Shown here: one piece after another, positions 1 to 64,000 of the stretch
Layout of the letters: every line of letters begins with the position of its first letter
Position numbering within the stretch: the stretch's first letter is position 1
NCBI RefSeq assembly: GCF_016907815.1
Contig: NZ_JAFBCQ010000001.1
Coordinates: forward strand, 2,046,001-2,110,000
Direction of reading: 5' to 3'
Length of the DNA: 64,000 bases
Origin: Microbacterium aurum
GTDB taxonomy: Bacteria; Actinomycetota; Actinomycetes; Actinomycetales; Microbacteriaceae
Program-made: the position numbers and the translations under genes
The notes under the pieces: generated by a model
The model's database searches: none
Seen by the model: the letters and a program-made list of their open reading frames with translations, nothing else
What the model was told of the DNA's origin: nothing

Positions 1-1
1 G

Positions 2-754
2 CTCGCGCCGACGCCCGTGTTCGGCACCTGGCGCGCGCTGCGCGACCGGATCGCGGCGGGATGGGGCGGCGGCGAGGCCCTCGCACGCCGACTGCGGCAG
101 GCGGGGTGGGCCCCTGACGTGGTCGCGTTCCGCGCGACGCAGCTGGCCTGGGGTGTCGGCGGTCTCGCCGCAGGCGGGGTGCTCGCCGTGGCGTTCACCC
201 TCGCCGGGCGTGGCGGACCCGTCCTCGCGCTGCTGCCGCCGCTGCTGGCCGTCGCGGGGCTCGTGGGGTGGGATCACCGGCTCAGCCGGGCGGCGCGGCG
301 CCGCACCGCGCGAGTGGAGGAAGAGCTTCCGACCGTGCTGGAGTTCCTCTCCCTGTGCCTGGCGGCCGGTGAGGGTCTGCGCGACGCGCTGCGCCGCGTC
401 GGCGACGTCGGCTCGGGCGAGCTCACGGCGGAGCTCCGCGGGGCGGTTCTCGCCAGCGGCACCGGGTCGAGCCTTCCGGACGCGCTGCTTGCCGTTGCGA
501 AGGCGCTCGATGTGCCGGCGCTGTCCCGAGCGATCGAGCACCTCGTCGCGGCGATGGACCGCGGCGCCCCGCTCGCGCACGTCCTGCAGGATCAAGCCGT
601 CGACGCCCGCGAGGACGCCAAGCGGGCGCTCATCGAGGCGGCGGGCCGCAAGGAGATCCTGATGCTCCTGCCCTTGGTGTTCCTCATCCTGCCGTTGTCG
701 GTTCTGTTCGCCGTGTTCCCTGGCATCGTGATGCTCCGGCTCGGCCTGGGCTGA
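2..754 (+). CDS. Tad/Flp pilus platform protein, TadC-like (5' end cut by window edge)
   Basis: Inner-membrane platform protein of a tight-adherence (Tad/Flp) pilus or type II secretion-like system, which works with the TadA ATPase. The frame is open to the window edge; a GTG at 17 could start it, but family members usually carry further N-terminal membrane segments, so it is probably truncated by the window. The first 90 visible residues hold a hydrophobic pair. The middle (about residues 95-200) has the helical T2SSF pattern with EEELPTVLEFLSLCLAAGEGL, and the C-terminus ends in a long hydrophobic segment (LLPLVFLILPLSVLFAVFPG). Pilin-like and TadE/G-like genes follow on the same strand, which fits the call. 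Confidence 0.85.
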   Translation, partial: LAPTPVFGTWRALRDRIAAGWGGGEALARRLRQAGWAPDVVAFRATQLAWGVGGLAAGGVLAVAFTLAGRGGPVLALLPPLLAVAGLVGWDHRLSRAARRRTARVEEELPTVLEFLSLCLAAGEGLRDALRRVGDVGSGELTAELRGAVLASGTGSSLPDALLAVAKALDVPALSRAIEHLVAAMDRGAPLAHVLQDQAVDAREDAKRALIEAAGRKEILMLLPLVFLILPLSVLFAVFPGIVMLRLGLG

Positions 755-808
755 CCCGCCTGTGGATAACTTGCGCGGCGCCGGCGGGATTCGCGCACAC
801 TGCGGGGT

Positions 809-988
809 ATGAGAAAGGCAATCCGCTGGATCGTCCGCGACGTCGTCGACGACGAGACCGGAGATGTCCCGGGATGGGTTCTGGTGACGCTCATGACCGC
901 CGGCCTCGTGGTCGCGATCTGGACTCTCGCCGGGCCCGCGCTCGCGGACTTGTTCGAGCAGGCGCTGGAGCGCGTGTCAGGCTTCTGA
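809..988 (+). CDS. Small Flp-pilin-like membrane peptide (59 aa)
   Basis: Begins MRKAIRWIVRDVVDD and has one strongly hydrophobic helix (about residues 22-45, GWVLVTLMTAGLVVAIWTLA) after a short acidic stretch ending in GDVPG. That layout, and its position between the TadC-like and TadE-like genes, match Flp-type pilins or the small DUF4244-like proteins of actinobacterial Tad clusters. It lacks the glutamate usually found five residues after the prepilin cleavage glycine, so processing by a prepilin peptidase is uncertain. A call as a pilin is therefore an inference; a structural or regulatory membrane peptide is possible. Confidence 0.7.
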   Translation: MRKAIRWIVRDVVDDETGDVPGWVLVTLMTAGLVVAIWTLAGPALADLFEQALERVSGF

Positions 989-1004
989 CCTCGCGCGATC
1001 GGAC

Positions 1005-1412
1005 GTGGGTGTGAGCGGGAGAATGCGACGGCTGCGGGACGACGATGACGGCTCCAGTGCCGTCGAGTTCGTCCTCGTCGGGACGCTCTTGACCCTGCTG
1101 ACGCTCGCGGTGCTGCAGCTGGCGCTCGCGGTCTACATCCGCAACGTCGTCCACGACGCCGCCGTCGAGGGGGCGTATCACGGCGCACTCGCCGATACCG
1201 ACGCCGCAGCCGGCGCCGCGCGTACGGCAGCGCTGATCTCGACGGCCGTGGGCGGGGCGCTGGATGCCGAGGTCAGCGCAGCCGACACCGACGGCGACCG
1301 CGGCGCGGAGGTGGAGGTCACCGTCGTCGCGACCCTGCCGCTCATCGGGCTGCTCGGCGTGCCCGGCGGAATGGAGGTAACCGCGCGTGCCCCGCGTGAG
1401 AGCTTCGACTGA
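1005..1412 (+). CDS. TadE-like pilus assembly protein
   Basis: Minor-pilin-like protein of the Tad cluster. A short charged N-terminus is followed by the TadE signature (DDDGSSAVEFVLVGTLLTLL), one transmembrane helix (about residues 22-45), and an extracytoplasmic domain of about 85 residues. GTG at 1005, GTG at 1011 and ATG at 1023 are all possible starts; none has a strong ribosome-binding site. It overlaps the next gene by 26 bases, so the genes are probably translated together. Confidence 0.8.
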   Translation: MGVSGRMRRLRDDDDGSSAVEFVLVGTLLTLLTLAVLQLALAVYIRNVVHDAAVEGAYHGALADTDAAAGAARTAALISTAVGGALDAEVSAADTDGDRGAEVEVTVVATLPLIGLLGVPGGMEVTARAPRESFD

Positions 1413-1923
1413 CGCCGGCGCGATCGCCGACCGCGGCGGCGTCCGCCCCCGGAGCGACGCCGTAGCTGACGGGGGAGTGGAAACCGGTCTCGCCGGCGAC
1501 GCCGGCTCGGCGGCGCTCGAGTTCATCCTCGTCGGCCTCGTGCTGCTCGTGCCGATCGTGTACCTGATCGTGGCGCTCGGCGCGATCCAGGGGCAGTCGC
1601 TCGGCGTCGAGACCGGCGCCCGTCAGATCGCCCGGACCATCGCCTCGGCGCCCGACACGGTCACCGCCGACCAGCGTGCCGAGCGGGTGCTCGCCGCGAT
1701 CGTCGCGGAGTACGGGCTGGATCCGAGTGCCGTCGACGTCGACGTTCGCTGCGTCGACACATCCCCGGACTGTCCGGCCGCGGGCGCCCTGCTCTCGGTC
1801 ATCGTCCGGACCGAGATCCCGCTGCCGCTCGTCCCGCCGATCCTGGGCCTGGATCAGTTCGCGCGCGTCCCGGTCGAGGCGACCTCGGTGCAGAAGGTCT
1901 CGCGTTTCTGGGTGGAACCGTGA
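1387..1923 (+). CDS. Second TadE/TadF-like pilus assembly protein
   Basis: Carries a second TadE-type segment (GDAGSAALEFILVGLVLLVPIVY) at about residues 38-62, then a periplasmic-type domain with two cysteines (VRCVDTSPDCP) that could form a disulfide. The first 35 residues are Arg/Asp/Gly-rich and may not be translated; a later GTG at 1477 is an alternative start. It sits between the other TadE-like and the TadG-like gene, overlapping both. Confidence 0.75.
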   Translation: MPRVRASTDAGAIADRGGVRPRSDAVADGGVETGLAGDAGSAALEFILVGLVLLVPIVYLIVALGAIQGQSLGVETGARQIARTIASAPDTVTADQRAERVLAAIVAEYGLDPSAVDVDVRCVDTSPDCPAAGALLSVIVRTEIPLPLVPPILGLDQFARVPVEATSVQKVSRFWVEP

Positions 1924-2342
1924 GTCGGCCGGTGCGCTCCGCGGCGGACGACGAGGGGAGCGTGCTGCTGCTCACGCTCGGCTACGCGATCCTCGCGCTC
2001 GTGCTGGTGCTCGTCTGCGTCGACGCCACGAGCCTGTATCTCGCGCAGAAGCGGGCGGATGCCGCGGCCGACGCCGCCGCGCTCGCGGGCGCCGACGGGT
2101 TCGTCCTGACCGTCACCGCGGGTGGTGCCACCGCGGAGCTCACCGACGACGGCGTGGCCGAGCAGGCCGCCGCGCTGTTGGCGGCCACCGGCACCGCGAC
2201 GCTCGTGAGCGCCGGCACCCCCGACGGGACCTCCGCGGAGGTGACGGTGCAGACGCAGTGGCACCCGCCGGTGCTGACGCTGTTCGTCCCCGAGGGATGG
2301 ACGCTGCAGGCGACCGCTACGAGCCGCACCGCACTGCGCTGA
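1920..2342 (+). CDS. TadG-like / Rv3657c-type pilus-cluster protein
   Basis: Last gene of the Tad cluster, coupled to the previous one by a GTGA overlap. The N-terminus (SAADDEGSVLLLTLGYAILALVL) gives one membrane helix. It is followed by the AQKRADAAADAAALAGADG stretch that is typical of TadG-related proteins. The rest is a 75-residue extracytoplasmic domain. Proteins of this kind are often labelled helicase/secretion-neighbourhood TadE-like in actinobacteria. It is much shorter than full TadG and has no von Willebrand domain. Confidence 0.75.
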   Translation: MSRPVRSAADDEGSVLLLTLGYAILALVLVLVCVDATSLYLAQKRADAAADAAALAGADGFVLTVTAGGATAELTDDGVAEQAAALLAATGTATLVSAGTPDGTSAEVTVQTQWHPPVLTLFVPEGWTLQATATSRTALR

Positions 2343-2372
2343 GAGAACCGCTGCCGGAGTGCGCCGCCCGTC

Positions 2373-3647
2373 TCACCGGGCGCGCGGCACGAAGCGCGGC
2401 ACCCATCGGAGGAACGCGGCGGCGCCGGCCAGTCCGATCACGCCGACGACGCCCGTGGCCGCCGACAGGGACAGCGCCGCCGCGATCGCCGAGACGAGGA
2501 GCGGAGACAGCGCGCCGCCGGCATCCGTCAACGTCCGCCACGATCCGAGGAACGGTGCAGGATCGTCCTGGGGCGCGACGTCGGCGCCGAGGGTGAGGAG
2601 GATGCCGCTGGACAGCCCGTTGCCGACGCCCAGCACCGCGGCGAACAGCGCGAACCACATCGCGGAGTCATCGAGGTCGTGGGTCACCGAGAGGGCGAGG
2701 AATCCGGCGCCCATGAGCACCATCGCGGGCAGCGCCGCCCACAGCCGGCCGAAGCGGTCCATGACCTGGCCGCTCGCGTAGAACAGAGCGAAGTCGATCG
2801 CTCCCGAGACGCCGACGACGAGCGCGATGGTCTGCGCGTCCAGTCCGATGGAGACGCCCCACAGGGGCAGTACGACCTGGCGGGCGGAGCGGACAGCCGA
2901 CAGGGATGCCGCGGCGAGCCCGAGGCGTGACAGCACATCACGATGGCGCCACATGGTGCGGAACACGCCGGCGCGGCCCGGCACCGGGATCGCGCCCGTG
3001 ACGACCTCGCCGGTGTCTTCGCTGAGACGCGCATCGCGGGTCGCGGGAGCCGCGACCTGCGTCTCGGGGTCGGGACCGAAGACGACGAGGGCGACGGTGG
3101 CCACGAGGCACGCGCCGAAGAACCAGACGGTCGCGTGCTCGTCGCCGAAGATCGCGAGCAGGACGGCGGCGATGAACGGCCCGACGAACATGCCGAGTCG
3201 GAACGTCCCGCCCAGCAACGACAGGGCGCGCGCCCGGAACGCCAGCGGAACGCGTGTCGTCATGAACGAGTGGCGGGCAAGGCCGAAGGCCGCGGCGCAG
3301 AACCCGATGAGGAGAACCGCTGCTGCGAGCACCGGGAGGCTCGGTGCGAGCAGCAGCCCGGCGACGCCGGCGAGGGCGAGGACCCCGCCGCCGGCCATCG
3401 TCACGCGTTCGCCGACGCGCGCCACCGCCCACCCTGCGGGGATGTTGCCGCAGAGCTGCCCGACAACCAACGCCGCCGCGACGAGCGCTGCGGTGGGGAC
3501 GTCGGCGCCGAGCTCGGCCGCGATCACCGGAAGCAGTGGCACGACGGCGCCCTCGCCGAGGGCGAACAGCACCGTGGGGCCGTAGATCATCGGAGCGAGT
3601 CGCCACAGCATCCGCCCCATCTCGGGTGCGGGGTCGGCGGTGCTCAC
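2373..3647 (-). CDS. MFS transporter (424 aa)
   Basis: Major facilitator superfamily protein with about 12 hydrophobic segments in two halves joined by a charged central loop (about residues 200-240, rich in Asp/Glu/Arg). The N-terminal half has [20 protein letters not shown], as in drug- or sugar-efflux MFS families; the substrate cannot be told. I chose the GTG at 3647 (VSTADPAPE); an ATG nine codons later (3620) is possible. The open frame continues upstream only as a shadow of prfB. It diverges from prfB with a 25-bp gap and converges on the Tad cluster. Confidence 0.85.
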
Positions 3648-3658
3648 CCTGTTCACGT

Positions 3659-3664
3659 TAGTCT
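3659..3664 (+). promoter_or_regulatory. Probable -10 box of leaderless prfB
   Basis: TAGTCT ends eight bases before the prfB ATG, and there is no Shine-Dalgarno sequence. Transcription would begin at or next to the start codon. No clear -35 element is visible. Inference from spacing only. Confidence 0.45.
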
Positions 3665-3672
3665 GGACTGTC

Positions 3673-4785
3673 ATGCTTGATTTCGATCCTTCCGCCGACA
3701 TCCAGGCCCTGCGCTCCACCTTCGCCGACATCCAGGCGGTGGTCGACGTCGAGGGGCTGCGTGCCGAGATCGCGCGCCTGTCCGAGGAGGCCGGCGCTCC
3801 CGATCTCTGGGACGACGTCGAGAAGGCGCAGAAGGTGACGAGTGCGCTCAGCCACCGCCAGGCCGACCTCAAGCGCGTCACCGACGTCGAACAGCGCCTC
3901 GACGACCTCGATGTGCTCGTGGAGCTCGCCCACGAGATGGACGACGAGGACACCGCCGACGAGGCCCGCAAGGAGATCGCCGAGCTGCAGGACGTCATCG
4001 GCCAGCTCGAGGTGCAGACGCTCCTCGACGGCGAGTACGACGACCGGCCCGCCGTCGTCACGATCCGCTCGGGAGCCGGCGGCGACGACGCCACCGACTT
4101 CGCCGAGATGCTGCTGCGCATGTACCTGCGCTGGGCGGAGCGTCACAAGTACGCCGTCAAAGTGATGGACACGTCCTACGCGGAGGGGGCCGGCATCAAG
4201 TCGGCGACCTTCGAGGTCGATGCCCCGTACGCGTACGGCACGCTGTCGGTCGAGGCCGGCACCCACCGCCTCGCCCGCATCAGCCCGTTCGGCGGTGCCG
4301 ACAAGCGGCAGACCTCCTTCGCGGCTGTCGAGGTGATCCCCGCGCTCGAGGAGGCCGTCGAGGTCGAGGTTCCCGAGAGCGACATCCGCGTCGATGTGTT
4401 CCGGTCATCGGGCCCCGGCGGGCAGTCCGTCAACACGACCGACTCCGCCGTGCGCATCACCCACCTGCCGACGGGTCTCGTCGTCTCCATGCAGAACGAG
4501 AAGAGCCAGATCCAGAACCGCGCCGCCGCGATGCGCGTGCTGCAGACGCGCCTGCTGCTGCTCAAGCGCGAGGAGGAGGCCGCGAAGAAGAAGGAGCTCG
4601 CCGGTACCATCACCGCGAGCTGGGGCGACCAGATGCGCTCGTACTTCCTCTACGGCCAGCAGCTGGTCAAGGATCTGCGCACCGGATACGAGGTCGGCAA
4701 CCCCGCCGTCGTGTTCGACGGCGATCTCGACGGCCTCATCGCGGCCGGCATCCGCTGGCGCAAGCGCAAAGACGACGACGACTGA
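3673..4785 (+). CDS. prfB: Peptide chain release factor 2
   Basis: Class I release factor that reads UGA/UAA stop codons and triggers peptide release in the ribosome. At 370 aa it has normal RF2 length. It has the stop-codon-recognising SPF tripeptide ([15 protein letters not shown], about residues 205-208) and the catalytic GGQ loop ([16 protein letters not shown], about residues 249-264). The gene reads straight through: there is no in-frame TGA near codon 26, so the autoregulatory +1 frameshift known from E. coli prfB is absent, as in many actinobacteria. ATG 3673 gives the conserved N-terminus [14 protein letters not shown]. Confidence 0.97.
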
Positions 4786-4850
4786 TCCGGCAGATTGCGC
4801 CGGACGAGCGCGCCAGGGGTGTCGCACCCGGCATCCGCGGCGCCCGCGCT

Positions 4851-4856
4851 TAGGCT
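4851..4856 (+). promoter_or_regulatory. Probable -10 box before ftsE
   Basis: TAGGCT lies nine bases upstream of the ftsE ATG. The gap fits a leaderless or nearly leaderless message. No convincing -35 is visible. Confidence 0.4.
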
Positions 4857-4865
4857 CGACAGGTC

Positions 4866-5957
4866 ATGATCCGGTTCGAGCACGTCACCAAGAGATACCG
4901 CGGGACCAGCAAGCCGGCGCTGAGCGACGTCGACTTCGAGGTGCAGCGCGGAGAGTTCGTCTTCCTGGTCGGCGCGTCCGGCTCGGGGAAGTCCTCCTGC
5001 CTGCGGCTGATCCTCCGCGAAGACAATCCGAGCGACGGCCGCGTCGTCGTGCTCGGGCGAGATCTGCGGACCCTCTCCACCCGCAAGGTCCCCTACTTCC
5101 GCCGCCACATCGGCTCGGTGTTCCAGGATTTCCGCCTGCTGCCGAACAAGACCGTCTTCCAGAACGTCGCGTTCACGCTGCAGGTCATCGGCTCGTCCCG
5201 CGCGTTCATCCAGCAGGCGGTCCCGGAGGTGCTCGCCCTGGTCGGCCTGGACGGCAAGCAGAAGCGACTGCCGCACGAGCTCTCCGGCGGTGAGCAGCAG
5301 CGCGTCGCGATCGCCCGCGCGCTCGTCAACCGCCCGCAGATCCTCCTCGCCGACGAGCCGACCGGCAACCTCGACCCCGCCACGTCGGTGGACATCATGC
5401 AGCTGCTGGCTCGCATCAACGCCGGCGGCACGACCGTCGTGATGGCCACCCACGAGGCCGGATTCGTCGATCAGATGAAGCGCCGCGTGATCGAGCTGCG
5501 CGGCGGCGTCATGGTCCGCGACGATCGTCACGGCGGCTACGGCGACACCTCCGCGATCCCGAGCCTCACGCCCCAGGTGGAGAAGGGCGCGGCCGCGACA
5601 GCCGCTCTCACCGCGGTCCTCGAGCTGCAGCGGCAGATCGCGTCCGCTCCGGTCCAGCCCGTCCCCGTGCTCACCGAGCCGGCGACGGATGCCGGGACCC
5701 CGGCATCCACGCCGGCGCGCCCCGCTGCCTCCGCCGCGACCGACGTCCCTGCCGCGCGGCAGACCCCGCCCCAGGCCCCAGCCCAGGCGCCGGCCCCGGT
5801 CCCGGCCGAGCCCGCGCCGCTGACGCGACCGATCGCCATCGACGCCCCCGAGGTCGACCTCGGCGAGCTCGGTCTCGGTGACATCGACCTCGGAAAGCTC
5901 GGCGTCGCCGATCGGCTCGATGAACGGCAGGACGACGAAGTGGGGCCGACCTCATGA
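4866..5957 (+). CDS. ftsE: Cell-division ABC ATPase FtsE with a long C-terminal tail
   Basis: ATPase of the FtsEX complex, which sits at the division septum and activates peptidoglycan hydrolases through FtsX. Residues 1-225 are a complete ABC domain: Walker A GASGSGKSS (about 36-44), signature LSGGEQQR (about 139), Walker B ILLADEPTGN (about 159) and H-loop ATHEAGF (about 194). Typical FtsE ends near residue 229. This one has about 130 more residues, rich in Ala and Pro, ending in a repeated acidic pattern (GELGLGDIDLGKLG). It overlaps ftsX by ATGA, so the pair is translationally coupled. Confidence 0.95.
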   Translation: MIRFEHVTKRYRGTSKPALSDVDFEVQRGEFVFLVGASGSGKSSCLRLILREDNPSDGRVVVLGRDLRTLSTRKVPYFRRHIGSVFQDFRLLPNKTVFQNVAFTLQVIGSSRAFIQQAVPEVLALVGLDGKQKRLPHELSGGEQQRVAIARALVNRPQILLADEPTGNLDPATSVDIMQLLARINAGGTTVVMATHEAGFVDQMKRRVIELRGGVMVRDDRHGGYGDTSAIPSLTPQVEKGAAATAALTAVLELQRQIASAPVQPVPVLTEPATDAGTPASTPARPAASAATDVPAARQTPPQAPAQAPAPVPAEPAPLTRPIAIDAPEVDLGELGLGDIDLGKLGVADRLDERQDDEVGPTS

Positions 5958-6868
5958 GGGCGGGACTGATCCTCTCCGAAGCGCTGACAGGACTGCGCCG
6001 CAACGCGTCGATGGTCATCTCGGTGATCCTCGTCACATTCGTCTCGCTGACCTTCGTGGGCGCCGCGATGCTGATGCAGATGCAGATCGGCAAGATGAGC
6101 GCCTACTGGGCCGAGCGCGCGCAGGTCTCGATCGTGATGTGCCGTGATGACTCCACCGTGACCACGTGCGCCGAGGGGGCGGCGACGCAGGAGCAGCTCG
6201 ACGAGGTCGCCACGCGACTGGCGAGCCCGGCGCTGGCCGACATCGTGCGCGACGTGCGGTTCGAGTCGGCCGATGAGGCGTACGAGAACCTCCTGAAGCT
6301 CTACGGCGACGAGTACAAGGACTACGTCACCCCCGCTCAGCTGGGGGAGACGTACTGGGTGGGCCTCGTCGACCCGGGCAAGTCCGACGTGATCACCGAG
6401 GCGTTCAACGGCATGACCGGCGTCGAGGGCGTGAAGAATCAGATGCAGTACCTCGAGCCGCTGTTCTCGGCGCTCACCGTCGCGACCTACATCGCGGTCG
6501 GCATCGCCGTCCTCATGCTCATCGCGGCGGTCCTGCTCATCGCGACGACCATCCGGCTGTCCGCCTACGCGCGCCGCAGAGAGGTCGGCATCATGCGACT
6601 GGTCGGCGCGTCCAACCGCTTCATCCAGACGCCGTTCATCCTCGAGGGCGTCGCCGCGGCGTTCATCGGTTCGCTTCTGGCCGGCGCGGCGATCGTGCTG
6701 GGCGTGCACTTCGGCGTGGGGCAGTACCTCCACGACCGGGTCACCTTCATCACGGACTGGGTGGGGATGTCGGATGCCGCGATCGTCATCCCCGTCATCA
6801 TCATCATCGGGCTGGTGCTCGCCGCGTTGTCGGCGGGCTTCGCGATCCGCCGCTGGCTGCGCGCCTGA
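5954..6868 (+). CDS. ftsX: Cell-division membrane protein FtsX
   Basis: Membrane partner of FtsE. It has the expected layout: a cytoplasmic N-terminus, a first transmembrane helix (about residues 20-45), a large extracytoplasmic domain (about 50-175) that contacts cell-wall hydrolases, then three helices. The outer domain has two closely spaced cysteines (VMCRDDSTVTTCAEG) that could form a disulfide. The cytoplasmic loop YARRREVGIMRLVGASNRFI is the conserved FtsX signature. Length (304 aa) is normal. Confidence 0.96.
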   Translation: MRAGLILSEALTGLRRNASMVISVILVTFVSLTFVGAAMLMQMQIGKMSAYWAERAQVSIVMCRDDSTVTTCAEGAATQEQLDEVATRLASPALADIVRDVRFESADEAYENLLKLYGDEYKDYVTPAQLGETYWVGLVDPGKSDVITEAFNGMTGVEGVKNQMQYLEPLFSALTVATYIAVGIAVLMLIAAVLLIATTIRLSAYARRREVGIMRLVGASNRFIQTPFILEGVAAAFIGSLLAGAAIVLGVHFGVGQYLHDRVTFITDWVGMSDAAIVIPVIIIIGLVLAALSAGFAIRRWLRA

Positions 6869-6882
6869 TCCCGGCGGCACGA

Positions 6883-6888
6883 TAGACT
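6883..6888 (+). promoter_or_regulatory. Probable -10 box for smpB
   Basis: TAGACT about 63 bases upstream of the smpB start. A GGAGGA ribosome-binding site lies at 6938-6943, so this transcript would have an ordinary leader. The -35 region is not recognisable. Confidence 0.4.
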
Positions 6889-6951
6889 GACGGGCTGCCG
6901 CGACCGCGGCATCCGTCGATACACGGGTCCAGGCCCGGAGGAGTCCGCACA

Positions 6952-7428
6952 ATGCCCAGGGAACGCGGGGAGAAGGTCGTCGCGACCAACCGTCGCGCAC
7001 GTCACGAGTACGCCATCGAGAAGACGTACGAGGCGGGACTCGTGCTCACCGGGACCGAGGTGAAGTCGCTGCGGGAAGGGCGGGCCAACCTCAATGACGG
7101 GTACGCGTACATCGACGGCGGACAGGCGTTCCTCGACGCTGTGCACATCCCGGAGTACGCGCAGGGGCACTGGACGAACCACTCCTCCAAGCGCACACGC
7201 AAGCTGCTGCTGCACAAGGAGGAGATCATCAAGCTCTCCCACGCCATCAGCGCGGGCGGGTACACCCTCGTGCCCCTGAAGCTCTACTTCTCCGATGGAC
7301 GCGCCAAGGTGGAGATCGCGGTCGCGAAGGGCAAGCGCGAGTACGAGAAGCGTCAGACGATCCGCGAGCGTGAGGACAAGCGCGAGGCCGAGCGGGCCAT
7401 GCGCAGCCGAAACCGCCTCGGCGAGTGA
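6952..7428 (+). CDS. smpB: SsrA-binding protein SmpB
   Basis: RNA-binding partner of tmRNA in trans-translation, which rescues stalled ribosomes. The 158-residue length is standard. It has the N-terminal [20 protein letters not shown] and [19 protein letters not shown] blocks of the beta-barrel and a basic C-terminal helix ([21 protein letters not shown]). Its partner RNA gene ssrA lies 0.8 kb downstream. The GGAGGA site eight bases upstream supports the ATG start. Confidence 0.97.
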
Positions 7429-7440
7429 CGCGCCGCGCCG

Positions 7441-8103
7441 TCAGCTCGCGGTGAAGCGGGCCTCGACGGCCGCGGTGACGACGATGTCGTCGGGGCGGAA
7501 ATCGACGGCCGGCGACGCCGCGTCGGCTGCCCTCGCCGCGCGCGCCAACATGCGCGGCGCGGGGTGTGCCGGGCCGTGGTCGCCGAGCAGTCCCAGATCG
7601 GCGATCTCGATCGGGACGACCGTCGCGCGGCCCAGCGCGCTCGCGTAGGCGGTGGCACGCTCGACGGCGACCGCGACGGCATCCGTCGCCACCTCGCGTT
7701 CGACCCGTGCGCGCGTCTCGGGGGTGAGCTGCCAGTCGACGGCGCCGACCTGCAGGCCCTCCGTCGCCGCGATTCCGTTCAGCCAGTCCGAGAGCGCCAG
7801 GACGTCGGTGAAGGTCGCGGTGACCTCGACCGAGGCGTGGTGGACGAGGTCGAGCTGGCGTCCCTCGTTGTTCCACGGCCGATCCGCCCAGACCGAGACG
7901 CGCTGGCTCGCCCAGTCGGCGACGGTCCCGGCCGCCTTGCGCGCGTCGAGGTCGGCGCGCACCGGCCCGGCGAGGGCGGCGAGGCGCTCGACGACGCCGC
8001 CGCGGTCGGGGCCGTCGAGCGAGGCCGTCACCTGGGCGACGGCGCGTTCGGGGGCGAGGAGGGTCTGGCTCTCGCCGCGGACGGTGATGATCACGTCGGT
8101 CAT
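7441..8103 (-). CDS. SIMPL-domain (DUF541) protein
   Basis: Protein of the SIMPL/DUF541 family, 220 aa, without signal peptide or membrane helix in this copy. It starts MTDVIITVRGESQTLLAPERA, the usual N-terminal strand, and includes ALSDWLNGIAATEGLQVGAVDW, typical of the fold. The family is widespread but poorly defined functionally. It converges on smpB with only 12 bases between the stop codons. The start is preceded by TACAGT at a distance that suggests a leaderless message. Confidence 0.8.
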   Translation of the reverse strand: MTDVIITVRGESQTLLAPERAVAQVTASLDGPDRGGVVERLAALAGPVRADLDARKAAGTVADWASQRVSVWADRPWNNEGRQLDLVHHASVEVTATFTDVLALSDWLNGIAATEGLQVGAVDWQLTPETRARVEREVATDAVAVAVERATAYASALGRATVVPIEIADLGLLGDHGPAHPAPRMLARAARAADAASPAVDFRPDDIVVTAAVEARFTAS

Positions 8104-8110
8104 ACGCTAA

Positions 8111-8116
8111 ACTGTA
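8111..8116 (-). promoter_or_regulatory. Probable -10 box of leaderless SIMPL gene
   Basis: On the minus strand TACAGT ends seven bases before the ATG at 8103, and no Shine-Dalgarno sequence is present. Spacing-based inference. Confidence 0.4.
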
Positions 8117-8203
8117 ATGCTCGGGTGCCCGCGGCTCCCGAGGACAACTCCACAGGGTGACAGTGGCTCGATTCGCCGCCGGACCACATGGTCCGAGGCT
8201 CCA

Positions 8204-8573
8204 GGGGCTGATCGGTTTCGACAGCGTCTGGGAATCTGCGAGAAGCGGGCCGAGGATGCAGGGTTATCTCGTAAACGATCTCTGCGAAACAATAAGTGCC
8301 GATGCAAAGCGCACTGACTTCGCCCTCGCTGCCTAAGCGAGCCCGATAGTCCGTCAGACCGTAGGTGATCCCGCTACGGACCCTGGCGTCATCTAGGGAT
8401 CTTGCCGCGTGACGGGGCCTCGACGTCACGCGGGACTCTTCGGAGGCTGGGCTCGTCGACTTAGGTGTCTGTGACAAAGGTCGGAGCCGAGCAGAACGTC
8501 TCTACAGACTGCGCCCGGAGAAGACGCAGTATCCCAGCGTTGGACGGGGGTTCGATTCCCCCCAGCTCCACCA
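8204..8573 (+). ncRNA. ssrA: tmRNA (transfer-messenger RNA)
   Basis: One-piece tmRNA of about 370 nt. The 5' end GGGGCTGATCGGTTTCGACA pairs through its first seven bases with CAGCTCC near the 3' end, which is followed by A and an encoded CCA. The T-arm GGTTCGATTCC is present just before the 3' acceptor strand. The resume frame at 8298-8336 reads ADAKRTDFALAA and then TAA. This is a standard actinobacterial degradation tag ending in ALAA. It works with SmpB, encoded 0.8 kb upstream. Confidence 0.97.
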
Positions 8574-8586
8574 GCCGCTGTCATCA

Positions 8587-8639
8587 GGCGAAGGCCCCGG
8601 CATCCCGCACGACGTGCGACGGATGCCGGGGCCTTCGCC
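8587..8639 (+). terminator. Hairpin terminator between ssrA and the lipoprotein gene
   Basis: Perfect 19-bp inverted repeat: 8587-8605 (GGCGAAGGCCCCGGCATCC) pairs with 8621-8639 across a 15-nt loop. It lies between convergent transcripts and could serve both. There is no U-run. Confidence 0.75.
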
Positions 8640-8651
8640 GTCCGGTCGTCC

Positions 8652-9242
8652 TCAGCTCGCGGGGCGCTGGATCAGCAGAAGCCCCTGCTTGGTGTCGGCC
8701 ACCGTCACCCAGCCGTCGCCGAACTCGTACGTCATGCCGTAGCCGTCCTCGTCGGTCGTGGGAGACTGCGTGGCGTCCTCCGTGACGTAATAGCCCTCGG
8801 CGGCCTCCTCGCGGGTCCACCCCTGCGACTCCAGACGGCTGACCGCGGCATCCGCCTCCTCCGCCGTGATCGGCGCCCAGCCGAACAGCAGCAGATTGCC
8901 CGACGCGACGGAGTAGTCCGCCCACGTGCACGTGATGCCGCCCTCGAGCGTCTCACCCGCGACCGCGAAGACATCTTCCTTGTAGGTCCAGTTCTGCGCC
9001 TTCAGGTCGGCGAGGATGTCGCTGCCGATGAGGTCTTCGCACGACGCCTCCGCCGCGCCCGCCGTGGCCGTGGCGCTCGGGGTCGGAGCGGCGGTGGTCG
9101 CCGCGGCGGTCGGTGAGACCGCGTTGCCGGTCGCGGTGGGCGCCGGCTGCGCGCTGCCGCCCCCGCAGCCGGTGAGCAGGACCGGCAGCAGGACGGCGGC
9201 GCCGAGGGTGGCGGTGAGGGACAGGCGGCGGGAAGTCGTCAT
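8652..9242 (-). CDS. Predicted lipoprotein (196 aa)
   Basis: Begins with a lipoprotein signal peptide ending in the lipobox LLTGC (Cys at about residue 26), so it should be anchored to the outer face of the membrane. A Thr/Ala/Pro-rich linker follows (about residues 33-62). The folded part (from about 65) starts SCEDLIGSDILADLKAQNWTY; its first Cys could pair with GITCTWAD. I do not recognise a family beyond small actinobacterial surface lipoproteins. Only nine bases separate it from the phosphatase gene upstream, so the two are probably cotranscribed. Confidence 0.75.
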   Translation of the reverse strand: MTTSRRLSLTATLGAAVLLPVLLTGCGGGSAQPAPTATGNAVSPTAAATTAAPTPSATATAGAAEASCEDLIGSDILADLKAQNWTYKEDVFAVAGETLEGGITCTWADYSVASGNLLLFGWAPITAEEADAAVSRLESQGWTREEAAEGYYVTEDATQSPTTDEDGYGMTYEFGDGWVTVADTKQGLLLIQRPAS

Positions 9243-9251
9243 GTGGCGTTC

Positions 9252-10091
9252 TCAGTTCGTGGTGGCGGGGGAGGAGAGCAGGGTGAGGAAGTCGTCGTGC
9301 AGGATGCTGTTGGTCGCCAGCGACGAGCGCGACGCGATGCTGTCGGAGCCGTCGATGTCGGAGAACCGTCCGCCGGCCTCATGGACGATCGGGACGAGGG
9401 CGGCGATGTCGTACTCCTTGACGCCGAACTCGGCGACGAACTCGAGGCGCCCTTCGGCCAGCAGCATGTACGGCCAGGTGTCGCCGTAGCCGCGGTCGCG
9501 CCAGACGGCACGGCTGAGGCGGAGCAGGTCCTCGCTGCGGCCCACCTCGTCCCACTGGGCGATCGACTGGAAGCTGACGCTCGACTCCGCGATCGTCGAC
9601 ACTGTCGACACCGCCAGGCGTCGCGGATCGCCCTCCGGCGTGTTCGTCCACGCGCCGAGGCCCGTCGCCGCCCACCAGCGGCGTCCGAGCGCCGGCTGGC
9701 TCGCGACGCCGACGCGAGGGACGCCGTCGATCGCGAGGGCGATCAGCGTCGTCCACATGGGGATGCCCTTGAGGTAGTTCGCGGTGCCGTCGATGGGGTC
9801 GATGATCCACTGCCGCGCGCTGTCACCGCTCGTGCCGTACTCCTCGCCGAGGATGCCGTCTGCGGGGCGCTCCGCGGCGAGGATGCCGCGGATCGCCCGC
9901 TCGGTGGCGAGATCCGCCTCCGTGACGTGCGAGGCGTCGGCCTTCAGCTGGACGTCGAGATCGGCGGCATCGAAGCGTGCCATCGTGACGGCATCCGCCG
10001 CGTCGGCCATCTGCAGTGCGAGCGCGAGATCATCGGACAGATCGCCGTCGAAGGGCGCACTCCAGGAGGGTGTCGCAGCGGGGGAGGTCAC
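9252..10091 (-). CDS. hisN: Histidinol-phosphatase HisN / inositol-monophosphatase family
   Basis: Metal-dependent sugar-phosphatase fold. It has the motif WIIDPIDGTANYLKG (metal ligands and catalytic Thr), an upstream GEEYG that supplies another metal ligand, and VKEYDIAALVPIVHEAGG near the C-terminus. In actinobacteria this subgroup supplies the histidinol-phosphate phosphatase of histidine synthesis (HisN). No other his gene is nearby, so inositol monophosphatase activity remains possible. I chose the GTG at 10091, giving 279 aa (VTSPAATPSWSAPFDGDLSD); the open frame upstream of it looks non-coding. Confidence 0.8.
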   Translation of the reverse strand: MTSPAATPSWSAPFDGDLSDDLALALQMADAADAVTMARFDAADLDVQLKADASHVTEADLATERAIRGILAAERPADGILGEEYGTSGDSARQWIIDPIDGTANYLKGIPMWTTLIALAIDGVPRVGVASQPALGRRWWAATGLGAWTNTPEGDPRRLAVSTVSTIAESSVSFQSIAQWDEVGRSEDLLRLSRAVWRDRGYGDTWPYMLLAEGRLEFVAEFGVKEYDIAALVPIVHEAGGRFSDIDGSDSIASRSSLATNSILHDDFLTLLSSPATTN

Positions 10092-10195
10092 GTGGTCAAG
10101 GATACGTGGCACGGCATGCTCGATTCGCGATGAACCGCATCGGGATGGTAACGTTGCTCCTCGGTTCGCCCCTGCGAAAGCGGCGGCCACGGAAC

Positions 10196-10268
10196 GCACC
10201 TCTAGCTCAATCGGCAGAGCAACTGACTCTTAATCAGTGGGTTCTGGGTTCGAGTCCCAGGGGGTGCA
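10196..10268 (+). tRNA. tRNA-Lys (anticodon CTT)
   Basis: Acceptor stem GCACCTC pairs with GGGGTGC. The anticodon loop has CTT at 10229-10231, and the T-arm GGTTCGAGTCC is intact. The discriminator is A and CCA is encoded directly after it (10269-10271). All four arms fold normally. Confidence 0.97.
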
Positions 10269-10275
10269 CCACCAG

Positions 10276-10313
10276 GAAACGCCCCTCCCGACACTCGTCG
10301 GGAGGGGCGTTTC
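10276..10313 (+). terminator. Terminator after tRNA-Lys
   Basis: Perfect 17-bp inverted repeat (GAAACGCCCCTCCCGAC, 10276-10292, with its complement at 10297-10313) around an ACTC loop, five bases after the encoded CCA. Confidence 0.8.
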
Positions 10314-10387
10314 GCTGTGCGGCGCCGGCGCCGGGCGGGCGTTCGTCCGACGCAGATGGCGGACATCGCCGCTGATGGCGACGATTC

Positions 10388-10427
10388 GCGTCGGATGAAC
10401 GGATGCCGCCGCGCGTTCATCCGACGC
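10388..10427. repeat. 13-bp inverted repeat in the tRNA-Lys/MFS gap
   Basis: GCGTCGGATGAAC (10388-10400) is exactly inverted at 10415-10427. Further GGATGAA/GGATGAC words occur nearby up to about 10495, and a second copy of TCCGACGCAGAT starts near 10348. The 250-bp gap holds no gene. It may hold a second terminator for the convergent MFS gene. Confidence 0.5.
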
Positions 10428-10522
10428 AGATCGCCGTTTCCCGGAGGAATCGCGACGATGTGCGCCGGATGAAGGATGCGCCGGATGACGGATGCGCGGG
10501 TCCGCCCGCGCGGAGCACCCCG

Positions 10523-11746
10523 CTACGCCGCGTCGCCGACGAGCACGGCGGCGGCTTTCTCCGCGGCATCCGCCTCGTGCGCGTCGATCCGCGCCAGTGC
10601 GCGGCGCCCGAACAGGATCGTCGCCGCCGAGACGAGCACCGACACCGCGGCGAAGACGAACGGCACCGACGCGTTGAAGGCGTGCCACAGGGCCGCCGCG
10701 ATCGGGGGAGCGGCCGCACCGCCCAGGAACCGCACGGCCGAGTACGCCGACGATGCGACCGACCGCGGCAGGTCGGTGGCCTCCATGACCGACTCGGTGA
10801 GGATCGTGTTCATGAGGCCGAGCAGCAGGCCGCCGACGATGATGCAGGTCACCAGCGCGGCGGGGCTCGCGACGACGAGCGCCGCGACGAGCAGGTCGAT
10901 CGCCAGCAGCGGGAGCACGATCAGCATCGCGGTGCTGCGGGACAGACCCCGCAGCAGCAGCGGAGCAACCCACACACTCGTGACCGCGAGGGCCACGCCC
11001 CACCCGAAGAACGTCAGGCCGATCCCCATCGCGCCGAACCCGAGCGGGAACGGCGAGAAGGCGAGCAGCACGAAGAACCCGATGTTGTAGAACAGCGCCG
11101 CGATCGCGAGCACGGCGAGAGCCGGCTGGCGCAGCGCCCGGAACGGCGCCGACAGCGGCACAGGTGTGCGCTTCTCCTCGCCACCGCGCAGCAGCACCAT
11201 GACGGCGATGAAGGCGATCGCCATGAGCGCGACGACACCGAAGAACGGTCCGCGCCAGCTGATCTCACCGAGGATGCCGCCGAGGAGCGGTCCGATCGCG
11301 ATGCCGAGCCCGAGTGCGGCCTCGTACAGGATGATCGCCGCCGCGCTGCCGACGGAGGCGGCGCCGACGATCGTGGCGAGCGCGGTGGAGATGAACAGGG
11401 CGTTGCCGAGTCCCCAGCCGGTGCGGAACCCGGTGACGGCGTCGACGCTGCCGGAGAGCGCGCACAGCAGCGCGAAGACCACGATGAGCGCGAGACCGGT
11501 GAGCAGCGTCGCCTTGGTGCCGATGCGCGAGGAGATCCAGCTCGTCACCAGCATCGCCAGGCCCGTCACGACGAGGTAGCTCGTGAAGAGCAGTTCCGTC
11601 TCGACCGGGGACGCCTCGAGCGATTCGGCGATGGCCGGCAGGATCGGGTCGACCAGCCCGATGCCCATGAAGGCGATGACGCAGGCGAACGCGACCGCCC
11701 AGACTTGCGCCGGCTGGCGCCACACGCTCACCTTCGCCCCGCTCAT
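10523..11746 (-). CDS. MFS efflux transporter (407 aa) in a MarR operon
   Basis: Twelve-segment major facilitator protein. It has the DHA1-like start WAVAFACVIAFMGIGLVDPILPAIAESL, a loop 2-3 with SSRIGTKATLL, and ALGLGIAIGPLLGGILGE in segment 5, the antiporter-type motif C region. Such proteins usually export drugs or metabolites. The ATG at 11746 overlaps the stop of the MarR gene (ATGA), so the pair is one operon whose regulator probably controls the exporter. Confidence 0.88.
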   Translation of the reverse strand: MSGAKVSVWRQPAQVWAVAFACVIAFMGIGLVDPILPAIAESLEASPVETELLFTSYLVVTGLAMLVTSWISSRIGTKATLLTGLALIVVFALLCALSGSVDAVTGFRTGWGLGNALFISTALATIVGAASVGSAAAIILYEAALGLGIAIGPLLGGILGEISWRGPFFGVVALMAIAFIAVMVLLRGGEEKRTPVPLSAPFRALRQPALAVLAIAALFYNIGFFVLLAFSPFPLGFGAMGIGLTFFGWGVALAVTSVWVAPLLLRGLSRSTAMLIVLPLLAIDLLVAALVVASPAALVTCIIVGGLLLGLMNTILTESVMEATDLPRSVASSAYSAVRFLGGAAAPPIAAALWHAFNASVPFVFAAVSVLVSAATILFGRRALARIDAHEADAAEKAAAVLVGDAA

Positions 11747-12174
11747 CGCGCGACCTCCGCGGTCCGCGTCCGCGCCCCGACGATGTCGGCGGCCCGCCGG
11801 ATCGTCTCCCACTCGTTCTCGTCCAGGTCGCTGAAGCGGGGGGCGAGTGCCTCGCTGAGCACCCGCAACCAGTCGTCGAGCGCGGAGAGGCCCGCGTCCG
11901 TGGCCGACACGACGGTGGCACGCGAGTCAGTGGCGTCGGCGCCGCGGTCCACCAGTCCGGCATCCGCCATCTGCGCCACCAGTCGGGTCATTCCCGGCTG
12001 CGTCACCCGGCTGAGGGCGGCGAGGTCGCCGATGCGCTGCGGGCCGTGATCGCGCAGCAGGACGAGGGTGCGCCATTGGGCGGCGGGGGCTTCGTTTCGG
12101 GTCTCCAGCGACGCGACGCGCGTGAGCGCGTGCGCGCCGACGAGGAGACGCAGGATGTCGTCGGCGTGTTGCAT
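11743..12174 (-). CDS. MarR-family transcriptional regulator
   Basis: A 143-residue winged-helix regulator. QRIGDLAALSRVTQPGMTRLVAQMADAGLVDR (about residues 47-78) is the helix-turn-helix and the start of the wing, followed by DSRATVVSATDAG. MarR proteins usually repress a linked exporter until a small ligand binds. The start codon lies within one arm of the palindrome at 12169-12202. The frame upstream of 12174 is only a shadow of the substrate-binding-protein region. Confidence 0.9.
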   Translation of the reverse strand: MQHADDILRLLVGAHALTRVASLETRNEAPAAQWRTLVLLRDHGPQRIGDLAALSRVTQPGMTRLVAQMADAGLVDRGADATDSRATVVSATDAGLSALDDWLRVLSEALAPRFSDLDENEWETIRRAADIVGARTRTAEVAR

Positions 12175-12202
12175 ACCGCACGTATATACCAGAGGTATGC
12201 AA
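12169..12202. promoter_or_regulatory. Putative MarR operator
   Basis: TTGCATACC (12169-12177) is inverted exactly as GGTATGCAA (12194-12202). The left arm overlaps the MarR start codon and AT-rich sequence (GTATATACC) lies between the arms. This arrangement is typical of an autoregulated MarR operon. Confidence 0.65.
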
Positions 12203-12279
12203 CGGCGGGTTATCGGATCGTGATCGGCCGCACACGCGCATCGTTTGACAGCGGGACCAAACCTGAACAAACTTTCAGT

Positions 12280-12299
12280 ACCTGAATCACATCTCAGGT
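12280..12299. promoter_or_regulatory. Inverted repeat upstream of the ABC importer operon
   Basis: ACCTGA-N8-TCAGGT lies 29 bases before the binding-protein start. A TTGACA hexamer at 12245-12250 could be its -35 element, though the -10 is unclear. The dyad may be the site for the TetR protein encoded later in the same operon; that link is an inference. Confidence 0.45.
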
Positions 12300-12327
12300 C
12301 TACCTTCCAATGGTGAAAGGCACGCAC

Positions 12328-13542
12328 ATGCGGGTTACGAAGAAGTTGCTCCCCACCCCGGCGCTGGTGGCCGCCGTCGTCACCACGGCGGCTCTCGCCC
12401 TCACGGGTTGCGCACCTCAGTCCGCCGCACCCGGCGCCGACGGGACGGCGGATGCCGGACCGGCCGAGATCACCGTCGGCGTGATCACGAGCGAGACCGG
12501 TCCGCTCGCCGGCTACGGCAAGCAGTATCTCGACGGCTTCAGGGCCGGTCTGGACTACGCCACCGACGGCACGAACGAGGTCGACGGCACGACGATCACG
12601 GTCGAGTACCGCGACGACGCCGGCGACCCCGACACCGCGGTCGGTGCGGCAAAGGAGTTGATCGGCGCCGGCGTCAACATCCTCGCCGGCAGCGCGTCGT
12701 CGGGCGTCGCCGCAGCGATGGCCGAGCAGGCGGGGCAGAACAAGGTCCTCTTCATCTCCGGACCGGCTGCCGCCGACGCCCTCACCGGCATCAACGGCTA
12801 TACCTTCCGCAGTGGTCGGCAGTCCGCGCAGGACGTCGCCACCGCCGGCACGTTCCTCGGCGACCTGGAGGGCAAGACGGTGACGGTGTTCGCACAGAAC
12901 AACGCCTTCGGCCAGGGCAACGAGGCCGCCGTCAAGGCGATCCTCGGCGCCAAGGGCGCGACGGTGAACAGCGTGCTCGTCGCGGAAGACGTCACCGAGT
13001 TCACGCCGTTCGCCCAGCAGGTGCTCGCCGGCACCCCTGACCTCGTCTTCGTCGCGTGGGCCGGAGCGACGTCGGGCGCGATGTGGCAGGCGATGAGCCA
13101 GCAGGGCGTCCTCGACGCGGTCCCGGTGGTCACCGGTCTCGGCGACGCCGCGACGTTCGGTGCCTACGGCGAGGCCTCGGAGAAGATCAGCTTCTTGAAC
13201 TACTACTTCCCCGGAGCCCCCGACAACGACGTCAACACCGCCATGATCGACGCGGTCGAAGCCGCCGGCGGCACCCCCGACCTGTTCACGCCCGACGGCT
13301 TCAACGCGGCGATCATGCTCGTCCACGCGATCGGCGAGGGCAAGGGCGACGTCGACGCGATGGTGGCCGCCCTCGAGGGCTTCGAGTTCGACGGGCCCAA
13401 GGGCACCCTCACGGTCCGGGCGAGCGACCACGCGCTGATCCAGGACATGTACCAGGTGAAGCTCGTCGCCGAAGGCGGCAGCTTCGTCCCGGAGCTCGTG
13501 GACACCGTCCCGGCCGACGAGGTCGCACCGGCAGAGCAGTAA
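12328..13542 (+). CDS. ABC transporter substrate-binding lipoprotein, branched-chain amino acid type
   Basis: Extracytoplasmic Leu/Ile/Val-type (periplasmic-binding fold I) receptor anchored as a lipoprotein; the lipobox is LALTGC. The mature part begins AEITVGVITSETGPLAGYGKQYLDGF, the usual start of this family. I chose ATG 12328, preceded by AAAGG seven bases away, over ATG 12310, giving 404 aa. The linked catabolic genes suggest the ligand is an organic acid (for example a hydroxy acid) rather than an amino acid. It heads an operon of nine genes. Confidence 0.9.
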   Translation: MRVTKKLLPTPALVAAVVTTAALALTGCAPQSAAPGADGTADAGPAEITVGVITSETGPLAGYGKQYLDGFRAGLDYATDGTNEVDGTTITVEYRDDAGDPDTAVGAAKELIGAGVNILAGSASSGVAAAMAEQAGQNKVLFISGPAAADALTGINGYTFRSGRQSAQDVATAGTFLGDLEGKTVTVFAQNNAFGQGNEAAVKAILGAKGATVNSVLVAEDVTEFTPFAQQVLAGTPDLVFVAWAGATSGAMWQAMSQQGVLDAVPVVTGLGDAATFGAYGEASEKISFLNYYFPGAPDNDVNTAMIDAVEAAGGTPDLFTPDGFNAAIMLVHAIGEGKGDVDAMVAALEGFEFDGPKGTLTVRASDHALIQDMYQVKLVAEGGSFVPELVDTVPADEVAPAEQ

Positions 13543-13566
13543 GCCGGACCGCCGAAGGAACACCCC

Positions 13567-14334
13567 ATGAGCACCCCAGTCCCGTCCGCGCTGAAGATCG
13601 AAGGCCTCGGCCTGCAGATCGGCGGAGCCACCATCCTGAAGGATGTCGACCTCGACATCGCGCCCGGCAGCATCGTCGGCGTGATCGGGCCGAACGGCGC
13701 CGGCAAGACCACGTTGTTCAACGTGATCTCCGGAGTCGCCCGTCCCACCGCGGGCCGCATCCTGATGAACGGCGACGACATCACCCGCTCGTCCGTGCCC
13801 CAGCGGGCGCGGGCGGGACTGGGGCGCACGTTCCAGACCTCCAGCCTGTTCCCTCGCCTGAGCGTGCTGGAGAACGTCCGACTGGCGGCCCAGGCACGCC
13901 TGGGCGGCAACTACTCGCTGCTGCGCTTTCCGCGTCGCAGCGACCCGGCGACCGAGCTCGCCCTCGCGCAGCTCGTCAAAGTCGGTCTGACGCACAAGCT
14001 CGACACCGCCGCCGGCGACATCTCGCACGGCGACAAGCGCAAGCTCGAGATCGCGGTGCTTCTCGCGACGGATGCCGAGGTCGTGCTGCTCGACGAGCCG
14101 ATGGCCGGCGTGGCGTCGGGAGATGTGCCGGGCCTCGTGGCGAACATCCGCGACATGCAGCGCGACACGCAGTGCACGGTGCTCATGGTCGAGCACCACA
14201 TCGACGTCCTCATGGGTCTCGTGGCGAAGGTCGCCGTCATGTACGCCGGCTCGATCATCGCGTTCGACACCCCGGAGCGCATCATGGCCGACCCCCTCGT
14301 GCAGAGCGCGTACCTCGGGACGGCGGCCGCATGA
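13567..14334 (+). CDS. ABC importer ATPase, LivG type
   Basis: First ATPase of the branched-chain-amino-acid-type importer (255 aa). It has Walker A GPNGAGKTT (about residue 41), the family's GLGRTFQTSSLFPRLSVLENV segment, a signature region ISHGDKRKLEIAV and Walker B VVLLDEPMAGV. The signature has ISHG rather than LSGG; LivG-like proteins commonly vary here (LSYG, LAHG). It follows the binding protein by 24 bp and overlaps the second ATPase gene by ATGA. Confidence 0.92.
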   Translation: MSTPVPSALKIEGLGLQIGGATILKDVDLDIAPGSIVGVIGPNGAGKTTLFNVISGVARPTAGRILMNGDDITRSSVPQRARAGLGRTFQTSSLFPRLSVLENVRLAAQARLGGNYSLLRFPRRSDPATELALAQLVKVGLTHKLDTAAGDISHGDKRKLEIAVLLATDAEVVLLDEPMAGVASGDVPGLVANIRDMQRDTQCTVLMVEHHIDVLMGLVAKVAVMYAGSIIAFDTPERIMADPLVQSAYLGTAAA

Positions 14335-15089
14335 GCGCCCCGATCCTCACCGTGTCGCACCTGTCCGCGTCGATCGCAGGGCAGCAGGTGGTCGAGGACG
14401 TCTCGCTGTCGGTCGCACCCACCGGGATCACCGCGGTCCTCGGTCGCAACGGCGTCGGCAAGACCTCGACCCTGCGCGGCATCCTCGGCCTCATCCACCG
14501 GCAGGGCGAAGTGACCCTCGCGGGGGAGCGGATCGACACCCTGCCGACCCATCGCATCGTGCAGCGCGGCGTCGGCTATGTGCCCGAGGACCGCGAGGTC
14601 TTCGCCGGTCTCACGGTCGCCGAGAACCTCGCGCTGGCCGAACGCGACCGCTCGCCGCGGCGCGAGTTCGTCGCGGAGCTCTTCCCCGACCTCGTCGCGC
14701 GGCGCGGGCAGCTGGCAGGCACGCTCTCCGGCGGCCAGCAGCAGATGGTCTCGGTCGCGCGGGCGCTCCTCAACGAGAACCGCATCCTTCTCGTCGACGA
14801 GCCGACGAAGGGTCTTGCGCCGAAGATCGTCAGCCAGGTCGCCGACGCCCTCGCCGAAGCGGCCAAGGTCGTCCCGATTCTCCTCGTCGAGCAGAACCTC
14901 GAGGTGGTGCGCCGCCTCGCCGACGACGCCGTCGTCATCGCGGGCGGTCGCGTCGTGCACACCGGCAGCGCCCGGGAGATCCTCGACGACGAGGCGCTGA
15001 CCACGCGCCTGCTGGGCGTCAGCGCCGAGACCCACCCGGGCGCCTCCCACCCGGGCAAGGCGCAGAGCGAGCGGAGCGCGTCGGCATGA
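14331..15089 (+). CDS. ABC importer ATPase, LivF type
   Basis: Second ATPase (252 aa). It has Walker A GRNGVGKTS, the LivF-type block GVGYVPEDREVFAGLTVAENLAL, signature LSGGQQQMVSVARALL and Walker B ILLVDEPTKGLAP. The C-terminus has an extra 20-residue hydrophilic tail. It overlaps its neighbours on both sides by ATGA, which should keep the four transporter subunits in proportion. Confidence 0.92.
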   Translation: MSAPILTVSHLSASIAGQQVVEDVSLSVAPTGITAVLGRNGVGKTSTLRGILGLIHRQGEVTLAGERIDTLPTHRIVQRGVGYVPEDREVFAGLTVAENLALAERDRSPRREFVAELFPDLVARRGQLAGTLSGGQQQMVSVARALLNENRILLVDEPTKGLAPKIVSQVADALAEAAKVVPILLVEQNLEVVRRLADDAVVIAGGRVVHTGSAREILDDEALTTRLLGVSAETHPGASHPGKAQSERSASA

Positions 15090-15961
15090 GCAGCGTCGTC
15101 CTCATCCTCCTCACCGGCGTCGGCCTCGGCGCCCTCTACTTCCTGGTCGCATCCGGCCTCAGTCTCATCTACGGCCTCATGCACGTGCTGAACTTCGCGC
15201 ACGGCGCCTTCCTCACCCTGAGCGCCTTCGTCGGGTGGCAGGTCGCACAGGCGCTCGGCACGGCATCGTGGGGATCGTTCCTCGTCTCGATCCTCGTCGG
15301 CGCCGCCGTCGGGGCGATCTTCGCGACGCTCACCGAGCTGATCCTCATCCGGCCGCTGTACGAGCGGCACATCGAGCAGGTCCTCGTCACGGTGGGTCTC
15401 TCCTTCGCCGCGGTGGCGTTGTTCGAGGGGATCTGGGGGACGGATGCCGTCAACATCGCCGGCCCCCCGTGGCTCAAGGGAACGACCGAGGTGCTCGGCG
15501 CCCGCATCCCGAACACCTACTGGGTGCTCATGCTGGCGGCGGCGCTCGTGCTCGGCGCCCTCGTGCTGTTCCTGAAGCGGACGCGCTACGGCATGATCAT
15601 CCGCGCCGGTGTCGAGAACCGGGCGATGGTCACGGCGCTCGGCATCGACGTGCGCAAGAGCTTCACGCTGGTCTTCGCGATCGGCGGTGCCGCGGCCGGC
15701 ATCGGCGGCGTGCTCGCGATGCACTACACGACGTTCGTCTCGGCGCACCTCGGTGCCACCCTGCTGATCTTCGCGTTCATCGTCACCGTCATCGGCGGCC
15801 TCGGCTCGCTCACGGGAGCCGCGATCGCGTCGGTGCTGGTCGCGGTCCTGCAGCAGTTCGCCAACGTGTATCTCGGCGGGACCGGCGATTTCATCGTCGT
15901 CGTCCTGCTGGCCGTCGTGCTGCTGGTACGGCCCCGCGGCCTCATGGGGAGGAAAGCATGA
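15086..15961 (+). CDS. ABC importer permease, LivH type
   Basis: Membrane subunit (291 aa) with about eight hydrophobic segments. The N-terminus GVGLGALYFLVASGLSLIYGLMHVLNFAHGAF is the standard LivH start. The loop VENRAMVTALGIDVRKSFTLVFAIGGAAAG is the segment that contacts the ATPases. The start is fixed by the ATGA overlap with the preceding ATPase gene. Confidence 0.92.
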   Translation: MSSVVLILLTGVGLGALYFLVASGLSLIYGLMHVLNFAHGAFLTLSAFVGWQVAQALGTASWGSFLVSILVGAAVGAIFATLTELILIRPLYERHIEQVLVTVGLSFAAVALFEGIWGTDAVNIAGPPWLKGTTEVLGARIPNTYWVLMLAAALVLGALVLFLKRTRYGMIIRAGVENRAMVTALGIDVRKSFTLVFAIGGAAAGIGGVLAMHYTTFVSAHLGATLLIFAFIVTVIGGLGSLTGAAIASVLVAVLQQFANVYLGGTGDFIVVVLLAVVLLVRPRGLMGRKA

Positions 15962-17118
15962 CCGTCACCACCGGCGTCCCCACCCTCGTTCCGGGCCGCA
16001 CCGGCAGCTCCCTGCCCTTCGTCGTCGGAGCAGCACTCGTCGTCATGATGGCGGTGCTGCCCCTGCTGAACATCCAGCTCCCCGGCATCCTGCCCGGACC
16101 GACCTACACCCCCGGCACGCTCGCGCTGCTGTCGCTGTGCATGGTGTTCGCGGCCCTCGCGCTGTCGTACAACCTGCTGCTGGGCACCTCCGGCATGCTG
16201 TCGTTCGGCCATGCGCTGTACTTCGGCGCCGGGGCCTACGGGCTGGGGCTCGCCCTGAAGTACCTCGGCGTGCCGCTGTGGCCGGGAGCTCTCATCGCGC
16301 TCGTCGGCGGACTCGTGATCGCGGCCTTCACCGGGGCGATCTCGATGCGGGTCAGCGGCATCCCGTTCGCGATGGTCACCCTCGCCTTCGCGCAGGCCGG
16401 CTCGGTGCTCGTCCGTCGCAACCAGGCGGTCACCGGCGGTGAAGAGGGTTTGCGGCTGCCCGTCGAGCACGTGCCCGACTGGCTGGTCGGCGTCGTGAAC
16501 ACCCGCAATCTCTACTGGCTCACGCTCGTCGTCCTCGTCGTGGTGTACCTCGTGGTGCTGTGGGTCGACCGCTCCCGGCTCGGTCACCTCGCCCAGGCGG
16601 CGCGCGAGAACGAGCTGCGCGTGCAGGTGCTGGGTCTTCGCCCCTACACCGCGAAGCTCATCGTCTTCGTCGTCGCGGCCCTGTGCGCCTCGCTCGCCGG
16701 CATCGCGTACATGTTGCTGCAGTCGGGCACCCAGCCCAGCACGGTCGGCGCGGACCTCACCATCACCGTGCTCGTCATGGTCGTGCTCGGTGGCGTCGGG
16801 TTCCGTTGGGGTGCGATCGTGGGCGGTGTGCTCTACACGATCCTCGACCAGCGCCTCACGGTGCTGGCGCGGTCCGACGCGATCGCGGGCCTGCCCGATG
16901 TGCTGCGGATCCCGCTGTCGGAGCCGCTGTTCCTGCTGGGGGTGCTGTTCATCCTGGTCGTGATGTTCCTGCCGGGCGGCATCGCCGGCACGATCGACGC
17001 GTGGGTGCGCCGTCGTCGCGGCGAACGCACGCGCTCGCAGCTGCGGCAGCTCGCCGATGCGCAGGATGCCGCTGACACCGCGACGGGCGAGCCTCAGCCG
17101 GCGGAGGTGCGCGGATGA
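15958..17118 (+). CDS. ABC importer permease, LivM type
   Basis: Second membrane subunit (386 aa), longer than LivH as usual. It has LSYNLLLGTSGMLSFGHALYFGAGAYG and the coupling-loop region ENELRVQVLGLRPYTAKLIVFV. The last 45 residues are hydrophilic (RRRRGERTRSQLRQLADAQDA) and probably cytoplasmic. It is coupled by ATGA overlaps to LivH and to the acyl-CoA ligase, tying uptake to activation of the substrate. Confidence 0.92.
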   Translation: MTVTTGVPTLVPGRTGSSLPFVVGAALVVMMAVLPLLNIQLPGILPGPTYTPGTLALLSLCMVFAALALSYNLLLGTSGMLSFGHALYFGAGAYGLGLALKYLGVPLWPGALIALVGGLVIAAFTGAISMRVSGIPFAMVTLAFAQAGSVLVRRNQAVTGGEEGLRLPVEHVPDWLVGVVNTRNLYWLTLVVLVVVYLVVLWVDRSRLGHLAQAARENELRVQVLGLRPYTAKLIVFVVAALCASLAGIAYMLLQSGTQPSTVGADLTITVLVMVVLGGVGFRWGAIVGGVLYTILDQRLTVLARSDAIAGLPDVLRIPLSEPLFLLGVLFILVVMFLPGGIAGTIDAWVRRRRGERTRSQLRQLADAQDAADTATGEPQPAEVRG

Positions 17119-18674
17119 ACGACCCGACCGGCCTCGGCGCCGACGGGCCGCACACGCTCGGCCGTTGGCTCACCGATCGCGCGGCGAGCGCGCCGGACCA
17201 CATCGCCATCGACGATCGCGGTGTGCGCATCGGGTACGCCGACCTCGAGGACCGGGCACGGGAGCTGGCCCTGTCGCTCCGCCGCGCCGGGTACGGCCCG
17301 GGAGACCGCATCGCGACGATCTCGGGCAACTCGATCGACCACGTCGTGGTGTTCTTCGCGTGCGCCAAGGCCGGCGTCGCGTTCGTGCCGCTGTCGTGGC
17401 GGCTGTCCTCCCGTGAGCTGAGCGAGGTCTTGACGCAGTCGTCTCCGGCTCTCGTGCTCGTCGAGGACGAGTACATCGGCGTCGCGACAGAGGTGCTGCG
17501 GCGCGTCGCGACGCCGCCGACGATGGCGCTGCTGGGGACGACGGGCATCGAGGCGGGCGTGCCGCCCCGTCCGGGAGCGCCGACGCCGGCGCGCGGGGTG
17601 CGCGACGACGACCCGCTGCTGGTGATCTACACCTCCGGTAGTGAGTCGGCACCCAAGGGCGTCGTGCTCACCCACGCCAACTGCTTCTGGAACAACCTCG
17701 CGCTCGCGGGCGCGGCGCAGCTGACCGGCGACGACGTCGTGCTGTCGATGCTGCCGCAGTTCCACGTCGCGGCCTGGAACTGCCAACCCCTGCTGGCCTG
17801 GTGGGTCGGCGCCACGGTCGTGCTGGAGCGCTCCTTCCAGCCGCAGCGCATTCTGCAGCTGCTCGTCGATCGGCGGGTGACGGCCATGATGGGCGTCCCC
17901 ACCCAATACCGGCTGCTGGCCGACGACCCCGCGTTCGCCGACGTCGCCGGCGGGATGCTGCGGCAGGCGCTGGTGGGCGGCGCGACGACCCCGCCGGAGC
18001 TCGCCGCGCGCTGGGCGGCGGCGGGGATCCCGCTCACGCAGGGATATGGCCTGACCGAGGCGGCGCCCAACGTGCTGTGCCTGCCGGCATCGGAATCCAC
18101 GCGCCATCCCGGTGCCGTCGGGCGGCCGTACCCGCACGTCGATGTCTGCATCGCCGACCCGGACACGGGCCTCGTGCTCGACGGCGTCGCGACGGGGGAG
18201 CTGTGGGTGCGCGGGCCGAGCGTCTTCGCCGGCTACCTCCACGATGCGGCCGCGTCGGCGCGCGTGCGTCAGGGGGAGTGGCTCCGCACCGGAGACATCG
18301 TGCACCGCGACGGCGAGGGCGTGTATCGCATCGTCGACCGTCTGAAGGACATCTTCATCTCCGGCGGGGAGAACGTCGCGCCCGCCGAGGTGGAACGCGC
18401 GCTCGAACTGCATCCCGCCGTCGCGCAGGCCGCCGTCGTCGGCGTGCCCGATGACGTGTGGGGCGAGCGGGGCGTCGCGTTCGTGGTCAGGGTCGAGGGT
18501 GCGCTGCTCGGCGAGGACGAGGTCCTCGCTCATGCGCGGGCGGAACTGGCCGGATTCAAGGTTCCCGTGCGCGTCGTGTTCGTCGACGAGTTGCCGCGGT
18601 CGACGATCGAGAAACTGGCACGCTCGCGCCTGCGGGAGCGTGCCGCACGTCTGGTGGAGGGAAATCGCGCATGA
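17115..18674 (+). CDS. AMP-dependent acyl-CoA synthetase/ligase (519 aa)
   Basis: Adenylate-forming enzyme that would activate a carboxylic acid to its CoA thioester using ATP. It has the phosphate-binding loop VIYTSGSESAPKGVVLTH (about residues 170-187), the GYGLTEAAPNV motif, GELWVRGPSVFAGY, the hinge region RLKDIFISGGENVAPAEVE, and a C-terminal catalytic Lys region (RSTIEKLARSRL). The phosphate loop reads TSGSES rather than the usual TSGTTG, a change sometimes seen in this superfamily. The substrate is unknown; position behind the importer suggests it acts on the imported acid. Confidence 0.9.
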   Translation: MNDPTGLGADGPHTLGRWLTDRAASAPDHIAIDDRGVRIGYADLEDRARELALSLRRAGYGPGDRIATISGNSIDHVVVFFACAKAGVAFVPLSWRLSSRELSEVLTQSSPALVLVEDEYIGVATEVLRRVATPPTMALLGTTGIEAGVPPRPGAPTPARGVRDDDPLLVIYTSGSESAPKGVVLTHANCFWNNLALAGAAQLTGDDVVLSMLPQFHVAAWNCQPLLAWWVGATVVLERSFQPQRILQLLVDRRVTAMMGVPTQYRLLADDPAFADVAGGMLRQALVGGATTPPELAARWAAAGIPLTQGYGLTEAAPNVLCLPASESTRHPGAVGRPYPHVDVCIADPDTGLVLDGVATGELWVRGPSVFAGYLHDAAASARVRQGEWLRTGDIVHRDGEGVYRIVDRLKDIFISGGENVAPAEVERALELHPAVAQAAVVGVPDDVWGERGVAFVVRVEGALLGEDEVLAHARAELAGFKVPVRVVFVDELPRSTIEKLARSRLRERAARLVEGNRA

Positions 18675-19366
18675 GCACAGCTGAGACGTTCGGACGCAGC
18701 GCCGTGGCAGAGCCCGGTGCCGCGCTGTCGGCGACCGGAAAGCCGCTCACCAAGCGCGGTGAGGCGACGCGCCGCAAGCTCCTCGAGGCGGCGGAGGAGG
18801 TCTTCGCCGATCTCGGGTATCACGAGGCGTCGATCGTGAAGATCACCGAGCGGGCCGGGATCGGACTCGGCACGTTCTACCTCTACTTCGACAGCAAGCA
18901 GCAGATCTTCGAGGAACTGGTGGTCGACCTCAACCGACGCGTGCGGCATTCGATGGCCGAGGCGATGGCCGGTTCGGCCAACCGCATCGACGCTGAGCGC
19001 GCCGGATTCGAAGGGTTCTTCCGCTTCACCGCGGCCCACCCGGCGCTGTACCGGGTCGTGCGGGAGGCGGAGTTCGTGTCGCCGGAGATGCTGAGACTGC
19101 ACTACACCCGCATCGTCGAGGGCTACGAGGCGGGGCTGCGCGCCGCGCAGTCCGACGGCGACGTCGATGCGGCGCTCGACCCGGAGGTGACCGCCTGGGC
19201 GCTCATGGGCGCCGGCGAGCTGATCGGCATGCGGTATCTGCTCTGGGAGCGTGACGGCGAGGGCCGTCCGCCGGCGGAGATCGGCGACGACGTGATCGAC
19301 AGCATGATGCGGTTCATCCGCAACGCGCTGACGGCGACGAACGGAAAGGGACGAACCCATGACTGA
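18671..19366 (+). CDS. TetR-family regulator within the catabolic operon
   Basis: A 231-residue regulator. The DNA-binding domain (about residues 33-85) reads RRKLLEAAEEVFADLGYHEASIVKITERAGIGLGTFYLYFDSK, and the first 30 residues form an extra unstructured tail. The ligand domain follows. Overlap with genes on both sides makes it part of the importer/ligase operon, which it probably controls, perhaps in response to an acyl-CoA. The dyad at 12280-12299 is a candidate site. Confidence 0.9.
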   Translation: MSTAETFGRSAVAEPGAALSATGKPLTKRGEATRRKLLEAAEEVFADLGYHEASIVKITERAGIGLGTFYLYFDSKQQIFEELVVDLNRRVRHSMAEAMAGSANRIDAERAGFEGFFRFTAAHPALYRVVREAEFVSPEMLRLHYTRIVEGYEAGLRAAQSDGDVDAALDPEVTAWALMGAGELIGMRYLLWERDGEGRPPAEIGDDVIDSMMRFIRNALTATNGKGRTHD

Positions 19367-20111
19367 GCAGGATCTCGCCGGCAGGCGGGCGATCGTGACC
19401 GGCGGAGCCAGCGGCATCGGTCTCGCGTGCGCGCGCGAGTTCGCCGGCCGCGGCGCGCACGTCGTGGTGGCGGACTTCAACGCCGAGGCGGCGCAGGCCG
19501 CGGCATCCGACATCGGCGGGGAGGCGTGGGTGACGGACCTCTCCGACACCACCGCGCAGGAGAATCTCGACCTGCACGCCGACATCCTCGTCAACAACGC
19601 CGGGGTGCAGACGGTCGCCCCGATCCCCGAGTTCGAGCCTGACCGCTGGCGGTTCATGCACCGGCTCATGGTCGAGTCGCCGTTCCTCCTCATCCGCGCC
19701 GTCCTTCCCGGCATGTACGAGCGCGGGTGGGGGCGCATCGTCAACATCTCCAGCGCGCACGGGCTGCGGGCGAGCGCGTTCAAATCCGCGTACGTCAGCG
19801 CCAAGCACGCGTTGGAAGGGCTGTCGAAGGTGACGGCGCTCGAGGGCGGCCCGCACGGCGTCACCAGCAACTGCATCAACCCGGCGTACGTGCGCACGCC
19901 GCTCGTCGAGAAGCAGATCGCCGACCAAGCGAAGCTCCACGGCATCGACGCGTCGGAGGTGGTCGAGAAGATCATGCTCACCGAGACCGTCGTGAAGCGG
20001 CTGATCGAGCCTGCGGAGGTGGCCTCGCTGGCCGGCTGGCTCGTCTCCGACCACGCCGGGATGGTCACCGGCGCGAGCTACACGATGGACGGCGGGTGGA
20101 CGGCGCGATGA
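19359..20111 (+). CDS. SDR dehydrogenase, 3-hydroxybutyrate dehydrogenase-like
   Basis: Short-chain dehydrogenase of 250 aa. It has the cofactor motif TGGASGIG (about residues 14-21), VVADF giving NAD preference, NNAG, catalytic Ser in VNISSAHG, and YVSAKHA (Tyr and Lys). C-terminal features (NPAYVRTPLVEKQI, MLTETVVKRLIEPAEVA) match D-3-hydroxybutyrate dehydrogenases, which oxidise 3-hydroxybutyrate to acetoacetate. With the nearby CoA-transferase and thiolase this would complete ketone-body breakdown. Another hydroxy acid is possible. Confidence 0.8.
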   Translation: MTEQDLAGRRAIVTGGASGIGLACAREFAGRGAHVVVADFNAEAAQAAASDIGGEAWVTDLSDTTAQENLDLHADILVNNAGVQTVAPIPEFEPDRWRFMHRLMVESPFLLIRAVLPGMYERGWGRIVNISSAHGLRASAFKSAYVSAKHALEGLSKVTALEGGPHGVTSNCINPAYVRTPLVEKQIADQAKLHGIDASEVVEKIMLTETVVKRLIEPAEVASLAGWLVSDHAGMVTGASYTMDGGWTAR

Positions 20112-21013
20112 CGGCCCGCACCGCGCGAGCCGTCGACGTCCCCGTCGCCGGCGGCGTGCTGCGGGTGGGCGTGTGGGATGCCGCCCCCGACGCGCCGACG
20201 ATCCTCGCCGTGCACGGCGTCACCTCGTCGCACCTGGCGTGGCAGCTGCTCGCCGAGGAACTCCCCGGCGTGCGGATCGTCGCTCCCGATCTGCGCGGTC
20301 GCGGGCAGAGCAACGCCGTCGCGGGGCCGGCCGGCATGGCCGCGCACGCCGACGACCTGGCCGCGGTGTGCGCTCACCTCGACATCGCTCCCGCCCTCGT
20401 CGTCGCCCACTCGATGGGCGCGTTCGTCGCCGTGGTCTTCGCGCACCGGCATCCTGCTCTCGTGCGGCGTCTCCTCCTCGTCGACGGCGGCTTGCCGCTC
20501 TCCGCGCCCGCCGACCTCAGTCCCGACGAACTGGTGGCCGCCATCCTCGGCCCCACGGCGGCGCGACTGTCGATGAGGTTCGCCGACACCGCCGCCTACC
20601 TGCGCTTCTGGCGCGATCACCCGGCCTTCGCGGCGGACTGGTCGCCCGAGCTCGAGGACTATCTCGTCTACGACCTCGTCCCCGTCGCCGACGGCGGGGC
20701 CGCACTGCGCCCGGCCACGAGCTATGCCACCACGGTCGAGGACACCGTCGACATGAACACGCGCCCCACCGTGACCGAGGCGCTCGACGACCTCGCCGTG
20801 CCGACCGTGCTCGTCACCGTCCCGCGCGGGCTGCAGAACGAAACGCCCGGACTGTACCCACCCGCGCACCTGGCGGCGCTGCTCGCCCGGTACCCGGCGG
20901 TCGAGCACGTCGCGTGGCCGGAGTTCAACCACTACACGGTCGTCCTCAGTCGCCGGGGCGCCGCGCGTCTGGCCGAGCTCGTCACCGCACAGCTGTCGCT
21001 CTCCGTCGCGTAG
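20108..21013 (+). CDS. Alpha/beta-fold hydrolase (301 aa)
   Basis: Alpha/beta hydrolase with an oxyanion-hole HGVTSSHLAW segment, nucleophile elbow VAHSMGAFVA (Ser at about residue 103), and a late His in WPEFNHYTVV. DLRGRGQS is typical of the esterase/lactonase group. In this operon it could hydrolyse an ester or dimer of hydroxybutyrate, or an enol-lactone if the pathway is aromatic. The sequence alone does not decide. ATG 20108 overlaps the SDR stop codon (ATGA). Confidence 0.8.
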   Translation: MTARTARAVDVPVAGGVLRVGVWDAAPDAPTILAVHGVTSSHLAWQLLAEELPGVRIVAPDLRGRGQSNAVAGPAGMAAHADDLAAVCAHLDIAPALVVAHSMGAFVAVVFAHRHPALVRRLLLVDGGLPLSAPADLSPDELVAAILGPTAARLSMRFADTAAYLRFWRDHPAFAADWSPELEDYLVYDLVPVADGGAALRPATSYATTVEDTVDMNTRPTVTEALDDLAVPTVLVTVPRGLQNETPGLYPPAHLAALLARYPAVEHVAWPEFNHYTVVLSRRGAARLAELVTAQLSLSVA

Positions 21014-21014
21014 G

Positions 21015-21806
21015 TCAGCGAGTGCCGGCGGCGACGCGGGTCGTCAGCTGGTGAGCGTGGGCCAGCAGCGCGCGGCCGAGCTCGGGAATGCGCTCGGGGG
21101 AGAAGCGGAAATCCACGCCGGTCAGGCTGAGCGCCCACTGCGGGTGCCCGGATCTGGTGAACACCGCCGCGCCGATGCCGTAGCTGCCGGCCACGATGAG
21201 CCCGGGGTTCAGCGCGTAGCCGCGCGCGTGCGTCTCGCGCAGTCGCGCACGCAGGCGCGGTTCGGCGTGCGCGGCGCCGTGACGCTCGGCGAGCTCCGGA
21301 TGCCGCTCGAAGTACGCGTCCACATCGTGGGGAGGCAGGAACGCGAGGATGGCGAGCCCCGCGGAGGCGACGCCGAGCGGGAACCGCACGCCCTCGGAGA
21401 GGACGAACGAGCGGATCGGGAACGCCCCATCCTCGCGGATGAGGCACACGGTCTCATCTCCGCGTCGCACCGAGAGGAACGCGCTCTCCTCCGTCCGCAC
21501 CGCGAGCGAGCGCACGATGTCGCGGGCGATCGCCGTGATGTCGTAGCGGGATGCCGCGACGGTGCCCATCAGGTAGAGCTCGGGTCCCGGCATCCATCGC
21601 CCGCTCCTCTCGTCCTGATCCACGAGCCCCTCGTGTCGGAGCGCGGTGAGCAACCGGTGCGTGGTGGGGCGGGTGAGGTCGGCCCGGCGCGCGAGATCGG
21701 CGACGGTGAGACCGTCCTCGCCGGCTGCGGTCACGAGTCGCAGCAGTGCCGCCGCACGCGCGACGGACTGGGCGCCGGGGATCGTGCGGGCGGGTGAGGT
21801 GTCCAT
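21015..21806 (-). CDS. IclR-family transcriptional regulator
   Basis: A 263-residue regulator. The N-terminal winged helix (SVARAAALLRLVTAAGEDGLTVADLARRADLTRPTTHRLL, about residues 14-55) is followed by the IclR ligand domain (VLSEGVRFPLGVASAGLAILAF and an ALNPGLIVAGSYGIGAAVF segment). IclR proteins commonly control divergent aromatic or ketone-acid catabolic operons, and this one diverges from scoA-scoB. ATG 21806 lies beside the inverted repeat at 21807-21839. It is convergent to, and one base away from, the end of the hydrolase gene. Confidence 0.9.
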   Translation of the reverse strand: MDTSPARTIPGAQSVARAAALLRLVTAAGEDGLTVADLARRADLTRPTTHRLLTALRHEGLVDQDERSGRWMPGPELYLMGTVAASRYDITAIARDIVRSLAVRTEESAFLSVRRGDETVCLIREDGAFPIRSFVLSEGVRFPLGVASAGLAILAFLPPHDVDAYFERHPELAERHGAAHAEPRLRARLRETHARGYALNPGLIVAGSYGIGAAVFTRSGHPQWALSLTGVDFRFSPERIPELGRALLAHAHQLTTRVAAGTR

Positions 21807-21839
21807 GATGTGGACAGTACGCAGCTCGGCATCCACATC
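21807..21839. promoter_or_regulatory. Putative IclR operator between iclR-like gene and scoA
   Basis: GATGTGGA (21807-21814) is exactly inverted as TCCACATC (21832-21839) and abuts the regulator's start codon, in the divergent promoter region. It could allow control of both directions. Confidence 0.55.
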
Positions 21840-21925
21840 GCAAGCGCCGGGGTGCGCGGCGGCGCCGGCGGCGCGCACGATGGGAACAGGCACGACGACG
21901 TGGCCGGTGGACGAAGGAGTGACAC

Positions 21926-22726
21926 GTGATCGACAAGACGTACGCCTCGGCGGCGGAGGCGGTGGCCGACATCCCGGACGGCGCGTCGCTGGCCGTCGGC
22001 GGGTTCGGTCTCTCGGGCAATCCGATCGCGCTCATCGAGGCGCTCCTCGCGCAGGGCACGCGGGACCTGTCGATCGTGTCCAACAACTGCGGCGTCGACG
22101 ACTGGGGGCTCGGCGTGCTCCTGAACGCGAAGCGCATCCGCAAGATGACGTCGTCCTACGTCGGCGAGAACAAGGAGTTCGAGCGGCAGTTCCTCTCCGG
22201 CGAGCTCGAACTCGAGCTCACGCCGCAGGGCACCCTCGCCGAGAAGCTGCGGGCCGGGGGAGCGGGCATCGCCGCCTTCTACACGCAGACGGGCGTCGGC
22301 ACGCAGGTCGCCGAGGGCGGCCTCCCGCGCAGGTACGACGGGCAGGGCGGCATCGCCGTCGCATCGCCCCGCAAGGACGTGCGGGCGTTCGCGCCGGACG
22401 GCACCGAGCGCGAATACGTGCTCGAGGAGGCGATCGTCACCGACTTCGCCCTCGTCCACGCCCTCCGCGGCGACACCCACGGCAATCTCGTGTTCAACAA
22501 GTCGGCGCGCAACTTCAACCCGCTCGCCGCCATGGCCGGCCGGGTGTGCATCGCCCAGGTCGAGGAGCTCGTCGCCCCTGGCGAGCTCGACCCCGACAGC
22601 ATCCATCTGCCCGGAATCTACGTGCACCGCATCGTCGAGGTCGGCACGGACATCGAAAAGCGGATCGAGCGACGCACCGTGTCAGTCGCTGAGGCACTCT
22701 CGCGCGACATCCCGGAAGGAGCCTGA
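21926..22726 (+). CDS. scoA: 3-oxoacid CoA-transferase subunit A
   Basis: Alpha subunit of succinyl-CoA:3-ketoacid CoA-transferase (266 aa), which moves CoA from succinyl-CoA to acetoacetate. It has [48 protein letters not shown] and [19 protein letters not shown], all typical of ScoA/PcaI. Sequence reading cannot exclude 3-oxoadipate (PcaI) as substrate, but the neighbouring hydroxybutyrate-dehydrogenase-like gene favours acetoacetate. GAAGGAG precedes the GTG-GTG-less ATG-type start region; the called start GTG gives [13 protein letters not shown]. Confidence 0.88.
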
Positions 22727-22727
22727 G

Positions 22728-23381
22728 ATGGCACTCACCCGCAACGAGATGGCGGCCCGCGCCGCCGCCGAACTCGCCGACGGCTCGTACGTCAACCTCG
22801 GCATCGGCCTGCCGACGCTCGTGCCCAACTACGTGCCCGACGGCGTCACCGTCGTGCTCCAATCCGAGAACGGCATCCTGGGCGTCGGGCCCTACCCGAC
22901 CGAGGATCACGTCGACCCCGACCTCATCAACGCCGGCAAGGAGACGGTGACCACGCTCCCCGGCGCCGCCTTCTTCGACTCGGCGCTGAGCTTCGGCATG
23001 ATCCGCGGCGGAAAGATCGATGCCGCGATCCTCGGCGCGATGCAGGTGTCGGCCACGGGTGACCTCGCGAACTGGATGATCCCCGGGAAGATGGTCAAGG
23101 GGCCCGGCGGGGCGATGGACCTCGTGCACGGTGCCGGCACCGTCATCGTGCTGATGGAGCACGTCGCCCGTGACGGGTCGGCGAAGATCGTGAACGACTG
23201 CTCGCTTCCGTTGACCGGCCGCGGCGTCGTCGACCGCATCATCACCGACCTCGCCGTCATCGACGTCACCCCCGAGGGGCTCGTCCTCATCGAGACGGCG
23301 CCCGGCGTCACGGTGGACGAGATCGTGGCTGCCACCGAACCTGAGCTGATCATCGCCGAGCACCTGAAGGAGATCGCATGA
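22728..23381 (+). CDS. scoB: 3-oxoacid CoA-transferase subunit B
   Basis: Beta subunit (217 aa) carrying the catalytic glutamate in [11 protein letters not shown] (about residue 47), which forms the enzyme-CoA thioester. [19 protein letters not shown] and [15 protein letters not shown] are family signatures. It starts one base after the scoA stop codon and overlaps the thiolase gene by ATGA, so the three are one translational unit. Confidence 0.9.
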
Positions 23382-24562
23382 GCACCGACGACATCGTCAT
23401 CGTGGCCGCCGCCCGCACGCCGCAGGGGCGGCTGAAGGGGCAGCTCGCCTCGTTCACGGCACCGCAGCTGGGGGGCTTCGCCATCGCAGGCGCGCTCGCG
23501 CAGGGCGGCATCCCGGCGGATGCCGTGGACGCGGTCATCCTCGGGCAGGTCCTGCCCGCAGGGTCAGGGCAGAACCCGGCCCGCCAGGCCGCGATCGCCG
23601 GCGGCCTGGGGTGGAACGTGCCGGCATCCGCCGTCAACAAGGTGTGCCTATCGGGCCTCACGGCCATCATCGACGCGAAGCGCATGATCGCCTCCGGCGA
23701 CGCGAAGGTCGTCGTCGCCGGCGGCATGGAGTCGATGACGCGCGCGCCGCACCTGCTCATGGGCTCGCGCGACGGCTGGACCTACGGTTCGGTCGAGGTG
23801 CTCGACCACATGGCGTACGACGGTCTGACCGACGCCTACGACAGGGAGTCGATGGGCGCGTCGACGGAGCGACTGAATCCGTCGTTCGACATCACCCGCG
23901 ACGCGCAGGATCGCGTCGCGGCGCTCTCCCACCAGCGGGCCGCCGCGGCATACGACGCGGGGGTCTTCGACGGTGAGATCGTCCCGATCGAGGTCCCGCA
24001 GCGGCGGGGGCCGGCCGTGACCGTCACGGTGGACGAGGGGATCCGCCCCGAGACCACGGTGGAGACGCTCGCGGGGCTTCGCCCGGCGTTCGCGAAGGAC
24101 GGCACCATCACGGCGGGCAACTCGTCGCAGATCTCCGATGGCGCCGCGGCGGTCGTGCTCACCATGCGTGCCCACGCCGACGAGAACGGCTGGACGGTCC
24201 TGGCGGCGGTGGGAGCCGCCGGACAGGTCGCCGGTCCCGACAACTCGTTGCACGCCCAACCCGCGCGCGCGATCGAACAGGCACTGCAGCGGCAGCAACT
24301 CACGGCATCCGACCTCGATCTCGTCGAGATCAACGAGGCGTTCGGGGCCGTCGTCGCGCGGTCGCAGTCCGAGCTGGGGCTGCCCGATGACGTCGTCAAC
24401 ATCCACGGCGGCGGGATCGCGATCGGGCACCCGATCGGAGCATCCGGTGCACGGTTGGTCGTGCACGCCGTGCACGAGCTCGTGCGGCGCGGGTCCGGAA
24501 CGGCTGCGGTCGGCCTCTGCGGCGGGGGCGGTCAGGGCGAGGCGCTCATCCTCACGCGCTGA
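23378..24562 (+). CDS. Acetyl-CoA acetyltransferase (thiolase)
   Basis: Thiolase of 394 aa that would cleave acetoacetyl-CoA to two acetyl-CoA. Nucleophilic Cys is in NKVCLSGL (about residue 89), the catalytic His in [14 protein letters not shown], and the second Cys in [20 protein letters not shown] and NEAFGAVVA blocks are also present. With scoAB and the dehydrogenase it completes conversion of 3-hydroxybutyrate to acetyl-CoA. It could alternatively act as a 3-oxoadipyl-CoA thiolase. Confidence 0.92.
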
Positions 24563-24580
24563 GGCCCGGCGCGCGGCGGT

Positions 24581-24586
24581 TAGCAT
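24581..24586 (+). promoter_or_regulatory. Probable -10 box for the small cysteine-rich protein gene
   Basis: TAGCAT 27 bases before the start codon, followed by a GGAGG ribosome-binding site at 24603-24607. No clear -35. Confidence 0.35.
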
Positions 24587-24613
24587 GGTCACCGACGACG
24601 ACGGAGGATCCTC

Positions 24614-24733
24614 ATGTGCTATCCGGTGAGCTGCGACACCTGCGGCAAGACGACGTGGGCCGGCTGCGGCGAGCACATCGACGCCGCACTGGCGGGCGTC
24701 GCGGCGGGCGACCGCTGCACCTGCCCGCGCTGA
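24614..24733 (+). CDS. Small cysteine-rich protein (39 aa)
   Basis: A 39-residue protein with six cysteines: MCYPVSCDTCGKTTWAGCGE at the start and CTCPR at the end. CxxCG followed by CG and CTCP could bind zinc. A strong GGAGG site six bases upstream and its own -10 box support translation. I recall similar tiny CYPVxCxxCGKTTWAGCG proteins in many actinobacteria, without a known function. Only three bases separate its stop from the convergent gene's stop. Confidence 0.75.
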   Translation: MCYPVSCDTCGKTTWAGCGEHIDAALAGVAAGDRCTCPR

Positions 24734-24736
24734 CCC

Positions 24737-24991
24737 TCAGCGCGTCACGCGCTGCTTCAGCAGCTTCTTCTCTTTGCCGTGCACGGGGGAGTCGGTTGCG
24801 ATGAGCGCCCCGCGCTCCGCCCGGCGGGTGTCGACGATCGTGCCGATCGCGAGCGCGAGCGTGATCCCCCAGTTCAGCCAGGCAAGCGCCTGCCGCCAGG
24901 TGAACGGCACATCACCGCGCGCACTGCGCAGCAAGCTCAGTCCGCTCGTCACGGCGGAGATGATCCCGGTCCCGAACAGGTACTTGCGCAT
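24737..24991 (-). CDS. Small membrane protein (84 aa), unknown function
   Basis: Unrecognised. It has a possible N-terminal membrane helix (YLFGTGIISAVTSGLSLL) and a second clear one (LAWLNWGITLALAIGTIV, about residues 36-54), with a basic C-terminus (KEKKLLKQRVTR). It is divergent from otsA; the two share a 43-bp promoter gap. Confidence 0.65.
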   Translation of the reverse strand: MRKYLFGTGIISAVTSGLSLLRSARGDVPFTWRQALAWLNWGITLALAIGTIVDTRRAERGALIATDSPVHGKEKKLLKQRVTR

Positions 24992-25001
24992 GCGTCCACG
25001 T

Positions 25002-25007
25002 TAGCCT
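25002..25007 (+). promoter_or_regulatory. Probable -10 box for otsA
   Basis: TAGCCT 27 bases before the otsA GTG, with a GAGGAG ribosome-binding site in the leader (25024-25029). Confidence 0.35.
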
Positions 25008-25034
25008 GGAACCACGCCTGCCGAGAGGAGCCGC

Positions 25035-26453
25035 GTGAGCGACACCACAGCCGAGGCCGACGTCATCGTCGTGTCCAACCGCCTTCCCGTCGACCACTCC
25101 GATGATGCCGAGGGAGGCTGGCGCCGTTCGCCCGGCGGTCTGGTCGCCGCGCTGGAGCCCGTGCTGCAGTCCACCGGCGGAGCCTGGGTGGGCTGGCCGG
25201 GCACCGCCGACCTCGAGGTCGCGCCCTTCGCCTTCGACGGCATCTCCCTCGTGCCCGTCACGCTCAGCGCAGAGGACGTGGAGCAGTACTACGAGGGCTT
25301 CTCCAACGACACCATCTGGCCGCTGTACCACGATGTGATCTCGCCGCCCGCCTATCACCGGGAGTGGTGGGACGCTTACGTGCGGGTGAACGAGCGCTTT
25401 GCCCACGCCGCGGCATCCGTGGCGGCACCGGGTGCCACGGTGTGGGTGCAGGACTATCAGCTGCAGCTCGTGCCGCGCCTGCTCCGGGAGCTGCGTCCCG
25501 ACGTCGTGATCGGCTACTTCCACCACATTCCCTTCCCGGCATACGGCATCTACTCGCAGCTGCCGTGGCGTCGCCAGGTGCTGGAGGGACTGCTCGGCGC
25601 CGACGTCATCGGCTTCCAGCGGACGACGGATGCCGGGAACTTCGCGACCGCCGTGCGCCGACAGCTGGGACTGGAGACGAAATCGGGCGTGGTGCGCGTC
25701 CCCGGGCCAGACGGCTCGGAGCGCCGCGCCGTGGCGAAGGCGTATCCGATCTCGATCGACGCCGCGCTCTACGACGAGATCGCCCGTCGGCCCGAGGTGC
25801 AGGAGCGTGCCCGGGAGATCCGCGAGAGCCTCGGCAACCCGCGCACGATCCTCTTCGGGGTGGACCGCCTGGACTACACCAAGGGGATCATGCACCGACT
25901 GAAGGCGTACGGGGAGCTGCTCGCCGAGCATCGCCTCGACGTCGAGGACGTCACGCTGGTGCAGGTGGCCAGCCCCAGCCGGGAGCGTGTCGCGGCGTAC
26001 ATGCAGCTGCGCGACGAGATCGAGCTGACCGTGGGGCGCATCAACGGCGACCACGACACCGTCGGCCACACCGCCATCCGGTATCTGCACCACTCGTATC
26101 CCCGCGAGGAGATGGTGGCCCTCTACCTCGCGGCCGACGTCATGCTCGTGACCGCCCTCCGCGACGGCATGAACCTCGTGGCCAAGGAGTACGTCGCCAG
26201 CCGCATCGACGGTCGCGGTGCACTGGTGCTCAGCGAATTCACCGGCGCGGCGGACGAACTGGCGCAGGCGGTCAAGGTGAACCCGCACGACATCGAGGGT
26301 CTCAAGGACGCCATCATGACCGCGGTGCAGATGCCGCCCGCCGAGCAGGCGCGTCGCATGCGGGCGCTGCGTCGCCGGGTGCGCGACCACGACGTCGCGG
26401 ACTGGTCGCGCCGGTTCCTCACCGACCTCGACGCCGTGCGGGGGAGCCGATGA
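25035..26453 (+). CDS. otsA: Alpha,alpha-trehalose-6-phosphate synthase
   Basis: GT20 glycosyltransferase that joins UDP- or GDP-glucose and glucose-6-phosphate to trehalose-6-phosphate, for osmotic protection. It has the N-terminal SNRLPV and SPGGLVAAL, VWVQDYQLQLVP, FHHIPFPAYGIY, GVDRLDYTKGI (about residues 276-286) and DGMNLVAKEYV (about 375-385) motifs. Length (472 aa) is typical of bacterial OtsA. GTG start is supported by GAGGAG. It overlaps otsB by four bases. Confidence 0.96.
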   Translation: MSDTTAEADVIVVSNRLPVDHSDDAEGGWRRSPGGLVAALEPVLQSTGGAWVGWPGTADLEVAPFAFDGISLVPVTLSAEDVEQYYEGFSNDTIWPLYHDVISPPAYHREWWDAYVRVNERFAHAAASVAAPGATVWVQDYQLQLVPRLLRELRPDVVIGYFHHIPFPAYGIYSQLPWRRQVLEGLLGADVIGFQRTTDAGNFATAVRRQLGLETKSGVVRVPGPDGSERRAVAKAYPISIDAALYDEIARRPEVQERAREIRESLGNPRTILFGVDRLDYTKGIMHRLKAYGELLAEHRLDVEDVTLVQVASPSRERVAAYMQLRDEIELTVGRINGDHDTVGHTAIRYLHHSYPREEMVALYLAADVMLVTALRDGMNLVAKEYVASRIDGRGALVLSEFTGAADELAQAVKVNPHDIEGLKDAIMTAVQMPPAEQARRMRALRRRVRDHDVADWSRRFLTDLDAVRGSR

Positions 26454-27235
26454 CGATCGACGACGCCATCGCGAGCCTCGCCGGCGCCGACCGGCTGCTC
26501 GTCGCCCTGGATTTCGACGGGACGCTCTCTCCGCTCGTCGACGATCCCATGAGCGCCCGCATGGCCCCGGCGGCCCGGGATGCCGTCGACGCCATCGCGT
26601 CGAGTCCCGACACGACGGTCGCGCTCGTCTCGGGCCGGAGCCTGTCCGACCTCCGCGTCATCGCCGAGCACGGCGATGACTCCATCCTCCTGCTGGCCGG
26701 CTCCCACGGCGCGGAGCACTGGACGCCCGCCGACGGGACGCGTCACCCCGCCGCCGGCGAGCCGACGGCCGCCGAGCAGGCAGAGCGCGACCGGCTGCGC
26801 GCCGAGGCGGAAGCGCTCGTCGCCGGCGTACCGGGGGCGTGGATCGAACCCAAGACGTTCGGCTTCGCGGTGCCCTCGCGCACCGTCCCGGCCGACGAGC
26901 GCGCCGAGCTGCACGCCCGCGTGGACGCGCTGATGGCGGCGCAGGCGCCGCACTGGCGCCGGCGCACCGGCCACCACATCGTCGAGTACGCCTTCCGCGA
27001 GGAAGGCAAGGACACGGCGATCGCGTGGCTGCGCGCCCACACCGGCGCGACCGCCGTGCTCTTCGCCGGCGACGACGTCACCGACGAAGACGCGCTCGGC
27101 TCGCTCGGGCCGGGCGACGTCGGCGTGCGTGTCGGGGCGGGGGAGACCGCGGCATCCGTTCGTGTGGCGGGCATCCCAGAACTGGCCGAGATGCTTGTAC
27201 GGCTCGCGCACGAGCGCACCCGCACGCGGGAATAG
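26450..27235 (+). CDS. otsB: Trehalose-6-phosphate phosphatase
   Basis: HAD-superfamily phosphatase that makes free trehalose. Motif I is LDFDGTLSPL (nucleophile Asp at about residue 20), motif II VALVSGRS, and the later GDDVTDEDAL supplies metal-binding acids. KTFGFAVPSRTVP and GHHIVEYAF are cap/substrate segments. 261 aa is normal. The ATGA overlap with otsA indicates coupled expression of the two-step pathway. Confidence 0.95.
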   Translation: MTIDDAIASLAGADRLLVALDFDGTLSPLVDDPMSARMAPAARDAVDAIASSPDTTVALVSGRSLSDLRVIAEHGDDSILLLAGSHGAEHWTPADGTRHPAAGEPTAAEQAERDRLRAEAEALVAGVPGAWIEPKTFGFAVPSRTVPADERAELHARVDALMAAQAPHWRRRTGHHIVEYAFREEGKDTAIAWLRAHTGATAVLFAGDDVTDEDALGSLGPGDVGVRVGAGETAASVRVAGIPELAEMLVRLAHERTRTRE

Positions 27236-27238
27236 ACT
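27233..27238 (+). promoter_or_regulatory. Probable -10 box of leaderless ilvD
   Basis: TAGACT overlaps the otsB stop codon and ends six bases before the ilvD ATG, so transcription should start at the start codon. No Shine-Dalgarno sequence is present. Confidence 0.5.
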
Positions 27239-27244
27239 TCGAGA

Positions 27245-28951
27245 ATGCCTGCCAGCGATCCGAACATCGACATCAAACCCCGTAGCCGCGTCGTCACCGA
27301 CGGCATCGAGGCGACCACTTCCCGCGGCATGCTCCGGGCCGTCGGCATGGGCGACGAGGACTGGGACAAGCCCCAGATCGGCATCGCCTCGAGCTGGAAT
27401 GAGATCACGCCCTGCAACCTGAGCCTCGACCGGCTCGCGCAGGGCGCCAAGGAGGGCGTGCACTCCGGCGGCGGCTACCCGCTCCAGTTCGGGACGATCT
27501 CGGTCTCGGACGGCATCTCGATGGGTCACGAGGGCATGCACTTCTCACTCGTGAGCCGCGAGGTCATCGCCGACTCGGTCGAGACCGTCGTCATGGCCGA
27601 GCGCCTCGACGGCACGGTGCTGCTGGCCGGGTGCGACAAGTCCATTCCGGGGATGCTGATGGCCTCGGCGCGCCTGGACCTGTCGAGCGTTTTCCTCTAC
27701 GCCGGCTCGATCGCGCCCGGCTGGGTGAAGCTCTCGGACGGCACCGAGAAGGACGTCACCATCATCGACTCCTTCGAGGCCGTCGGCGCGTGCCTCGCGG
27801 GCAAGATGAGCGAAGCCGACCTCAAGCGCATCGAGTGCGCGATCGCGCCCGGTGAAGGCGCCTGTGGCGGCATGTACACCGCGAACACGATGGCCTCCGT
27901 CGCCGAGGCGCTCGGGCTGAGCCTGCCGGGCTCGGCCGCGCCGCCGTCGGCCGACCGTCGCCGCGACTACTTCGCGCACCGCTCGGGTGAAGCCGTCGTG
28001 AACCTGCTCCGCCAGGGCATCACGACGCGGGACATCCTCACCAAGGAGGCGTTCGAGAACGCCATCGCGCTCGCGATGGCGCTCGGCGGCTCGACCAACG
28101 TCGTGCTGCACCTGCTCGCGATCGCCCGCGAGGCCGACGTCGAGCTGAGCCTGCACGATTTCAACCGCATCGGCGACACGGTGCCCCACGTGGCCGACAT
28201 GAAGCCGTTCGGGAAGTACGTCATGAACGACGTCGACCGTCACGGCGGCATCCCCGTCATCATGAAGGCGATGCTCGACGAGGGCTTCCTGCACGGCGAC
28301 GCACTGACGGTCACCGGCAAGACCCTCGCGGAGAACCTCGCCGAGCTCGCCCCCGACCCCATCGACGGCACGGTCATCCACACGTTCGACAACCCGATCC
28401 ACGCCACCGGCGGCCTGACGATCCTGCACGGCTCGCTGGCACCGGAGGGGGCCGTCGTGAAGACGGCCGGGTTCGATGCCGCCGTGTTCGAGGGTCCCGC
28501 CCGGGTGTTCGAGCGCGAGCGCGCCGCGATCGACGCCCTCGCCGAGGGGAGCATCGAGCCCGGCACCGTCGTGGTGATCCGCTACGAGGGCCCCAAGGGC
28601 GGCCCCGGTATGCGTGAGATGCTCGCGATCACCGCCGCCATCAAGGGCGCGGGGCTCGGAAAAGATGTACTACTCTTGACGGACGGACGATTCTCAGGCG
28701 GCACAACCGGCCTGTGCATCGGCCACATAGCACCCGAAGCGGTGGACGCTGGTCCCATCGCCTTCGTGCGCGATGGTGATCTGATACGGGTCGATATCGC
28801 GGCTCGCACTCTCGACCTACTCGTCGATGACGCAGAGCTGAACTCCCGCCGTGACGGCTGGGAGCCGCTTCCCCCGCGCTACACCCGTGGCGTTCTGGCC
28901 AAGTACTCCAAGCTCGTGCGCTCCGCTGCCGAAGGCGCGACCACGGGCTGA
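27245..28951 (+). CDS. ilvD: Dihydroxy-acid dehydratase
   Basis: Iron-sulfur enzyme that dehydrates 2,3-dihydroxy-isovalerate and its methyl homologue, the third common step to valine, isoleucine and leucine. Cluster-binding cysteines are in [14 protein letters not shown] and [31 protein letters not shown] lies near the C-terminus. 568 aa is normal for the long form. It precedes ilvBNC but is separated from ilvB by 63 bp. Confidence 0.97.
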
Positions 28952-29014
28952 GCCCGGAGTGCCGCGCCCTGCAGGAAGCCGCCCTCACACGCATCCGACA
29001 CCCGAGGTACCCCT

Positions 29015-30817
29015 ATGTCTCTCGACACCGCCGCGGCCGTGCCGCGTCCACCCGCCCGAGGATCCGCCGCTCCGGTGCTGACCGGCGCGCAGGCGGTCGT
29101 CCGCTCGCTCGAAATGCTGGGGGTGACCGACGTGTTCGGTCTCCCCGGCGGCGCGATCCTCCCCGTCTACGACCCCCTGATGGACTCGACGGACCTCCGT
29201 CACATCCTCGTGCGCCACGAGCAGGGCGCCGGTCACGCCGCCGAGGGATACGCCTCGGCATCCGGCAAGGTCGGCGTCGCCATCGCGACCTCCGGCCCCG
29301 GCGCCACCAACCTCGTCACGGCCATCGCCGACGCGTACATGGACTCGGTGCCGATCGTCGCGATCACCGGTCAGGTGTTCTCGAACCTCATGGGCACCGA
29401 CGCGTTCCAGGAGGCCGACATCGTCGGCATCACCATGCCGATCACGAAGCACTCCTTCCTCGTGAAGGACGCCGCGGAGATCCCCGGCGCGATCGCGGCC
29501 GCCTACGAGATCGCCTCGACGGGGCGTCCCGGTCCCGTGCTGGTGGACATCACGAAGGACGCGCAGCAGGCCGAGGCGCCGTTCGTGTGGCCGCCGAAGG
29601 TGGACCTTCCCGGCTACCGCCCGGTGACGAAGGCGCACGGCAAGCAGATCCAGGCGGCCGCGCAGCTGCTGGCCGCGGCCCGCAAGCCCGTGCTGTACGT
29701 CGGCGGCGGGGTCATCCGGGCGCGCGCCTCCGCCGAGCTGCTGACGCTCGCCGAGACCACCGGCGCGCCGGTCGTGACGACGCTGATGGCGCGGGGCGCC
29801 TTCCCCGACTCCCACGCGCAGCACCTGGGCATGCCCGGCATGCACGGCACCGTGCCCGCCGTCCTGGCGCTCCAGGAGGCCGACCTCATCGTCGCCCTCG
29901 GCGCCCGGTTCGATGACCGCGTCACGGGCAAGGCGGCGCTGTTCGCCCCGCACGCCCAGGTCGTGCACGTCGACATCGACCCCGCGGAGATCTCGAAGAT
30001 CCGCACCGCGGACGTGCCGATCGTGGGCGATGTGCGCGACGTGCTCGTCGACCTCGAGGGCGCCTTCCGTGCCGCGACGTCCGCAGCGGCTCCCGATATC
30101 GCGGAGTGGTGGTCCTACCTCGACGGGCTCCGCACCGAGTTCCCGCTCGGCTACACCCAGCCGAGCGACGGCCTCATGTCGCCGCAGTACGTCATCTCCC
30201 GCATCGGCGAGCTGACCGGCCCCGAGGGCGTCTACGCCGCGGGCGTCGGCCAGCACCAGATGTGGGCGGCGCAGTTCATCAAGTACGAGCGCCCGAACGC
30301 GTGGCTGAACTCGGGCGGCGCCGGCACCATGGGCTACGCGGTGCCCGCCGCGATGGGCGCGAAGGTCGCCGAGCCGCACCGCGATGTGTGGGCGATCGAC
30401 GGCGACGGCTGCTTCCAGATGACCAATCAGGAGCTCGCGACCTGCGCGATCAACAACATCCCGATCAAGGTCGCGATCATCAACAACTCCAGCCTCGGCA
30501 TGGTCCGCCAGTGGCAGACCCTGTTCTACGACGGCCGGTATTCGCACACCAACCTCAACACCGGCGCCGGGACCGTCCGCATCCCCGACTTCGTGAAGCT
30601 CGCCGAGGCCTACGGGTGCCTCGCGATCCGCGTGGAGAAGGAGGAGGACGTGGATGCCGCCATCACGACCGCGCTCGCCACGAACGACCGCCCCGTCGTG
30701 ATCGACTTCGTCGTCTCGGCCGACGCGATGGTGTGGCCGATGGTGCCGCAGGGCGTCAGCAACAGCTACGTCCAGTACGCGCGTGACCACGCCCCGAGCT
30801 TCGACCAGGAGGACTGA
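29015..30817 (+). CDS. ilvB: Acetolactate synthase large subunit
   Basis: Thiamine-diphosphate enzyme that makes acetolactate or acetohydroxybutyrate. The catalytic Glu is in [15 protein letters not shown] (about residue 69), and the ThDP/Mg motif spans [15 protein letters not shown] to [12 protein letters not shown] (about residues 465-508). 600 aa is normal. The first 20 residues ([14 protein letters not shown]) are a disordered extension. ilvN follows one base after the stop codon, so the holoenzyme subunits are coupled. Confidence 0.97.
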
Positions 30818-30818
30818 G

Positions 30819-31328
30819 ATGTCGACTCATGTGCTGAGCCTCCTCGTCGAGGACAAGCCGGGTCTGCTGACCCGCGTCGCGGGGCTGTTCGCCCGTCGCG
30901 GCTTCAACATCAACTCGCTCGCGGTGGGCGTCACCGAGGTGCCGGGACTGTCGCGCATCACGGTCGTCGTCGATGTCGACGCGCTGCCGCTGGAGCAGGT
31001 GACCAAGCAGCTGAACAAGCTCGTGAACGTCATCAAGATCGTCGAGCTGGAGCCGGCGGCATCCGTCCAGCGCGAGCACATGCTCATCAAGGTGCGTGCC
31101 GACAATCAGACGCGCTCGAACGTGATCGAGGTGGTGAACCTGTTCCGCGCCTCCGTCGTCGACTACGCGACCGACGCGCTGGTCGTCGAGGTCACCGGAG
31201 ACCGCGGCAAGGTCGACGCGCTGCTGCGCGCCCTCGAGCCGTTCGGCATCAAAGAGCTCGCCCAGTCCGGCATGGTCGCCATCGGCCGCGGCGGAAAGTC
31301 CATCACCGAACGCGTTCTGCGCAACTGA
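30819..31328 (+). CDS. ilvN: Acetolactate synthase small (regulatory) subunit
   Basis: Regulatory subunit (169 aa) with an N-terminal ACT domain (HVLSLLVEDKPGLLTRVAGLFARRGFNI) that gives valine feedback, and the C-terminal domain RVLRN. It activates IlvB. The start is fixed by GGAGG overlapping the end of ilvB at 30809-30813. Confidence 0.96.
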   Translation: MSTHVLSLLVEDKPGLLTRVAGLFARRGFNINSLAVGVTEVPGLSRITVVVDVDALPLEQVTKQLNKLVNVIKIVELEPAASVQREHMLIKVRADNQTRSNVIEVVNLFRASVVDYATDALVVEVTGDRGKVDALLRALEPFGIKELAQSGMVAIGRGGKSITERVLRN

Positions 31329-32387
<1,059 letters not shown>

Positions 32388-32440
32388 CCTCCCACAATCC
32401 TCGGCACATCCGCCGAGCAGGCTTGCGAAAGCCACACCAG

Positions 32441-32478
32441 GCCCGGCTCCCTCACAAGGGGGCCGGGCTCTCGGCTTT
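32441..32478 (+). terminator. Terminator of the ilvBNC operon
   Basis: GCCCGGCTCCC (32441-32451) pairs with GGGGGCCGGGC (32458-32468) with one G-T pair, and a TTTT run follows at 32476-32479. Confidence 0.8.
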
Positions 32479-32533
32479 TGCTAGCGTCGACCGACCCGCA
32501 GCAGGTCGCCGCCGCCGCGGCGGCGGTCGCCGG

Positions 32534-32539
32534 TACGCT
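32534..32539 (+). promoter_or_regulatory. Probable -10 box of a leaderless gene
   Basis: TACGCT ends six bases before the GTG at 32546. No Shine-Dalgarno sequence is present. Confidence 0.4.
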
Positions 32540-32545
32540 GAACGG

Positions 32546-33049
32546 GTGAGCACCGGACGCGACGACGACGCCCTCAGCTGGGACGGCGATGACGATCCCA
32601 CGCTCGACGTCGGGACCCGACCCGCGGCCGACCCGGAACCCGCGGCAGATCCGGTGGCGCTGCCGGACGGCTACACCGCGGTCGGACGCGGCAGCGACGA
32701 GGTCGGCCGGATCGAGCCCGACGGGACGGTGACGATGCCGGGCGAGCCGGCGCCGCTCGGCAACATCATGCTCGTGAGCCTCGGCATCCTCGGCGGCGTC
32801 TACGCACTCTTCACGATCGGCTGGATCATCGGTGGGCTGCGCCTGGAGGGCACCGCGCAGTTCCTCGTGAGCCCCGTCGGGTATCGCTTCGCCTTCTGGC
32901 TCGCCGTCATCGCGCCGGCGCTGTGGTTCGCGACGGTGTACCTGCTCACGCGGCTGTCGAAGCCGTGGCTGCGGCTGGTCTGGCTGATCGGCGGGCTCGC
33001 CCTCCTCGTCCCGTGGCCGTTCGTGATGATCGGAGCGGTGGGACAATGA
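32546..33049 (+). CDS. Membrane protein (167 aa), unknown function
   Basis: An acidic, disordered N-terminal 75 residues (DDDALSWDGDDDPTLD) is followed by three hydrophobic segments (about residues 75-97, 110-130, 140-160). I recognise no family beyond a conserved type of actinobacterial membrane protein found near ilv/serA genes. It overlaps the next small membrane protein by ATGA, suggesting the two work together. Confidence 0.7.
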   Translation: MSTGRDDDALSWDGDDDPTLDVGTRPAADPEPAADPVALPDGYTAVGRGSDEVGRIEPDGTVTMPGEPAPLGNIMLVSLGILGGVYALFTIGWIIGGLRLEGTAQFLVSPVGYRFAFWLAVIAPALWFATVYLLTRLSKPWLRLVWLIGGLALLVPWPFVMIGAVGQ

Positions 33050-33399
33050 CCGCCGACACGACCGCCGCGCCGCGGCGCGCGCCGCAGACGCCCACGTGGG
33101 CGGTCGTCACGATCGCCGCGCTGTTCGGGCTCTTCTACGCCTACGCGGTGTGGAACGCCGTCGACTTCCTGGTGGCGCAGGCCACGGGAGCGCTGTCGCT
33201 CAACGCCTACGGCTGGTTCGTGCTGCTGCTGGCGGTCGTCTTCCCGCTGATCGCCTTCGGCATCGCGTTCGCGCTCGGCTGGCGCCGGGTGTGGTGGCAC
33301 TTCGCCCTCGTGCTGGTGACGGGTCTCGCCGTCGTCGCGGTGTTCTGGCTGAACATCGTCGCCTACAGCGCCGTCGCCGGCGCAGCCATGCTCGGCTGA
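33046..33399 (+). CDS. Small membrane protein (117 aa), unknown function
   Basis: Three or four predicted membrane helices (AVVTIAALFGLFYAYAV, WFVLLLAVVFPLIAFGIAF, FALVLVTGLAVVAVFWL) after a short Ala/Arg/Pro-rich N-terminus. No recognised motif. Coupled to the preceding gene by ATGA. Confidence 0.7.
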   Translation: MTADTTAAPRRAPQTPTWAVVTIAALFGLFYAYAVWNAVDFLVAQATGALSLNAYGWFVLLLAVVFPLIAFGIAFALGWRRVWWHFALVLVTGLAVVAVFWLNIVAYSAVAGAAMLG

Positions 33400-33420
33400 G
33401 TCGCCGGGACGCGACGTCGT

Positions 33421-33478
33421 GGCGGTCGTGACCGCCGGCGTCACACGGTCAGGACCGCGCTCTGCGCCCCGGTAGGCT
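33421..33478 (+). promoter_or_regulatory. serA upstream region: hairpin and -10 box
   Basis: GGCGGTC-GT-GACCGCC (33421-33436) is a perfect hairpin that may end the preceding pair of genes. TAGGCT (33473-33478) is a likely -10 element, giving serA a leader of about 85 nt with AGAAGG before its GTG. Confidence 0.45.
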
Positions 33479-33568
33479 GAGTCCCGACACGCCCCGCCTC
33501 CTCCCGGTGGTGTGCGGCGTGGAACTCCACCCGCTCGCGCCCGCGCGTACTCCAGAAGGTCTGCCGCC

Positions 33569-35173
33569 GTGTCCAAGCCTGTCGTCCTCATCGCCGAAGA
33601 ACTCTCTCCCGCCACGATCGACGCCCTGGGGCCCGACTTCGACGTCCGCAACGTCGACGGCACCGACCGCCCGGCGCTGCTCACCGCGATCGCGGACGCG
33701 GACGCGATCCTCATCCGCTCGGCGACGAAGGTGGATGCCGAGGCGATCGCCGCGGCATCCCGCCTCAAGGTCGTCGCGCGTGCGGGCGTCGGCCTCGACA
33801 ACGTCGACATCAAGGCCGCCACCGCGGCGGGTGTCATGGTCGTGAACGCGCCGACGTCGAACATCATCTCCGCCGCCGAGCTCACGGTCGGACACATCCT
33901 GAGTCTCGCCCGCCACATCCCCGCCGCGCACGCGTCGCTGGCCGCCGGCGCCTGGAAGCGCAGCTCGTTCACCGGGACGGAGCTCTTCGAGAAGACCGTC
34001 GGCATCATCGGACTCGGCCGCATCGGCGCACTCATCGCCGCGCGCCTGCAGGGCTTCGGCGTGACGGTGGTCGCGTACGACCCGTATGTCACCCCGGCGC
34101 GCGCACAGCAGCTCGGTGTCACCCTGCTGTCGCTCGACGAGCTGCTCGCGCAGAGCGACTTCGTCACGATCCACATGCCCAAGACGCCTGAGACGACCGG
34201 CATGATCGGGGCGGAGCAGTTCCGCGCCATGAAGCCGACGGCGTATGTCGTCAACGTCGCCCGCGGCGGCCTCATCGACGAGGAGGCGCTGTACACGGCG
34301 CTCACCACCGGCGAGATCGCGGGCGCCGGCCTCGACGTGTTCACGTCCGAGCCGCCGAAGGAGGACGGCACCGCCTTCCCGCTGCTGTCACTGCCGAACG
34401 TGATCGTGACGCCGCACCTCGGAGCATCCACCGACGAGGCGCAGGAGAAGGCCGGCATCTCGGTGGCCCGCTCCGTCAAGCTCGCCCTCGAGGGCGACCT
34501 CGTGCCCGACGCCGTCAACGTCGCGGGCGGCGTCATCGACCCGTTCGTGCGCCCCGGCATCGCCCTCGTCGAGAAGCTCGGCCAGGTGTTCTCGGGCCTC
34601 GCGACGAGCGCCCTCACGAGCCTCGACATCGAGGTGCGCGGGGAGCTGGCCGCCTACGACGTCAGCGTCTACCGTCTCGCGGCGCTCAAGGGCATCTTCA
34701 CGAAGATCGTCAGCGAGAACGTCTCCTACGTGAACGCGCCGCTGTTCGCCGAGCAGCGCGGCATCGAGACGCGCCTGGTCGTGGAGGCGGAGAGCCCGCT
34801 CTACCGCAACATCACGATCCTGCGCGGCACGCTGTCGGACGGCACCGTGCTGACGGTCGCGGGCACGCTCGCGGGCACCCGCATGGTGCCGAAGATCGTC
34901 GGCATCAACGGGTACGAGATCGAGGTGCCGATCGAGGAGCACCACGTCGTCATGCGCTACGCCGACCGTCCCGGCATCGTCGCGATCTACGGCCAGAAGC
35001 TCGGCGAGGCCGGCATCAACATCGCGGGGCTGTTCGTCGCTCACCCCGATGCCAGCGGCCGCGCGCTGTCGGTGCTTACGGTCGACCAGCCCGTGCCCGA
35101 CGAGATCCTCGACCAGATGCGCGAGGCCGTCGGCGCGGACCTGTTCCGTCAGATCGAGATCACCGAGGCCTGA
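33569..35173 (+). CDS. serA: D-3-phosphoglycerate dehydrogenase (long, ACT-domain form)
   Basis: NAD-dependent first enzyme of serine synthesis. Residues 1-315 form the dehydrogenase: GLGRIGALIAARLQGFG cofactor loop (about 150), VNVARGGLIDEEAL (about 230) and the catalytic HLGAST (about 281). Then follow the intervening domain and a C-terminal ACT domain (MRYADRPGIVAIYGQKLGEAGINIAG) for serine inhibition. 534 aa matches the actinobacterial long form. GTG 33569 (VSKPVVLIAEELS) is chosen over upstream starts. Confidence 0.96.
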   Translation: MSKPVVLIAEELSPATIDALGPDFDVRNVDGTDRPALLTAIADADAILIRSATKVDAEAIAAASRLKVVARAGVGLDNVDIKAATAAGVMVVNAPTSNIISAAELTVGHILSLARHIPAAHASLAAGAWKRSSFTGTELFEKTVGIIGLGRIGALIAARLQGFGVTVVAYDPYVTPARAQQLGVTLLSLDELLAQSDFVTIHMPKTPETTGMIGAEQFRAMKPTAYVVNVARGGLIDEEALYTALTTGEIAGAGLDVFTSEPPKEDGTAFPLLSLPNVIVTPHLGASTDEAQEKAGISVARSVKLALEGDLVPDAVNVAGGVIDPFVRPGIALVEKLGQVFSGLATSALTSLDIEVRGELAAYDVSVYRLAALKGIFTKIVSENVSYVNAPLFAEQRGIETRLVVEAESPLYRNITILRGTLSDGTVLTVAGTLAGTRMVPKIVGINGYEIEVPIEEHHVVMRYADRPGIVAIYGQKLGEAGINIAGLFVAHPDASGRALSVLTVDQPVPDEILDQMREAVGADLFRQIEITEA

Positions 35174-35177
35174 CCTG

Positions 35178-35198
35178 CCGCGGCGGGCCGCGCCGCGG
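35178..35198. terminator. Hairpin between convergent serA and TetR gene
   Basis: CCGCGGCG (35178-35185) is exactly inverted at 35191-35198. It could stop transcription from both sides; there is no T-run. Confidence 0.55.
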
Positions 35199-35205
35199 GC
35201 TGTCC

Positions 35206-35760
35206 TCAGCGGGCGGATGCCTCGACGAGCGCGATCAGGGCATCCATCGCGGCGCCCTCGGGCACCGGCCCCGGGACGGTGGCGCCGGGGGTCTGCACGC
35301 CCAGGGCGTTGTTGAAGTAGAGCCCGTCGCTCACGAGCAGCACCAGCTGCAGCGCCGTCTCGTCGCGGGTGTGGGGACGCAGCGCCTCTTCCCACAGCTC
35401 GCGCACGCGCCGCAGCGCCTCGACGGCCGCCGCGCTGCCTCCCTGCGCGAGGCGCGATCCCGCGATGAGCGCGCGGTCGATGGGGGAGTCGTCCATCACC
35501 GACGACCGCAGGAACGCCGACACGATGCCCTCGGGCTCCGCCTCCATCTCGGCGACGTCCTCGCGCGCGAGCTGCTCCATGCGCTCCAGCAACGCGGTCT
35601 CCAGCGCTTCCTTCGACGCGAAGTGGTAGAGCAGGCCGCCCTTCGAGACGCCGGCGGCCTGCGCGGCGGCATCCATCGTCGCCGCCTTCGGTCCCTCGGC
35701 GATGAGCAGCGCCTCGAACGCGTCGAGCACGCTCTCGCGGGCACGGGGTGGGCGGGACAT
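35206..35760 (-). CDS. TetR-family repressor of the divergent MFS exporter
   Basis: A 184-residue regulator. VLDAFEALLIAEGPKAATMDAAAQAAGVSKGGLLYHFASKEAL (about residues 11-53) is the DNA-binding domain. I chose ATG 35760, preceded by GGAG, over ATGs at 35769 and 35793. Its promoter and the exporter's overlap at the 22-bp palindrome 35800-35821, which points to control of both genes. Confidence 0.9.
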   Translation of the reverse strand: MSRPPRARESVLDAFEALLIAEGPKAATMDAAAQAAGVSKGGLLYHFASKEALETALLERMEQLAREDVAEMEAEPEGIVSAFLRSSVMDDSPIDRALIAGSRLAQGGSAAAVEALRRVRELWEEALRPHTRDETALQLVLLVSDGLYFNNALGVQTPGATVPGPVPEGAAMDALIALVEASAR

Positions 35761-35799
35761 GTTCTCCATCCTCTCGCGTCGGGACGCGGTCATCTGTTA

Positions 35800-35821
35800 C
35801 TATACCGGCTGGACGGTATAG
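35800..35821. promoter_or_regulatory. TetR-type operator in the divergent promoter
   Basis: CTATACCG-GCTGGA-CGGTATAG, perfect 8-bp arms. The left arm overlaps a TATAGT -10 candidate for the regulator on the minus strand. The right arm ends five bases before the exporter ATG. Confidence 0.75.
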
Positions 35822-35826
35822 ATATC

Positions 35827-37374
35827 ATGACTTTGACTGAAGAGATCACCCTCGCCGACGCTCAGGGGAAGCGGGTCGGCTGGCGCGGCTGGACGGCGCT
35901 GGTCGTCCTCATGCTGCCCGTGCTGCTCGTCTCGGTGGACAACACCGTGCTGAGCTTCGCGCTGCCCGACATCTCGCTGAGCCTGAACCCCTCCAGCGCC
36001 CAGCAGCTGTGGATCATCGACGCCTACCCGCTCGTGCTCGCGGGCCTGCTGGTGACGATGGGGACCCTGGGCGACCGGTTCGGCCGGCGCCGGATGCTGC
36101 TGATCGGCGCGACCGGATTCGCCGCCGTCTCGGTGCTCGCCGCGTTCGCCCCCAGCGCCGCCTGGCTCATCGCCGCCCGTGCCGGGATGGGCGTGTTCGG
36201 TGCGATGCTCATGCCTTCGACGCTCTCGCTGCTGCGGTCGATCTTCACCGATCGCGACCAGCGCCGCCTCGCGATCGCCGTCTGGGCCTCGATGTTCTCG
36301 GCCGGCGCCGCGCTCGGGCCGATCGTCGGCGGCTTCCTGCTCGAGCACTTCGCATGGGGCTCGGTCTTCCTCATGTCGGTGCCCGTGCTCGTCCCGCTCC
36401 TCGTCCTCGCGCCGCTCCTCGTGCCGGAGAGCCGCGACCCGCACCCCGGTCGCATCGACCCGGTGAGCATCGCCCTGTCGATGCTCACGATGGTCCCCGT
36501 CGTGTACGCCATCAAGGAGGTGGCGGTCCACGGGTTCGGTCCGCTGCCGGTGATCCTCGCCGCGACGGGCATCCTCTTCGGCATCCTGTTCGTGCGTCGT
36601 CAGCTCGCCGCGAAGCAGCCCATGCTCGACATGCGCCTCTTCTCGCGCGGCACCTTCAGCGGCGCGCTCCTGGTCAACCTGCTGAGCGTCATCGCGCTCG
36701 TCGGGTTTCTCTACTTCGTCGCGCAGCACCTGCAGCTGATCGTCGGGCTCTCGCCCATGAACGCCGGGCTCGCGCTCGTGCCGGGCATGCTCGCGATGAT
36801 CATCTCGGGCCTGCTCGTGGTGCCCGTCGCACGGTGCGTGTCGGCCCGCATCGTCGTCCCCGTCGCGCTGGCGTTCTCCGTCGTCGCGTACCTCCTCGTC
36901 CCGCTCGCAGTCGGCGACGGCGCGCTCGCGCTGCTGATCGGCGCGTTCACGCTGCTCGGCATCGGCATCGGGGCCGCCGAGACCGTCTCGAACGACCTCA
37001 TCCTCGCGAGCGCCCCGCCCGCGAAGGCGGGGGCCGCCAGCGCGGTCTCCGAGACGGCGTACGAGCTCGGCGCCGTCCTCGGCACGGCCGTGCTCGGCGG
37101 CATCCTCACCGCCGCGTATCGCACCGGAATCGTGCTGCCGGCGGGCGTGGCCGGCGACGCCGCGGATGCCGCGCGCGAGACCCTCGCGGGCGCGGTGACC
37201 GTCGCCGACACGCTCGATCCCGCCACCGCCGAGGCCCTCCGCACCGCGGCAGCGCACGCGTTCGACGCCGGGGTGGGCATCACGGCCGTGATCGGCGCCG
37301 TCCTCGTCGGCATCGCAGCGGTCATCGCGGCCACTACGCTGAAGGGGTCCCGCACCGCGCACGCCGAGCACTGA
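35827..37374 (+). CDS. MFS multidrug exporter, EmrB/QacA (14-TMS) type
   Basis: Proton-driven exporter of 515 aa with about 14 hydrophobic segments. It has [50 protein letters not shown] (motif A) and [22 protein letters not shown] (motif C of antiporters), as in QacA/SmvA. Regulation by the divergent TetR gene fits a drug-inducible pump. The open frame continues upstream of ATG 35827, but only through the regulator gene. Confidence 0.9.
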
Positions 37375-37415
37375 TCGGCACGCCTCGCGCGGTCTCTGTG
37401 AGCACGAGGAGATCC

Positions 37416-38483
37416 ATGTCGCGCGTCATCAAGCTGGCCGTCATCCCGGGCGACGGCATCGGTCCCGAAGTCGTCGCCGAGGCGGAGAAGGTCCTGGATG
37501 CCGTGACGCGCGACTCCGGCGTCACCTTCGAGAAAACGCGGTTCTCGCTCGGCGCGGCGCGTTACCTCGAGACCGGCGACACGCTCACTGACGATGACCT
37601 CGCGGCGATCGCGAGCCATGACGTCATCCTCCTGGGCGCTGTCGGCGGCGTGCCCGGCGACCCGCGCCTGAAGGATGCGAACATCGAGCGCGGCCTGCTG
37701 CTGAAGCTGCGGTTCGCACTCGACCACTACGTGAACCTCCGCCCGTCGAGGCTGTACCCGGGGGCGCCAGGTCCGCTCGCCGACCCCGGCGAGATCGATT
37801 TCGTCGTCGTGCGCGAGGGGACCGAGGGGCCGTACGTCGGCAACGGCGGCTCGATCCGCACCGGCACGCCGCACGAGGTCGCCAACGAGACCTCGGTCAA
37901 CACGGCCTACGGCATCGAGCGCGTCGTCCGCTACGCCTTCGCGCAGGCGGAGAAGCGCCGGAAGAAACTGACCCTCGTGCACAAGACCAACGTGCTGGTG
38001 CACGCCGGCGGCATGTGGAAGCGGATCGTGGACGCCGTGGCATCCGAGCACCCCGACGTGACCGTAGACTATGCACACGTCGACGCGGCCACCATCTATC
38101 TGGTCACGAACCCGGGCCGCTTCGACGTGATCGTCACCGACAACCTCTTCGGCGACATCCTCACCGACTTGGCCGGCGCCGTCACCGGAGGCATCGGCCT
38201 CGCCGCATCGGGGAACATCAATCCCGACGGCGTCTTCCCCTCGATGTTCGAGCCCGTGCACGGCTCAGCGCCCGACATCGCAGGGACCCAGCAGGCCGAC
38301 CCCACGGCCGCCATCGGATCCATCGCACTCATGCTCGATCACCTCGGGCTCGCCGATGAGGCCCGGCGCGTCACCCGCGCCATCGAAGCCGATATCGCCG
38401 CCCGGGACGGATCCGCCCGCACGACCGCACAGACCGGCGACGCCATCGCCCGGGCGCTCCCCGCCGCGACGCCCGCGGCGTAG
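37416..38483 (+). CDS. leuB: 3-isopropylmalate dehydrogenase
   Basis: NAD-dependent oxidative decarboxylase in leucine synthesis (355 aa). It has the N-terminal [21 protein letters not shown], the substrate-binding arginine segment [20 protein letters not shown], and the metal/cofactor motif [21 protein letters not shown] with [21 protein letters not shown] 37416 is preceded by GAGGAG. ilvE follows after 51 bp. Confidence 0.96.
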
Positions 38484-38534
38484 CCTGAGGATGCCGCATC
38501 CCGCCGCACCGGTCACGATCTCACAGGACATCTC

Positions 38535-39662
38535 ATGAGCCTCACCTACGACCCCGACACCGCCCTCGCCCCGCTCGAGTTCGCCGTCACGCGCAATCTC
38601 GCCGCCAAGACGCCCGCCGAGCGCGACCAACTGCTGGTCGACCCCGCCTTCGGCACGACCTTCACCGACCACATGGTCGACATCTGCTGGTCGGTGCGCG
38701 GCGGGTGGCACCGTCCCCGCGTGCAGCCCTACGGGCCCATCTCGCTCGACCCCGCCGCCGCGGTGCTCCACTACGGCCAGGAGATCTTCGAGGGGATCAA
38801 GGCCTACCGTCACGCCGACGGCTCGGTGTGGACCTTCCGCCCCGACCAGAACGGCCGTCGCCTGCAGCGCAGCGCCCGGCGGCTCGCGCTGCCGGAACTG
38901 CCGGTGGAGTACTTCATCCAGTCGCTGCGCGAGCTCATCGCGGTCGACGGCGCGTGGGTCCCCTCCGGCGCTGACCAGAGCCTGTACCTGCGGCCCTTCA
39001 TGTTCGCCAAGGAGGCGTTCCTCGGCGTGCGCCCCGCGAACAAGGTGGCCTACTACCTCATCGCCTCGCCGGTCGGCGCCTACTTCAAGGGCGGCGCCAA
39101 GCCGGTCTCGATCTGGCTCAGCGAGGACTATGCCCGCGCCGGCAAGGGCGGGACCGGTGCCGCCAAGACCGGCGGCAACTACGCCGCGAGTCTGCTGCCG
39201 CAGGCCGAGGCCTACGAGCAGGGATGCGACCAGGTCGTCTTCCTCGACTCCGACCGCAACGTCGAGGAGCTCGGCGGCATGAACGTCGTGTTCGTCTACA
39301 AGGACGGCACGCTCGTCACGCCGCAGTCGGACTCGATCCTCGAGGGCATCACGCGCGACTCCATCCTCCAGCTGGCCGCCGACCGCGGGCACAAGGTTCA
39401 GGGGCGTGCCGTCTCGATCGACGAGTGGCGCGAGGGCGTCGCCTCGGGCGACATCGTCGAGGTGTTCGCGTGCGGTACCGCGGCCGTGGTCGCTCCCATC
39501 GGGCAGCTGAAGGGTCACGACTTCGTCGACGAGCAGCCCCTCGGCGAGCTCGCCCTGTCGCTGCGGCAGGAGCTCACCGACATCCAGTACGGGCGCCGGG
39601 AAGACACGCACGGCTGGCTGCTGCGGCTGGACGCCGACGCCGCCGAGGGCTCTGACGCGTGA
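38535..39662 (+). CDS. ilvE: Branched-chain amino acid aminotransferase
   Basis: PLP enzyme of fold type IV that makes the final step to Leu, Ile and Val. It has [24 protein letters not shown], the PLP-lysine region [28 protein letters not shown] and [13 protein letters not shown]. 375 aa is typical of the long actinobacterial form. It overlaps the following gene by GTGA. Confidence 0.96.
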
Positions 39663-40441
39663 GGATCGTCCGCTTCAGCCACCAGGACGCCATCCGGTTC
39701 GGCATCGTCGACGAGGGCGAACTGGTCGTCCTCGCCGGTGATCCGCTGTTCGCCGGATTCGACACGACGGGTGAGCGCGTGCCGCTCGGCGAGGTCGCGC
39801 TGCTCGCACCAGTGATCCCGCGCTCGAAGGTCATCGGCATCGCCCGCAATTACCGCGACCACGCGGCGGAGCTCGGCAACGAGGTGCCCGAGGAGCCCAT
39901 GATGTTCCTCAAGCCCAACACCTCCGTCATCGGACCCGGGGACACGATCGTGCGGCCGCCGCAGTCCGAGCGCACCGACTACGAGGGCGAGCTTGCCGCT
40001 GTCATCGGCCGCGTCACGAAGAACGTGTCGGTCGCCGATGCGCTGGACCACGTCTTCGGCTACACGATCGGCAACGACGTCACGGCGCGAGACCTGCAGA
40101 AGACCGATGGGCAGTGGGCGCGCGCGAAGGGGTTCGACACGTTCTGCCCGCTCGGTCCCGCGATCGAGACCGAGTTCGACCCGGCATCCGATGTGCGCAT
40201 CATCACCCGGGTCAACGGCGAGGTCCGCCAGGACGGCCCGCTCGGCAACATGGTGCACTCGGTCGCCGAGTTCATCTCGTACGCCTCACAGGCGTTCACG
40301 CTGCTGCCGGGCGACGTGATCCTTGCGGGGACGCCGGCCGGCGTCGGTCCGTTCGTCGCGGGCGACGTCGTCGAGGTGGAGATCACGGGGCTCGGGACGT
40401 TGCGGAACCCTGTCCGCGACGCGCCGCGCGCCGATGGCTGA
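39659..40441 (+). CDS. Fumarylacetoacetate hydrolase-family protein
   Basis: FAH-fold enzyme (260 aa) with the metal-binding pattern of the family: [37 protein letters not shown] (acidic ligands), [14 protein letters not shown] and [21 protein letters not shown]. Members are hydratases, decarboxylases or acylpyruvases. In actinobacteria a copy between leuB/ilvE and gltX is a recurrent neighbour whose role I cannot specify. GTG 39659 is coupled to ilvE. Confidence 0.85.
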
Positions 40442-41693
40442 CGCGACCGGACCGACGTCGGCGACGGATGCCGCGGCCTACGACGACGACGCGCTCGCCC
40501 GCCTGCGGCGTCGGACCGTGGGGGTGCTCGCGTCGGGGCAGATCCTCGGCGGCATCGCCTTCGGAGCGACGATCTCGCTCGGCGCCGTGCTGGCGGCGGA
40601 CATCTCCGGCGATGAGGCGTTCTCGGGGCTCGCGACCGCGCTCGTGACGCTCGGGACGGCGGCTCTCGCCGTCCCGCTCGCAGCGCTCGCGCGTCGCAGC
40701 GGACGCCGCATCGCGTTGGCCGGCGGCATGCTCATCGCGCTCGTCGGCGTCGCCGTCGTGATCCTCGCGGCAGGCGTGCGGGTCTTCCCGCTGCTGCTGG
40801 CGGGGTTCGCGCTCATCGGTGCCGGTCAGGCCGCGAACCTGCAGTCGCGGTTCGCGGCGGTCGACCTCGCCACGGCGGCCTCGCGCGGCCGCGATCTCTC
40901 GCTCGTCGTCTGGGCGACGACCATCGGGGCAGTCCTCGGGCCGAACCTCGTGGGTCCGGGGGAGGCGCTCGGCGACGCGCTGGGGATGCCGCCGCTGACC
41001 GGGCCGTACGTGTTCACCGTCGTCGCGCAGATCCTCGCCGTCGCGCTGTACCTCGCGGCGCTGCGGCCCGATCCGCTGCTGGTGGCGACGCGGATCGCGG
41101 GCAGCGCGGCGACCGGAGCCGCCGCGGGCATCGCCCGCGCCGACCGGCCGCGGGCGGCCGCGTACGCGATCGTCGCGATCGCGGGCGCCCACGGCGTGAT
41201 GGTCGCCGTCATGGCGATGACGCCCGTGCATCTGCTCCACCACGGCGCGGACCTCGAGATCATCGGACTCACGATCAGCCTGCACATCGCGGGCATGTAC
41301 GCGCTCGCTCCCGTGTTCGGCGTCCTCGCCGACCGACTCGGCCGCATCCCCACGATCCTCCTCGGCCAGGCACTGCTCACCGCGGCCCTGCTGACCGCGG
41401 CCGTCGGCCAGGAGTCCGGCGCCGCCGTCACCGTCGCGCTCGTCCTGCTCGGCCTCGGCTGGAGCGCGTCGACGGTCGCGGGATCGACCCTGCTGACGGA
41501 GTCGTCGGCGGAGTCGCTGCGCACGCGCCGCCAGGGCCGCAGCGACCTTGCGATGAGCCTCGTCGGCGGCCTCGGGGCGATCGGCGCGGGCTTCGTGCTC
41601 GGCGCGATCGGCTACGGCGGGCTCGCGCTCGTCGCGCTCATCGTCGTCGCCGCGGTGACGGTGCTCGCGCCGTACGCGCGCGCCGCGCGCTGA
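40434..41693 (+). CDS. MFS transporter (419 aa)
   Basis: Major facilitator protein with about 12 segments. [35 protein letters not shown] begins the first, and [14 protein letters not shown] is a motif-A-like loop. [38 protein letters not shown] resembles some sugar/drug permeases. The substrate is unknown. The frame's 37-codon upstream extension overlaps the FAH gene; ATG 40434 overlaps that gene's end by eight bases. Confidence 0.88.
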
Positions 41694-41713
41694 CGCGCTG
41701 ACGCGCGGCCGCC

Positions 41714-41857
41714 GTGTTGCTCGCGGCATCCGTGTTGCTCGCGGCATCCGTCTGGCCCGCGGCATCCGTGTGGCCCGCGGCATCCGCCCGGGCCGCGGCA
41801 TCCGTGTGGCCCGCGGCATCCGTGTTGCTCGCGGCATCCGTGTGGCCCGCGGCATCC
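41714..41857. repeat. 18-bp tandem repeat array, eight units
   Basis: Eight consecutive 18-bp units of the form GTGTKGCYCGCGGCATCC, plus a degenerate ninth to about 41875. Every full unit ends with GCGGCATCC. Three unit variants occur (GTGTTGCTC..., GTGTGGCCC..., GCCCGGGCC...), mixed along the array. Because 18 is a multiple of three, several frames stay open and give low-complexity open frames (DAAGHT repeats on the minus strand, SVWPAA on the plus). I do not consider them genes. The array lies in a 394-bp gap between convergent genes. Confidence 0.9.
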
Positions 41858-41900
41858 GCCCGGCCCGGATCCCTCCGCAGTGCCGAACCCTCCCCTCTGA

Positions 41901-41944
41901 GCCGAACCCTCACGCCTGGCGCGGCCCGGAGGTGAGGGCTCGGC
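41901..41944. repeat. 13-bp inverted repeat (one mismatch) after the tandem array
   Basis: GCCGAACCCTCAC (41901-41913) matches the inverse of GTGAGGGCTCGGC (41932-41944) at 12 of 13 positions. It may be a terminator for the upstream MFS gene. Confidence 0.55.
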
Positions 41945-41988
41945 CCAGGGCCGAGGTTTCGGCGGGCTCGCGATGCGATGGCGAACGG

Positions 41989-42054
41989 CAAGGGATGCCG
42001 CGCGACACGCCGCAGGCTGACGGCCCGCGCCGGCGTGTCGCGCACGATCCCTTG
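41989..42054. terminator. Long interrupted inverted repeat between convergent genes
   Basis: CAAGGGA (41989-41995) and GCGCGACACGCCG (42000-42012) are exactly inverted at 42048-42054 and 42031-42043, giving 20 paired bases with a symmetric 4-nt internal loop. It lies 34 bases from the end of the minus-strand aminotransferase gene and probably ends its transcript. Confidence 0.6.
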
Positions 42055-42087
42055 CTGTTGGGAGCGGTGGGGTCGGGAGTCGGCGGG

Positions 42088-43164
42088 TCAGCGTCCGAGC
42101 GCGACCGCCGCCCGGTCGATGTCACCGGCGTCGTTGAAGACGTGGAAAGCGACGCGCGCGCTGCCATTGCGGCCGGAGGCCGTGATGCCGGCCGCGGTGA
42201 GGCGCGCGAGGTCGCATCCATCGGCATCCGGCCACGTGACGATGGCGCTCGGACGCTCCGGCTCCGGCAGGTCCAGACGCTTGCGGAAGGCCGCGGCCAG
42301 CCGTGTGGTCCACGCGTGCACCTGCGCGATGTCCGTCGTGGCGAACGCGGCGAGAGCGGGCTCCGCGCCGACGAAGGCCTGCCAGGCGGGGGAGACGTCG
42401 AAGCGACGGGCGCAGCCGGCCAGGTCCGCGTCGCCGCCGTAGCATGAGGTCCATGGGTCCTCGCCCGCATACCACCCGGCTTGCACGGGCACGAGAACGC
42501 GGGCGTATTCCGTGCGCACGGTGAGGAACGCGACGCCGCGCGGACAGCACAGCCACTTGTACGCGTGGCAGAGGAGGGCGTCGACGCGTGCGGCGGAGAC
42601 CGGCAGCCACCCCACCGCCTGCGTCGCGTCGCACACGGTCCGAGCGCCCCGCCGGGAGGCGGCGGCGACGATCGCGTCGAGGTCGGCGACCTCGCCCGAA
42701 GCCGACTGAACGAGCGAGAACGCGACGAGCGCGGTACCCGGCCGGATCTCGTCGGCGAGACGCGCCAGCGGCGCCGTGCGCACGCGGATGCCGCGCCCCG
42801 CGTGGACGAACGGCAGCACGAGCGACGAGAACTCATGCTCGGGTACGAGTACGTCGGCGCCCTCGGGGACGGATGCCGCGAGCAGCGCGACCTGGACCGA
42901 CGTCTGCGCTCCGATCGCCACGCGGTCCGGCGTCACCCCGACCAGTCGCGCGAAGTGCGCGCGCGACGCCTCGACCGCGCGCGAGTACTCCGCGACGTCC
43001 GGCCGCCCGGCGAGGTCGGCCGCGACCGCCGCGCGCGTGCCCGACGTGGGAAGTCCCACCGTGCATGCGGCGAGATACCCCGCGGCATCCGGGAACTGCG
43101 CGCGCAGCGCCTCGAGACTTCCGAGGTCGGCCGGCGGGCGGGCGGCGAGGGACGTCGGGCTCAT
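42088..43164 (-). CDS. Class V aminotransferase-fold PLP enzyme
   Basis: A 358-residue PLP enzyme of the cysteine desulfurase/isopenicillin-N-epimerase group. It has AIGAQTSVQVALLAASV, VPEHEFSSLVLPF, VCDATQAVGWLPV (cofactor Asp) and the PLP-lysine motif ALLCHAYKWLCCPRG. It lacks the active-site Cys loop of a cysteine desulfurase, so a different amino-acid substrate is likely. A LysR gene diverges 78 bp away and probably regulates it. ATG 43164 is chosen; the longer frame is a shadow of the LysR gene. Confidence 0.82.
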   Translation of the reverse strand: MSPTSLAARPPADLGSLEALRAQFPDAAGYLAACTVGLPTSGTRAAVAADLAGRPDVAEYSRAVEASRAHFARLVGVTPDRVAIGAQTSVQVALLAASVPEGADVLVPEHEFSSLVLPFVHAGRGIRVRTAPLARLADEIRPGTALVAFSLVQSASGEVADLDAIVAAASRRGARTVCDATQAVGWLPVSAARVDALLCHAYKWLCCPRGVAFLTVRTEYARVLVPVQAGWYAGEDPWTSCYGGDADLAGCARRFDVSPAWQAFVGAEPALAAFATTDIAQVHAWTTRLAAAFRKRLDLPEPERPSAIVTWPDADGCDLARLTAAGITASGRNGSARVAFHVFNDAGDIDRAAVALGR

Positions 43165-43242
43165 GCATCCACTTTCTCGTCGCGCAACGTATGCGTCTAC
43201 GACAGGTGTCCGATCAAAGTCATGACGTGTGATTATGGATGG

Positions 43243-44193
43243 ATGCCGGAAGAACCGAGTCTCGTCCTCGACGTCCAGACGCTGCGCATCGTCCGCGCGA
43301 TCGCCGACACCGGGTCGATCACGTGCGCCGCCGGCACCCTGGGGTTCAGTCAGCCGGCGATCAGCCAGCACCTGCGGCGCCTGGAGTCCCGGCTCGGCGT
43401 GGCGATCGTGGAGCGGGTGGGGCGCGGCATCCGTCTCACCGAAGCCGGGCGTGTGCTTGCACGCCACGCGCCCGCCGTGACGCTCGCCGTCGACGCGGCG
43501 GCCGAGGAACTGGCTCAGCTGCGGGGGCTCCGCACCGGCGTCGTGCGGCTCGTGGCCTTCCCATCCGCGTCGCCTGTCGTCGTGCCGCGGCTCATCGCGG
43601 CTCTCGCGGCATCCCATCCCGGTCTGTCGCTGACGTATCTGGAGGCGGAGCCGCCGGAGGCGGTCGAGGCCGTGCGCGAGGACCGTGCCGACATCGCCCT
43701 CACCTTCAGCTACCCGGGCGACCGCGACGACCCGCACCGCTCCAGCGCCCGCGGACTCTCGGTGCGCAGCGCGGGGCGCGATGACCTCATGCTCGTCCTG
43801 CCGGCCGGCCACGCCGCCGTGCGCGATGTCGGCGAGTTGTCGGACGAGACGTGGATCGCCGGCTGCCCCCGCTGTCGCGGCCACCTGCTGGAACTGTGCG
43901 GACGCGCCGGATTCACGCCGCGCATCGGATACGAGACCGACAACTACGTGGCCGTCGAGGGTCTCGTCGCGCAGGGCATCGGCGTGGCGACGCTGCCGCG
44001 CATGGCTCTCGAGTCGTTCCCGCTGCTGCCCGGCATCGTCACGGCGCCGCTGCCGCCGGCGGAGGCGCGGCGTCTCCACGTCGTGACGGCGCAGGGCGCG
44101 GAGCGGGTGCCGTCGCTCGCCGCCGCGCTCGATGCTCTGCAGCAGGTTCTCGCCTCAGCCGCCTCGCCGGAACGGCAGCGAGCCGCGAACTAG
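43243..44193 (+). CDS. LysR-family transcriptional regulator
   Basis: A LysR regulator of 316 aa. The HTH reads [45 protein letters not shown] (about residues 11-55), then a linker helix and the type 2 periplasmic-binding-like effector domain. The start could be ATG 43243 or ATG 43222; neither has a good ribosome-binding site. GTCATGAC (43219-43226) in the divergent gap is a perfect palindrome. Confidence 0.88.
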
Positions 44194-44196
44194 ACT
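44191..44196 (+). promoter_or_regulatory. Probable -10 box of leaderless gltX
   Basis: TAGACT starts within the LysR stop codon and ends seven bases before the gltX ATG, with no Shine-Dalgarno sequence. It matches the ilvD arrangement. Confidence 0.5.
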
Positions 44197-44203
44197 GGTG
44201 CGG

Positions 44204-45718
44204 ATGTCTGCAGCGATCGATCCCCGCACCACCACCGCCTCCGGCACCGACGTCCGCGTGCGGTTCTGCCCCTCGCCGACGGGGCTGCCGCACGTCGGCA
44301 TGGTCCGCACCGCCCTGTACAACTGGGCGTACGCGCGGCACACCGGCGGCAAGCTGATCTTCCGCGTCGAGGACACCGACGCCGCCCGCGACAGCGAGGA
44401 GAGCTACCGTCAGCTCGTCGACGCGCTCACCTGGCTCGAGATCGACTGGGACGAGGGTGTCGAGAAGGGCGGCCCGCACGCGCCGTACCGGCAGTCGCAG
44501 CGCCGCGAGATCTATGCCGAGGTGCTCGAGCGGCTGATCGCCTCCGGCGCGGTGTACGAGTCGTACTCCACCGCCGAGGAGATCGACGCCCGCAACGAGG
44601 CCGCCGGCCGCGCGAAGCAGCTCGGCTACGACAACTTCGATCGTGACCTCACCGACGAGCAGAAGGCCGCGTTCCGCGCCGAAGGTCGCGAGCCGGCCTA
44701 CCGGCTGCGCGTGCCCGACCACGACCTCACCTACGTCGACCTCATCCGTGGCGAGGTGACGTTCCCGGCCGGTTCCTTCCCCGACTTCGTCGTCGTGCGG
44801 GCGGGCGGCCAGGCGCTCTACACCTTCACGAACCCCGTCGACGACGCGCTCATGGGCATCACGCACGTGATCCGCGGTGAGGACCTCATGCCGTCGACCG
44901 CCCGTCAGCTCGCGCTGTATGCGGCGCTGAACGACGCCGGCGTCACCGACTTCGTCCCGCGGTTCGGGCACATGCCGCTCGTCCTCGGCGAGACGGGCAA
45001 CAAGAAGCTCTCCAAGCGTGACCCGCAGGCCGACCTGTTCCTGCTGCGCGAGAAGGGCTTCATCCACGAGGGCCTGCTGAACTACCTGTCCCTGCTCGGT
45101 TGGTCGATCGCCGCCGATCGCGACGTGTTCTCCCGCGACGAGCTCGTGGCCGCGTTCGACATCGCCGACGTCAACCCCAACCCGGCCCGCTTCGACCAGA
45201 AGAAGGCCGAGTCGATCAACGGTGACCACATCCGCATGCTCGAGCCGGCGGACTTCGCGAGCCGGCTCGTGCCGTACCTGCACGCGGCCGGTCTCGTGGC
45301 GAACCCGCCGACGGCGGCGCAGCAGGCGACGCTGGATGCCGCGGCCCCGCTCGTGCAGGAGCGCATGCAGCTGTTGGGGGAGGCGCCGGGCCTCCTCGGC
45401 TTCCTCTTCCGCGACGAGGTCGCCTACGACGAGGACGCGCTGAAGAGCCTCCCCGCCAACGCCGGCGAGGTGCTCGTGGCATCCGTCGGTGCGCTCGAGC
45501 TGGTGCCCGAGCAGAGCTTCACCGCCGCCGCCGTGCAGGAGGCGCTCGCGGGCGCGCTCATCGACGGCCTGGGCCTCAAGCCCCGCGTCGCGTACGGCCC
45601 GCTGCGGGTGGCGGTCAGCGGTCGCCGCGTCTCACCGCCGCTGTTCGAGTCGATGGAGCTGCTCGGCAAGGCCGAGTCGATCCGCCGCCTCGGTGCGCTC
45701 GTGGACCACCTGGGCTGA
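44204..45718 (+). CDS. gltX: Glutamyl-tRNA synthetase
   Basis: Class I aminoacyl-tRNA synthetase (504 aa). The HIGH-type signature is [11 protein letters not shown] (about residues 23-33) and the KMSKS-type loop is KKLSKRDPQ (about 267-275). [15 protein letters not shown] and [14 protein letters not shown] are further GluRS blocks. Most actinobacteria lack GlnRS, so this enzyme probably also charges tRNA-Gln with glutamate for later amidation. The tRNA-Gln gene is 2.1 kb downstream. Confidence 0.96.
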
Positions 45719-45737
45719 CCCGACCCGGAGAACCCGC

Positions 45738-47696
45738 TCAGGGCGTGCAGTCGTAGATTCCGGATGCCGCGGCATCCGTCATCGCGGTGCAGTTCTCCCG
45801 CACCCACGCGCGGATCTCCGCACTCGTGGAGCCGGTGTCGCCCCCGCTGCCGACACCACCAGCACCCCCACCACTACCCAGGGCGCCGGCGCTGCCGGCG
45901 AGGACGTAGCGCAGGTCGCCGTCGGCGATGAGCTGCGGGAAGGCGGCGAGGGTCGGCACCGGATCCTTCCCGTTGAAGCCGCCGATCGGCAGCACGGGCT
46001 GACCGTCCGAGGCGATGATGAGGCTCGCGGCAGACTGCGCGCCGAACGCGGCCGCGAGGTAGGGCGTGCCGTCTCGGTGCGCCTCGAGCCAGGCGAGCTG
46101 CGCCGTGCTGGAGGCGCCGAACACCGGCACTCCGCTCCCGCGTCCGATGCCGCCGGTTCCGGCGCCGCCGGCCGCGCGACCGTCCCGCCCGGCAGACGGC
46201 GCCTGTCCGAACGTTCCCGCGCCGCCGCCGGGGCCGCGGCCGGCGCCGAAGCCTCCCGACGCTCCGGGAACGCCCTGCGCCGCGACCCCTCCAGCCACGG
46301 GGTTGGTCGAGTTTGGCGTGCCCATCGTGACCACGGCCCACACCATCGGCGTCAGCAGCAGGGCGACGATGCCCGCGACCGCGGTCACCGGCATCCGCCG
46401 CCCGCGACGGCGCTCGGTCAGCACGAGTCCCGCCGTCACCGCGGCGACGGCGCACTGCAGCGCCGCCGCGACGAGGGAGTACGTCGCCGCCGGGGTGGCG
46501 ATGCTGATGCACAGTGCCGTGACGGCCGCGGTCGCGGGCAGCGCCAGCTGCGCCCAGAGCACGCCGCGGCGGCGGGCGAGCGCGAAGGCGGTTCCGATCA
46601 GCAGGGCTGTGGGGATTGCGAGTGCTGCGGTGTAGAACTGGTGCATGCCCGCCACGGCCGAGAACATGGCGGCGAAGGTGACGAACCATGCCGTTCCGAA
46701 AACGGTCAACGGCAACCGGAAGCGCAGCACGAACACTACGGCGACCGCGACGAGGGCGGTGGGCAGCATCCACCCGATCTGGGTGGCGAGCGCGTCGTTC
46801 AGCAGGCGCAGTGCCGCGGGGCTGCCGGAGAACGGCGGTGTGAACGAGCGATAGGCGGTCTCGTCCGCCGTGATCTGCCCGAAGCGACCGAGTCCGTTGT
46901 AGCCGAAGACCATCTCCCACGGGTTGTTGGAGAGCGTGCTGCCGATGTAGGGGCGGGCGGATGCCGGGACGAGCGCGACCGCGACGATCCAGACGAGGGA
47001 AAGTGCGAGGCTCGTCGCACCCGCCACCGCGAGGTGCCAGATGCGGCGCGCCCACGACTGGCGGGTGCAGAGGTACGCCAGGGCGAGCGCGGGCCACACC
47101 GCCCAGGCCTCGAGCATGTAGGTGTGGAATCCGGCGGCGATGAACACACCGGCGAGCAGCAGCCAGCCGAGACTCCGGCGGTCGAGCGCCCTCGTGGCCG
47201 CCCATGCCGTGAGGGCGAGGGCGAGCACGAAGAAGGTCTCCGGCTGATTCGATCGCGCGACGGCGACGAGGATCGGCGTGGTCGCGACGACGGCGCCCGC
47301 CGTCAGCCCCGCCAGCGGGCCCGCCCAGCGCCGGGCCGTGACGCACACGAGGACGACGGATGCCGAGGCCGCGAGTGCGTTCGGGACGATCACCGCCCAG
47401 GGCGAGAACCCGAAGACGCGCACGAACAGCGCGGGGATCCAGAAGGAACCGGGGATCTTGTCGAGGGTGACAGTGCCCGCCGGGTCCATCGCGCCGAAGA
47501 AGAAGTTCGACCAGCTCTCGCTCATCGACAGGGCGATCGACGCGTAGTAGTCCGACATCGACCCGCCGACACCCCATCCGGTGAGGAGCAGCGTGACGAA
47601 GGCGAGGGCGGCGACGCTCCAGCCCCAGCGTGAGCCCCAGGACCGGCCGGTCACGCCGGCGGCAACGGGCAGTGGGGGAGCGGCGAGGACGGTCAC
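45738..47696 (-). CDS. GT39-type polytopic membrane glycosyltransferase
   Basis: A 652-residue membrane protein with 10-12 hydrophobic segments. SMSDYYASIALSMSESWSNFFFG and DPAGTVTLDKIPGSFW in the first outer loop are typical of the ArnT/mannosyltransferase (GT39/GT83) superfamily, with the acidic catalytic region near DKIPG. Between about residues 480 and 550 is a Gly/Ala-rich stretch (GASGGFGAGRGPGGGAG). The C-terminal 100 residues form an extracytoplasmic domain with a cysteine pair (VRENCTAMTDAAASGIYDC). Lipid-linked donor use is assumed. GTG start at 47696. Confidence 0.8.
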   Translation of the reverse strand: MTVLAAPPLPVAAGVTGRSWGSRWGWSVAALAFVTLLLTGWGVGGSMSDYYASIALSMSESWSNFFFGAMDPAGTVTLDKIPGSFWIPALFVRVFGFSPWAVIVPNALAASASVVLVCVTARRWAGPLAGLTAGAVVATTPILVAVARSNQPETFFVLALALTAWAATRALDRRSLGWLLLAGVFIAAGFHTYMLEAWAVWPALALAYLCTRQSWARRIWHLAVAGATSLALSLVWIVAVALVPASARPYIGSTLSNNPWEMVFGYNGLGRFGQITADETAYRSFTPPFSGSPAALRLLNDALATQIGWMLPTALVAVAVVFVLRFRLPLTVFGTAWFVTFAAMFSAVAGMHQFYTAALAIPTALLIGTAFALARRRGVLWAQLALPATAAVTALCISIATPAATYSLVAAALQCAVAAVTAGLVLTERRRGRRMPVTAVAGIVALLLTPMVWAVVTMGTPNSTNPVAGGVAAQGVPGASGGFGAGRGPGGGAGTFGQAPSAGRDGRAAGGAGTGGIGRGSGVPVFGASSTAQLAWLEAHRDGTPYLAAAFGAQSAASLIIASDGQPVLPIGGFNGKDPVPTLAAFPQLIADGDLRYVLAGSAGALGSGGGAGGVGSGGDTGSTSAEIRAWVRENCTAMTDAAASGIYDCTP

Positions 47697-47841
47697 GACG
47701 CGACGGTAGTGCCGCCCACCAGGAGCGATCGAGGCGCCGCGTGTGAATCCGCTGAGCGCGACGCGCCGGGTCGCCCCGGTTTGGCCGCGCCTCTCCGGTG
47801 GGCTAAGCTTGACCTTCGGTACGGCTCCGGCCGAACCCCCT

Positions 47842-47913
47842 TGGGGTATGGTGTAATTGGCAACACGGCTGATTCTGGTTCAGTTGTTCTTGGTTCGAGT
47901 CCAGGTACCCCAG
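47842..47913 (+). tRNA. tRNA-Gln (anticodon CTG)
   Basis: TGGGGTA pairs with TACCCCA. The anticodon is CTG at 47875-47877, the T-loop GGTTCGAGTCC is intact and the discriminator is G. CCA is not encoded (GCAA follows). The excisionase and integrase genes start less than 200 bp away. That makes the 3' half of this gene the likely attachment site. Confidence 0.95.
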
Positions 47914-47923
47914 CAACGAATCG

Positions 47924-47937
47924 CTAGAGTTCTCTAG
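47924..47937. repeat. 14-bp palindrome next to tRNA-Gln
   Basis: CTAGAG-TT-CTCTAG, 11 bases after the tRNA. It may be part of the attachment region or a short terminator. Confidence 0.5.
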
Positions 47938-47986
47938 GAAGTCTGGCTCCTTCCTCACTCCATCGAATGGCCCGATCTGGCGTCCA

Positions 47987-48007
47987 GTGACCAGATTGGT
48001 GACCAGA
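47987..48007. repeat. Direct repeat GTGACCAGA, possible integrase/excisionase site
   Basis: GTGACCAGA occurs at 47987-47995 and again at 47999-48007 (12-bp period), between the tRNA and the excisionase gene. Tyrosine integrases use short direct arm-type repeats beside the core site, so this is a candidate. Confidence 0.45.
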
Positions 48008-48103
48008 AACCCCCACGGGGCGCGTTTCGTGGTCGTCTCTGCCGATGAGGTACGCACTCGCCCCCGCTCGTTCGCGCGGGTACGCGCTCCGCACCTGTCA
48101 GGC

Positions 48104-48304
48104 ATGGAAGCTCATGCACGCATCGCGGTCGAGCCCGCGTTCCTGACCCAGGCCGAGGTCGCCGTTCTGCTGGGGGTGCCCGAGCGCACGCTCGAAGGCT
48201 GGCGGCTCACGAAGTCGGGACCGCCGTGGTTGAAGCTCGGTCGGCACGTGAAGTACGACAGTGAGGACGTGCTCGCGTGGGCGCGGGAGCAGCGTCATGG
48301 CTAG
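48104..48304 (+). CDS. Excisionase-like helix-turn-helix protein (66 aa)
   Basis: Small DNA-binding protein of the excisionase/HTH_17 family: FLTQAEVAVLLGVPERTLEGWR is the HTH and SGPPWLKLGRHVKYDSEDVLAW the wing. Its stop codon overlaps the integrase start by eight bases, a normal xis-int arrangement. ATG 48104 is chosen; the frame upstream is non-coding. Confidence 0.85.
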   Translation: MEAHARIAVEPAFLTQAEVAVLLGVPERTLEGWRLTKSGPPWLKLGRHVKYDSEDVLAWAREQRHG

Positions 48305-49502
48305 GCCGAAGATCGCCGCGGGCGAGGTCGGCCAGGTGCAGGTGACCCAGCTCGCGAGCGGCAAGTGGCGGGCACGCGCCCGGATGCGCGACGACTCCGG
48401 CGAGTTGGTGCAGCTCCGCGCCGAAGCCGCTACCGAGGATGCAGCCCGCGAGGAGCTGCTGTCGCGCGCGAAGACCCTGACGACGCACGCGAAGGCCATC
48501 GTCACCGCCGCATCGACCATCCAGGAGGCGGCGGAGGCGTGGCTGCCGACGGTGAAGGTGCGCGCCGAGAACGGCACGCTGTCGTGGTCGACGTATGAGA
48601 ACTACGAGACCACCGTCCGTCTCACGCTCGTCCCCGTCTGTGGCGGCGTCACGCTGGAGGCGCTCACGGTCGGCCGCTGCGATCGGATCATCCAGAACCT
48701 CCTTGCCGACCGGGGTGTGTCCGCAGCGCGGAAGGCCCGTTCGGTGCTCTCGCTCATCTGCGGGTTCGCCGTGCGCGACGACGCGATTCCGACGAACCCG
48801 GTGCGCGACGTCACGCGGCTGCCGACGCCGGATAAGAAGACCGCGATGCTCACTCCGCAGCAGATCGAGGCGATCCGCGACCTCATGACCCGGTGGCGGG
48901 AGACGGAGGGCATGGGACCGCGCCCGAACTGGCGGGCGCTCGTGGACGGCATGGACATCATGCTCGGCACCTCCGCTCGCGTGGGGGAGTGCATCGGCCT
49001 GCGCCGCTGCGACGTGGACATGACCACCGCCCCGCCGACGATCCTGATCGACGGCACCGTGATCCAGAACAAGGCGCAGGGCATTCAGCGGAAGAACGCC
49101 CCGAAGCGTACCCGCCAACGTCGTCGCGTCGCGCTCCCCGCTCTTGCGGCCGACGCAGTGCGGCGCCGGCTCGCACTCGCGGAGAAGGGGCTGGAGGCGT
49201 TGCTGTTCCCGACGAAGACCGGCAAGCCGATGAGCGTGTCGAACTACGAGCGTCTACTGCGCTCGTTCATCGACGACAACCGTGATGAGCTCGTGCGTCT
49301 CGGTGTTGACGTGGATGAGTACTCGACGCACATCTACCGGCGCACCACCGCGACTCTCGTGGAGCGCGCGGCGGGGCTCACGATCGCGTCACGGCTGCTC
49401 GGGCATGCGAACGAGATGGTCACACGCAACAGCTACGTCATCACGGCCGAGCAAGTTGATGTCGTCACCGCCGACATCCTCGACACGATCCTTGGGACGT
49501 GA
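48297..49502 (+). CDS. Tyrosine integrase
   Basis: Site-specific recombinase of 401 aa. The N-terminal arm-binding region (GQVQVTQLASGKWRARARMRDDSG) is followed by the core-binding domain (about residues 70-150). In the catalytic domain the first Arg is in GTSARVGECIGLRRCDVD (about 222), HxxR in STHIYRRTTAT (about 345) and the nucleophile Tyr in LLGHANEMVTRNSYV (about 382). Together with the adjacent excisionase it should insert the element at tRNA-Gln and excise it. Confidence 0.95.
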   Translation: MARPKIAAGEVGQVQVTQLASGKWRARARMRDDSGELVQLRAEAATEDAAREELLSRAKTLTTHAKAIVTAASTIQEAAEAWLPTVKVRAENGTLSWSTYENYETTVRLTLVPVCGGVTLEALTVGRCDRIIQNLLADRGVSAARKARSVLSLICGFAVRDDAIPTNPVRDVTRLPTPDKKTAMLTPQQIEAIRDLMTRWRETEGMGPRPNWRALVDGMDIMLGTSARVGECIGLRRCDVDMTTAPPTILIDGTVIQNKAQGIQRKNAPKRTRQRRRVALPALAADAVRRRLALAEKGLEALLFPTKTGKPMSVSNYERLLRSFIDDNRDELVRLGVDVDEYSTHIYRRTTATLVERAAGLTIASRLLGHANEMVTRNSYVITAEQVDVVTADILDTILGT

Positions 49503-49578
49503 GTCATGCGGCTCGCCGGTCGCGCGGAATGGGCCGGCGTACCTTCTCAATGAAGCCTTGCACCTGTGCGGGAGGAGA

Positions 49579-49879
49579 GGTAACGTACCTGCACCACAAG
49601 TCCATGAGCGGGCGGCGGCGGTGTGGAATCTCAACCACCGTAGGTCGGCCGGGGATGGCTGTGCCGGGCCGAGGCTCGGCGACGGGGGTGTCGATTCGGC
49701 ACCCCCCGTGAAAAGAACGCCGGTTGTGCCGAATCGACACCACCGTGGTGGCGCAAATCTTGCACCACCACGAAGCCCGAGCCCCGGGACTGCAGGCGGT
49801 GTCAACTTGCCACCACCGTACGAGGATTCGGCCGTCCAGACTTTGGGAGGCCGGACGGTTCCGTCAATTTGGCGGCACC
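49579..49879. repeat. Array of seven 17-bp dyads, GGTG-N9-CACC, in an 812-bp gene-free region
   Basis: Starts at 49579, 49620, 49687, 49725, 49750, 49798 and 49863 (the last is degenerate). The best copies are GGTGTCGATTCGGCACC and GGTGTCAACTTGCCACC. Several centres are AATC/GATT-like. Most copies are followed by ACCGTNG or a similar word. Copies three and four together form a 16-bp perfect inverted repeat (49687-49702 with 49726-49741). 49744-49756 pairs with 49760-49772 with one mismatch. The whole 49503-50245 stretch has no convincing gene. Candidate oriT, centromere or regulator array. Confidence 0.75.
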
Positions 49880-50245
49880 GTGGACGACGCGGATAAACGT
49901 GTTGGACGGCGCGCACGCCCCTCGCTGACGGCCCCGGAAAATTGCCGGGACCGTCGCATCGGACCCCGAAGCTGTCGCCTCCGCACCTCGTGGAGCTATG
50001 AACCACCGCTTCGCGCTGTCCGGTCGTGCTGCCGGTTCGCGTCCGCAAACAGATGAGCCCCTGAGGTCGTCATAGAGCCGCTCGGCTGTATCGTTCGGCT
50101 CAACGACGCTCGCGCGTCACCAGCGCGCCGCGACCATGGACGGCGCTCCCGGAACGACCGTCGCCACTCTGCCCCGATCGTCTAGCCCTCTCATCTGCGC
50201 CCCTGCCCAGACGGTCGCACCACGCGTATCTCCTCAGATTCATTC

Positions 50246-50314
50246 ATGGACGTATGCCACCGCGGGTGGGGCGTGCGCACCTCCCTCATGAGACGACTCG
50301 TGAGGAGGCCCGGG
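50246..50314 (+). promoter_or_regulatory. Conserved leader/possible oriT block before the first relaxase gene
   Basis: This block is nearly identical to 56922-56990 before the second relaxase gene. It contains CCACC-GCG-GGTGG and, further on, CCTCCCTCATGAG facing CTCGTGAGGAGG, a hairpin with one wobble pair and one bulge. The GGAGG ribosome-binding site is inside the second arm. It is open in frame with the relaxase but reads as low-value sequence, so I treat it as a leader. It could mask translation, be the relaxase nick region, or both. Confidence 0.55.
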
Positions 50315-52663
50315 GTGAAAGGCGGCGTGGTCCTGTTCCGCGGTACTGGCACGGCTGCGCGCCGGTACCTGGAGTCCGACAGATCCACCGCCGACGAGTA
50401 CTACCTGGAGGGCGGCACCGCGCTGCCGGGGTTCACCGTCACCGACGCCGCGGGCGAGGTCATCGAGGGGCGTACGCTCAACCCGGAGCAGTACGCCGCA
50501 TGGGTCGACTGGACGGACCCGATTAGCGGCACATCGATGGGAACCCCGCGCGGCGCGGGCGAGGGGATGCGGGGTTCGCCGCGGTTTGCGGAGATGGTGA
50601 TCAACGCCCCGAAGTCTCTCTCCATCGCCGCCGCCCTGCATCCGGAGGTTTCCGACGCGCTCGACGCCGCGCAACAGGATGCGGCGGCGGAGATCCGACG
50701 CTGGCTCGCCCAGCACTCGGTCACCCGGATCGGGCCTCGGCACGCGCGAGAGATTGTGCCGGTGCAGCAGTTGCAGACCGTCGCGGTCGCGCACAAGACC
50801 AGCCGTGCGGGTGACCCGCACCGGCACATCCACTTCCAGATCGGCACCCGCGTCTACGCCGCGGGGAAGTGGCGCGGTCTGGACACCGCGGCGCTGTTCA
50901 AGCAGCAGGGCGCGATTCGCGCCCTTGGCACCGCGATCATCGCCGCCCACCCGCAACTCGCCGCCGTACTCGACAAGCACGGTCTCACGCTCGACCCGGC
51001 GACGGGAGAGGTCGCAGAGCTGGAGCCGTTCAACGCGGCCCTGTCGAAGCGCGGTGCGCAGGTCGAACGCAATCTCGCCACCTTCGAGGCCAAATGGGAA
51101 GCTGCGCATCCCGGCGAGGAACCCGGGCCGGTCGTGCGGGCGCGGCTGAAAGCGAAGGCGTGGGAGCACGAACGCCCGGGGAAGAAGCCCACGGTGCTCG
51201 GCAGCGAGGCCGGTTGGCGCGCGGAGCTCGAAGACGCCGGCTACAGCCCGGATGCACCACGGGCGCACAGGCCTGCACCGGTCGCGCTCGACGAACTGCG
51301 CATCGAAGAAGTCGCATCTCGTGCACTTGACCGTGCGGCGGCGGGTGCATCGGCGTGGACGGCGCATACGCTGCGCGAGCACGTCACCCGCATCACCACC
51401 GAGCACGGCGTGCAAGCCACACCCGAGGAGCTACGAGAGTTCGTGCAACTGGCGACGCAGCTCGCAGCATCGGACTGCCTCTCCGTCCTCCCACCCGGCG
51501 CGCCGAAGCCGGAGCACGTCGCGCATCTGACATCGCTGCGCGTCGTCGCTGCCGAGACGGACCTGCGCGACCTGCTCACCGCACGCGCGGAGAAGTCCAA
51601 CCAGCGCATCCCGGGCGTACACAAGCTCGCGGTGCAGGCGGGCCTGGATGATGACCAGGAACGAGCGGCCGCAGTCGTCGCATCCGCCAACCCGCTCGTC
51701 GTGGTCGAAGGCGCCGCGGGGTCGGGTAAGACGACCATGCTCAAGACGGCCATCGAAGCCGCAGCAGCCGAGGGCCGTGGGACGCGGGTCGTCACGCCGA
51801 CGAAGAAGGCCGCCGACGTCGCGGCGCAGGAACTCGGCATCCCGACCGACTCCGTGGCCGCGCTCGTCTACGCACACGGGTTCCGGTGGAACAGCGACGG
51901 CGTGTGGACACGCCTGCGGCCCGGTGATGCCGATCCCGAAACCGGAAGCACCTACCGGGGGCCGGTGCATGAGGCGAGTCTCGCACTTGGTGAGCGGATC
52001 GTCGTCGACGAGGCAGGGATGCTCGACCAAGACTCCGCACTCGCACTGTTGCAGGTCGCGGACGAGGCCGGGGCGGCTGTCGCGCTCGTCGGAGACCGGG
52101 CGCAACTCCCCGCCGTCGGACGCGGAGGCGTTCTCGACATCGCCACCAAACTCACCCCAGCAGTCGTGGATATGACGAGCCTGCACCGCTTCACCGACCC
52201 CGCGTATGCGGCGTTCACGCTCGAGCTGCGGCATGCCCGCAGTCCCGCCGCGATCTTCGATCGGCTGAACGAGCGCGGACTGATCGCCCTGCACGACACC
52301 GATGAGGACCTGCGGTCGGCCATCGCCACGACGACGAGTACAGCGGATGCGATCACCGCCGCGACGAACGACGAGGCCCGGGCGCTCAACGAACGCATCC
52401 GTGCCGAGCGGGTCGACTGCGACGAGGTTGACGACGGGCGGACGGTGTTCGGCAGCGACGGGCTGCCCATCGGCGCCGGGGACGTGATCCAGACCCGCAG
52501 CAACGAGTCCACGCTCGGCGTTGCCAACCGGCAGACCTGGACCGTGCAGCACGTCGGCGACGACGGTGCGCTGAGCGTCGTCGAGACCGGCAACGGCCGT
52601 AAGTGGCAGCGCACCGTGACCTTGCCCGCGGAGTACGTGGCCGAGGATGCGCATCTGGCCTAG
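50315..52663 (+). pseudogene. MobF (TraA-like) relaxase-helicase, N-terminal 780 residues; interrupted
   Basis: N-terminal part of a conjugative relaxase-helicase. It has MobF tyrosines Y18 and Y29-Y30 (DEYYLEGG), and the HUH metal site HKTSRAGDPHRHIH (about residues 160-173). The RecD-like helicase has Walker A GAAGSGKTTML (about 467), VVDEAGMLDQD (about 563) and LVGDRAQLPAVGRGG. The frame ends abruptly at HLA-stop, just before the helicase motif present in the second relaxase. The last native bases are GCATCT at 52651-52656; the remaining codons come from the inserted element. The missing part lies at 61903-63006. The relaxase domain could still be functional, but the C-terminal helicase motifs are lost. 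GTG 50315 has GGAGG six bases before it. Confidence 0.9.
52651..52656. repeat. Left junction repeat of the inserted element (GCATCT)
   Basis: GCATCT here and at 61902-61907 is all that the two junctions share. Joining them gives CAT CTC GGC TAC in one frame. The rebuilt target is an imperfect dyad, GCCGAG-N9-CTCGGC around GATGCGCAT, as expected for a serine-integrase attB. Confidence 0.85.
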
Positions 52664-52680
52664 CCGAGGTTCTGTAAACG

Positions 52681-52709
52681 CACCTACCTCTCACACGAGT
52701 AGGAAGGTG
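52681..52709 (+). promoter_or_regulatory. Hairpin over the recombinase ribosome-binding site
   Basis: CACCTACCT (52681-52689) can pair with AGGAAGGTG (52701-52709) except for one central A-A mismatch. The second arm contains the AGGAAGG sequence nearest the start codon. On a read-through transcript this would hide the site. Confidence 0.45.
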
Positions 52710-52719
52710 GGGCCGGAAC

Positions 52720-54297
52720 ATGGGCCAGGAACAGCAGGTGCAGGCTACGGGATCAGCAGCGCCGGTGCGGGCGGTGATGTACGTCAGGATCAGCGATGAC
52801 CCCGAGGGCACCGAACGAGGCGTAGATCGGCAGGAGGCCGATTGCCGTGCATACGTCGCAGCCCACGGGTGGGAAGTCGCAGCGGTGTTTCGTGAGAATG
52901 ACACGTCGGCGTTCAAGCAGCGCACGATCACACTGCCGTCTGGTGAGCGGGTGCGCCGGGTGATCCGCCCGCAGTTCCGTACCATGCTGAAACACCTGAG
53001 CGACGGGCATGCGCAGGTGATGATCGCCTACGACTTGGATCGGGCGGTGCGCGACCCGCGCGACTTGGAAGACCTCATCGACGCGAAAGTCCTCGGCGGG
53101 TTCACCGTCCGCTCCGTCACTGGCTCACTCAGGTTGGACACGGACTCTGACGTGGCAATGGCGCGGGTGCTGGTGGCGATGGCGAACAAGTCCTCCGCTG
53201 ACACCGCGCGCCGTGTCGCGCGGGCGGCGAAGCAGCAGGCCGTCGAGGGTGCCTGGCACGGCGGCAGGGTGCCGTTCGGCTACCGCGCCGAGAACGGCGT
53301 CCTGATTGTCGATCCGGTGACCGGGCCTCTGGTGATCGAGGCGTACCAGCGGGTGCTGGCCGGTGACTCGCTGTATCGGATTCGGAAGGACTGGAATGAG
53401 CGCGGCATTCTCACCACTCATGAGTGTGCGTGGTCGGATCGGACGCTGAAACTGATGCTCCGTAACCCCTCGAACAAAGGGACACGCGAATACCGGCCCG
53501 TGATGCCCGATGGGAGCCGCGCGAAGACCTCGAAGATGCAGGTGCAAGCGGCGTGGCCTGCGCTCGTGGACGAGGACACCTGGCAGCAAGTCTCCGACGT
53601 GCTCGACGCGCGGAAGAAGGCTCGGAACTTCCACCAGCCCGGCACCGGCGCGGCGAAGCGCATGTACCCGTTCTCCGGGCTCATCCGCTGCTCGAAGTGC
53701 GGGACCGCGATGATTCACCGTGGCGTCGTGTACCAGTGCATCCAGCCCACGCGCGGTGGGTGCCACCGATCAATCCGCTCGACTGAAATCACGAAACTCG
53801 TGGAGGAGGCGGTGCTCGCGACGTTCGAGCAGATCACCCTCCACCCCACAAAACGCAGCAAGTCTGACGGTGACCTTGCGGCGCGGGTCGGGCTCGCAGC
53901 GACGCTCGACGCGGACCGGGAGCGACTGGCACGGCTCGATGATGACTACTACGACGGTCTGATCGACAAGGCCATGTGGGTGCGGCAACGCGCGAGGATC
54001 GCGGAGCGGATCGAGGCCATCCGCCGCGAGTACGCCGCCACGACGCCCGAGCATGCTGGGCCGAGCATCGACGTGACCACCGTCGCCGCCGAGTGGGAGG
54101 GCCGTACTCCGATGTGGCAGTACCAAGCAGCATGCCTCATCCTGCAAGCCGTCCTCGTTCACGCTCTCCCGGAGGGCATGAACGGTGCGACCCCGGCCCG
54201 TCGCCGCAACGAAACCGTCGAAGCCTTCCATGAGCGCCGTGCCGCGTACCGCGCCGAAATCCTCTCGCACCGGGTCGAGTTCATCTGGCGCGCATAG
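52720..54297 (+). CDS. Large serine recombinase (525 aa)
   Basis: Site-specific recombinase that probably inserted this element. The resolvase domain has the catalytic Ser in AVMYVRISDD (Ser25) and FRTMLKHLSDGHAQVMIAYDLDRAVRDPRDLEDLID. The recombinase domain has RVPFGYRAENGVLIVDPVTGPLVIEAYQRVLAG and NPSNKGTREY. A zinc ribbon (IRCSKCGTAMIHRG ... YQC ... GGC, about residues 323-350) and a coiled-coil segment (about 385-440) complete the usual layout. It lies 64 bp from the left junction, the normal place for a serine integrase gene. Confidence 0.95.
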   Translation: MGQEQQVQATGSAAPVRAVMYVRISDDPEGTERGVDRQEADCRAYVAAHGWEVAAVFRENDTSAFKQRTITLPSGERVRRVIRPQFRTMLKHLSDGHAQVMIAYDLDRAVRDPRDLEDLIDAKVLGGFTVRSVTGSLRLDTDSDVAMARVLVAMANKSSADTARRVARAAKQQAVEGAWHGGRVPFGYRAENGVLIVDPVTGPLVIEAYQRVLAGDSLYRIRKDWNERGILTTHECAWSDRTLKLMLRNPSNKGTREYRPVMPDGSRAKTSKMQVQAAWPALVDEDTWQQVSDVLDARKKARNFHQPGTGAAKRMYPFSGLIRCSKCGTAMIHRGVVYQCIQPTRGGCHRSIRSTEITKLVEEAVLATFEQITLHPTKRSKSDGDLAARVGLAATLDADRERLARLDDDYYDGLIDKAMWVRQRARIAERIEAIRREYAATTPEHAGPSIDVTTVAAEWEGRTPMWQYQAACLILQAVLVHALPEGMNGATPARRRNETVEAFHERRAAYRAEILSHRVEFIWRA

Positions 54298-54342
54298 CTC
54301 AGTTGGTGTGATCGGTCCCGCGCCCCTGACTGCCAAAGCATG

Positions 54343-54585
54343 TCAGGGTGCGGGGCTGTCGCGCTTCTCGCCCCGAGGCGCGTTCATGGGCCGAGGGGCG
54401 GTGCAGAGGCCGCGCAGTTCGGCCAGCACAGCAGGATCCTCCACCACGGTGGTGAAGCCCTGCGCACTACGTGAGGCGGCGGCGAGTCGTGCGCCAAGGG
54501 TGGCGTCATCCGATGAAGCAGAGGTGGCGGGATTGGCGGTGTGGGTGCCCATACCGTTAGGTGCGGAACCCCACCCCCAGTTCAT
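54343..54585 (-). CDS. Small protein (80 aa) coupled to the next gene, unknown function
   Basis: Not recognised. It is soluble, Ala/Ser-rich at the N-terminus (ATSASSDDATLGARLAAASRSAQ), with a possible helix PAVLAELRGLC, and a proline-rich tail. The ATG overlaps the preceding gene's stop codon (ATGA on the minus strand), the main reason to accept it as real. Confidence 0.5.
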   Translation of the reverse strand: MNWGWGSAPNGMGTHTANPATSASSDDATLGARLAAASRSAQGFTTVVEDPAVLAELRGLCTAPRPMNAPRGEKRDSPAP

Positions 54586-55445
54586 GGTGCGGTGTGTTTG
54601 TCGGGGTTGGCGGCGCGGATCGCATCCATCAGCGCCTCGTCGCTGCGCAGAGCGTCCAGCGGTTCGCCGTTCAGTAACCGCAGGAACACACCGTCACCGA
54701 CCGGAGTGCCCGGGTGCTTCGGGGCGGGATGCCCCAGCACGATCCGCAACAGCGCAGACCACGACCGAGGCGGCAGTCCGAGCAGCATCGGCATCGCGCG
54801 GTCACGGCGCAGCACCTCGACCGCTCGGGCTCGCGATGATAGGTCGGCGAGCCGGTAGGCCACATGCTCCATGCACTCGGCGACCAGCGCCGCATCCCAC
54901 CCCGTAGAGGCGAACAGTGCGACAGTGACAGACAGCAGAGCGGCCACCCTTGCCTCATGTTCGCTGTCTTCTGCGTCACCGTCGTCGTGGTGTGTGAACG
55001 CGGGGTGATAGTCAGCCAGGCGCTCTCGTTCGGCGAACCGTACGGCATCATGAAATCCAACGATCCGAGAGGTATGGCGCACCTTGCTGGCCGAGGTCAG
55101 CAACCCGGCGGCACGAGTCTCAGCGTTACAGGTGATCTGCACAGCACGAGTGACCACCGCCCACGGGTTGCCCGCGTTCCGCGTCGAAGGGGCGAGCATC
55201 ACCTCGAACGCGGCGGACGCTACTTCCCAGGCATCCAGACCGTGCTTACTGGCAAGTGGCCGGTACTTGATCGCGGTGTAGCGCATGAGTTCTGCCGCTT
55301 CACGATCACCCCGCCACGCACCAGGTCCAGCGTCGTATAGCCGGGTGAGCAGGGCGCGTAGACCTTCCGGGCTCTCGAACCCGCCGCTGGCCGAACCAGC
55401 CGGACCTGTAGCGCCGTCTGCGCGGGGTATAAGATGCTCGTCCAC
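54582..55445 (-). CDS. Unknown 287-aa protein of the mobile element
   Basis: Not recognised. Mostly helical: LRALLTRLYDAGPGAWRGDREAAELM, then YRPLASKHGLDAWEVASAAFEVML, which vaguely resembles sigma-70 region 2, and a central acidic patch (HHDDGDAEDSEHEARVAALL). No signal peptide or membrane helix. Starts at GTG 55445 with GGGAGG seven bases before it, inside a hairpin (55453-55468). A regulatory or replication role would be a guess. Confidence 0.7.
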   Translation of the reverse strand: MDEHLIPRADGATGPAGSASGGFESPEGLRALLTRLYDAGPGAWRGDREAAELMRYTAIKYRPLASKHGLDAWEVASAAFEVMLAPSTRNAGNPWAVVTRAVQITCNAETRAAGLLTSASKVRHTSRIVGFHDAVRFAERERLADYHPAFTHHDDGDAEDSEHEARVAALLSVTVALFASTGWDAALVAECMEHVAYRLADLSSRARAVEVLRRDRAMPMLLGLPPRSWSALLRIVLGHPAPKHPGTPVGDGVFLRLLNGEPLDALRSDEALMDAIRAANPDKHTAP

Positions 55446-55447
55446 GG

Positions 55448-55477
55448 TGACGCCTCCCAGAAGGGAGGTGCGCCACC
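55448..55477 (-). promoter_or_regulatory. Hairpin over the ribosome-binding site of the 287-aa gene
   Basis: On the minus strand CCTCCC-TTCT-GGGAGG (55463-55468 with 55453-55458) is a perfect stem with GGTGG upstream and CACCG downstream that can extend pairing. GGGAGG is the ribosome-binding site of the GTG at 55445. The string CGCACCTCCCT recurs before both relaxase genes. Confidence 0.6.
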
Positions 55478-55588
55478 GGAACCCAAACCGAGGCGCGCGT
55501 CAGCGCGCTCGCACGCATCGTCAGGGCTGTCGTTCTACTTCGAGGCCAGATTCGTAAGCGTCACACCGCGTTCACGAACTAGGACCTG

Positions 55589-56230
55589 TCACTTGACGCG
55601 GATGTCGCTCACCGGCTCGTGGGTTGATGTGTCCCATCGCCCGTTGATGGAGCTGAGGAGCAGCCAGGGTTCGATGACGAGGTTGATGGCGATGTGCGCA
55701 GCGATCACGGGGAGCACGTTGCGGTCTGCGAGAAGGTAGGTCGCGCCGAGCGCCGCGCCGAGAGCGGTAGTGGCCGTGACGACAGGGACAATGATCCGCG
55801 CGTCACGAGAGAACAGCACCCAGAGGGAATGCGCTACGCCGAAGGCGACCGCCGCCGCGAGGACTTGCAGGACACCGGCTGCGCCGAGCCCGTCGAGCCA
55901 GTCCATGAGGAACTTGCGGAACAGCAGTTCTTCCAGTGTCCCTGTGACCAGTGCCAGTGGGATGGCGAGGAGCTTGAGGCCCGTGAACGAGGTGGCATGC
56001 TCCTTGACGAACGGCACCGCCCAGAACGTGTACGCGACGTACGCGACGACGATGACCGCCGCGAGCACCCAGGCCCACGGGATCGAAGATGCCGCCTGGT
56101 TCACGCCGAGCAGGTCGGTGACGAACCATGCCGGGTCGCGGATCAACCACAGCACCAAGGGGATCGCCATGCCCGAGGTCGTGCCCACAATGAGCAGCCC
56201 CGTGACCTGGCGAGCTGAGAGATTGCGCAC
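55589..56230 (-). CDS. CPBP-family intramembrane protease-like protein
   Basis: A 213-residue membrane protein with about six helices and all three CPBP (Abi/CAAX-like) motifs: EELLFRKF, FGVAHSLW and HIAIN. The family includes intramembrane glutamic-type proteases and bacteriocin-immunity or membrane-maturation factors. I chose GTG 56230, preceded by AAAGG six bases away, over upstream ATGs. It diverges from a TetR gene that is likely to control it. Confidence 0.85.
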   Translation of the reverse strand: MRNLSARQVTGLLIVGTTSGMAIPLVLWLIRDPAWFVTDLLGVNQAASSIPWAWVLAAVIVVAYVAYTFWAVPFVKEHATSFTGLKLLAIPLALVTGTLEELLFRKFLMDWLDGLGAAGVLQVLAAAVAFGVAHSLWVLFSRDARIIVPVVTATTALGAALGATYLLADRNVLPVIAAHIAINLVIEPWLLLSSINGRWDTSTHEPVSDIRVK

Positions 56231-56310
56231 GAGAGTCCTTTCGAGTGGCATCAAGCTGTTATCGCACAGTCGTACCATAATAGGTGAGGGAAGATGACCG
56301 AGGAGGATCG

Positions 56311-56880
56311 ATGCCGAAGGTCGTGGATCACGATGCACGCCGGATGGCGATCACGCGCGCGGTCGCGCGGCTGATCGAACGCGACGGCATCCACACCGTG
56401 TCCGTGCGTACGGTCGCAGTCGAAGCGGGCGTGCAGCCGTCGACGCTGCGGCATTACTTCCCCAGCAGCGACCAAATGCTTGCAGCGACCATCCAGATGG
56501 TTCGCGACGACCAAGCAGAGCGACTTGCAGCCCTTGCTCCCGCAGGCAACCCCCACGACGATATTCGTCAGGCGTGGCTCCAAGCGCTCCCACTGGACGC
56601 GGCGCGCCGAACAGAAGCACACGTCTGGCTCGCCGTTACCGCCACCGCACGCGACACCGAACTCCGGGCAATCCTCCGGGGGATTGAGGATGGACTACAG
56701 CACTTGTGTCGGGTCACCGCGCAGACCTTCGCGCCCCGCGCCGACGTCGCACGCGAAGCCACCCTGCTGCGAGCCTTCACCGACGGCCTCACGCTCAACG
56801 CGATCGCCGACCCCGAATCATTCACGCCCGAGCACATCACCGTCGTCCTCGACACCTATCTCGCCCGACTCGCAGCCTGA
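56311..56880 (+). CDS. TetR-family regulator
   Basis: A 189-residue regulator. MAITRAVARLIERDGIHTVSVRTVAVEAGVQPSTLRHYFPSSDQML (about residues 12-57) is the DNA-binding domain. ATG 56311 has a strong AGGAGG five bases upstream. The 80-bp divergent gap to the CPBP gene is AT-richer than its surroundings (TACCATAATAGG), and probably holds both promoters. Confidence 0.88.
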   Translation: MPKVVDHDARRMAITRAVARLIERDGIHTVSVRTVAVEAGVQPSTLRHYFPSSDQMLAATIQMVRDDQAERLAALAPAGNPHDDIRQAWLQALPLDAARRTEAHVWLAVTATARDTELRAILRGIEDGLQHLCRVTAQTFAPRADVAREATLLRAFTDGLTLNAIADPESFTPEHITVVLDTYLARLAA

Positions 56881-56921
56881 CCTGCCCCCACCAACAGACT
56901 CCGCTACCCCCAATAGCAGTT

Positions 56922-56990
56922 ATGCACGTATGCCACCGTTGGTGGGACGTGCGCACCTCCCTCATGAGACGACTCATGAGGGAGGCCAGG
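56922..56990 (+). promoter_or_regulatory. Conserved leader/possible oriT block before the second relaxase gene
   Basis: Same block as at 50246-50314. It has CCACC-GTT-GGTGG within outer CACGT/ACGTG, then a perfect 13-bp inverted repeat, CCTCCCTCATGAG (56956-56968) and CTCATGAGGGAGG (56973-56985), around ACGA. GGAGG in the second arm is five bases before the relaxase ATG. Confidence 0.6.
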
Positions 56991-59900
56991 ATGAAGGGCG
57001 GCGTGATCCTGTTCCGCGGCAACGGTGCCGCCGCGCGCCGCTATGTCGAGGCCGACCGCTCCCGCGCCGACGAGTACTACCTCGGCGCAGACAACGCCGT
57101 AGCCGAGTACGTCGTCCTCGATGCGTACGGCGAGGTTAGCGCCGCCCGTTCCCTCTCGGCTGAGGAGTACGAGGGGTGGGTGGACTGGACAGACCCGATC
57201 ACAGGCGAGTCGATGGGCACCCCGCGCAAGCCTGGCGAGGGCACGAAGGGATCGCCGTTGTTCGCGGAGATGACGATCAACGCACCCAAGAGCCTGTCGG
57301 CCGCCGCCGCCCTCCACCCCAGAGTCTCCGTCGCACTCGACCAGGCTCAGCAGGACGCTCTTGCCGAGATTCGCCGCTGGCTCGGCCAACACTCCGTGAC
57401 GAGGGTCGGGCCGCGTGACGCGCGGGAGGTCGTGCCTATTGAGCGTATGCAGGTCGTCGGCATCTCGCATAAGACCTCGCGGGCGGGTGATCCGCACCGG
57501 CATATCCACATGCAGATCGGCACGAGGGTGTGGGCGGCTGGGAAGTGGCGTGCGCTGGACACCGCGGCGTTGTTCAAGCAGCAGGGAGCGATCCGCGCGC
57601 TCGGCACCGCTGTGATCGCCGCGCATCCTGAGTTGACCGAGACGCTGAACCGCCACGGCCTGACCCTCGATCCGGTGTCCGGTGAGGTGGCCGAGTTGGA
57701 GCCGTTCAACGCGGTCATGTCGAAGCGGTCGGCGCAGATCAGACGCAACCTCGACCGCCTCGAAGCCGAATGGGAAGCCGCGCACCCCGGTCAGACGCCC
57801 GGCCCGGTGCTCACGGCACAGTTCCAGGGTGTCGCGTGGACACACCAGCGTCCGGGCAAGAAGCCCGCGGACTTGAAGAACGAGCAGTGGTGGCGGCAGG
57901 AACTCGCAGACGCCGGATACGACCCCGCCCGCGTCCAGCGGCGCGAAACGCGCGCCTCGGTGTCGCTGGATGACCTCGCCGTGCAGGAGGTCGCGAGCCG
58001 TGCGCTGGATCGCTGCGCAGCGGCGGCATCGACGTGGACGCCGCACACCGTGGCCGAGCACGTCACCCGCATCACCACCGAACACGGCGTGCAGGCCACG
58101 CCCGCCGAGTTGCGTGAGTTCATCCGCCTGGCAGCCAGCCTCGCAACCAACGATTGCTTCTCCGTCCTGCCACCAGGGGCGGCGACGCCGGAGCATGTGG
58201 CGCATCTGACCAGCCTGAGTGTCGTGGCCGCTGAGACCGCGCTGCGCGACCAGCTCGCTGCGAGCACACCCAAGCGGGAGCCGGAGCACCCCGATGTGCC
58301 TCGTGCCGCGCACGCGGCAGGACTCGATGCGGGGCAGGCGGTCGCGGCCGCCGCGGTCGCCTCAACCGACCCGCTGGTGATCGTGGAAGGCGCAGCGGGC
58401 AGCGGGAAGACCACCATGCTCCGCACGGCTATCCAGGTCGCAGCTGAGCACGGCAGAGCCTCGCGGGTGGTCGCGCCGACGCTGCGAGCGGCGCAGGTTG
58501 CGCACCAGGAACTCGGTGTACCCGCAACCTCGGTCGCCGCACTCGTCTACGCGCACGGGTGGCGGTGGAACGACGACGGCGTATGGACACGCCTGAACCC
58601 CGGCGACACCGACCCCGCAACCAGCAGCGCCTACACCGGCCCGCCGCGCGATGCCGCGCTCTCGTCTGGTGAGCGGGTGATCGTGGACGAAGCAGGCATG
58701 CTCGACCAGGACACCGCCCACGCCCTCCTGACCGTCACCGCCGAGGCCGGGGCGACGATCGCACTCGTCGGTGACCGCGCGCAGCTCCCCGCCGTCGGTC
58801 GTGGCGGAGTGCTGGACATGGCCGCGCAGATCAGGGGCCGCACCTATGACATGACCGAACTCCACAGGTTCGCTGATACCAAGTACGCCGCGCTGACGTT
58901 GGTGATGCGGGACCGGGAGAACCCCGGCGCGGTGTTCGACCGGCTCGCCGCGATGAACCTCGTCACCCTGCACGCCGACGACGATGCGGCCCGTGAGTAC
59001 GTCACGGCGCACGCTCGCAAGGGTGAGGTGACCACGGTCGCCACCAACGACGAAGCCGCCGCGCTGAACGAGCGCATCCGTGCTGGCCGGGTCGAGCGCG
59101 GTGAGGTCGATGACATGGCGACGGCGACCGGCAGCGACGGGCTATCCATCGGGGCCGGTGACCTCATCCAGACGAGGAAGAACAGCAGCGACCTGGGTGT
59201 GGCTAACCGGCAGCAATGGATCGTGCAACGAGTCACCGACGACGGCACCGTCTATGTCCGCGAAGTTGGCAACGGGCGCAAGCATCTGAACACGGTCGCC
59301 CTACCGAGCGAGTATGTGGGTGAGCATGCGCACCTGTCTTATGCCGCGACCGCCTACGGCGTCCAAGGCGCGACCGTGAACGCCTCGCATACAGTGCTCA
59401 GCGAGGCGACCAGCGCGGCAGGCGTCTACGTCGGCATGACGAGAGGCCGCGAGCAGAACCGGCTCCACGTCGTCGCGGGGAACCTCGCGGAGGCGCGGGC
59501 ACAGTTCATCGACGCGATGCAACGCGACCCCGCCGACCGCGGTCTCGACCACGCCACCGCCCAAGCCATTGACGCCGTGCGCGGCCTCGTGGCGGATGGC
59601 CCTGTTCGGCTCGTCACCGATGAACTCGCCCGACTTGACGAGGAAGCCGAGCGTGCCCACCGGCAGGCGCAACGGTGGGAGGAAGCCGCCGCACGCCTCG
59701 ACGCCCAGCGCGCCGCACACCGGGCCGAGGACGACGAAGACGCCACCACACTCCGCAGAGCAGAGGACGAGACGGCGCGGGTGCGCGCCGAGGTCACCGT
59801 GCCACTCACCGTGCGGGCCGAGACGGATGGCGCGGCCTACCTCGCAGCCATCAAAACTGAGGCCGCTGCGAGTGCGCGGCTGGCGACCACCGGGAGGTTC

Positions 59901-60437
59901 GGCAGGCGCAAGGCCCGCGCCGAGCACCAGACCGCGACGGAGCAGGCCCGGAACGTCCGTTCGCAGGTGCGCGAAGTCTGGGGCGGTGAACTGCCGGGCA
60001 CCCCCGAATCCCTACCCGCCTGGGCGGTCCAGGCAGCGGCACTACGAGCCGAGGCAGACCCCCGTGTCAGCGACGCCGAACGCGCGGTCGAGGTAGTACA
60101 TGCCGAGCAGAAGGAGACCAGGCAGCGACACCAGCGCGAGCGCATGACGTTGCTGGTAAGCGAGTTCGGGCCCGAGCACGCCCGCCGTGCTGAGTTCGGC
60201 ATGGGCGCGGTCAACCCGCACCGCAATGCCGACGACGCTCGCAGACGAGCCACGCTGATCCGTGCTGAGGCCGATGAACTCCGCAGCCTTCCGGTGAACG
60301 ACGCCGCCCAGCGGATCGAGGTCAAGCGCGCCGAGAAGGAGCACACTCGGCAGCGAGAAGGGCAACTCAGCAAGCCGTTTGACCACGAGCCCCGCCGCAG
60401 CAAGCCAAAGCGCGACGGGCCAGCACGTGGCTTGTGA
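56991..60437 (+). CDS. MobF (TraA-like) conjugative relaxase-helicase, complete (1,148 aa)
   Basis: Nicks oriT and unwinds the strand for transfer. The relaxase domain has Y18, Y29 and Y30 (DEYYLGAD) and the HUH site GISHKTSRAGDPHRHIHMQ (about residues 157-175). The RecD-like helicase has GAAGSGKTTML (about 467), IVDEAGMLDQD, LVGDRAQLPAVGRGG, SYAATAYGVQGATVN and VYVGMTRGREQNRLH. The last 330 residues are helical and charged. It is similar along its whole length to the interrupted relaxase. At the insertion-site equivalent (59330-59335) it has GCACCT instead of GCATCT, a silent change. ATG 56991 is chosen for its GGAGG. Confidence 0.95.
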   Translation: MKGGVILFRGNGAAARRYVEADRSRADEYYLGADNAVAEYVVLDAYGEVSAARSLSAEEYEGWVDWTDPITGESMGTPRKPGEGTKGSPLFAEMTINAPKSLSAAAALHPRVSVALDQAQQDALAEIRRWLGQHSVTRVGPRDAREVVPIERMQVVGISHKTSRAGDPHRHIHMQIGTRVWAAGKWRALDTAALFKQQGAIRALGTAVIAAHPELTETLNRHGLTLDPVSGEVAELEPFNAVMSKRSAQIRRNLDRLEAEWEAAHPGQTPGPVLTAQFQGVAWTHQRPGKKPADLKNEQWWRQELADAGYDPARVQRRETRASVSLDDLAVQEVASRALDRCAAAASTWTPHTVAEHVTRITTEHGVQATPAELREFIRLAASLATNDCFSVLPPGAATPEHVAHLTSLSVVAAETALRDQLAASTPKREPEHPDVPRAAHAAGLDAGQAVAAAAVASTDPLVIVEGAAGSGKTTMLRTAIQVAAEHGRASRVVAPTLRAAQVAHQELGVPATSVAALVYAHGWRWNDDGVWTRLNPGDTDPATSSAYTGPPRDAALSSGERVIVDEAGMLDQDTAHALLTVTAEAGATIALVGDRAQLPAVGRGGVLDMAAQIRGRTYDMTELHRFADTKYAALTLVMRDRENPGAVFDRLAAMNLVTLHADDDAAREYVTAHARKGEVTTVATNDEAAALNERIRAGRVERGEVDDMATATGSDGLSIGAGDLIQTRKNSSDLGVANRQQWIVQRVTDDGTVYVREVGNGRKHLNTVALPSEYVGEHAHLSYAATAYGVQGATVNASHTVLSEATSAAGVYVGMTRGREQNRLHVVAGNLAEARAQFIDAMQRDPADRGLDHATAQAIDAVRGLVADGPVRLVTDELARLDEEAERAHRQAQRWEEAAARLDAQRAAHRAEDDEDATTLRRAEDETARVRAEVTVPLTVRAETDGAAYLAAIKTEAAASARLATTGRFGRRKARAEHQTATEQARNVRSQVREVWGGELPGTPESLPAWAVQAAALRAEADPRVSDAERAVEVVHAEQKETRQRHQRERMTLLVSEFGPEHARRAEFGMGAVNPHRNADDARRRATLIRAEADELRSLPVNDAAQRIEVKRAEKEHTRQREGQLSKPFDHEPRRSKPKRDGPARGL

Positions 60438-60643
60438 CGGCTGCGCGGAGCCTCTTCGACGTTGGCGTACCTCGTCAGCGGGCACCATGTCCAACAAGTG
60501 CCTGGAACCTATCGGCTGACATACCCGCATAGAGGTAGTCAACGACCAGGTGCGCGAGCGCCCAGGTCTACGAGCCGTAGTCCTACGGCGCTCGGGAGGA
60601 CAGCGCTGATTCTATGCTCGATCGAGCTGGGAGCTGTGGCAGG

Positions 60644-61273
60644 TCAGGTCGTTGCTGCGACGAGGACGGGCTGGCGGAGTAGGGTGCGCAGCTTCTCGGG
60701 CGTGACTTTGCGGAAGTCGCTGAAGTAGACCTCGTGGTGCTTGCCGTCCACGCGTAGGCCATTCTCGGGGATGAACTCGTCGTGCATGCGTTCCAGCACG
60801 GGGGCTTCATCATCGAAGGAGCCGCGGTGGAGGGTCTGGACGCAACGCCCCTCCGAGAGCGTTTCGAGGCGAACCTCGTCCAGGCGAGCGGGCCTGTTCT
60901 TGGTTCCGGCCTGCTCGACCGCGCTCTGGAACGAATCCCGGTCGATCCAGTCGGGAACCATGAGCATCATCGTCCAGTCCCATTGGGACTTGTCGCGTGC
61001 AACGGTGAACGTGTCCATGTCTTCGGCCCACCACAGCCCCTCCAGCGGTGGAACCACGTAGTCGCGCTCACGTTCTCGCTTGCTGATGAACTTGAGCTTG
61101 TAGGCGACCGGATACAGCGCCGAAAGAGCCTCCGTGTAGGCCGGGGCGGTGTTGGGGTCACCATGCCCGTCGACCATCAGGTACTGCATGTCGGGAACAT
61201 TCACGATGCGGAACTGGCCGCGCGGGGCTTGATAGCTATCGAGAGACTTCTTGAAGTCGATCTTGTCAGTCAT
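60644..61273 (-). CDS. GyrI-like small-molecule-binding domain protein
   Basis: A 209-residue protein of the stand-alone GyrI-like family (FRIVNVPDMQYLMVDGHGDPNTAPAYTEALSALYPVAYKLKF, LEGLWWAEDMD, KHHEVYFSDFRKVTPEKLRTLLRQPV). Members bind hydrophobic or drug-like molecules and some hydrolyse or sequester them. It overlaps the PadR gene by eight bases, so a ligand-responsive pair is likely. Confidence 0.85.
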   Translation of the reverse strand: MTDKIDFKKSLDSYQAPRGQFRIVNVPDMQYLMVDGHGDPNTAPAYTEALSALYPVAYKLKFISKRERERDYVVPPLEGLWWAEDMDTFTVARDKSQWDWTMMLMVPDWIDRDSFQSAVEQAGTKNRPARLDEVRLETLSEGRCVQTLHRGSFDDEAPVLERMHDEFIPENGLRVDGKHHEVYFSDFRKVTPEKLRTLLRQPVLVAATT

Positions 61274-61790
61274 GGGATGCCTGGACTCGGGACGCGAGCC
61301 ACGACCTTTCTGCCTCCAAGAGGCTCAGTGAGTAGGAGAACACCTCTCGCGCAGCGAGCGGGAGCGGGGTCTGGGATTGTTCGGCTTCTCTGACCGCGGT
61401 GATGCGGGCTTCGATCTGCGGGAGCCTGGCGCGCAGCGCATCGGCGTACTCGCGCTCAGTGAGAAGCGGCAGGTTGGCGACGCCCACCAGGAACGGATGC
61501 GGAATCGGGTCGGCCTCAATGAGTTGGGCGATCACGTCTTGCCGGGCGACGCGCCTGCCCTCGTCCGTCGCGTGGTAGATGCGCCGCGACTTCGGCCCTG
61601 GCACGGGCTGCGCGCCTTGGATGAGTCCGCGCTTTTCCAGTTTGGTGAGCAGGTAGTAGATCGAGGAGAACCCCACCTCCGTCCACTGGCGGATACCTCG
61701 CTGCTCGATCACCTGTTCGAGGTCGTAGCCGTGGGCTGGTCGCTCGATGACGAGTCCAAGGATCGTGAGCTCTGCCGGGGTGCACGCCAT
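61266..61790 (-). CDS. PadR-family transcriptional regulator
   Basis: A 174-residue PadR regulator: LTILGLVIERPAHGYDLEQVIEQRG (HTH), VGFSSIYYLLTKLEKRGLIQ (recognition helix and wing), and a C-terminal dimerisation helix (ALRARLPQIEARITAVREAE). The start codon lies at the edge of a 34-bp perfect palindrome, so it almost certainly represses its own operon with the GyrI-like gene. Confidence 0.92.
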   Translation of the reverse strand: MACTPAELTILGLVIERPAHGYDLEQVIEQRGIRQWTEVGFSSIYYLLTKLEKRGLIQGAQPVPGPKSRRIYHATDEGRRVARQDVIAQLIEADPIPHPFLVGVANLPLLTEREYADALRARLPQIEARITAVREAEQSQTPLPLAAREVFSYSLSLLEAERSWLASRVQASHD

Positions 61791-61821
61791 GTAGATATCC
61801 TAGCACTAGGATATCTACATG
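61788..61821. promoter_or_regulatory. 34-bp perfect palindrome, PadR operator
   Basis: Two 16-bp arms, CATGTAGATATCCTAG and its exact inverse, around a CA centre. It overlaps the PadR start codon. ATGTA...TACAT ends are typical of PadR sites. Confidence 0.8.
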
Positions 61822-61901
61822 ACTCGGCCCCGTACCGGTGGGCGAGCTGCGGTAGATTGGTGTTGCGCGCACGCGCGCGACCACAGGTGAGTGTGTTTGG
61901 G

Positions 61902-61907
61902 GCATCT
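61902..61907. repeat. Right junction repeat of the inserted element (GCATCT)
   Basis: Partner of 52651-52656. Left of it is element sequence (GTGTGTTTGGG); right of it the relaxase reading frame resumes at CTC GGC TAC GCG. Confidence 0.85.
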
Positions 61908-63006
61908 CGGCTACGCGGTCACCGCGTACGGCGTCCAGGGCGCGACCGTGAACGCTGCACACACGATGCTCTCCGACGCTATCGATGCGGCAGGCGTCTA
62001 CGTCGGCATGACCCGCGGGCGCGACACGAACAGGCTGCACATCGTCGCCAGCGATCTCGCAGACGCGAAGCAGCAGTTCGTCGATGCGCTCGCCCGAGAC
62101 CGCGCAGACCGCGGCTTGGAAGACGCCACCGAACGCGCCCGTGAGGCCGTCACCGACCTGATCGCGGACGGACCCATGTCCATCGTGAGTGCGGAGCGCG
62201 ACCGTATTGTCGAGCGGATCGCGAAGGCGGACGCGGAGCGAGAGCAGTGGGTGTCGGCAGCCGCCAAATTGCACGACCAGTCCCAGCGACACAAAGCCGA
62301 ATATGAGCCGCAGCGTGAGCTGGCGGCAGCCGCCGACGCGAAGGCTGCTGCCGTGCTCGCGGACGTTGTGGAATCGCTGACACAGGAGGCAGTCGCGGAT
62401 GGCGCCAAGTTCCTGGCTGCGCAGCAGAACGCGATCGCGGCACGCCGGGCCAAGGAGAGCGCGTCTCGGTTCCGCAAGCGTCCTGCCACCCGCACCGCGA
62501 ATAACGCCGACGCCCGGATTGTGGAGACAGAGCGGGCCGTGCGCGGCCGGTGGCAGAGCGTCCCCCGCAGCGAGAGCAATCTGCCCTCGTGGTCCGAGTC
62601 AGTCGCCCAGCACGAAGCCAGCCACGTGCCCGCGGTCGTCGAAGCACGCGCGGAAGCCACGCAGGCGCGCCAGATCGTCAGCGAGATCACTGCGAGGCAG
62701 TCGCGGGAGCACATGGCGCTGTACGAGCGTGTTCTCGGGAACCGGCGCCCGAGCACGGTTGCCGCTCGGGTGAAAGCTCTGCGCGAGCAGGCGGCGCAGG
62801 ATCGCCGCTACCTCGCCCAGATTGATGCGCTTCCGCCAGATGAAGCGGTCAAGCTCGTTCACGAGTGCGCAGCGCAAATCGAGGCCGAGCACCTCGCGGC
62901 CGAGGAAGCCCGTAGAGCGGCGAAAGCGCGCACGAAGCGGGTCGAAGCTCCAAACCATGAGCGTAACCGAGGGCGCTCCCTATACCGTGACGGACCGTCG
63001 TTGTAG
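61903..63006 (+). pseudogene. C-terminal fragment of the interrupted MobF relaxase
   Basis: Continues the first relaxase from HLGYAVTAYGVQGATVN, through VYVGMTRGRDTNRLHIVAS, to the charged helical C-terminus ending RGRSLYRDGPSL. The part matches residues from about 780 onward of the complete relaxase at 56991-60437. A GTG at 61891 could start translation of MCLGHLGY, but a helicase fragment without its ATPase half is not expected to work. It is preserved without stop codons, so the insertion is probably recent or still reversible. Confidence 0.88.
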
Positions 63007-63124
63007 TCAGCGGCGCCGAAACCGAGCCGAACGAGATCAAACCGGGAGAAAACGGCCAAAACAACGGGTTCGCCGATAGGCTCTGAGTTATGACTCCGAT
63101 CGAACTCGTCAAGCCGGTGCCCTC

Positions 63125-63310
63125 GTGAGTGAGCCCTGGCTGTCTGCCGACGACATCGCCGCTCACCTGGGCGTCACCAAGGAGACGGTCTACGTCTGGA
63201 TCGCCGACAAGGGGATGCCAGCACACAAAGTGGGACGTCTCTGGAAGTTCCAGGTCAGCGAAGTCGATGAATGGGTGCGTTCCGGCGGAGCCTCATCAGA
63301 GGCCAGCTAA
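63125..63310 (+). CDS. Small helix-turn-helix protein (61 aa), excisionase/HTH_17 type
   Basis: WLSADDIAAHLGVTKETVYVWI is the HTH, followed by GMPAHKVGRLWKFQVSEVDEWVRSGG, the standard wing. It resembles excisionases but is far from the integrase. In other genomes such proteins often precede restriction or defence operons, in my recollection. GTG 63125 overlaps a 12-codon frame (MTPIELVKPVPS, 63090-63128) that could be a leader. Confidence 0.8.
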   Translation: MSEPWLSADDIAAHLGVTKETVYVWIADKGMPAHKVGRLWKFQVSEVDEWVRSGGASSEAS

Positions 63311-63393
63311 CGAATGTCGGAGGTCTGTCATAGTCTGAAAAACTTTCGCGCGTGAGACCGAGCAGCGGAGCAGATGAGGGGAGGAAAGCACGC

Positions 63394-63987
63394 ATGAGCA
63401 GCTTCAGGATTGGGCCGGTGAGCGTCGAGGTGCTGGATGGGCAGCACGCGATCGCGGTCGTCCCGCCGAGCCAGTGGCACGGCGATAGGCAGGAGCGCCC
63501 CGCACGCGCCGTGCTCGCCAATCTCAAGGCCGACGATGGTCTGCGCGCACAAGTCTCGCTGGTCCGCTGGGATGACAGCGACGAGATCTCGCTCGGCTTC
63601 GCCGAGCTGCTCGCTGGCCCGTCGGACTATGAGCGGTTGGAGGACGCCGGGGCGATCTCGCCGAAGCTCGTGGGCGACAAGCTGGTCGCGCGCATTCGCG
63701 CGTTGCGCTATGGGAAGACCGGGCGAGCAACCGGCGCGGCGGTCGAGTGGGCGCAGATCAGCGAGTGGGCGGGCGGCGACGCGCAGGCGCTGCTTGCCGA
63801 CCTCGGCGCGACGCGCACGGGCGCGTATGGCGTGCTGCTGCCGAGCGCGACACGCTTCAAGACCGAGCCGGCCATCGAGGTGCCTATCGCGGACCCGACG
63901 GCGTTGTTCGCGGCCTACGCGCTCACGCGCGTCGTGCCGATCATGACCGGCTATGGCAAGGAATCGGTGGAAGGCCCGAACGCATGA
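63394..63987 (+). CDS. Unrecognised 197-aa protein heading the right-edge operon
   Basis: Soluble mixed alpha/beta protein. FRIGPVSVEVLDGQHAIAVVPPSQW begins with predicted strands, then AVLANLKADDGLRAQVSLVRWDDSDEIS, a basic middle (KLVGDKLVARIRALRYGKTGR) and YALTRVVPIMTGYGKESVEGPNA at the end. I do not recognise the family. ATG 63394 has GGGGAGGAAAG upstream. Its stop codon overlaps the start of the next gene (ATGA), so it is the first or second gene of an operon leaving the window. Confidence 0.75.
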   Translation: MSSFRIGPVSVEVLDGQHAIAVVPPSQWHGDRQERPARAVLANLKADDGLRAQVSLVRWDDSDEISLGFAELLAGPSDYERLEDAGAISPKLVGDKLVARIRALRYGKTGRATGAAVEWAQISEWAGGDAQALLADLGATRTGAYGVLLPSATRFKTEPAIEVPIADPTALFAAYALTRVVPIMTGYGKESVEGPNA

Positions 63988-64000
63988 GTGGCGTCGACGT
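63984..64000 (+). CDS. Start of a further gene (cut by window edge)
   Basis: ATG overlapping the previous stop codon (ATGA) opens MSGVD and runs off the window. The overlap is the only evidence; nothing can be said about its function. Confidence 0.5.

Follow-up and report, generated by a model that had tools for sequence, protein, structure and literature searches.

Integrative mobilizable elements (IMEs) with serine recombinases are known from Firmicutes, where their insertion sites are conserved ICE genes, traG among them, and none of the canonical IMEs known in 2017 encoded a MobF relaxase (PMC5704250; this and the other papers cited here are represented by excerpts). The excerpts of PMC7168690, PMC7563491, PMC12904643, PMC12942858, PMC10669575 and PMC3218068 concern other targets or elements, and the word 'relaxase' is absent from the text of PMC10083194, an extensive catalogue of such recombinases, in whose tables members of the present family may occur. 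Among the matches listed (titles, the beginnings of abstracts and open-licence PMC text), none described serine-recombinase elements in MobF relaxase genes. We read the locus analyzed here as belonging to an actinobacterial IME family that carries a MobF relaxase and has MobF relaxase genes as its target, for which we found no published description.

The window, that is, the whole stretch of 64,000 nucleotides of Microbacterium aurum that was analyzed, contains a MobF relaxase gene in two parts, and the features of the locus are listed in Table 1. With a probability of roughly 0.87, we consider the intervening segment to be an IME whose serine recombinase joins a palindromic attP to a conserved attB in MobF relaxase genes, and which brings its own MobF relaxase.

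Table 1. Coordinates of the interrupted relaxase gene, the inserted element and the surrounding island in the window
Feature	Position	Strand	Remark
3΄ end of tRNA-Gln (47842-47914), 35-bp direct repeat	47880..47914	+	host-island end
Host-island tyrosine integrase (Phage_integrase)	48261..49502	+	
First 782 codons of the interrupted host MobF relaxase gene, for the TrwC domain and the helicase part up to the break	50315..52660	+	
Inserted integrative mobilizable element, TA to TA	52661..61911	+	9,251 bp
Left attachment site: TA core and conserved left arm GCCGAGGTTCTGTAAACGCACCTACC	52661..52707	+	
Large serine recombinase, 525 aa (Resolvase, Recombinase, zinc ribbon)	52720..54297	+	
Conserved 287-aa core protein	54582..55445	-	in 25/29 copies; low-confidence, nearly all-helical model
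Cargo: CPBP-type (Rce1-like) membrane protein	55589..56338	-	
Cargo: TetR-family regulator	56284..56880	+	
Inverted repeat CTCATGAG-ACGA-CTCATGAG with flanking pairs, candidate oriT or regulatory hairpin	56957..56984	+	
Element's own intact MobF relaxase, 1,148 aa	56991..60437	+	homologous site at 59340 = CTGTCT-TA
Cargo: GyrI-like small-molecule binding protein	60644..61273	-	
Cargo: PadR-family regulator	61266..61790	-	
Right attachment site: conserved right arm CACAGGTGAGTGTGTTTGGGGCATCTCGGC and TA core	61867..61913	+	
Last 364 codons of the interrupted host relaxase gene	61912..63006	+	

A preliminary description, made from the sequence alone, had proposed an insertion of 9,251 bp with junctions sharing only GCATCT (52651-52656 and 61902-61907). 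The length was correct and the junctions were not: alignment of 29 left ends and 12 right ends placed the boundaries at TA (52661-52662 and 61912-61913), and a GCATCT core was thus ruled out by the ends of the other copies. The GCATCT on the right lies within the right arm of the element itself (GGGGCAYCTCGGC), and its match on the left is therefore due to chance. The left flanks changed abruptly at TAGCCGAGGTTCTGTAAACGCACCTACC in 29 copies (with 0 to 3 differences to it), one of which (L041) had TG in place of TA, and right ends, visible in only 12 copies including that of the window, read CACAGGTGAGTGYGTTTRGGGCACCTCGGC-TA with minor variants. Compared as inverted repeats, the two arms of the window copy agree at 17 of 25 positions, and those of four further copies at 18-21 of 25. 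The dyad that had been ascribed to the rebuilt target is accordingly real but belongs to the ends of the element, and attL and attR share TA within imperfect palindromic arms, as in large serine recombinases with a 2-bp core. The recombinase does lie near the left junction, at a distance of 59 bp (from its ATG at 52720 to TA) instead of the 64 bp given earlier.

Uninterrupted relatives of the target define the same boundaries. In locus L053, sequences 93% and 95% identical to the left and right flanks of the window are separated by exactly TA, as are those in L054 (83% and 78%), and loci L055 and L056 (73-75%) were consistent with a TA gap once the alignments were extended to their ends. On the uninterrupted plasmid pR912A (L049), both flanks of another copy (L017) match over 300/300 bp and lie two bases, TA, apart. 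The crossover is therefore a 2-bp TA inside a tyrosine codon. The empty site reads HLA-Y in L053 and L054, which corrects the HLG-Y reconstructed previously.

The interruption of the relaxase gene given in the preliminary description was confirmed. The frame from 50315 halts at HLA-stop, where the TAG of the left arm (52661-52663) follows ...AEDAHLA and ends the host relaxase fragment; the missing part resumes about 9.25 kb away at the tyrosine codon 61912-61914 (YAVTAYGVQG) and runs to 63006; and the joined frame has 1,146 codons (782 + 364), the best-scoring homologue of the N-terminal part (P0001) being 1,146 aa long. The objection that homologues might naturally end near residue 780 was answered by the 52 N-terminal homologues listed at an identity of at least 81% (P0001-P0052), 50 of which are 1,139-1,170 aa long. 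The other two are P0002 (826 aa), which breaks at the motif with the same HLA followed by other letters and whose tail had matches in 7 of 198 genomes, and P0019 (723 aa, no source given, 100% identity over 88%), which ends before the motif. The best homologues are largely from Microbacterium. Both relaxases in the window contain PF08751 (TrwC domain) and PF13604 (SF1 helicase domain), as MobF relaxases do.

We then compared 29 copies with a readable left end, the window included, whose recombinases are 80-91% identical. These comprise 25 loci from one set of 28, the window, a plasmid (L037), L038 and L041; the dropped loci were L026 and L032, with left ends out of reach, and L034, which was only 25% identical, and L035, L039, L040, L042, L043, L044, L052 and L072 were left out as repeats of places already seen, some of them being recognized as such by the length of the contig. 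The 29 copies are not fully independent: L017 and L022 have a common target, L013 and L016-L019 a common element, and L011/L018, L007/L025 and L015/L033 are pairs that each come from one record set.

In 24 of the 29 copies (14 forward and 10 reverse, on 23 distinct flanks), a MobF relaxase gene is cut at one and the same tyrosine codon, within (G/A)-Y-A-x-T-x4-Q-G, so that the translated left flank is either the part ending in L-(G/A) before TA or, on the other strand, Y-A-x-T-x4-Q-G from TA on. Together with the uninterrupted relatives, this bears out the earlier proposals that the insertion is site-specific and that relaxase genes of other mobile elements are its targets. Fifteen of the 24 cases, counting the window, are also backed by a longer relaxase fragment aligned to the break and nine by the translated flank alone, and the motif was readable on both sides in 11. 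Orientations were assigned by script from a pattern in the translated flanks, and one 'forward' label (L010, not a relaxase) was overruled by eye. The five remaining copies lie outside relaxase genes (L010, with a flank of only 94 bp, L013, L024, L037 on plasmid pNAPH, and L041), and hence the specificity is not absolute; integration of relatives of the recombinase only at unrelated sites, which had been named as an argument against the proposal, was not what we observed. Among the 14 interrupted N-terminal parts compared, that of the window shares 27-31% identity with the others, which show 49-81% identity among themselves, except for L017 and L022 (100%). The feature common to the target genes at the site is the helicase motif, which we take to be motif V. 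The target is a MobF relaxase gene in these 24 copies, and not traG, SNF2 or PPI.

Serine recombinases with palindromic dinucleotides lose orientation control. TA is its own reverse complement, and a serine recombinase with a TA core should therefore not distinguish direction, so that both orientations are predicted. An 8,882-bp element that is 99.98-100% identical in L016, L017, L018 and L019 occupies four different relaxase genes, two of them in forward and two in reverse orientation, and the same 8,882-bp element with an additional 2.56 kb is found at a non-relaxase site in L013. The records of these five copies are labelled Brevibacterium, Kocuria, Propioniciclava, Homoserinimonas and Actinomycetota MAG. 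The single target of L017 and L022 has, moreover, been entered by two elements that are 77% alike over a shared 86%. G follows TA in the left arm of all 24 relaxase copies, and its complement-strand counterpart in the right arms available is also G. With TA-G thus read outward from both arms, a TAG stop arises in the target in either orientation, and this immediate TAG was found in the target frame of the 14 forward copies and of the five reverse copies with a known right end.

The intact relaxase frame at 56991 had been described as a 1,148-residue paralogue of the interrupted gene. It is a homologue of that length (66% identical to the interrupted relaxase in the N-terminal part; NF041492, 123.1 bits against a cut-off of 100), but it is the element's own relaxase rather than a mere paralogue, and its presence within the element indicates a mobilizable element, a point that had been missed, as had the occurrence of both orientations and the bounded nature of the host island. 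Own relaxases were found in 20 of the 29 copies, including that of the window, as expected of a canonical IME; they are 71-79% identical to that of the window over most of their length, and 84-85% identical over partial stretches in L024 and L031. The nine copies with no own relaxase include seven with at most 8 kb to the right of the left end, and several of the nine are cut by contig ends; in L021 and L028, about 11 kb of sequence follows the left end, and no own relaxase was found in it.

The own relaxases differ from the targets at the position homologous to the insertion site. All 19 that were scored (12 distinct sequences) read HLSY, encoded as CTGTC(C/T/G)-TA, and the base at –3 is T in 19/19 own sites versus G in 19/19 scored left half-sites of targets. 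This suggests that a changed base beside the core might render the own relaxase immune to the element's recombinase. At the same site, the 120 best homologues of the target comprised 104 with Ala, seven with Ser and nine unmatched by the search pattern. Five of the seven Ser homologues resemble the target more closely than they do the own relaxase, and Ser is thus not confined to relaxases of the own type; it could in part be a clade marker.

The leader (about 75 bp) upstream of the own relaxase is kept in the 15 elements aligned and also precedes the target relaxase of the window. The window hairpins read CTCATGAG-ACGA-CTCATGAG and CTCATGAG-ACGA-CTCGTGAG; L037 differs in one pair, on both sides, and L014 and L020 retain the ACGA loop with other letters in the stem. 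The hairpins were compared by eye and left unscored because two rows shift the register. We regard this leader as a candidate oriT; it also reads as protein, and other roles are therefore possible.

The remaining gene content agrees with an IME. The element has its own recombinase, a large serine recombinase with a Resolvase catalytic domain, a Recombinase domain and a zinc ribbon, and no T4SS family was found among the seven proteins scanned (small ORFs lay outside the scan). No FtsK-like transfer protein or replication initiator, as in an actinomycete AICE, was present among these proteins, and the serine recombinase and the insertion in a coding sequence set the element apart from IME_oriT. 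Of 8,000 candidates scored, 542 were related to the 287-aa protein at E ≤ 0.001, and NCBI names several of these exopolyphosphatase. The protein had no match in PADLOC or NCBIfam and none among PDB sequences up to E 10, its Pfam matches were weak (the best being DUF374, E 0.0041, in 10 of 50 members), and its AlphaFold model is nearly all helix with a mean pLDDT of 68.8 and a pTM of 0.45. A directionality factor and a sigma-like protein were both considered as possible roles for it. An Erm-type methyltransferase gene lies near the right end in L016 (17903-18712; NF000499, 240.9 bits against a cut-off of 212), the same element being present in L017-L019, and Erm-like genes in L013, L022 and L027 were called from an identical or near-identical start only. 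No Erm-type gene was found among the proteins scanned in the window copy.

The interrupted relaxase gene itself belongs to a bounded island of about 33 kb at tRNA-Gln, the other end of which is marked by a second copy of the 35-bp repeat at 80829-80863 (extended coordinates, outside the window), the two copies starting 32,949 bp apart. The island contains type IIG restriction, an SNF2-like helicase, a GajA/GajB-like pair, AbiEi/AbiEii and Fic, a gene set that looks like defence. No T4SS gene was found among the island ORFs scanned (small ORFs lay outside the scan), and both the island and the element thus seem to need a helper. Likewise, no T4SS appeared among the 25 families listed of the 82 matched by 65 flank ORFs from 12 target loci.

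The recombinase is rare but widespread. At E ≤ 1e-150 it was detected in 7 of 398 genomes of the family of the window and in 1 of 396 genomes of a phylum sample, namely the window's own, and a threshold of 1e-90 again gave 7 of 398 family genomes; none was found in the viral contigs scanned. Relatives of the element occur in records of many actinobacterial genera; some of these are MAG contigs, one labelled Spirochaetia, and host labels may therefore be wrong.

These observations fit a mechanism in which attP would be a roughly 50-bp imperfect palindrome with TA at its centre, and attB the conserved stretch that codes for the helicase motif (L)(G/A)-Y-A-x-T-x4-Q-G in the MobF relaxase genes carried by other mobile elements. 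An active recombinase would exchange strands at the TA within the tyrosine codon, the palindromic TA would permit insertion either way, and the TAG at the junction would interrupt the target frame in either case, with a probable loss of target function. After excision, the own MobF relaxase, probably with an oriT directly upstream, would mobilize the element through a T4SS borrowed from a co-resident conjugative element. Such movement with the aid of a helper has indirect support in the near-identical copies present in different records.

We weighed three other explanations. It is unlikely that the segment is a decayed relic, once mobile and now fixed, with two relaxases that are ordinary paralogues acquired by other routes. 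The single copy in the genome and the absence of T4SS genes among the host-island ORFs scanned would suit such a relic, as would the sibling L031, whose recombinase and relaxase are each split over two frames and which indicates that some copies look decayed; however, the recombinase, the core protein and the own relaxase of the window are intact frames, both of its att arms are intact, and sibling copies in different records are 99.98-100% identical. A transposon of the Tn4451 type with low specificity, found in relaxase genes only because mobile elements carry it around, would account for the 5 of 29 copies at other sites, but such an element would scatter within and outside the relaxase genes, and the clustering of 24 of 29 copies at an identical codon, in genes down to 27% identical and in both orientations, makes this very improbable. 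Homologous recombination between two relaxase genes, or an assembly artefact, might be suspected from the 66% identity of the two window relaxases in the N-terminal part; we give this hardly any credence, given that the same arms recur at 29 loci (not all independent) and that the flanks lie two bases apart in uninterrupted relatives.

Within our preferred reading of the segment as a mobile IME, a further possibility, against which we judge the odds to lie somewhat, is that it is a specialised hyperparasite that silences a rival relaxase by the stop codon, spares its own, and either substitutes its own transfer or allows the island to be co-transferred. Its recombinase would read the conserved MobF helicase motif, which rivals could not readily mutate away precisely because it is conserved in MobF relaxases, and an Ala/Gly-to-Ser change, the Ser codon replacing G at –3 of the core, would protect the own relaxase. 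The transfer of the host element would then be silenced and that of the element's own system put in its place; alternatively, the own relaxase might co-transfer the island if the two oriTs resemble each other, which they may do in the window.

If the IME reading is true, this mobile-element family is addressed to a gene by which other mobile elements transfer and aims at a conserved sequence from which escape is difficult, and some versions bring an Erm-type gene near the right end. Its serine recombinase, with a palindromic core, would be one that naturally inserts in both directions, and the idea that one recoded residue confers self-immunity could be put to the test in it. Some seemingly truncated actinobacterial relaxase genes may be interrupted rather than degenerate.

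As far as the excerpts of the cited papers describe them, the traG, SNF2 and PPI IMEs of Firmicutes resemble the present family in having a serine recombinase, their own relaxase, no T4SS and a short att core, and in disrupting a conserved gene of another mobile element (PMC5704250, PMC7168690), whereas the present family hits a relaxase gene at the helicase motif, is found in Actinomycetota, carries a MobF relaxase and inserts in both orientations. IME_oriT elements likewise have their own relaxase and integrate at the transfer-initiation site of ICEs (PMC7563843, PMC5704250), but their integrase is of the tyrosine type and their target the oriT nic site, instead of a serine recombinase and a relaxase coding sequence. 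Serine recombinases and insertion in conserved genes are also shared by IME_Rho_tet, which differs in its insertions in maff2 ORFs (116 of 256 cases) and its occurrence in Firmicutes (PMC12904643), and by the Tn1806-like ICEs in snf2, which have been shown nested in another ICE but whose targets are hsdM, snf2 and methylase genes of Firmicutes hosts (PMC12942858). Tn4451 with TndX, also an IME whose serine recombinase has a 2-bp crossover, differs in its low target specificity and its occurrence in Clostridia (PMC5704250). Among actinomycetes, IME2287 of Rhodococcus equi is a putative IME with a serine recombinase, but it has a replication operon and a 4-bp direct repeat and lacks a relaxase or other conjugation gene, and its excerpt describes no insertion in a relaxase gene (PMC10669575). 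The erm(B) element of Tn6002 likewise interrupts no other kind of gene than a mobile element's relaxase gene, one of the Tn916 family; there the insertion is at the 3΄ end, only lengthens the protein and leaves transfer unimpaired (PMC7168690), whereas the present element cuts the relaxase gene in the middle.

In the host relaxase gene, which the inserted element interrupts after the residues HLA, each att arm is in frame with the C-terminal half of the target, and the reading opens with a GTG directly 3' of a stop codon. The lead-in to this half that is encoded by the arms reads V-[RC]-L-x-x-L-G-Y-A. Because both arms are open in frame from a GTG following a stop, the C-terminal helicase piece of the target might be translated separately.

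A relaxase of 826 aa from an unclassified Microbacterium (P0002, a listed homologue of the N-terminal part) shares 92% identity with the host relaxase in the window. Its break point falls at the identical HLA, where unrelated residues follow and no stop occurs, so this site may have undergone an event of another kind in P0002. In the two further MobF genes (L001 and L003), the motif is kept together with its TA (CTGGGG-TA and CTCGCC-TA) and is uninterrupted at that TA; these are possible free sites for insertion.

Locations of the features discussed (extended coordinates continue the window numbering beyond position 64000)
Feature	Location	Remark
Att arms with in-frame reading into the C-terminal half of the host relaxase	window 61891-61914	left arm 52661-52700, minus strand
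Two further MobF genes	L001 (genome 2008835), L003 (genome 1077823)	same genome as the window
Second large serine recombinase, distant	G000:C1:2043160-2044380 (L036)	~1.6 kb before window start
Host-island part 3' of the host relaxase	window 63125-64000, on to ~80863 in extended coordinates (L045)	
Erm-family gene in sibling element	L016:17903-18712	genes in L022 and L027 begin similarly

The distant second recombinase shows 36% identity and has an open frame of 742 aa. Downstream of the host relaxase, the island encodes a type IIG restriction enzyme, an SNF2-like helicase, a GajA/GajB-like pair, AbiEi/AbiEii and a Fic gene; judged by gene content, the host island at tRNA-Gln is a defence island.

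Rhodococcus pLW1 (L050) and a Microbacterium paraoxydans plasmid (L051) carry the TetR, relaxase and RelE part of the plasmid-borne pNAPH element, and the recombinase was not found in the stretch examined of either plasmid. Both look as though a later rearrangement had cut the pNAPH element. The Erm-family gene of the sibling elements is possibly an unnamed erm, because its score passes the broad NCBIfam cut-off yet falls below those of the named types among the matches listed.
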